A stretch of 23,543 nt of DNA from a virus: positions 1 through 23,543 of IMG/VR virus record IMGVR_UViG_3300021405_000368; one strand, 5' to 3'. The notes under the pieces were generated by a model that was given only the letters and a program-made list of their open reading frames with translations, was not told the DNA's origin and did no database searches. Every line of letters starts with the position of its first letter. Position 1 is the first letter of the stretch. A program made the translations under genes and the position numbers. Shown here in pieces: positions 1 to 23,543 of this stretch.

Positions 1-2
1 CC

Positions 3-1856
3 TCCTCGATCCTCAACCGCTGGCTCCAGATTTGCAATTGCGCCGCGGTGTGGAGCGGCGGCCTGCTCAAGTTTATTCCCTACGGCGACACCGAAGTAGT
101 CGAAGGCTCGACCCAGACCTTCACCCGCAACTTCTCCATCCCCTATGTCGTGCCGCCAGACAGCGGCACCACCTACTACTTGCCCGCCCAGATCGGCGTC
201 TCTTCGCCAGACAATTTCGTCCACGACGGCGGCGTGGTCTATGCCGAGAGCGGCATCCCGCTCCTCTACATCGGCATCTTCGTCATCTCGCCGTCGAACT
301 TCACCCTGTTCCCCGGCACTTACGGGATGAACCCGATCGGCAATTACATCTTTTCCAACGGCGACGAGGGCAAGCCGGTCATCATGACCTACACGGTCAA
401 GGCGGCGACCGGGTTTGCGCCGCTCTTGACCCCGATCTATGACCTCGGCGACGCCGACTTCTATGCCGAGAAGGACGCTGATCCCGTCAACGTCGACCGC
501 GCCGACGTCTATTCGCTGCCCAACATCCAGCGCATCGAAGTCACCAGCCAGTCGAACGCCTACAGCGTGACGCCGGTCGAGGCGCGCGATCAGGCGCAGA
601 TCGAGATGTACGGCCCGCGCGTCGGCTCGACCATTTCGGCGCATGAGATTTGCGACGAGTTCACCATCGGGCCGGTGGTCGCGCAACTGATCCTCCAGCG
701 CGGCCTCTACGTCCGCGCCAAGTACACCTTCAAGCTCTCGTGGGAGTTTTGCCTTCTCGATCCGATGGACGTGGTGACGATCACCGACCTCGCGCTCGGG
801 TTGGATCAGGCCCATGTCCGCATCGTCTCGATCGAGGAGGACGACAACGGCCTCCTGACCGTCACCGCCGAGGAGCTGGTCTCCGGCATCGCCACCCCGG
901 CGGCGAACCCGTCCGCCGGTTCGACCAGCCGCCAGCACTCGTTCTCCCAGACCGCCATCTCCGTCAACAACCCGCTCATCTATCAGCCGCCGACCTCCCT
1001 GACCGCCGGCGTGGCCCAGGTCTGGGCCGGCGCCTCGCCGCAGGCGGCGGGCGCATCGACGCAATGGGGCGGCGCCAACATCTGGGCCTCGTTCGACAAT
1101 GCGACCTACGCCCAGGTCGCGACCATCACCCAGCCGTTGATCCAAGGGCTGCTCTCGGCCCCGCTGCCGATCGCCATCGCCGGGACTGACCCCACCCACA
1201 CGCTGTCGGTCGATCTCACGATGAGCGCCGGCTCGCTCTCCAACGTCGACCCGACCTCGGCTTCGCTCGGCGTCACCCGCTCGCTGGTCGACAACGAGCT
1301 CGTCAGCTACACCAATGCGACCCTCACCGCGGCCAACGCCTACGCCCTCACCGGGCTCTATCGCGGCCTGAACGGGACGGCGCCGGCCGCGCACTCGACC
1401 GGGAGCTTTTTCGCCCGCCTGGACGACGCAATCGTCACTTACGACATTCCGGCTGGCGTCACCGGCCAGACGATCTACTTCAAGTTCCAGAGCTTCAACG
1501 CCTTCGGCGGCGGCGCGCAGATGCTGTCCGACTGCGCGGTCTACCAGATCACCATCGGCTCGGCCGGAACCTCCCACCCGATCGCCATCCAGCTGCAATC
1601 CGGCTCGCCGGTCGACCTCGGCCAGGTCAGCGCCGCGCCGACCATCACCGACGACTTCGGCGGGGTCGCGGACGCGATCGGCGCCGTCATCGACCTCGGC
1701 AATTTCGGCGTCGTGCCGCACCCGATCGCGATTAAGCTGGCGAGCGGGATCCCGCTCGACCTCGGCCCCGTCGCCGGGGTGATCGACGTCAGCGACGACT
1801 TCGGCGCGATCGTCGACCCGCCGATCCACATCTCCGACCTCGGGACCGTCCCATGA
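3..1856 (+). CDS. Phage tail-tip/host-attachment protein (5' end outside window)
   Basis: The reading frame is open from the window edge to a TGA at 1854-1856, so only the C-terminal part of a large tail protein is present (about 617 residues). A GTG at 48 lies inside the frame; the preceding codons read RWLQICNCAAVWSGG, so 48 is not the true start. The segment with WEFCLLDPMDVVTITD followed by IVSIEEDDNGLLTVTAEEL is typical of tail-tip proteins of siphophages and gene transfer agents (GTA gp15 / phage J-like) that bind the host surface at the tail tip. The C-terminus carries two copies of a roughly 45-residue unit starting HPIAI..L.SG.P.DLG, spaced 48 residues apart (nt 1575 and 1719). It overlaps the next gene by ATGA. 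Assignment as a tail protein is solid; the exact subunit is inferred. Confidence 0.85.
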   Translation, partial: SSILNRWLQICNCAAVWSGGLLKFIPYGDTEVVEGSTQTFTRNFSIPYVVPPDSGTTYYLPAQIGVSSPDNFVHDGGVVYAESGIPLLYIGIFVISPSNFTLFPGTYGMNPIGNYIFSNGDEGKPVIMTYTVKAATGFAPLLTPIYDLGDADFYAEKDADPVNVDRADVYSLPNIQRIEVTSQSNAYSVTPVEARDQAQIEMYGPRVGSTISAHEICDEFTIGPVVAQLILQRGLYVRAKYTFKLSWEFCLLDPMDVVTITDLALGLDQAHVRIVSIEEDDNGLLTVTAEELVSGIATPAANPSAGSTSRQHSFSQTAISVNNPLIYQPPTSLTAGVAQVWAGASPQAAGASTQWGGANIWASFDNATYAQVATITQPLIQGLLSAPLPIAIAGTDPTHTLSVDLTMSAGSLSNVDPTSASLGVTRSLVDNELVSYTNATLTAANAYALTGLYRGLNGTAPAAHSTGSFFARLDDAIVTYDIPAGVTGQTIYFKFQSFNAFGGGAQMLSDCAVYQITIGSAGTSHPIAIQLQSGSPVDLGQVSAAPTITDDFGGVADAIGAVIDLGNFGVVPHPIAIKLASGIPLDLGPVAGVIDVSDDFGAIVDPPIHISDLGTVP

Positions 1857-2392
1857 GCGAGCAACTTCAACTCCGGCGCGGCACGGCGGCGCAGATCGCG
1901 ACCAACACGCCGATGGCGGGCGAGGTGTGGGTCGACACCGACCACAACCGTCTGGTGGTCGGCGACGCGTCGACCGTCGGCGGCTTCGCCGTCCCGAAGA
2001 TGACGGAGGTCGCGAGCTACGCGGTGATCGCCAAGGCGGTCAGCGCCAACCTTGTCGCCGACACGCCGCTCATCGTGCCGCTGCCTCCCGGGGTCACTCG
2101 CTACCGCGTCACCCGCCTGACCGTGATCGCCGACACCGGCGTCCCGCTCACCGCCGCGCAGGCCGCGCTCTACAACGCCGCCTCGGGCGGCGGCGTCGCC
2201 ATCGCCTCGCCGCAGGCGCTGTCCGGCCTGACCTCGACTTCGCCAGCCACGGCGGGCAACGCGATCGACCTGACGCTGGCGCTCGCGCCGGCGACCTTCT
2301 TCACCACCGCGACCTTGTTCTTTCGCATCACCACCGCGCAGGGCTCGGCGGCGACCATCGACGTCATCCTCCACATCCAGCCCTACGACTGA
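1853..2392 (+). CDS. Putative tail fibre / tropism-type protein
   Basis: This 179-residue protein starts at an ATG that overlaps the stop of the tail-tip gene (ATGA), so the two are probably translationally coupled. The N-terminus, LQLRRGTAAQIATNTPMAGEV followed by WVDTDHNRLVVGD, matches the short beta-rich module seen at the start of many phage tail fibre and major-tropism-determinant-like proteins. In those proteins the module anchors the subunit to the tail. The rest (about residues 50-179) is rich in Ala, Thr and beta-branched residues and resembles a small beta-sandwich tip. No enzymatic motif is visible. Position directly after the tail-tip gene supports a structural role at the distal tail; a collar or decoration protein is the alternative. 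Confidence 0.7.
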   Translation: MSEQLQLRRGTAAQIATNTPMAGEVWVDTDHNRLVVGDASTVGGFAVPKMTEVASYAVIAKAVSANLVADTPLIVPLPPGVTRYRVTRLTVIADTGVPLTAAQAALYNAASGGGVAIASPQALSGLTSTSPATAGNAIDLTLALAPATFFTTATLFFRITTAQGSAATIDVILHIQPYD

Positions 2393-2397
2393 CCCCA

Positions 2398-2565
2398 ATG
2401 ACCCACGAAGAGATCGCCGCCCTCCTGGCGCAGAAGGAGAAGATCGATGGTGGGGACGCGGGAACGTCCTACGAACGCTGGATCGCCGACGCGCTCGAGG
2501 CGCTGCTCAAGACCATCGCCATCAAATCCCAGGCGGCAGCAGCGGCAGCCACGCCGCCGAAGTAG
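2398..2565 (+). CDS. Small phage protein of unknown function
   Basis: A 55-residue ORF starting at the ATG five bases after the previous stop and ending at TAG. The sequence begins MTHEEIAALLAQKEKI, contains YERWIADALEALLKTI and ends in an Ala-rich tail (AAAAAATPPK). It is predicted to be mostly helical, with no membrane segment or motif I can name. It sits between tail and lysis genes in the same direction, so it is probably a late-operon accessory protein. There is no clear Shine-Dalgarno sequence; coupling to the preceding gene is likely. The same frame stays open upstream inside the previous gene, but that extension is Arg-rich out-of-frame sequence and is not credible. Confidence 0.6.
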   Translation: MTHEEIAALLAQKEKIDGGDAGTSYERWIADALEALLKTIAIKSQAAAAAATPPK

Positions 2566-2572
2566 CCTGCTG

Positions 2573-2803
2573 ATGGCGCCGGCCTGCCCGCTCTCGCGCC
2601 GCGAGCGCGAGTGCCTGCTGTGGGCCGCGCGCGGCAAGACCTACGCCGAGACGGCGAGCATCCTCGGGATCGCGTTCTCCACCGTCAAAACCAACCTCGA
2701 CCACAGCCGCTACAAGCTCAATTGCGTGAGCCTGAAACAGGCGACCGCGGTCGCCGTCGCGCAGGGCATTTTGACCTGCGCCGACCTCGGAGGACGAACG
2801 TGA
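2573..2803 (+). CDS. LuxR-type helix-turn-helix protein
   Basis: A 76-residue protein consisting almost entirely of a LuxR/GerE-type DNA-binding domain. PLSRRERECLLWAARGKTYAE is followed by TASILGIAFSTVKTNLDHSRYKL, the usual four-helix layout with the recognition helix at STVKTNLDHSRYKL. There is no receiver or ligand-binding domain, so it would act as a stand-alone DNA-binding protein. The ATG at 2573 is chosen because the open frame upstream lies within the preceding gene and is Arg/Pro-rich. It ends overlapping the endolysin start (GTGA at 2800-2803). Its place just before the lysis genes suggests control of late or lysis transcription, but that is inference. Confidence 0.8.
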   Translation: MAPACPLSRRERECLLWAARGKTYAETASILGIAFSTVKTNLDHSRYKLNCVSLKQATAVAVAQGILTCADLGGRT

Positions 2804-3339
2804 CCGATCGTACCCCGGAGCAATGGGAAGCCGTGCTTCGCAAGATCGCCCCGCACGGCAAGGCCGAGATCATCGAAGGCTTTGCTGCCGAGCTGCCGCG
2901 GCTGACCAAGAAGTATCACATCGACACGCCGCTGCGGCAGGCGCACTTCCTCGCCCAGGTCGCGCACGAAAGCGACCATTTCCAGACGATGGAGGAATAC
3001 GCCAGCGGCGCGGCCTACGAGGGTCGCAAGGATCTCGGCAACGTGGTCAAGGGCGATGGCCGCCGGTTCAAGGGCCGCGGCCTGATCCAGTTGACCGGGC
3101 GTTATAACTACACTGGCGCGTCGAAGGCGTTCGACCACGACTTCGTCAGCCATCCGCAGGACGCTGGCAAGATGCCGTGGGCGGCCGAGATCGCCGCCTG
3201 GTACTGGTCGACCCACAAGCTCAACCGGCATGCCGACAAGGATGATGTGCGCGGCGCGACGAAGGCGATCAACGGCGGGCTGAACGGGCTTGGCAGCCGC
3301 ATCGCCTATCTCGACCGCGCCAAGTCCGCGCTCGCGTGA
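2800..3339 (+). CDS. Endolysin, glycoside hydrolase family 19 (chitinase-like)
   Basis: A 179-residue protein that should cleave the peptidoglycan glycan backbone to release progeny. Family features visible are FLAQVAHESDHFQTMEEYAS (residues about 48-67; the Glu in HES is the expected general acid) and FKGRGLIQLTGRYNY (about 90-104), both hallmarks of GH19 phage lysozyme/chitinase domains, with a later AAWYW segment. The length is that of a single-domain endolysin with no separate wall-binding domain and no signal peptide, so export would need a holin. The GTG start at 2800 is supported by GGAGG seven bases upstream and by the overlap with the HTH gene's stop. It lies directly before a one-TM protein, forming a lysis cassette. 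Confidence 0.9.
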   Translation: MTDRTPEQWEAVLRKIAPHGKAEIIEGFAAELPRLTKKYHIDTPLRQAHFLAQVAHESDHFQTMEEYASGAAYEGRKDLGNVVKGDGRRFKGRGLIQLTGRYNYTGASKAFDHDFVSHPQDAGKMPWAAEIAAWYWSTHKLNRHADKDDVRGATKAINGGLNGLGSRIAYLDRAKSALA

Positions 3340-3356
3340 CCGAGGAGGAGCCGCCG

Positions 3357-3665
3357 ATGGGCGTTCTGGAAGAAGGCGTCAAGACCGCTGGCGGCATCGT
3401 CGACGCCCTGCGCCAGCAGCCGCTCGCCCTGGCGATGGGCTTGATGAACATCGCGCTGTTGCTGTTCCTGTTTTATTACCTGTCCCGCATCACCAGCCGC
3501 ACTGAGACGACCGTGGCGGCGCTGTTCGCCGCCAACGACAAGCTCTATTCGCAATGGACGGAGATCATCAAAGACACCAACGCGCTGGTCGACAAGAGCA
3601 CCCACTGCATCATGCCGGAGGACGCGCTGAAGCTCATGCAGGCGCAACGGCCGCCGACGCCCTAG
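3357..3665 (+). CDS. Single-TM protein, candidate holin or lysis accessory
   Basis: A 102-residue protein with one strong hydrophobic segment (LALAMGLMNIALLLFLFYYL, residues about 23-42) preceded by a short amphipathic N-terminus. A soluble charged/helical domain follows (RTETTVAALFAANDKLYSQWTEIIKDTN). The ATG at 3357 is preferred over a GTG at 3336 because GAGGAGGAG lies six bases upstream of it. It directly follows the endolysin, where holins and spanin-like proteins are encoded, so a role in releasing or timing the endolysin is plausible. It lacks any family-specific signature, so holin is inference. Its TAG stop shares a CTAG tetranucleotide with the stop of the convergent gene on the other strand (3662-3665). 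Confidence 0.7.
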   Translation: MGVLEEGVKTAGGIVDALRQQPLALAMGLMNIALLLFLFYYLSRITSRTETTVAALFAANDKLYSQWTEIIKDTNALVDKSTHCIMPEDALKLMQAQRPPTP

Positions 3666-4216
3666 CGCGATTCCATCACCACGTTGATGACCTCGCCGCC
3701 GAGCGCCGCCGCCGTCTCGGCGAGGCTATGGGTCTTGGCGGAAAGGTTGCTCCCGACCTCGTTCCATTGTCCGTCGCGCGACAGCGCCGGCGGAAAGATA
3801 ACGAGGCCGCGCTCATTGTTCCAGCGCACCAGCCCGACGATGTTTTCCTCCGCGCGCCGCTCAAGGTAGCGGCGCAGCGCCGGGTCGCGATGCGCGTCGG
3901 GAAAGTTCGGGTCGACCCAGATCTGCACCGCCTGGATAGCTTCCCGCTCGCCCGTCTCGTTGTTCAGCATGGTGATGTAGTCGGGTATGACGTCGAGGAC
4001 ATAGTGCGAGCGGTTGGGGCGCGAGAGATCCGCGGTGTCGTTGTTGCCCAGCCAGCGGCACGTCCAGAGCGCGCATTCCGGCGGCATCCCTGGCTTGTGG
4101 TAGACGAGGCAGCCCTTGCCGGCCTTCTGGTGGCGGCAGCGCACGCCCGCGTCTTTGCCGAGCGAGTTGACCGGGACCAGCTTGCAGCACAGCTGGCAGT
4201 CGCCGCACTGTCTCAT
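3662..4216 (-). CDS. YkgJ-like cysteine-cluster protein
   Basis: A 184-residue protein with an N-terminal cysteine cluster: C4, C7, C10, C11, C27, C36, C48 and C53. This pattern belongs to the YkgJ (Fe/Zn-S cluster) family, whose biochemical role is unsettled. The remaining 130 residues contain DVIPDYITMLNNETGEREAIQ and LVRWNNERGLVIFPP and show no enzyme motif I can name. The start at 4216 overlaps the upstream gene's stop by ATGA; the frame extends further upstream, but that part lies inside the preceding gene. It is the last gene of a leftward six-gene operon adjacent to attP and ends on the same CTAG as the lysis gene opposite. Similar proteins occur in tail or end regions of prophages; a cargo or morphogenesis role is possible. 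Confidence 0.7.
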   Translation of the reverse strand: MRQCGDCQLCCKLVPVNSLGKDAGVRCRHQKAGKGCLVYHKPGMPPECALWTCRWLGNNDTADLSRPNRSHYVLDVIPDYITMLNNETGEREAIQAVQIWVDPNFPDAHRDPALRRYLERRAEENIVGLVRWNNERGLVIFPPALSRDGQWNEVGSNLSAKTHSLAETAAALGGEVINVVMESR

Positions 4217-4464
4217 TCGCTGGCCGAGTCGCGCTTGCGGCGCGCGTTGTCGGACGCATCCTCGAACAAGGGCATCACGTCGCTTGTGGTATAGCCTCGG
4301 CGCTTCATCGCCCGCACAAACATTGCAGCAAGCCGTAGTACCACCCAACGCCTGACGGGGCGTGGAAGCAACATCAGCGCGCCTTTGATCACGCGCCCAT
4401 ACCCACGCTCTGCTCTTCGCCGCGCTTGGATGATTTCATTCTGGGTCAGGCGCCGGCCCATCAT
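4213..4464 (-). CDS. Small basic protein, unknown
   Basis: An 83-residue, Arg-rich protein starting MMGRRLTQNEIIQARRRAERGYGRVI, with a mildly hydrophobic middle (ALMLLPRPVRRWVVLRLAAMFV) and ending GYTTSDVMPLFEDASDNARRKRDSASE. The central segment could be an amphipathic or weak membrane helix, but the many arginines argue against a simple TM helix. I do not recognise a family. Its start overlaps the stop of the membrane protein upstream, and its stop overlaps the start of the YkgJ-like gene (both ATGA), so it is translationally coupled on both sides. Its neighbours are a membrane protein and a cysteine-cluster protein, which does not fix a function. Confidence 0.6.
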   Translation of the reverse strand: MMGRRLTQNEIIQARRRAERGYGRVIKGALMLLPRPVRRWVVLRLAAMFVRAMKRRGYTTSDVMPLFEDASDNARRKRDSASE

Positions 4465-4856
4465 TGGGGCGTTCCGCCGGAGCCAAGCGGCGGGTCGGTC
4501 GGCCGCGTGCTCGGAGGCGGCGGCTCGCCCTTCTCAGCCGCGTCTTGGCGGGCCTCCAACTTTACAATGTGCTGCCATGCCTCCCCGACCCATTCGCCAA
4601 GCTTGGCCCGGTCGGATTGTTGCGCAAGCTTGGCGAGGTCATCCTCGAGCTTTTCGATCCGCCGCCACGTGCGTTCGAGCTCCTGTCGGAACTCTAGCCG
4701 GAATTCCTCGGTCTGCCCGATCGCAGCGCTCATCCCCTTGGAGGCTCCACGGATGGCCTGGTCGAACCGCCAGACGATGTAAATCAGCACCGCCGTGTTG
4801 GCGACGATGCCGATCGTCTGGATCGTGTCGATAACTTCGTCGCCTCTGCCGAACAT
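4461..4856 (-). CDS. Membrane-anchored coiled-coil protein
   Basis: A 131-residue protein with an N-terminal membrane helix (IDTIQTIGIVANTAVLIYIV, residues about 9-28). A long charged helical region follows (EEFRLEFRQELERTWRRIEKLEDDLAKL and on to VKLEARQDAAEK) that should form a coiled coil. The tail is Pro/Gly-rich and disordered. The ATG at 4856 is chosen because it places the hydrophobic helix right at the N-terminus; the frame upstream is Arg-rich and overlaps the zinc-ribbon gene. Even so, the first 73 bases overlap the 3' end of that gene. The layout (short N-out anchor plus cytoplasmic coiled coil, or the reverse) resembles phage superinfection-exclusion or spanin-like proteins, but nothing specific identifies it. 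Confidence 0.65.
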   Translation of the reverse strand: MFGRGDEVIDTIQTIGIVANTAVLIYIVWRFDQAIRGASKGMSAAIGQTEEFRLEFRQELERTWRRIEKLEDDLAKLAQQSDRAKLGEWVGEAWQHIVKLEARQDAAEKGEPPPPSTRPTDPPLGSGGTPQ

Positions 4857-5002
4857 GCAGCGCCTCTCATGCGGTCGAGATGATCGTCGGGGTCGTCGAC
4901 GAAGAGGTGGCAGCGCACGCAATAGCGCTCCCGCTGATCGCTGGGGTTGTAGCTCTTGAAGCCGCAGCGCGGGCAGGTGAACGAGTTCTCGATTTCAGTC
5001 AT
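4784..5002 (-). CDS. Small zinc-ribbon protein
   Basis: A 72-residue protein with two CxxC pairs: FTCPRCGFKSYNPSD and RYCVRCHLFVDDP (cysteines about 9, 12, 27 and 30). They form a zinc ribbon of the type found in many short phage proteins of Rhizobiales. The remaining C-terminus is Ser/Arg-rich (TKLSTRSRRSASSPTRRC) and is read from DNA that also encodes the start of the membrane protein in another frame, an overlap of 73 bases. That tail may be unimportant or the overlap may be genuine. The start overlaps the HTH gene's stop by ATGA (4999-5002). A role in nucleic-acid or protein binding is inferred from the ribbon only. Confidence 0.65.
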   Translation of the reverse strand: MTEIENSFTCPRCGFKSYNPSDQRERYCVRCHLFVDDPDDHLDRMRGAACSAEATKLSTRSRRSASSPTRRC

Positions 5003-5196
5003 GCGGCGACCGACCACCCGGGCAAGCCAGCCGCGATTGCCGCGCAAGCGAAGGCGATATACGGCGGCGCGCCATTGCGCTTCCATCGGGTGATCTGGTT
5101 CGAGCCAGTCCCGAGGAGTCTGACGAGATCGCGCTCGGAAAGATTGTGGGTGGCGCGCATGTGCGCCACCCACGCGGTGAACTCCGCAGCGCTCAC
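4999..5196 (-). CDS. Small XRE-like helix-turn-helix protein
   Basis: A 65-residue protein with a compact HTH: FTAWVAHMRATHNLSERDLVRL, then LGTGSNQITRWKRNGAPPY, then IAFACAAIAAGL. The LSERDLVRLLG / SNQITRWKR pair is the expected helix 2-turn-helix 3 of the Cro/XRE type. It overlaps the genes on both sides by ATGA, so it is the second gene of the leftward operon. Upstream lie two identical 14-bp palindromes in a promoter-like region (5532-5582), making autoregulation by this protein a reasonable but untested idea. It could also act on the late or lysis genes. Confidence 0.7.
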   Translation of the reverse strand: MSAAEFTAWVAHMRATHNLSERDLVRLLGTGSNQITRWKRNGAPPYIAFACAAIAAGLPGWSVAA

Positions 5197-5387
5197 TCGA
5201 GCGCCGCGCTGATCGCCGCGAGGCGGGCGTCTGCCGCCTCCTGGGTCAGGTGGACCTCGATGAGGCCCACCTCGTCAGAGAGGGCGACGAAGGTGTCGCC
5301 GAAGCGCGAGGGCCGAACCTCGACCCGGAGGGTGTTGGAGGAGATCGCCAAGGCGATCGCGAGGTCGGTGGAGGAGAGAAGAAGCAC
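5193..5387 (-). CDS. Small protein, first gene of the leftward cargo operon
   Basis: A 64-residue protein read from a GTG at 5387, with GGGAG eight bases upstream. The frame is open far upstream (to about 6020), but that sequence crosses a terminator hairpin, palindromes and a tRNA fragment and is not coding. The protein has a hydrophobic N-terminal stretch (VLLLSSTDLAIALAIS), then TLRVEVRPSRFGDTFVALSDEVGLIEVHL, which looks like a short beta-sheet, and a C-terminal helix (EAADARLAAISAALE). No family is recognised. It overlaps the HTH gene by ATGA and would be the first cistron transcribed from the promoter-like region at 5532-5582. Confidence 0.5.
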   Translation of the reverse strand: MLLLSSTDLAIALAISSNTLRVEVRPSRFGDTFVALSDEVGLIEVHLTQEAADARLAAISAALE

Positions 5388-5531
5388 GGAGAGAACTCCC
5401 GAAAGGGCCGGAGGCAGGATTGCCTCCTCTGGTTCCCTTTGCTTTCCGCCCCGACCCTCGGGAGGGGTCGGTAGCGCCGGAGGCGCCTCGCTCCGGTAGG
5501 GGAAGCGGACCGTGCCGCTTCCATGACCGTG

Positions 5532-5582
5532 ACGATGCTCGCCAATTGGCGACGCGTCAACCGAAATATCGCCAATTGGCGA
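5532..5582 (-). promoter_or_regulatory. Promoter-like region with two identical palindromic operators
   Basis: The 14-bp perfect palindrome TCGCCAATTGGCGA occurs twice, at 5539-5552 and 5569-5582, with centres 30 bp apart (about three helix turns). On the minus strand a TTGACG (5555-5560) lies between them, and 17 bp further a weak CATCGT (5532-5537). One palindrome therefore fills the -35/-10 spacer and the other lies just upstream of -35. This is a classic repressor-operator arrangement driving the leftward genes from 5387. The palindromes are read directly; promoter function and the identity of the binding protein are inferred. Confidence 0.6.
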
Positions 5583-5633
5583 AAAAAGTTTAATCGCCGA
5601 ATCGCCGCCGTTTTCCTCCCTGCGGCGTCTTTG

Positions 5634-5671
5634 CCCCGTCTGGCCCTTGCGGGTCGGGCGGGGCTTTTTTT
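5634..5671 (+). terminator. Rho-independent terminator, plus strand
   Basis: A 13-bp stem (5634-5646 with 5651-5663; three G-U pairs) closes a TTGC loop and is followed by CTTTTTTT (5664-5671). It is oriented to stop rightward transcription. No plus-strand gene lies just upstream; the nearest are the lysis genes ending at 3665. It may therefore stop late readthrough, antisense to the leftward operon, before it reaches attP and integrase. The opposite strand lacks a T tract. Confidence 0.75.
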
Positions 5672-5808
5672 GTTGCCCGCGCCACGGCGGGGCCACCGCG
5701 CCCCGCTGGCGGCGAAGTCGGCCCGCGTTGGGCGTCGATAGCCTCGCCGGCTTAAATGCCGCCAGCGGCCAAGTGTGGGGCTCGTCCGGGGCGGCCTTTA
5801 GGCTTTCA

Positions 5809-5830
5809 ACTAGGCCACAACTGGGCCACA
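5809..5830 (+). repeat. Tandem 11-bp direct repeats, left attP arm
   Basis: Two adjacent units, ACTAGGCCACA (5809-5819) and ACTGGGCCACA (5820-5830), lie 35 bp left of the tRNA-derived core. The same pair, in the same orientation, occurs on the other side at 6003-6024. Repeats flanking the core on both sides are what arm-type integrase binding sites look like in lambda-family attP. Confidence 0.7.
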
Positions 5831-5863
5831 CGATTTGCCGGAAGTTGCTAAGTCTTTGAAATG

Positions 5864-5912
<49 letters not shown>

Positions 5913-6002
5913 CGGCGCGGATAGGCCACCCTTTGATATATTTGACGTTTTTTGTCGTGTTCGGCCCCAATTGTCCCGGTTTGTTCCCCAACTGGCCTCC
6001 CA

Positions 6003-6024
6003 ACTGGGCCACAACCGGGCCACA
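6003..6024 (+). repeat. Tandem 11-bp direct repeats, right attP arm
   Basis: ACTGGGCCACA (6003-6013) and ACCGGGCCACA (6014-6024) are adjacent and match the left-arm units at 5809-5830 in sequence, orientation and tandem spacing. A degenerate third copy (ACTGGCCTCCC) precedes them at 5991. They lie between the tRNA-derived core and the integrase stop, as expected for arm-type integrase binding sites. Confidence 0.7.
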
Positions 6025-6055
6025 GAACCTTTCCATCACCTTTTGTTCCAGCCCC

Positions 6056-7156
6056 CTAGCGTCCATGCGCCTTGCGGGTGATGGCGTTGGCGACCGCCTT
6101 GTGCTGCTCGGGACAGTGGTGCCCGTAGACCTTGAGGATCACCTGCGGCGAAACGCCGAAGAAGCCGCTGACCTCCCAAATCGAAGCGCCATTCTGCAGC
6201 GCCCAAGAGATCGCCGTATGGCGCAGCGTATGCGCCGACACCTTACCCTCCAGTCCGGCGTCGGCGACGCAGCGAGCGAACGCCTTCTTGACGCTCCCGA
6301 CCGGCTCGCCATTGAACTCCACGACCGCCTTCAGCGAAATGCCCCGACGCTTCCATCGGCGTATATGGGCAAGCAGACGATCCGGCAAGCGGACGGGCGG
6401 CTGGCGCTTGTTCGTCTCTGCTGTTCCGGACGCGCGGCGATAGAGGACGCCTTGTTCGAGGTCGACGTAGCCACGGCCGATCGCCGGACCCATGGCCGCC
6501 CCGCAGACCGCCGCCGAGCGCGTCCCGGTGTAGAGCGCCACCAGAATGAACCTGGCTAGGTGCTGTCGGGACAGGCGGCCGATCTCCCCGCCTCGTTCGC
6601 GCTGCCGAAAGCGCCACGCTGCCCACAGCAGCCTTGCCGCCTCCGACCGCGTGAGCCATCGGTCGCGGGCAGGAGCCTTCGCTGGCAATTCGATGTCCCG
6701 GCGAAAATCGACGTTGAGAATCTTTTCTTCGTATGCGTGGCCAAGCGCCGCGCTCAAATCTTCAAGCTCACGTCTGGCCGCCTGTTCGCTGCCGCGAGCT
6801 TCCGCGTAGGTCCGGCACAAGCGTTTGTTCAGCGCCGTCACCGGCTTCGTTCCGAAAAACTCAAGCAGCTTCACCACCCGCTGCCCGAGCGCCTCAGGCC
6901 GGGCGATCTTCGCGCCGCGGTCCTGCTGGTAGATGTTCAGGAGTTCGGCGAGCGTGATGGCAGCGGGGTCACGTCCGCTGTCGTAGTTCGGCTTGATGCG
7001 GGCGGCGAGGTATTCCGCGAGCTTTTCTTCAGCCCCCGCGCGGTCATCAGCGCCGCAGCCAGTTGCAATTTTGCGTCCGTCGTCACGGATGTACCAGAGC
7101 TTTTTCCCCCGGACGTCCCGGAGCCAGAGACGGGCTGGTTTGGCTGCGTTCGACAT
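6056..7156 (-). CDS. int: Tyrosine recombinase / phage integrase
   Basis: A 366-residue site-specific recombinase that should integrate the phage at a tRNA-Val gene. An N-terminal beta-rich arm-binding segment (LWLRDVRGKKLWYIRDDGRKI, about 10-30) precedes the SAM-like core-binding domain (about 68-160). The catalytic domain shows Arg in YTGTRSAAV (R213), HTLRHT (H309, R312) and the nucleophile in LKVYGHH (Y344). A Lys near 250 (TNKRQ) fits the beta-hairpin lysine. The usual second His region reads FFGVSPQV, a variant common in this subgroup. Its stop is about 30 bp from the right attP arm. The excisionase-like gene overlaps its 5' end by 220 bases. An operator-like repeat upstream of xis (7377-7397) probably controls both. 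Confidence 0.95.
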   Translation of the reverse strand: MSNAAKPARLWLRDVRGKKLWYIRDDGRKIATGCGADDRAGAEEKLAEYLAARIKPNYDSGRDPAAITLAELLNIYQQDRGAKIARPEALGQRVVKLLEFFGTKPVTALNKRLCRTYAEARGSEQAARRELEDLSAALGHAYEEKILNVDFRRDIELPAKAPARDRWLTRSEAARLLWAAWRFRQRERGGEIGRLSRQHLARFILVALYTGTRSAAVCGAAMGPAIGRGYVDLEQGVLYRRASGTAETNKRQPPVRLPDRLLAHIRRWKRRGISLKAVVEFNGEPVGSVKKAFARCVADAGLEGKVSAHTLRHTAISWALQNGASIWEVSGFFGVSPQVILKVYGHHCPEQHKAVANAITRKAHGR

Positions 7157-7359
7157 AGTCCCCTCATCTCCTCCACGTTCGCGAGCGTGGTGTATTGCTT
7201 CCCCGCGATGGTCTCGACCGTCAGCCGCCCTTTAGCTATTTCCCGGCGTAGACCGCTTGCGGTCATGGACCCATCGGGAAAAGCCAGTTTTGCAGCGATG
7301 TCGAGCCTCAGCGGGGTGTCGGGCGCGACGCTGGTCGGATCGACCATTTGAGGTTTCAT
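6937..7359 (-). CDS. xis: Excisionase-like DNA-binding protein
   Basis: A 140-residue protein with an N-terminal winged-helix-like region (RLDIAAKLAFPDGSMTASGL followed by RREIAKGRLTVETIAGKQY and TTLANVEEM). This is the layout of excisionase/MerR-like proteins encoded next to integrases in Rhizobiales phages. The C-terminal half is Ser/Thr-rich with a helical stretch (DAKLQLAAALMTARGLKKS) and is read in a second frame through the first 220 bases of int. The ATG at 7359 has a GGGAAG purine run upstream; a TTG at 7383 inside the operator is less likely. It would bend attachment-site DNA and direct excision. The function is inferred from HTH type and position. Confidence 0.7.
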   Translation of the reverse strand: MKPQMVDPTSVAPDTPLRLDIAAKLAFPDGSMTASGLRREIAKGRLTVETIAGKQYTTLANVEEMRGLCRTQPNQPVSGSGTSGGKSSGTSVTTDAKLQLAAALMTARGLKKSSRNTSPPASSRTTTADVTPLPSRSPNS

Positions 7360-7376
7360 ATTTGCTTCCCGTTGTT

Positions 7377-7397
7377 TATGCAAGTTCAGCTTGCATA
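7377..7397. promoter_or_regulatory. Repressor-type operator A, upstream of xis-int
   Basis: Perfect inverted repeat with 8-bp half-sites TATGCAAG and CTTGCATA separated by five bases (TTCAG). It starts 18 bp upstream of the xis ATG. The same ATGCAAG-N5-CTTGCAT architecture recurs at 14008-14030 and, with one mismatch, at 15253-15271, so a single phage regulator probably binds all three. Confidence 0.7.
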
Positions 7398-7410
7398 TCC
7401 CCCAGCGCCC

Positions 7411-7452
7411 CTGAAGTGGGACCGGCTCCAGCGCCGGAACCGGTCCCTTCAG
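7411..7452. other. Long inverted repeat between the early operon and xis
   Basis: CTGAA plus GGGACCGG (7411-7425) pair with CCGGTCCC plus TTCAG (7440-7452), with a two-base bulge and a 14-base loop. No T tract follows on either strand, so it is not a standard terminator. It could shape the RNA reaching xis-int from the operon upstream, or be a factor-dependent stop. Confidence 0.5.
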
Positions 7453-7493
7453 TCCATCCGACAGGCGCGTAGGCGGACCGAACTCTCAGAAAC

Positions 7494-7751
7494 TCACAGC
7501 GGGTCGATGCCCTCGGCCAGGGCGTCGTCGACCCAATCGTCGATCGCCTCGTGTGCCTGCAGGCCGTCGACCTTCGCGCGCAGACGCTCGATTCCCGGTC
7601 CGGGTGGCCACGGTGCCGCCATCCATTGCCGGAGGTAGGCGCGCAGCGCCGCGATCTGCGCGTCGGTCAGCGCCTCATGCTTCAGGTAGGCCTCGACGGC
7701 GGGGCGCAAGACCCCGCTCGTCTCGTTCATCCAGAAGCCGGGCATGGTCAT
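7494..7751 (-). CDS. Small conserved-looking phage protein
   Basis: An 85-residue protein beginning MTMPGFWMNETSGVLRPAVEAY, then TDAQIAALRAYLRQWMAAPWPPG and EAIDDWVDDALAEGIDPL. It is predicted helical and acidic at the C-terminus. The ATG at 7751 has AGGAG eight bases upstream, which settles the start although the frame is open further. Proteins with the GVLRPAV..YL....L....I..LR.Y..QW pattern are common in early regions of Rhizobiales phages, to my recollection, with no known function. It is the last gene of the early left operon before the hairpin and xis. Confidence 0.7.
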   Translation of the reverse strand: MTMPGFWMNETSGVLRPAVEAYLKHEALTDAQIAALRAYLRQWMAAPWPPGPGIERLRAKVDGLQAHEAIDDWVDDALAEGIDPL

Positions 7752-7825
7752 AGCACCCGCTCCTTGAAGGCGACCGGCGGCAGCGGCGCGCGACGCGGCC
7801 GGCGAAGGGAGAGGGCCTCTCGCCT

Positions 7826-8005
7826 TCATGAGCGCTGCCTCAAGACCCGCAACACCTTGGGCTTGTCGTTGCCAAGCTTGGCGCTCGCCTCGATCATCCG
7901 TTTGGCTTGCGCCTCGCGCAGGAGCAAATCCTCGGGAGACAGGCGGCGCTTGGCCTTCTCCTTGGCGTGGTGGTTCGACCAATAGCTTTGCGTCGCCTTG
8001 CCCAT
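7826..8005 (-). CDS. Small basic protein, unknown
   Basis: A 59-residue ORF that begins MGKATQSYWSNHHAKEKAKR and continues RLSPEDLLLREAQAKRMIEA before ending KVLRVLRQRS. It starts one base after the stop of the 32-residue zinc-ribbon ORF, within an unbroken run of tightly packed minus-strand genes. It is rich in Lys/Arg and helical, which suggests nucleic-acid contact, but no family is recognised. Alternative frames here give only Arg/Pro/Ser-rich translations, so this frame is the most protein-like. Confidence 0.5.
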   Translation of the reverse strand: MGKATQSYWSNHHAKEKAKRRLSPEDLLLREAQAKRMIEASAKLGNDKPKVLRVLRQRS

Positions 8006-8006
8006 G

Positions 8007-8105
8007 TCACTCGACCTCTTTGCGCTTCTTGTTGGCCAACGTCGTCGCGCACGATCGGCAAAGCGCGCTTTCCTTGGCCATCCTTCCGCAGCGTGCGCAG
8101 GTCAT
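8007..8105 (-). CDS. Tiny zinc-ribbon protein (32 residues)
   Basis: The ORF reads MTCARCGRMAKESALCRSCA followed by TTLANKKRKEVE. Two CxxC pairs 12 residues apart form a minimal zinc ribbon. Its ATG overlaps the stop of the upstream gene (ATGA at 8102-8105) and its stop is one base before the next ATG. Gene packing and the paired cysteines argue that it is expressed despite its size. Confidence 0.5.
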   Translation of the reverse strand: MTCARCGRMAKESALCRSCATTLANKKRKEVE

Positions 8106-8305
8106 AGCAGCCGCTCTTTCTCCGTCTCTTCGGCGACCAGGCGGGCATAGTCCTCAACGATCGCCGCCATCGCCGCGATCTCATGATCGACCTTGGCCTG
8201 GCTCATGAGGCCGCCCGTCACCCGCTTCTGGTAGACGCTTTTTCTCAAGGCCAGTTCGCGCTGCGCGCACTTCAACTTGTCGAGCGTGCTGATCGGCGCA
8301 GTCAA
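8102..8305 (-). CDS. Small helical phage protein
   Basis: A 67-residue protein with STLDKLKCAQRELALRKSVY, then VTGGLMSQAKVDHEIAAMAAIVEDYARLV and a charged end. It is almost entirely helical and probably coiled-coil. The pattern of a helix pair with 'LRK.VY...V..G.M....A..EI..M..I..DY' is familiar from small early proteins of proteobacterial phages, where no function is assigned. It overlaps the tiny zinc-ribbon ORF by ATGA and lies 13 bases after the next gene upstream. Confidence 0.65.
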   Translation of the reverse strand: MTAPISTLDKLKCAQRELALRKSVYQKRVTGGLMSQAKVDHEIAAMAAIVEDYARLVAEETEKERLL

Positions 8306-8318
8306 TTTTCATTTCCCC

Positions 8319-8555
8319 TCATGGCTTCTTGAATGGACGACTTGGCTCCGGCCGCGGTGGGGGCGCCGGCTGTTGGAGCTGCGCCTCGTCCCGGCGGCCC
8401 GCGAGAGCGATGGCCCGCTCCGTCCGCGCCCGTTCGATCTGCGCCATGGCGGCTTCGGCTTCTTCCCGCGTTTTATGAAACGAGAGGATGCAGTGGTGCT
8501 CGACTACGACGTAGGTCGGACCGTTCATCGATTGCCAGGATTGGATCTTGAGCAT
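8319..8555 (-). CDS. Small protein, unknown
   Basis: A 78-residue protein. The first 30 residues (MLKIQSWQSMNGPTYVVVEH followed by HCILSFHKTREEAE) suggest a small beta-alpha fold; the rest is a helix (AAMAQIERARTERAIALAG) and a Pro-rich tail ending PSRPFKKP. It starts six bases after the RecT stop, without a strong Shine-Dalgarno sequence, so coupled translation is likely. No family is recognised. Co-transcription with recT places it in the recombination block. Confidence 0.6.
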   Translation of the reverse strand: MLKIQSWQSMNGPTYVVVEHHCILSFHKTREEAEAAMAQIERARTERAIALAGRRDEAQLQQPAPPPRPEPSRPFKKP

Positions 8556-8561
8556 CGAGCG

Positions 8562-9821
8562 TCACGCGCGCGCTTTCATGGTTTCGGCGGCGATCTGCTT
8601 CAGCCGGCGGGTGTGGCCAGCGGTCAAGACCGCCAGTTCGTCGCCGTTGAGATCGTCGTCGAGCCAGCGATCGAGCGCGGCTGCACCCTTCTCGCGCGCG
8701 ATCCTTTCGCCGGTCTGCATGAGATCCTGGAGCAGCGCGCCGCGATCGAGCGCCGCATTGTCATCGGGCAGGCTGTCGTCGGGCGGCGGCGGCGCCGACC
8801 GGGGCGGCGCAGCGGACGCAGGGCGGCCAGCCTGATCACCCGAGGCCGGCGGGAGAGGACGCCCTTGCCCTGCGTCACGCGCGCCGGCAGCGACGCTCTC
8901 GTCTGCCGTCGTTTCGGGAGGGGAGTCCCCCGAAATCTGATCTCTGATTTCGCCCGTCTCCGGGTCGTGTGGAATGTCCTCGACCCCGGCCAGCGCGTCG
9001 AGGCGGGCGATCAACGACTTGGGGCGGGGGCCGGCCAGGACCTTATCACTGGCCCCCTTCAGATCATAGAGTTCATCGTCGCGGTGGAGGAGATCATCGA
9101 GATCGGTCGACATCGGCAGCACTTTGGAGTGCCGACGCGCCACCGTCTTTTTCGCCGCCTCGTCGTAGCTCTTGACCCACATCGCCGAGAAGTTGCCGTC
9201 CCTGTCGGGCCTGGAGTAGGCGTCGCGCACACAGTCGATCTCGAACCGGCTCATCACGTCGCGGCTCTTCTCGCCGGTCTTCAGGACCGCGATCGAATAG
9301 GCGAAAGTCAGCGGGCCGGGGTCGATGTGCGCGCGCAGCCGCGCGGCATATTGCTCGTCGCTCTCCGCGCCCGATCGTTCGAGCGGCCTCGGCATGTAAG
9401 GCTTGTGCTTGATGTAGGGATCGTCGCCCTCCTCGTAATCGAATTTGTCCTTCAAGTGGACGGCGTGCACATCCCAAGTCGAGATGGTGTCGCTGTTCCT
9501 CACCTTCTTTCGAAGGCCTGCGATCATCGGCATCCAGACGACCTTGTCGATCCACTCTTTGCCGACTCTCGTCGAATAGATGACAAGCGCCCCTTCCCTG
9601 CCGTCAGGCAGAAGGCCGTCCTGCGCCGCCTTCATGCACGAGGTCCACAAGCTCTGGCGGTCCGCGGTCGCCAGTTTCGGATTGGTCTGGACCGCTGTCA
9701 GGACGACGCGGACGAACTGCTCGACCCGAATATGTCCAGGCAGCGCGGCTTTGAACTGTGGCTGGCGCTGGCCGAGTTCGGCGGCGATCGTCGGTTCCCT
9801 GATTGCAACGTCCGAATTCAT
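8562..9821 (-). CDS. recT: RecT-family single-strand annealing protein
   Basis: A 419-residue protein. Residues about 15-230 carry the RecT core: ALPGHIRVEQFVRVVLTAVQTNPKL, then SLWTSCMKAAQDGLLPDGREGALVIY, WMPMIAGLRKKVRNS and DEAAKKTVARRHSKVLP. RecT promotes annealing of complementary strands and pairs with a 5'-3' exonuclease, here probably the YqaJ-type gene further up the same operon. The C-terminal 150 residues are an Ala/Pro-rich linker plus a small helical domain (RWLDDDLNGDELAVLTAGHT), making it longer than a typical RecT of about 270-300 residues. Start at 9821 is firm: AGGAGGAG lies four bases upstream. Confidence 0.9.
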   Translation of the reverse strand: MNSDVAIREPTIAAELGQRQPQFKAALPGHIRVEQFVRVVLTAVQTNPKLATADRQSLWTSCMKAAQDGLLPDGREGALVIYSTRVGKEWIDKVVWMPMIAGLRKKVRNSDTISTWDVHAVHLKDKFDYEEGDDPYIKHKPYMPRPLERSGAESDEQYAARLRAHIDPGPLTFAYSIAVLKTGEKSRDVMSRFEIDCVRDAYSRPDRDGNFSAMWVKSYDEAAKKTVARRHSKVLPMSTDLDDLLHRDDELYDLKGASDKVLAGPRPKSLIARLDALAGVEDIPHDPETGEIRDQISGDSPPETTADESVAAGARDAGQGRPLPPASGDQAGRPASAAPPRSAPPPPDDSLPDDNAALDRGALLQDLMQTGERIAREKGAAALDRWLDDDLNGDELAVLTAGHTRRLKQIAAETMKARA

Positions 9822-9843
9822 GACGCTCCTCCTGTCACCTTGA

Positions 9844-10707
9844 TTATGCTTTCCCCGTCAGGCGAAACTTCACGGCGTTAAACGTCCTGAAGGCAGTCTC
9901 GCGCCTCTCGTTGGAGGCCGAATTGTCTGGATGCAGGCATGCCAGAATGAGCAGGAATTCCGCGTCGGTTAGGATCGGCTGGTGCATGTCGATCAGCTTG
10001 CGGTAGTATTTTTCCGTCCGGTGCGCTCTGTTCAGTTCCTCCTGAAAGTCTGGAAAATTCTTGTCATAGAGTTCCTGCGCGGCCTTGCGGATGCGCTCGC
10101 TGAAACTGTCTTCCAGCTCTCGCGTGCGACGGGTGATAGCGGCGTTGACGTGAGCTTCCTGCGCCTTCGTGAAGACCACTGGACCATCGGCTTCGGAACG
10201 GCGGCTTCTGATGTCGCGCAAGACGTTGGTGGCCGTGCAGGGCGAGACGGATACATCGCGGGCGATCTGCGGTGCTGTCGGCAGCTTGCCGCTCGTGGCT
10301 TCGACAGCTAGGGCATAGGTCTGTGCCATTTCCCGCTTGGGAGCGGGTTTCGCAGGGGGGCCTTTGTTAGAGCTAACAAAGGTCAGGTCGATCCCTTGTA
10401 TTGACCGGCTCTCTGTCTTTTCCAGTATGATGCGGGTCTGATCAGGGTCATTGCCCCACCTTATCAGGATGGAGCGCTCCTTTGGGGGCAGAACGTTGTC
10501 GCCGAAGCGACCATCGAGCCATTTGCCAAAGCTGCTATCGTTCTTGCCGTGATCAGCACGCGCCCCGGCAAGTTCGACCGCCAGCTCGAGCGTCGCTTCC
10601 CGCCAATCAGCATCGGCTTTGCCGCGCCGCGTGATCGCGGCATCGATCTTCTGCGCCCGCCGTTCCAGCCGATCGGGCAGCTTGACGATATTGTCGTCCG
10701 TGCTCAT
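9844..10707 (-). CDS. Phage HTH-containing protein, unknown
   Basis: A 287-residue protein. The N-terminal 90 residues are helical (ELAVELAGARADHGKNDSSF, then GKWLDGRFGDN.LPPKERSIL). Residues about 143-168 (PTAPQIARDVSVSPCTATNV) look like a helix-turn-helix. The C-terminus (PILTDAEFLLILACLHPDNSASNERRET) carries a CLHPD motif that recurs in uncharacterised Rhizobiales phage proteins and recalls the HPD loop of J domains, though without a clear J domain. It is probably a DNA-binding accessory of the recombination or replication block. It is separated from the next gene upstream by an intrinsic terminator (10736-10763), so its expression may depend on readthrough or its own promoter. The purine run GAGAGAGA supports the ATG at 10707. 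Confidence 0.7.
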   Translation of the reverse strand: MSTDDNIVKLPDRLERRAQKIDAAITRRGKADADWREATLELAVELAGARADHGKNDSSFGKWLDGRFGDNVLPPKERSILIRWGNDPDQTRIILEKTESRSIQGIDLTFVSSNKGPPAKPAPKREMAQTYALAVEATSGKLPTAPQIARDVSVSPCTATNVLRDIRSRRSEADGPVVFTKAQEAHVNAAITRRTRELEDSFSERIRKAAQELYDKNFPDFQEELNRAHRTEKYYRKLIDMHQPILTDAEFLLILACLHPDNSASNERRETAFRTFNAVKFRLTGKA

Positions 10708-10735
10708 ATCGAAGATCTCTCTCGTTTATTGATGT

Positions 10736-10763
10736 AAAAAGGCCGGATGCCATTCATCCGGCC
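10736..10763 (-). terminator. Rho-independent terminator inside the early left operon
   Basis: On the minus strand a perfect 9-bp stem (GGCCGGATG / CATCCGGCC) with a five-base loop is followed by TTTTT (10736-10740). It stops leftward transcription after the 108-residue gene and before the 287-residue gene. Lambda-like antitermination or a second promoter would be needed for full expression of recT onwards. Confidence 0.85.
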
Positions 10764-10774
10764 CCTTCCTTGCG

Positions 10775-11101
10775 TTACGCCGCCAGCTTCACCGCACTTA
10801 ACCGCTGCGTATGGCTCAACTGCACACGGCGCAGAACAACCTGCATGGAACGGGCGATAGCGGCCTCCTTCGCGCTGGCGACCGCGCTGAACCCCGACTT
10901 CTTCGCCTTCTCCTTGATCAAGGCGGCGGCGAAAATCTTGTCCCCTATGACGCTCCCGGTGACGGCGTTTGTGTTCTTCACGGCTTCAAGATATTCGCGC
11001 AGCTTCTCGTCGCCCCAGTGCTCGCGGACAAGAACTTGGACCTCCTCCAGGATTGAGGACTTTTTCTTGGTGACGATGGGAAAAATAGCCGGCAGCGTCA
11101 T
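10775..11101 (-). CDS. Small phage protein next to the exonuclease
   Basis: A 108-residue, Lys-rich protein: ILEEVQVLVREHWGDEKLRE, then YLEAVKNTNAVTGSVIGDKIF, then AAALIKEKAKKSGFSAVASAKEAAIARSM. It is helical, with no enzyme motif. Its ATG overlaps the exonuclease stop (ATGA, 11098-11101), so it is translationally coupled to it and could be a partner or modulator. It is followed by an intrinsic terminator. I do not recognise a family. Confidence 0.65.
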   Translation of the reverse strand: MTLPAIFPIVTKKKSSILEEVQVLVREHWGDEKLREYLEAVKNTNAVTGSVIGDKIFAAALIKEKAKKSGFSAVASAKEAAIARSMQVVLRRVQLSHTQRLSAVKLAA

Positions 11102-12045
11102 GCTTTGAACTCCTTCACTTTGATGGCGCGGTACGAAGTCGCCTTGACCACGTACTCGGCCCGCTTGACGGTCTTCGCTGTGATCACCCGGCCGTCCCCG
11201 AGCGTTCCCCGCGCGGCGTTGCCGAGCAGATGAACCAGTTCCGTGTCGAGAGGCTTGCGCTCCTTGCCGGCGGCGTCGCCGGCGCTCTCGATCGTCTTAA
11301 GCCGCTGGCGCTCCTCGACTAGCTCGAGCGCGCGCTCGTTGCCGGTCAGATCAACCTCACCGCCGTCGTCGTCGGCGTAGACCCGCGCCAGGGTCGCTGC
11401 GTCTTTTCCGTAGTCAGGCGGGTAAGGATCGTTGTCCACCACCCGCCGCCAGAAATCGGCGACCAACACGCGCAGCCGGACGATCAGCCCCGGCCGAAGC
11501 GGCACGTCCGCGACGTGCATCTCGAGGCCGCCGTCGCCGAGCGCCATGGCGGCGATCGCCGCCCACTTGGCGCCGGTCAGCGCCGCCTCGACGCTTGCCT
11601 GGACCGCAATCCACAGCGGGACCTCGACCTCGCCGTCCTCGCCCCGCCAGCCTTTCTTAAACGCGAAGTGGCCGACCGTCTTGATCTGGACGACGCCGGT
11701 CCCTTCGACGTCGGGACGCGACGCGAGCGCGTCAGGCGTCGCGCCGAGCCGCTGCTCGCCGTCGCGGTAGTAGAAACGGTGCGGCTGGATGATCCACTCG
11801 GGCTTTTCTTCCTGCAGCAGCTGCAACGCGATCGGCTCAAGAAGCCGTCCGCGTCGCATCGCCGACGTCTCGCCGGAATCTTCCGTGAGCAGTCCGCGCT
11901 TGAGGCACCACAGCCCATAGGGCGTCATGTACGGGTGGACCTCGGGACCGAAGAGCGCGGCGGCGACCGAGGCGGTCACGTCCTGTTCCCGCCTCGCCAG
12001 CCACGACGCACGATCGGTGATCGCGAATCTTGCGATCTCGTTCAT
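11098..12045 (-). CDS. YqaJ-type viral recombinase / exonuclease
   Basis: A 315-residue PD-(D/E)XK-fold nuclease of the YqaJ / lambda-exonuclease class, expected to resect double-stranded ends for RecT. Visible motifs are RRGRLLEPIALQLL (E70), RLGATPDALAS (D105), VVQIKTVGHFAFKKGW (Q120-I-K122) and VPLWIAVQASVEAALTG. The catalytic Glu of E-x-K is replaced by Gln, which is odd for an active nuclease but may be normal in this subgroup. The ATG at 12045 overlaps the preceding stop by ATGA; upstream open frame is Arg-rich and rejected. After about residue 200 the protein carries a charged helical C-terminal extension. Confidence 0.85.
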   Translation of the reverse strand: MNEIARFAITDRASWLARREQDVTASVAAALFGPEVHPYMTPYGLWCLKRGLLTEDSGETSAMRRGRLLEPIALQLLQEEKPEWIIQPHRFYYRDGEQRLGATPDALASRPDVEGTGVVQIKTVGHFAFKKGWRGEDGEVEVPLWIAVQASVEAALTGAKWAAIAAMALGDGGLEMHVADVPLRPGLIVRLRVLVADFWRRVVDNDPYPPDYGKDAATLARVYADDDGGEVDLTGNERALELVEERQRLKTIESAGDAAGKERKPLDTELVHLLGNAARGTLGDGRVITAKTVKRAEYVVKATSYRAIKVKEFKA

Positions 12046-12347
12046 GCGGCCTCGTCCCCTATGCCAACGAGGCCGCCGCGCTTGACCCAGGCGTCGTAGT
12101 TCTCTTCGCTTCCCCAACAGCCGCGCGGCAGGCTGTTGACCAAGAGGCGCGCGTAGCTCGGGACGATGTGGGCGTTCTCATCGTCGGCGCGACCCATCGC
12201 CTCCATCAGGTCGTTCTTAAACAGCGCCTGGAGGAAATGCCCGGGCGGTATCCCGCGCTCGACATAGCGGACGATGCCGGCGCGCATCCGCTCCGGCACA
12301 TCGCGCCAGTCGACCTTCTCGCGCCACGCCATCGTCGGCGCGTTCAT
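12042..12347 (-). CDS. Conserved phage protein of unknown function
   Basis: A 101-residue protein with ERMRAGIVRYVERGIPPGHF, LQALFKNDLMEAMGRADDEN and YARLLVNSLPRGCWGSEENY. The arrangement R-Y-x-E-x-G-I-x-P-G-x-F-L, then NDL-x-E-A-x-x-R-A-D, then L-P-x-x-C-W-G-S is one I recognise from small proteins in many tailed phages; none has a function known to me. It is coupled by ATGA to the exonuclease below and, unusually, to the PEP-CTERM gene above (12344-12347). Confidence 0.75.
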   Translation of the reverse strand: MNAPTMAWREKVDWRDVPERMRAGIVRYVERGIPPGHFLQALFKNDLMEAMGRADDENAHIVPSYARLLVNSLPRGCWGSEENYDAWVKRGGLVGIGDEAA

Positions 12348-13072
12348 GCCGCCGTGGCCGTGCTGCGGCGGCGAGCGGCGAGGCCGACGAGCGCCGCGAA
12401 GCCGATCAGCATCAGCGCCCAGGTCGAGGGCTCCGGCACGACGCCCGACTGCATGTTTTGGGAAAAGCCCGTCACGCTGCCGCCGGTGATCAAATTAAGC
12501 GAAGCGCCTTCGGTCATGCTGAACGGCGCGAGCGCGTCGAACGGCTTGGTCAGGCTGCCGCTGAAGCTGTCGGGGTTGGTGAGCGGCGTGCCTGTCACCG
12601 TGGCCAGCAAGGCACCAGGGGTATTGTTGGGGTTCGCCCCTTGGGCGCCCGCCGCGTCGGCCCAGAATTGCTCGGTCGAGGCCGGTGAGCCGACGGCGTC
12701 GTTGAAGGTCAGCGACGCGCTGTTTTTGATGAAACTCACCGGCGGGACGAAACCGGTGTCGCTCGCCAGGAGCTTGATGTCGATCGGCGCGCCGCTCTCG
12801 TTGATGATGTTTGCGCTCGACAGGGTGAGCTCGTTGACCGCGCCGAAGCTCGAGGTGGCGAGCGTGATCTGCGCGAACGCACCGCCGATCGTTTGGTCGA
12901 TCGTCAGCAAATTGTTTGCCCCGCCGCTCACGTCGCACGACAATTGACCGTCGAAGCAGGTGAACGTTGAGCCGTTGGCCGAGATCGAGAGTTGCAGGCG
13001 CGCGTGCGCGGGCGTCAGGCCGGCCGCGATGATGAGAGCCGCGGCGGATATTGAGACAATGGTGGATCGCAT
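12344..13072 (-). CDS. Secreted PEP-CTERM (PEPxxWA-type) protein
   Basis: A 242-residue exported protein. Residues 1-24 are a clear Sec signal (MRSTIVSISAAALIIAAGLT followed by PAHA, then Arg). The middle is a Ser/Thr/Asn-rich beta domain with one likely disulphide pair in TFTCFDGQLSCDVSGG. The C-terminus has the full tripartite sorting signal: VPEPSTWA, a hydrophobic helix LMLIGFAALVGLA and an ARRRS cluster. Such proteins are processed by a host exosortase and placed at the cell surface or in extracellular matrix. A Shine-Dalgarno AAGGAA precedes the ATG. Its stop overlaps the next phage gene (ATGA), and it lies within the early recombination operon, a very unusual place. The fold and sorting signal are clear; the biological role (surface alteration, exclusion or passive cargo) is unknown. 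Confidence 0.9.
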   Translation of the reverse strand: MRSTIVSISAAALIIAAGLTPAHARLQLSISANGSTFTCFDGQLSCDVSGGANNLLTIDQTIGGAFAQITLATSSFGAVNELTLSSANIINESGAPIDIKLLASDTGFVPPVSFIKNSASLTFNDAVGSPASTEQFWADAAGAQGANPNNTPGALLATVTGTPLTNPDSFSGSLTKPFDALAPFSMTEGASLNLITGGSVTGFSQNMQSGVVPEPSTWALMLIGFAALVGLAARRRSTATAA

Positions 13073-13104
13073 AGCTTTCGTTCCTTCGATGGCCCCATGG
13101 GCTT

Positions 13105-13142
13105 AGGAGGGCTGGAGGGGGCGGCTCCAGCCCGTCCTTTTT
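13105..13142 (+). terminator. Terminator-like hairpin, plus strand
   Basis: GGGCTGGAG (13109-13117) and CTCCAGCCC (13125-13133) form a 9-bp stem, extendable by GGA/TCC around a bulge, followed by TTTTT (13138-13142) on the plus strand. No plus-strand gene lies upstream, so what it would terminate is unclear. On the minus strand it sits in the leader of the PEP-CTERM gene without a T tract. Confidence 0.45.
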
Positions 13143-13152
13143 CAGTGAGCGT

Positions 13153-13710
13153 TCAGGGAGGCGTTTCCGCGAGCGGCGGTTTGCCCTGCAACGCGCGCTG
13201 CCGGTCACGCTCGGCAGGTGTCAGCGGCGGCCTAATGCGCTCGGTCGTGTCGTAGCCGCGCGCTTGTAGCCACGCGACGCTCTCGGCCAGCATGGCGTCG
13301 GTGGCGTCGAGCCACTGGAGCCTGGCCCTGTGGACCGTCGCCAGCGGCACGTCGGGAAAGTCCGGCGGCCCGGGACCATTGAGGTCCCGCCATTCTCTCG
13401 CCGCTTCCTCGGTCGGATTGCGGAGCACCGCGTCGCGCTTTTCGAGAAACTCCTCGAGGGCTGTCTTGTCGCTCATGGCTTTGTTCCCTTGGCCACCTCC
13501 GCGAGCGGCGGCCGCGTGATGAGCCGCGCAATAGCGCGACCTCCCGTCGTTCGTGGCGTTGCAGAAGCGGAACGGCGGGCCACAGAGGGCCCACCGGCAG
13601 CCGTCGGGTTTGAGGTCGGGAAACCGGACGGTCGTGACCCGTTCGGGCCCAGGCGGCCGCGGTGGCCGCGGCGTCTGCGGTGCAGGCCGCCGGTGCAGCG
13701 TCGCGGTCAT
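13153..13710 (-). CDS. GcrA-like zinc-cluster protein with helical C-terminal part
   Basis: A 185-residue protein. Residues about 36-65 (PDGCRWALCGPPFRFCNATN followed by DGRSRYCAAHHA; C38, C43, C50, C61, H64/H65) resemble the C-terminal cysteine/histidine region of GcrA cell-cycle regulators; the N-terminal GcrA DNA-binding helices are absent. After a Gly-rich link, an unrelated helical segment begins at an internal ATG (residue 79, nt 13476; SD AAGGGA upstream) and runs through LEEFLEKRDAVLRNPTEEAA to the stop. This may be one fusion or two products from one frame. The ATG at 13710 is chosen over a GTG at 13719 because GGAGGA is nine bases upstream. Confidence 0.6.
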   Translation of the reverse strand: MTATLHRRPAPQTPRPPRPPGPERVTTVRFPDLKPDGCRWALCGPPFRFCNATNDGRSRYCAAHHAAAARGGGQGNKAMSDKTALEEFLEKRDAVLRNPTEEAAREWRDLNGPGPPDFPDVPLATVHRARLQWLDATDAMLAESVAWLQARGYDTTERIRPPLTPAERDRQRALQGKPPLAETPP

Positions 13711-13715
13711 GCCGG

Positions 13716-13934
13716 TCACTCCTCCGGGTCGATGGTCGTCAGGACGGTCACGCGGAGCGCGACGGCGACGGCGTCGACGACCTCGTCGGACATGATGGCG
13801 AGAGCGGCCGCGAAATGGTCCGGCACAAGGAGCTCGCTTTCGATGAAGGCCTCGGCCTCGCGGCGCAGGCGCCGGCGCGTTTCCGGCGTCATCGGAATGT
13901 CGAGGATGCTGAAGTCGGGAGCGTCGCTCGTCAT
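13716..13934 (-). CDS. Small acidic phage protein, first gene of the early left operon
   Basis: A 72-residue protein (MTSDAPDFSILDIPMTPETR, then RRLRREAEAFIESELLVPDHF, then helical to the end). It is acidic at both ends with a basic helix near residues 20-26. No family is recognised. GGGAGGG lies about nine bases upstream of the ATG. It is the most upstream gene of the leftward operon and the operator-like repeat at 14008-14030 lies 74 bases upstream, so it would be transcribed first on derepression, the place where phages often put early regulators or host-takeover proteins. The function is unknown. Confidence 0.65.
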   Translation of the reverse strand: MTSDAPDFSILDIPMTPETRRRLRREAEAFIESELLVPDHFAAALAIMSDEVVDAVAVALRVTVLTTIDPEE

Positions 13935-14007
13935 GGAAATTTGCCCTCCCGGCCGCTCCGCGATGGGCGGCGGCGCAGGAAGATCAAGCTACGGCAAACA
14001 CACTGTA

Positions 14008-14030
14008 CGATGCAAGATAAACTTGCATCG
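14008..14030. promoter_or_regulatory. Repressor-type operator B, upstream of the early left operon
   Basis: Perfect inverted repeat with 9-bp half-sites CGATGCAAG and CTTGCATCG around five bases (ATAAA). It lies between the leftward operon (first ATG at 13934) and the rightward HTH gene at 14219. It is the best match to the shared ATGCAAG-N5-CTTGCAT motif. A weak partial copy (TTGCAAG-N5-GTTGCGC) occurs at 14143-14161. Confidence 0.75.
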
Positions 14031-14218
14031 ACGAAAGAGCGTTCGCTTGCGCTTTCGAATCAACTGCTTGCGAGAACCCAGGCGAAAGATGTCCACAACC
14101 GGGCCGTTTGGCCGGCGAAAATTAATTTTTGGCAACCGGCAATTGCAAGCTCTTGTTGCGCATCGGGGGCTTTCGTTGCGAACGGTGTCCACCCAATAAA
14201 AACAAGGGGCCCCGGGCC

Positions 14219-14476
14219 ATGACGCCAGAGCGGCTAAGTTATCTGATTGATGACTGTTTGCGTGTGCGGCGAAAGCAGTCGCTGACCGCTTTTCACAAGG
14301 ATATTGCTCGGTTTTTTGAGGTTGAGCCGGTCACGGTGCGGCGTTGGCTTCGGGGTGAGCGGCCGATCCCGCGCGAGGTTGAGATTGTGATGGAGATTTT
14401 TCACGCATGGCCTGAGGTGACGGCCGAGGGTGTGGAGGAGGCGATCAAGCGGCGTGACGGGGCGTCAAAGGCTTAG
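14219..14476 (+). CDS. Helix-turn-helix regulator, plus strand
   Basis: An 85-residue DNA-binding protein. The segment TAFHKDIARFFEVEPVTVRR followed by WLRGERPIPREVEIVMEI shows helix-turn-helix of the XRE type (recognition helix about VTVRRWLRG). Codon use is visibly more A/T- and T-ending than in neighbouring genes, suggesting separate origin. The ATG at 14219 is preferred; the preceding in-frame region is operator/intergenic DNA. It is transcribed away from the early left operon, from the region holding operator B. It may be an additional regulator of the immunity region or of the left promoter. Confidence 0.7.
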   Translation: MTPERLSYLIDDCLRVRRKQSLTAFHKDIARFFEVEPVTVRRWLRGERPIPREVEIVMEIFHAWPEVTAEGVEEAIKRRDGASKA

Positions 14477-14680
14477 TTCGCCAAAAGCGACATTGAGTAT
14501 CTCGCTCTCAATTGCCGACGGATGAAAACAGCACACAACCGAATGCGCGAGTGCTTGCTCGCGCGTCGATGACGATTGCGTGACCACCGCGTGACAGAGG
14601 CCGCGGCGTATGCCTAAGTTAACAGATCATTTTCTGGGCGACGCGCGGCGCGGCGCGAGCGAAACGGGGAGGAACAAGCC
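14477..14680. other. Intergenic region with one short hairpin
   Basis: I see no gene in these 204 bases. A 7-bp inverted repeat (GCGCGAG 14545-14551 with CTCGCGC 14558-14564, six-base loop) lacks a T tract on either strand. The region may hold the 3' ends of the transcripts that converge here from the HTH gene (plus) and the repressor (minus). Confidence 0.4.
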
Positions 14681-14893
14681 TTGGCTCATCTCGCCGAAGT
14701 CGGTCTACCTGATGTCATACTCGCTATTGTGAAAGAATTGCGCGTGCTAGAGCGGCGGCTACACGAGTCGTCAGATCCTCGCCGAAGCCAGCTTCTTGCT
14801 CAGATTGAGGCCGGCGAGCAGCTCCTATCACAGCTCTCGCGAGGAACGCCGATTTTTCCGCAGAGAGCCCGAGCGCCGCGAGTGTTGCACTGA
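14681..14893 (+). CDS. Possible small protein convergent with the repressor
   Basis: A 70-residue ORF with a TTG start preceded by a strong GGGGAGG eight bases upstream. The translation (VILAIVKELRVLERRLHESS, then SQLLAQIEAGEQLLSQL) looks like a helical hairpin. From 14724 on it is antisense to the 3' end of the repressor gene, an overlap of 170 bases. The good ribosome-binding site argues for expression; the overlap and TTG start argue against it. If real, it or its transcript could affect repressor expression. Confidence 0.35.
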   Translation: MAHLAEVGLPDVILAIVKELRVLERRLHESSDPRRSQLLAQIEAGEQLLSQLSRGTPIFPQRARAPRVLH

Positions 14894-15224
14894 GTAGCGC
14901 CTCCAGGAAGTCGACGTCGAGCGGCGGCAGGTCGGCAAGATGAAATAGGCCTCCCGCGTCGGCTACCTCGACGCCGCTGGCGCCCTGGCCGGTCATCAGC
15001 CAGTCGATCGAAGCGCCGGTGATCTCGGCGGCCCGGATCAGGTTCTTGCGGGTAATGCCTGCGCCAGTATCCCAATTGCTCACTGCGCCTCGCGTGACGC
15101 CCATGGCGGCGGCGAAGGAGGTCTGCGAGAAGCCTCTGGCTTCGCGGGCCGCCTTCACCCTCGCCCCTACCGTCGCTGCTTTCATCATGCGCGGAATTTT
15201 GCCTGACGGCGTAAGCGCCGTCAT
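14724..15224 (-). CDS. CI-type XRE repressor without peptidase domain
   Basis: A 166-residue regulator. The N-terminal domain (GARVKAAREARGFSQTSFAA, AMGVTRGAVSNWDTGAG, ITRKNLIRAAEITGASIDWL) is a canonical XRE/lambda-repressor HTH. The C-terminal 90 residues are helical and lack the Ser/Lys active site of S24/LexA peptidases, so induction would need a route other than RecA-stimulated self-cleavage. ATG 15224 is chosen for AGAGG eight bases upstream; ATG 15188 is an alternative that keeps the whole HTH. It is divergent from the Cro-like gene, and operator C lies between them, the standard genetic-switch layout. It is the likely binder of the ATGCAAG-N5-CTTGCAT sites. Confidence 0.8.
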   Translation of the reverse strand: MTALTPSGKIPRMMKAATVGARVKAAREARGFSQTSFAAAMGVTRGAVSNWDTGAGITRKNLIRAAEITGASIDWLMTGQGASGVEVADAGGLFHLADLPPLDVDFLEALLSATLAALGLSAEKSAFLARAVIGAARRPQSEQEAGFGEDLTTRVAAALARAILSQ

Positions 15225-15252
15225 TGACAGAGCCTCTGGTGTCCACAGGACA

Positions 15253-15284
15253 ACGCAAGCGTAACTTGCATCAGAATGCAAGTT
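15253..15284. promoter_or_regulatory. Operator C between repressor and cro-like gene
   Basis: ACGCAAG-N5-CTTGCAT (15253-15271) matches operators A and B with one mismatch. It is followed by another half-site, ATGCAAG (15276-15282), which also forms an outward inverted repeat AACTTGCAT / ATGCAAGTT around four bases. Three half-sites in 32 bp between divergent regulators suggest a compound operator, as in lambda OR. Confidence 0.7.
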
Positions 15285-15320
15285 GTGGTCTCTTTTCCGC
15301 CCATGTTGGATCTCCCCCCA

Positions 15321-15530
15321 ATGACCGCGCCCGCCGAAGCCGCCCTCGAGCGCGCCAAAGACGCAGTCGGCGGCGCCGCCGTCCTCGCCCGTCGACTGAC
15401 CGTAATCGGCCGCCCGATCACTACGCAGGGCGTCTCAGCATGGCGTCGCGTGCCTGCCGAGCGCGTCGTCGACGTGGAACGCGCCACCGGCGTTTCCCGC
15501 CAGGAACTACGACCCGACCTCTACCAGTAA
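15321..15530 (+). CDS. Cro/YdaS-like antirepressor
   Basis: A 69-residue DNA-binding protein: MTAPAEAALERAKDAVGGAA, then VLARRLTVIGRPITTQGVSAW, then RRVPAERVVDVERATGVSRQ and ELRPDLYQ. The helix-turn-helix followed by VPAER...IE..TGVSR..LRPD(L/I)Y is the signature of YdaS/Cro-family proteins opposite phage repressors. Starts at 15303 or 15276 are possible; 15276 lies inside the operator, and the YdaS pattern usually begins near MT..., so 15321 is preferred. No good Shine-Dalgarno sequence is visible for any of them. It is the first gene rightward, and should act on the same operator as the repressor. Confidence 0.75.
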   Translation: MTAPAEAALERAKDAVGGAAVLARRLTVIGRPITTQGVSAWRRVPAERVVDVERATGVSRQELRPDLYQ

Positions 15531-15591
15531 AAACAAATCAGACCGGCTGTTTGCGTTCACTAACGCCGTCAACAAAGGATTGGAAGCCCCC

Positions 15592-16095
15592 ATGGACGCA
15601 CCGAATCTGACAATCCTCGAGCAGGCGCGCGACGAAATCGTCAAGCTCTTGGCCGACAAGCGGCACGAGCATTCGCTCTACATGCAGCGCTGCAAAGGCA
15701 TCACCGCGTCGATCAAGGACTGGAAGGACAAGGCCAAGGAGGCCGGCGCGCCGCGCGTCGCCTTCAACGGCCTCCTGAAGTTTATCGCCCTCAACGACAA
15801 GCTCGACGCGCTGACGCAGGACATGGACCAGGCCGACGCGGAGGCCTGCGACTTCCTGATCGAGCGGCTGGGCGCGTTCGCCGACACCGAACTCGGCGAG
15901 GCCGCCGTCCGCGCCGCGGGCGAGGTCAAGGTCAAGAAGCCGAAAAAGCCGCGCAAGACCAAGGGCGCAGTTCCCGAAGGCGTGAGCGGCGACGTGCTGG
16001 CGAAGCTGATCGATGACACGCCGCCCTCCGATGAGGAGACTGACGTCCGGCCCGCCTTCCTGCGCGATAAGGAAACCGCCGCCGCGCCGCTCTGA
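15592..16095 (+). CDS. Charged helical phage protein, unknown
   Basis: A 167-residue protein. Residues 5-110 are helical (ILEQARDEIVKLLADKRHEH; ITASIKDWKDKAKEAGAPRV; ALNDKLDALTQDMDQADAEA). A Lys-rich segment KVKKPKKPRKTKG (about residues 120-132) and an acidic tail follow. The pattern of a charged helix pair followed by a lysine stretch suggests DNA binding; a distant resemblance to GapR/DUF2312-like proteins is possible but not firm. The ATG at 15592 is chosen over TTG 15580, which directly abuts the AAAGGA. It is the first gene of the replication block after the cro-like gene. Confidence 0.6.
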   Translation: MDAPNLTILEQARDEIVKLLADKRHEHSLYMQRCKGITASIKDWKDKAKEAGAPRVAFNGLLKFIALNDKLDALTQDMDQADAEACDFLIERLGAFADTELGEAAVRAAGEVKVKKPKKPRKTKGAVPEGVSGDVLAKLIDDTPPSDEETDVRPAFLRDKETAAAPL

Positions 16096-16110
16096 CCGGG
16101 CGGAACGGCG

Positions 16111-16761
16111 GTGGCCGTCGCGCCCTATCTCCTGTCCCTAGACATCGCGACCGTGACCGGCGTCTGCGAGGGCCGCGTCGGCGAGCCGCCGCGCTTTGAG
16201 ACCTTGCGCTTCGGCACCGACGGCGATGAACACGAGGAGGCGTTCTGCCGGTGCCTGCGATGGATCGCCGGTCGGCTGACCGCCGAGCCGCGCCCCGACG
16301 CCGTGTTCGTCGAAGCGCCGGTTAATCCCGGCGCCTTTATGGGCCGCTACAATCCCGACAAAGGGAAGGTCGACATGACGACCAACCCTGAGACGACGAT
16401 CCGCCTCATGGGTTTATGGGCGATCATCGCCGCCGCCGTGAAGGTTCGCGGCATCCGCTATCAGCGCGTCGACGTCCGCACCGCGCGCAAGGAATTCCTC
16501 GGCAATGGCGGCTTGAAGCGCGACGAGGCCAAGCGCCGCGCGTTCGAAATGTGCAAGCTCCTCAATTGGTCGCCGACCAATCGGGACGAGGGCGACGCGG
16601 GCTGCGTTCATTATTACGGCTCGATCATCCTCGCCCCGCGCCTCGCGCCGGTCGTCACACCCATGATGTGGGGCAAGATCGCCTCCACCATCGCCGGCGT
16701 CGAGATCCTCGGCGACGCCGCCGAGCGCATCCTGCGCAAGCTGGAGAAGGCGAACTCATGA
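16111..16761 (+). CDS. RuvC-like Holliday-junction resolvase
   Basis: A 216-residue RNase H-fold nuclease. The acidic residues are placed as in phage/pox RuvC proteins: LLSLDIATVTGV (D11), DAVFVEAPV (E68) and NRDEGDAGCVHYYG (D159/E160/D162) near the C-terminal helix. It should resolve branched DNA made by recombination or replication before packaging. It starts at a GTG 15 bases after the preceding stop and overlaps the next gene by ATGA. Its location in the right operon, with RecT and the exonuclease in the left operon, is usual for temperate phages. Confidence 0.85.
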   Translation: MAVAPYLLSLDIATVTGVCEGRVGEPPRFETLRFGTDGDEHEEAFCRCLRWIAGRLTAEPRPDAVFVEAPVNPGAFMGRYNPDKGKVDMTTNPETTIRLMGLWAIIAAAVKVRGIRYQRVDVRTARKEFLGNGGLKRDEAKRRAFEMCKLLNWSPTNRDEGDAGCVHYYGSIILAPRLAPVVTPMMWGKIASTIAGVEILGDAAERILRKLEKANS

Positions 16762-17366
16762 GCCCGAACGGGCGCACTATGAGACCTCACCTTGTGCCCG
16801 TCGGGTTGACGGGCATTCCGCGTGCCGACGCTGCGATCAAACGCACGATTGAAACGCTTCGCACCAGTCAGTTCGAACAAGATCCGTTGTTTGACGCCAG
16901 CGATTCATTTCGAGTCTCGCTGTGTAATTCCGCGGTGAAGCGCGAAGGCGCGATCATCGAGGCGGCGATCAAAGATGCGATTGAGCAAACCTCGCATCTT
17001 CGCTTGTTCGGAGGCGACACGCGCTTGCCTCGCCAAATCGATGTTCAGTTTGAACTTTGCGACCAGGGGTGGCTCATCGCTTTGGAGATCAAACGCGGCT
17101 CGATGCACGATTCAACCAAGCTGCGTCAATTTCACGCAGACCTGCAAAGCATCCCGTCCTTGCTGCAATCAGCGCTGCCGCTCTTTCCGGCCCAAAACGT
17201 GTTTTTCCATATCGTCTTCATGAGCGGCGACCCGCCACTCAAAGACGGACTGACTTTGAACGACCTCGGGCGTCTTTATGGACTGCACGCTCGCTCGCAC
17301 ATCCTGACGGCCAGGCAACGCTATTCCGCCGCCATCAAGGCGGTGCTGCGCGAACGAGGATTGTAA
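16758..17366 (+). CDS. PD-(D/E)XK-like nuclease, candidate cargo
   Basis: A 202-residue protein with a restriction-endonuclease-type core: KREGAIIEAAIKDAIEQ (E63/E69), LPRQIDVQFEL (D95) and WLIALEIKRGSMHDSTK (E110-I-K112), then KLRQFHADLQSIP and a beta segment VFFHIVFMSG. That order of Glu, Asp and E-x-K on adjacent strands is the PD-(D/E)XK signature. It starts by ATGA overlap with the resolvase. Base composition is clearly more A/T-rich than its neighbours, as is the next gene, suggesting the two were acquired together. I do not recognise a named family; DNA cleavage is inferred and the target unknown. Confidence 0.65.
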   Translation: MSPNGRTMRPHLVPVGLTGIPRADAAIKRTIETLRTSQFEQDPLFDASDSFRVSLCNSAVKREGAIIEAAIKDAIEQTSHLRLFGGDTRLPRQIDVQFELCDQGWLIALEIKRGSMHDSTKLRQFHADLQSIPSLLQSALPLFPAQNVFFHIVFMSGDPPLKDGLTLNDLGRLYGLHARSHILTARQRYSAAIKAVLRERGL

Positions 17367-17618
17367 ATGCCAAACCGTTTCACGGGTCAAATATACGCCA
17401 ATCGGCGCGTCATTTCGTACACTTGGCACGATCCTGAGTTCGGAGAGCTTTGGACACAAAGCGATCTGCTTAAGCTCGGCTGGACCAAATCTAAAATTCA
17501 ACGACAGCTTGGCGATCCAGATTGCTACGGGCTTAACCCGAACGGCGGCGCGTTTGTGCGGCTCTACAGCCAGGATCGTGTCCGCGGCGTCAAACTGAGA
17601 CTGGTGGGTGCGCAATGA
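17367..17618 (+). CDS. Small DNA-binding-like partner of the nuclease
   Basis: An 83-residue protein whose ATG immediately follows the nuclease stop. The second half (TQSDLLKLGWTKSKIQRQLG, DPDCYGLNPNGG, AFVRLYSQDRVRGVK) matches a recurring pattern, D-L-x-x-x-G-W-T-x-x-x-I-x-x-x-L-G-x-P-D ... N-P ... L-Y-x-x-x-R-V. I know this from excisionase/MerR-like winged-helix domains in bacterial accessory genes. The first 27 residues are aromatic-rich and may form an extra sheet. Composition matches the nuclease and not the phage. It overlaps the methylase start by ATGA. A role in guiding the nuclease to DNA is inference. Confidence 0.6.
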   Translation: MPNRFTGQIYANRRVISYTWHDPEFGELWTQSDLLKLGWTKSKIQRQLGDPDCYGLNPNGGAFVRLYSQDRVRGVKLRLVGAQ

Positions 17619-18619
17619 CGGATCTCGTCAAATACGAAGCCGCGCGGCGCGCGCTCGCGGAAGCCAACAGCGTCGACGAGGTCGCGGCCATTCGCGACCG
17701 GGCTGTCGCCATGCAGACCTATGCGCGGATGGCGAAGGACTCCGAACTCATCGACAAAGCGACCGACATCAGGCTGCGCGCGGAGCGTCGTGCAGGTGAG
17801 ATGCTGGTTGAAATGCGCGAGACAGGCCAGCGGGCCAAGGGAGGTGAGAGCGGACGGCGAGAGTTGCAGCCAGCTACTCTCGGTGACCTCGGCGTCACCA
17901 AGACGGAGTCGAGCCGCTGGCAGAAGATCGCGGCGATGCCGGAACGTGAATTCGAGAATCGCGTCACCGACGCCAAGCGTGAGGCGATTCGCTCGGTCGA
18001 GGCCACCGCGGCGGAACGCAACGAGGAGAAAAAAGAGCGTCGCGCAGAACGCGAGGCCGAACTTGCGGCAAAAATCGTCGCCCTGCCAGAGAAGCGGTAC
18101 GGCGTCATCTACGCCGATCCCGAGTGGCGCTTCGAACCATGGTCGCGCGAGACTGGCATGGATCGCGCCGCCGACAACCACTATCCGACCAGCGAACTCC
18201 AAACGATCAAGAACCGCAGCGTTCACGATCTCGCAGCCGCCAATTGCGTGCTGTTCATGTGGGCGACGAGCCCGATGCTCGAGGACGCGATCGAGGTTCT
18301 ACACGCGTGGAGCTTCCGCTATGTGACCTCATTCGTCTGGGTGAAGGACAAGATCGGCACCGGATATTGGTTCCGCAACAAGCATGAGACGCTTCTCGTC
18401 GGCATCAAGGGCGATGTTCCCGCGCCTGCTCCCGGGACACAGGCTGATTCCGTAATCTTCGCGCCGGTCGGGCGCCACTCCGCGAAACCCGAGGTCTTCT
18501 ACGAGATCATCGAGCGCTACTTCCCCAATGTGCCGAAGATCGAGCTCAACGCGCGCCAACGCCGAGCCGGTTGGGAGGCTTGGGGGCTGGAAGCGCCGGA
18601 TGGCGAAGCGGCCGCATGA
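17615..18619 (+). CDS. MT-A70-family adenine methyltransferase
   Basis: A 334-residue protein. Residues 1-150 are a helical, charged N-terminal region (EAARRALAEANSVDEVAAIR; AERRAGEMLVEMRETGQRAK; a coiled stretch of ERNEEKKERRAEREAEL). A similar region often precedes phage MT-A70 domains. The catalytic domain follows: YGVIYADPEWRFEPWSRETG (D168-P-E-W171), LFMWATSPMLEDA, FVWVKDKIGTGYWFRNKHE and KPEVFYEIIERYFP. The DPPW motif is DPEW here. The product should be N6-methyladenine in DNA, giving protection or regulation. It is coupled by ATGA to the small protein upstream. Confidence 0.85.
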   Translation: MTDLVKYEAARRALAEANSVDEVAAIRDRAVAMQTYARMAKDSELIDKATDIRLRAERRAGEMLVEMRETGQRAKGGESGRRELQPATLGDLGVTKTESSRWQKIAAMPEREFENRVTDAKREAIRSVEATAAERNEEKKERRAEREAELAAKIVALPEKRYGVIYADPEWRFEPWSRETGMDRAADNHYPTSELQTIKNRSVHDLAAANCVLFMWATSPMLEDAIEVLHAWSFRYVTSFVWVKDKIGTGYWFRNKHETLLVGIKGDVPAPAPGTQADSVIFAPVGRHSAKPEVFYEIIERYFPNVPKIELNARQRRAGWEAWGLEAPDGEAAA

Positions 18620-18963
18620 GCATCCTCGGCCTCGACATTCCAGAGATCGAGAAGATGCCGGGCGGCGACGTGCTGCGGCTCGTCCGCGACATCCTCAACG
18701 ACGAGGCGTTTCGGGTCTCCACGCTCGAGGAGCAGATGGTCAAGAACGGCGTCGCGGGCTCATTGAATGCCGAGCGGGTCGCGGTCGTGCGCGCTCTCCA
18801 CGCCTCATCCGGTGCGATCACACTCATGCTGGCGGCGGCCCAGCAGACCTCCCGCAGCAACGAACTGACGCGGACGCGGCGGGAGTTCGTCAAGCTCATT
18901 GCTGACCAGATGCGCGCGGCCCTCATTGCCGAAGAGGGGGCGGACCATGGCGCCGCGGCATGA
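18616..18963 (+). CDS. Small helical phage protein
   Basis: A 115-residue protein: MSILGLDIPEIEKMPGGDVL, RLVRDILNDEAFRVSTLEEQ, then helices through SSGAITLMLAAAQQTSRSNE and RREFVKLIADQMRAALIAEEG. It is predicted all-helical, with no motif. It starts by ATGA overlap with the methylase and its last 17 bases overlap the next gene. Not recognised; its place among replication genes suggests an accessory role. Confidence 0.65.
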   Translation: MSILGLDIPEIEKMPGGDVLRLVRDILNDEAFRVSTLEEQMVKNGVAGSLNAERVAVVRALHASSGAITLMLAAAQQTSRSNELTRTRREFVKLIADQMRAALIAEEGADHGAAA

Positions 18964-19462
18964 GGGGACGCGCAAGGCCCGCGAGCTTCCCGGCTGGCTT
19001 CGCAAGATCGTCGCCGCCAAGCGCGCCGCCTACGACGCTCTGAGCGACGCGGAGAAGGCCGAAGCGGCGGAGGGCCAACGGCTGTGCAGGGAGCGCGTAC
19101 GAGCGCGCCGCGCGGCCTCGCTTGCGCTGGCGCAGCGGATTTTCGGGTTACACGACGCCGGGCACAACGCGGGCGAGATCGCCGCGATCGTCGGCCGGAG
19201 CTCGATTCGCGTCGTTCAGTTCGCCGCCGCGCGCGGCGTTCACATTTCCCGGTCCACTCTGCTCATCCACCGCGCCGTCCAGCTGACGAAATCGCGAGAG
19301 GACGCGCTGCGCGACATGGCGGAGGATTACGGGAAAGCCGCCGACGAGGCGCTCGACGATTTGCTGACGTTTTTGCTCAACGATGACGCCACTGTCGCTC
19401 GCCGGTTTCTGCGCGTGGGGAGGAAACTCGCCAATGCGAACGCCGACCGGCCGGCTGCGTGA
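18947..19462 (+). CDS. HTH protein upstream of the primase-helicase
   Basis: A 171-residue basic protein. Residues 1-45 are Arg/Lys/Ala-rich. LHDAGHNAGEIAAIVGRSSI followed by RVVQFAAARGV (about 65-95) is a helix-turn-helix of the resolvase/sigma-like kind. The C-terminal part is helical (AADEALDDLLTFLLNDDATV). The ATG at 18947 has a GAGGGGGCGG purine run upstream and overlaps the preceding stop by 17 bases. It lies immediately before the replication protein and may bind the origin or regulate the operon; both are inference. Confidence 0.65.
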   Translation: MAPRHEGTRKARELPGWLRKIVAAKRAAYDALSDAEKAEAAEGQRLCRERVRARRAASLALAQRIFGLHDAGHNAGEIAAIVGRSSIRVVQFAAARGVHISRSTLLIHRAVQLTKSREDALRDMAEDYGKAADEALDDLLTFLLNDDATVARRFLRVGRKLANANADRPAA

Positions 19463-19468
19463 ACCGCC

Positions 19469-21901
19469 GTGAGCGCGCGCGACTCCGAATGGGACGATCT
19501 ATGGGCGGAAGCCAAGCACGCCGACATCCACCTGGTGGCCGAAGGCCTCGGCGCGAAACTTAAGCGCAACGGCGCCGACTGGATTGGACCTTGCCCGGCC
19601 GGCTGCGCGCAGCATGATGGATTCGTCATTTCGCCGGCCAAGCGCCTGTTCCTCTGTCGGCCGTCCGGCGCGACCGGCGACGCCGTCGACATGGTTCAGC
19701 ACGTCAGGGGCTGCGACAAGCTGGACGCGCTGCGCGAGGTCACCGGCAGGCTTCCGGCGCGCACCGGCGGCTCTCCACCGTCACAGGGCCCAACCCCGCG
19801 GGGCGAGCCGGAAAACCCGACAGCGGCCGCCGAGGCCCGGGCGCAGAGCGTATGGCGGGAGGAAGGGATCGAAACCATCCTCAAACGCGCGCGCCCGATC
19901 GCCGGAACTCACGCCGAATCGTATCTCGCCGCCCGCTGTGGTTCCGTTCCGGCGCGCCGCCTGACCGCCGACCTCAAGTTCGTTTCCGATCTCGATTACT
20001 GGAGCGGCCGGCGGCGGATCGCGACGCTGCCCGCCATGGTGGCGATCATCCGCAACGCCGCAGGCGACCCCATCGGGATCCACCAGACCTATCTCGACCC
20101 GGCCGCGCCGGTGAAATGGATCGATCCGACGGAAGCGCACCTTCCGACGAAGGAGCGGGCGAACAGGGCGAAGAAGATCCGCGGTCACGCCAAGGGCGGG
20201 CTGATCCGCCTGGGCCGCATCGGCGACAAGCTGGCGGTCGGCGAGGGGATCGAGACGACGCTGCGCTGGTATGCTCGCGCCGCCGGTGCGGAAGACGTGA
20301 CGATCGCCTGCGGCGTCGGGCTCGAAAACATGGCCGGCGGCTGCACCGGAACCCTGCCGCACCCGACGCTCACCCAGCGCGGCAAGCCGGCCCGCTTCGC
20401 CAACGGCGATCCAGACTTCGCGAAGCCAGGCATGGTCCTGCCGGAGGACGTGCGCGAACTAACCCTGCTTGGCGATGGCGACAGCGAGCCGCTGATGACG
20501 CGCGGCAAGATCGCTGCGGCCGCTCGCCGCGCCGCGTCCGCCGGCCTCGTCGTCAACGTTCACTTTGCCCCAGAGGGCAAGGATTGGGCCGACATCGATC
20601 CGGCCGACGAAGCTCCGCCGGTGGAAAGCGCGGCGGCCTTCCTCGAGCGCATCGCCGCCGACTTCAAGGCGCCCTTCCGCTCGCAGTTCGGCGCGTTGTT
20701 TCTCGATCAATTGGACGAGCCTGGGCCCGAGTTCGAGTGGTTGATCGACGGCTGGATGTCGTGCGGCGACCGCTCGATCATCGGCGGCGCGAGCCAGAGC
20801 GGAAAGTCGTTCCTCGCCGTTCACGCGGCGCTTTCGATCGCCCACGACCGCGAGTTCTTCGGCGCCAAGGTCAAGCCGGGGCTGGTTGTCTACCAGGCGG
20901 GCGAAGGCGTCCGCGCCTTCAAGCGGCGCTTGCGCGCGTGGCGCAAGCACCACGGCGTTCTGTTTTCACGTGAAACACCGTTCGTATTTCTGCAGTCGCC
21001 GGTCGACCTCTGGCGCGCCGACGGCGACACGCCGAAGCTGATCGAAGAGATCAATGGAATCGCCGAGCAGTACCCCGAGCCGCTGCGCCTGGTCGTCATC
21101 GACACGCTGGCGACCGCGACGGTCGGCGCGGATGAGGTTTCAGGCCGTGACATGGGCCTCGTCATGGCGAACGTCGCCAAGATCGGCGCGGCGACCGGCG
21201 CGGCCGTCTCGCTTGTCCACCACCTCAACGCCGGCGGCGAGCGGTTGCGCGGCCACACTTCGATCTTCGCCAACATCGATCAGGTCATCATCGTCACCAA
21301 GGACGAACTGACCGGCGTCCGCACCGCCAGGCTCGACAAATTGCGCGACGGCGACGAGACGGGCGCGACGTTCAGCTTCGAGCTCATGTCGGTCGGCTGG
21401 GGCGACATCGACCCCGCCACCGACAAGCCGATCACGTCCTGCGTCTGCCTTCCCGTCGGCCAGAAAGAGGCGATCCGGCGCGGCGAGGAGCAGAAGGGAT
21501 TCAAGCTCGAGGACGACGAGGTCGTCTTCATGACGGCCTATTTCAAGGCCGAGGAGCGGTACGGCGAGCCGGTGCCGCCCGATATGGACCTGCCCCACGA
21601 CGTGCGGTCGATCGTTTCGTACACCGCCGTCAAGCGCGCCTACCTGATCGCCTCGCCCTCCGATCTGCCGCCAGCCGAAGTGGAGGCGACCGAAGAGGAG
21701 ACGGCAAAGGCGGCCGAGCGGCATCGCGAGGCGCTGAAGAAGCGCCTGCAGCGGCTGCGCGAGAGACTGACCAAGCTCAACGTCATTGGCGTTGCGGGCG
21801 ATCGTATCTGGTGGACCGGGAAGGCCTTGCGGGCCTTCCCGCAGACCATGGCGCGTTCGGACGAGGCTGGCGACGAGGGCGGCAGCGATATCCCGTTTTG
21901 A
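19469..21901 (+). CDS. Primase-helicase (zinc, Toprim and RepA-type AAA domains)
   Basis: An 810-residue replication protein. A CHC2-like zinc region (PCPAGCAQHDGF...RLFLCRPSG, C42, C46, H49, C63) is followed by a Toprim-type primase (LAVGEGIETTL, E259; LTLLGDGDSE, D336/D338). The RecA-like helicase domain has Walker A IIGGASQSGKSFLAVH (about 437-452) and Walker B RLVVIDTLAT (D545), then SLVHHLNAGGERLRGHTSI, as in RepA/DnaB-type helicases. A C-terminal helical region may be a winged helix (LQRLRERLTKLNVIG). Combined primase and helicase would let the phage start its own replication. It starts at a GTG seven bases after the HTH gene. Confidence 0.9.
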   Translation: MSARDSEWDDLWAEAKHADIHLVAEGLGAKLKRNGADWIGPCPAGCAQHDGFVISPAKRLFLCRPSGATGDAVDMVQHVRGCDKLDALREVTGRLPARTGGSPPSQGPTPRGEPENPTAAAEARAQSVWREEGIETILKRARPIAGTHAESYLAARCGSVPARRLTADLKFVSDLDYWSGRRRIATLPAMVAIIRNAAGDPIGIHQTYLDPAAPVKWIDPTEAHLPTKERANRAKKIRGHAKGGLIRLGRIGDKLAVGEGIETTLRWYARAAGAEDVTIACGVGLENMAGGCTGTLPHPTLTQRGKPARFANGDPDFAKPGMVLPEDVRELTLLGDGDSEPLMTRGKIAAAARRAASAGLVVNVHFAPEGKDWADIDPADEAPPVESAAAFLERIAADFKAPFRSQFGALFLDQLDEPGPEFEWLIDGWMSCGDRSIIGGASQSGKSFLAVHAALSIAHDREFFGAKVKPGLVVYQAGEGVRAFKRRLRAWRKHHGVLFSRETPFVFLQSPVDLWRADGDTPKLIEEINGIAEQYPEPLRLVVIDTLATATVGADEVSGRDMGLVMANVAKIGAATGAAVSLVHHLNAGGERLRGHTSIFANIDQVIIVTKDELTGVRTARLDKLRDGDETGATFSFELMSVGWGDIDPATDKPITSCVCLPVGQKEAIRRGEEQKGFKLEDDEVVFMTAYFKAEERYGEPVPPDMDLPHDVRSIVSYTAVKRAYLIASPSDLPPAEVEATEEETAKAAERHREALKKRLQRLRERLTKLNVIGVAGDRIWWTGKALRAFPQTMARSDEAGDEGGSDIPF

Positions 21902-21914
21902 AAGGAAGCCGAGC

Positions 21915-22946
21915 GTGCTGAAGATCCGCATCACGCAGCTGGACGGCAAGTTGCCGAACCTCGCGTTGATGCGACTCTCGCACTGGCATCGCGCGCGCGG
22001 CGACGTCGTCCGGTTCACGCGCTCGCCCTACCGGCATCTAGACGAGCCCGGCTACGACAGGGTCTACGCGAGCGCGATCTTCGAATACTCGCGGCCGCAC
22101 GTCGAACGCCTGAAGGCCGAATTCCCGGCCGCGATCATCGGAGGCACCGGCAGCGGATCGGCCACGACCGTCGAGAGCGTCGTCGGCGACCATGCCGGCT
22201 ATAGCTACGACGACTATCCAGGCTTCGCTGCCTCGCTCGGCTTTACCCAGCGCGGCTGTCGTTTGAACTGTAAGTTTTGCGTCGTGCCTGGCAAAGAGGG
22301 CAAGCCGAAGTCTACCGCGACCATCGCAGAGATCTGGCGCGGCGCGCCCCACCCGAAGCATCTCCACCTTCTCGATAACGATTTCTTCGGCCAGCCCGAG
22401 GAGCAATGGCGGGCGCGCCTCGAGGAGGTTCGCGCCGGGCGATTCAAGGTGTGCTTCAACCAGGGATTGAACGTTCGCCTGATGACGCCGGAAGCGGCGC
22501 GCGAACTCGCGTCAATCGACTACCGCGACGACGGCTTTACCACCAGGCGGCTCTACACCGCCTGGGACAATTTGAAGGACGAGGGCGTCTTCTTTCGCGG
22601 CGTCGACATCCTCGAGGACGCGGGCGTCCCCGCAACGCATCTGCTCGCTTACATGCTGATCGGGTTCGATAAGCGCGAAACCTGGGAGCGCCTGCTCTAC
22701 CGCTTCAACAGGATGGTCGAACGCGGCATCCGCCCTTACCCGATGGTGTTTGGCGACCGGACGCGGGCGCTGCCGCTCGGCGGCCTTAACGCGCGCCTTG
22801 CTGGCCGGTCGCTGATGGAATTCCAGCGTTGGGCGATTCGCAAAGCCTACACCGTCGTCCCGTTCGAAAGCTACGACGTCAACGCCAGAGGCCACACGCT
22901 CGCCGTGCCGGACTTGTTCGAACCAGAAGAGAGGATCAGCGCATGA
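21915..22946 (+). CDS. Phage-encoded radical SAM protein
   Basis: A 343-residue enzyme. The cluster motif GFTQRGCRLNCKFCVVPGKEGK supplies the canonical CxxxCxxC that holds a [4Fe-4S] cluster for S-adenosylmethionine. Downstream, HLHLLDNDFFGQPEEQW, KVCFNQGLNVRLMTPEAA and THLLAYMLIGFDKRETWERL fit the radical SAM barrel. The N-terminal 110 residues (LDGKLPNLALMRLSHWHRAR; DRVYASAIFEY; AAIIGGTGSG) resemble a B12-binding-type Rossmann fold, as in B12-binding-domain/MiaB-like groups, without a recognisable cobalamin-binding motif. The GTG at 21915 has AAGGAAG upstream. It is coupled to the next gene by ATGA. Its substrate is unknown; nucleotide or tRNA modification is a guess. Confidence 0.85.
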   Translation: MLKIRITQLDGKLPNLALMRLSHWHRARGDVVRFTRSPYRHLDEPGYDRVYASAIFEYSRPHVERLKAEFPAAIIGGTGSGSATTVESVVGDHAGYSYDDYPGFAASLGFTQRGCRLNCKFCVVPGKEGKPKSTATIAEIWRGAPHPKHLHLLDNDFFGQPEEQWRARLEEVRAGRFKVCFNQGLNVRLMTPEAARELASIDYRDDGFTTRRLYTAWDNLKDEGVFFRGVDILEDAGVPATHLLAYMLIGFDKRETWERLLYRFNRMVERGIRPYPMVFGDRTRALPLGGLNARLAGRSLMEFQRWAIRKAYTVVPFESYDVNARGHTLAVPDLFEPEERISA

Positions 22947-23272
22947 ACGATCAACGCCCGAGCGTGCTCGAGGCAGCGCGCATGGTTGACACCGGCGACC
23001 ATGTCGAGGCCGGCATCATGACCATCGTCGCCGGCGCCGTCGACGACGCTCACCGCCAGCGTCTCGCCGAGATCGAGGCGCAGCAGCAGCGCTGGCTCGA
23101 CGAGGCGATGGCCGACGTGGTCGAGGTGGTCCGCCGCCAGCGCACCAGATTGGGCAGGCGGGTGTGTTCGCCCAGCGACGGCAAGGTCATCCGGCAGATC
23201 TTTGGCCTCGTCAGATCGATGTCGGCCGACGTCACGGCCGACGACGACCCTTCCTTCGGCGATCATCCATGA
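22943..23272 (+). CDS. Small helical phage protein
   Basis: A 109-residue protein: VLEAARMVDTGDHVEAGIMT, IVAGAVDDAHRQRLAEIEAQ, then RWLDEAMADVVEVVRRQRTR, with a Cys/Ser loop and an acidic tail. It is mainly helical, with no motif. It starts by ATGA overlap with the radical SAM gene, and its stop overlaps the next small ORF by ATGA, so the three are translationally coupled. No family recognised. Confidence 0.6.
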   Translation: MNDQRPSVLEAARMVDTGDHVEAGIMTIVAGAVDDAHRQRLAEIEAQQQRWLDEAMADVVEVVRRQRTRLGRRVCSPSDGKVIRQIFGLVRSMSADVTADDDPSFGDHP

Positions 23273-23343
23273 ACCTCTATCCATTCGACGAGGTGCGGCA
23301 GAACGCCGACCGGCGGATTGCGGAAGGCTGGGGAACGAAGTGA
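23269..23343 (+). CDS. Tiny ORF (24 residues)
   Basis: Reads MNLYPFDEVRQNADRRIAEG and ends WGTK. It starts by ATGA overlap with the previous stop and its TGA overlaps the GTG of the next gene (GTGA at 23340). Perfect packing between genes suggests it is translated, if only to couple its neighbours. No function can be assigned. Confidence 0.4.
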   Translation: MNLYPFDEVRQNADRRIAEGWGTK

Positions 23344-23543
23344 GCGATTTGTTGAAGCGCTGTGACGAAGCGTCAGAGGTTGCCCGCCAAGCCTTCGCCG
23401 CCGGGGATACCGTGACCGGCATTGCCGCTATTCAGCTAGCGGCTCAATTGGTCCAACTGGCCAGAGCCTTTGAAACAATGTTCCCAGACCAAAAACCAGT
23501 GAAAAATCCGCTGAGAGGAGGCGCGGCGGCCACACTTAAGGTG
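23340..23543 (+). CDS. Small protein, 3' end outside window
   Basis: An open frame of 68 codons to the window edge, starting at a GTG with GGGGA six bases upstream and overlapping the preceding stop. It begins MSDLLKRCDEASEVARQAFA (GTG read as Met) and continues AIQLAAQLVQLARAFETMFP. It is helical and its base composition is more A/T-rich than the genes before it. Truncated by the window, so neither length nor function can be stated. Confidence 0.55.
   Translation, partial: MSDLLKRCDEASEVARQAFAAGDTVTGIAAIQLAAQLVQLARAFETMFPDQKPVKNPLRGGAAATLKV

Follow-up and report, generated by a model that had tools for sequence, protein, structure and literature searches.

A complete PEP-CTERM gene in a phage recombination operon

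The window, i.e. the whole stretch of 23,543 nucleotides analysed here, is a fragment of a siphophage-type soil phage which carries a RecET-type operon and an integrase, as well as genes for a tail protein, an MT-A70 methylase and a primase-helicase. Within the operon, an ATG-initiated open reading frame preceded by an AAGGA ribosome-binding-like stretch corresponds exactly to a gene encoding a PEP-CTERM protein, made up of a signal peptide, a body of ~187 amino acids and a PEPxxWA-CTERM tag (Table 1). Three profiles recognise the tag over residues 212-236: NF035944 PEPxxWA-CTERM (40.8 bits, cut-off 35), TIGR02595 (23.6 bits, cut-off 16) and PF07589 (33.3 bits, cut-off 20.7). The C-terminal features of a PEP-CTERM substrate, i.e. 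motif, helix and basic end with an HMM score above cut-off, are thus all present; at the N-terminus, the residues read as a Sec signal peptide with a predicted end at AHA|RLQ, of which A22 and A24 are invariant in alignments of the family. The signal peptide and sorting tag announced in a preliminary description of this DNA are therefore both confirmed.

Table 1 Features of the window and PEP-CTERM genes of other phage contigs.
Feature	Position	Strand	Remarks
PEP-CTERM protein gene	12344..13072	-	242 aa; ORF and profile matches
PEPxxWA-CTERM sorting tag	12365..12439	-	residues 212-236: PEP motif, membrane helix, RRR
Signal peptide MRSTIVSISAAALIIAAGLTPAHA	13001..13072	-	residues 1-24; predicted cleavage after AxA
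Mature ectodomain	12440..13000	-	residues 25-211; predicted beta-sandwich; invariant C39 and C46
ATGA stop/start overlap	12344..12347	-	coupling signature
101-aa ORF, no known family	12042..12347	-	96-aa homologue in L069 borders the same slot
YqaJ/RecE-type exonuclease	11098..12045	-	phrog_434, PF09588
RecT recombinase	8562..9821	-	profile match
Tyrosine integrase	6056..7156	-	phrog_1
GcrA-like C-terminal motif and 107-aa ORF, upstream of the slot	13153..13719	-	below Pfam cut-off
9-bp GC-rich hairpin just upstream of the gene	13109..13133	.	strong; T-run on + strand (opposite)
Adjoining PEP-CTERM family, first	L036:10586-11275, L038:5134-5817, L045:9036-9725		
Adjoining PEP-CTERM family, second	L015:10826-11638, L037:10748-11530, L047:6554-7261		
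Adjoining PEP-CTERM family, third	L023:10701-11471, L029:10731-11522		
Family E members	L269, L270, L271, L272, L273, L274, L275, L276, also L218		

The stop codon of the gene (TGA, 12346-12344) and the next start codon (ATG, 12347-12345) share ATGA, an overlap of 4 bp; that the two genes overlap had been pointed out before and is borne out here. Downstream follow, in order, the 101-aa ORF, the exonuclease, two small genes and RecT. Placement between a GcrA-like gene and the exonuclease block had also been proposed: the exonuclease side holds, while the GcrA-like label is tentative, since the C-terminus encoded upstream (CRWALCGPPFRFCN...YCAAHHAAAAR) reaches 15.9 bits against a Pfam cut-off of 26.9. 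The gene sits in the operon and no promoter of its own was found in the window. Elsewhere in the window, a cysteine-rich ORF (MRQCGDCQLCCKL..., 3662-4216, minus strand) is 87.5% conserved in contig L069.

The AlphaFold2 model of the protein (pLDDT 88.6) consists of a beta-sandwich and a C-terminal helix spanning residues 215-241. The ectodomain bears the motifs QGANPxNTPG, DPDSFSGS and PFSMTEGA; alignments of the family show that both cysteines, C39 and C46, are nearly invariant, as are motifs that include DPDSFSGS and PFSMTEGA. The body matches no family in Pfam or NCBIfam, and sequence searches revealed no credible relative of solved structure. Foldseek searches returned generic jelly rolls alone, mostly with TM scores below 0.45. 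Many of these weak matches are carbohydrate-binding modules and tailspikes; because they are weak and generic, we treat glycan binding by the ectodomain as a hint.

A phage-specific family under purifying selection

Three scans of IMG/VR yielded relatives in 62 contigs, a count that includes the window's own record (L002) and near-duplicates, encoding proteins 36-71% identical to the window protein. Two scans of GTDB (84,980 species genomes) gave 107 and 85 pattern matches, all unrelated, and hence no relative; these relied on short peptide patterns of the same kind as the IMG/VR scans, which distant homologues could escape. There was no family member among 50,697 phage records, isolate phages included, and no relative among 72,556 plasmids, where matches were to the tag only or absent. 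Within the sensitivity of these scans, the family is phage-specific and no stray host gene. A bacterial root at a distance is suggested by L067, the most divergent member. Among the matches listed for a DNA pattern scan with PEPxxWAM, most belonged to an unrelated lipoprotein-like ORF, the others being family member L186 and further tagged proteins.

The gene's neighbours on carrier contigs encode portal, terminase, major head protein, virion proteins, baseplate wedge, helicase and integrase. Besides the siphophage-type window, the carriers include podophages and one contig that has baseplate genes, and their GC content ranges from 37 to 67%. Some have an integrase but most large carrier contigs show none, which makes a purely lysogenic role doubtful; as the contigs are perhaps fragments, this is no proof of virulence. 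The nearest portals are those of Ochrobactrum and Sinorhizobium phages. Together with the GcrA-like sequence and the PEPxxWA tag, they point to hosts that are probably Alphaproteobacteria.

All 56 full-length members retain a hydrophobic signal peptide with an AxA-type end, a PE[P/A/T] motif (PEP in 47, PEA in 5 and PET in 4), a membrane helix and a basic end, while their bodies diverge down to 36% identity. Where dS could be measured, pairs of members give dN/dS values of ~0.15-0.3. GC3 of the gene is correlated with the GC content of its contig over the whole 37-67% range (r=0.93), indicating long residence in phages. Together with a codon model score of 59 for the window gene, this purifying selection and the 62 contigs with relatives establish the gene as real, far beyond chance. 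In one clade (L025, L046 and L055), the same body carries a canonical PEP-CTERM tag instead of PEPxxWA, a swap that is expected if the tag has to fit a host enzyme.

A mobile accessory gene

The preliminary description had raised the possibility of PEP-CTERM genes at the same position in other phages. Such genes exist in far greater number than expected, but their position varies: the family occupies many unrelated places in different phage types, mostly away from recombination operons such as that of the window phage. Four podophages have it in antisense orientation between the terminase and portal genes, three carriers have it beside an integrase, and others beside a helicase. A proline/glycine-rich protein with GIWGGPPxYxDIGGPG repeats (cluster c2), which has no PHROG, often adjoins the PEP-CTERM gene in different phages (L004, L007, L012, L015, L019 and others).

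Two empty or refilled sites are particularly clear. Firstly, the PEP-CTERM gene is missing from the window phage's closest relative, L069 (exonuclease and integrase 81%, RecT 76%), where an unrelated ORF of 162 aa fills exactly the same slot; the gene is therefore accessory. Secondly, the terminase-portal junction measures 102 bp in L073 and 901-1019 bp in the gene-bearing podophages L016, L020, L022 and L024, to which L073 is 86% identical in portal protein and 90% in terminase protein. As in a moron, the gene thus lies between core genes and is missing or replaced in close relatives. Absence from related phages with a precise deletion scar had been put forward as a sign of recent chance cargo; the replaced slot in L069 supports accessory status, but an old family kept by purifying selection is not recent chance cargo. 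By eye, HNH-type endonuclease-like ORFs fill the terminase-portal junction in two further contigs (L076:2300-3125 and L084:2907-3777).

Movement between unrelated phages is seen in L015 and L017, which are sisters in the tree (100/99) and share DNA almost solely over the gene. L015 carries baseplate genes, L017 has a podophage-type portal, and the contigs are otherwise unrelated. L017 also has an ORF (15192-16241) that by eye resembles adenylosuccinate synthetase, possibly a PurZ-like DNA-base modification gene.

Some members come with signals of their own: a terminator accompanies 11 of 57, against 4 of 570 shuffles, and 3 of 53 have a strong sigma-70-like promoter, against 0.4% of shuffles. 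No host sigma-54/PEP-CTERM-box promoter was found upstream.

Unrelated PEP-CTERM families in related phages

In eight carriers, a second, non-homologous PEP-CTERM gene adjoins the family member; these second genes form three mutually unrelated families (Table 1). Of 16 podophage contigs selected by their portal, all 30 kb or longer, 13 encoded a PEP-CTERM protein. Leaving aside three already-known carriers, the fraction is 10 of 13 related podophage contigs chosen irrespective of a PEP-CTERM gene, mostly with members of a fifth phage family, family E (ITVEDIGAVLNxSLALPAE...). Family E is common in soil podophages, occurs in two copies in contig G033 and is borderline to FxDxF (46.3 bits versus 50). 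Two more PEP-CTERM families are found in L277 and L278. A perfect sigma-70 consensus, TTGACA-N17-TATAAT, precedes the family E gene in L275 and L276.

In related phages, the 100 bp upstream of different PEP-CTERM genes agree in a terminator hairpin and the segment after it: in L005, L006 and L008 they precede a gene of family A (the window family), in L269, L271 and L272 one of family E. Ectodomains thus seem to have been exchanged behind a common upstream region.

A proposed model for surface display through the host exosortase

Exosortase substrates cross the inner membrane through Sec and are held there by the PEP-CTERM helix; once cut, they reach the surface or the matrix and retain exopolysaccharide at these sites (PMC12188702, PMC9850573). 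None of 30 carrier contigs encodes an exosortase, and the phage would therefore use that of its host. A secreted protein with the complete architecture of an exosortase substrate, kept under purifying selection, moved between unrelated phages and swapped in its slots, suggests that many phages use the host exosortase to display a protein of their own on infected cells. Our preferred reading, to which we give a probability of roughly 0.6, is that the gene is a mobile accessory gene of the moron type, the product of which is sorted by the host exosortase to the surface or matrix, with superinfection exclusion as the likeliest pay-off. The protein would be exported via Sec during infection or lysogeny, and its C-terminal helix would keep it in the inner membrane until the host exosortase cuts it and hands the ectodomain on to the outer surface or into the matrix of exopolysaccharide. 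An infected cell would thereby acquire an altered surface, and the modelled beta-sandwich may bind a surface glycan, stopping adsorption of competing phages. We favour exclusion of competitors as the probable benefit because many large carriers have no visible integrase.

The same delivery could instead serve the matrix of the lysogen or infected cell, through adhesion, aggregation or exopolysaccharide retention. Host PEP-CTERM proteins do keep exopolysaccharide attached to cells and promote flocs and biofilm (PMC9850573, PMC12188702), and some carriers have an integrase; but many large carriers have none, a gain in matrix is of little use in a short lytic cycle, and the body alone matches neither the flocculation protein PepA nor any other family. 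We consider this benefit unlikely, though worth keeping in view.

Alternatively, the helix could be a mere membrane anchor for a protein that does not leave the inner membrane or periplasm in the lytic cycle and modulates for example lysis or DNA entry, with no part for an exosortase. A signal peptide and a C-terminal helix would be enough for that, the 30 carrier contigs searched have no exosortase, and the gene is present in apparently virulent contigs. An anchor, however, needs neither the P-E motif nor the basic end that all 56 members conserve, and it accounts poorly for the exchange for another type of exosortase tag and for several unrelated bodies with the same tag; we regard this reading as improbable. 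Quite improbable, too, is a soluble role, in which the mature protein would be set free around the time of the burst and, as a decoy or part of the matrix, bind competing phages or free glycan, although release of exosortase substrates is possible (PMC12188702) and the two invariant cysteines suit an extracellular protein. That the gene is a chance-caught host passenger useless to phages, as its absence from L069 might suggest, is largely refuted and extremely improbable given its phage-wide spread with no bacterial source found, purifying selection, GC adaptation and recurrent independent placements.

Surface display through the host exosortase may extend well beyond this family. We tentatively propose, as a possibility somewhat short of even odds, that soil phages with several morphotypes, some temperate and others probably virulent, make wide use of exosortase through at least seven swappable PEP-CTERM families, single or in tandem, such that one host enzyme displays whichever ectodomain the phage supplies and tags are re-fitted when the host changes. 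A large phage-only family, and unrelated tagged families in the same slots, mark the exosortase system as worth hijacking. They provide a natural set of ectodomains for testing, may reveal a new route by which phages remodel Gram-negative surfaces, and help to narrow down which hosts many soil phages infect; these hosts would be exosortase-positive and probably Alphaproteobacteria.

Comparison with known systems

Exosortase substrates are regarded as chromosomal proteins of biofilm-forming bacteria, with roles that are mostly unclear. The phage proteins resemble the substrates described by NF035944, TIGR02595 and PF07589 in their signal peptide, PEP motif, helix, basic end and divergent body; they differ in being phage-borne, in having a body outside Pfam and NCBIfam and in lacking an accompanying exosortase in the 30 carrier contigs searched. 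In the literature searched, which covered few subscription journals, we found no paper on phage-encoded exosortase substrates apart from a listing of TIGR03118 proteins as host-derived in Yellowstone hot-spring viruses (PMC11003980). These share a putative exosortase tag with the proteins studied here and are the only earlier mention found; they belong to a different family and are a list entry, the mechanism of which is not discussed (PMC11003980).

As for morons, lambda Lom and Bor and T5 Llp are known examples that encode surface or superinfection-exclusion proteins. P22 SieA likewise serves superinfection exclusion (PMC10883804). The PEP-CTERM gene is like them accessory and mobile, with an exported product; by analogy, delivery would here go via the host exosortase and not as an integral membrane protein or lipoprotein.

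Flocculation PepA of Zoogloea and Aquincola (NF033554) also bears a PEP-CTERM tag, and L046 alone gives a weak end-to-end match to it. Homology was rejected as its 47 bits fall below the 80-bit cut-off; the match vanishes when the tag is removed and is therefore to the tag.
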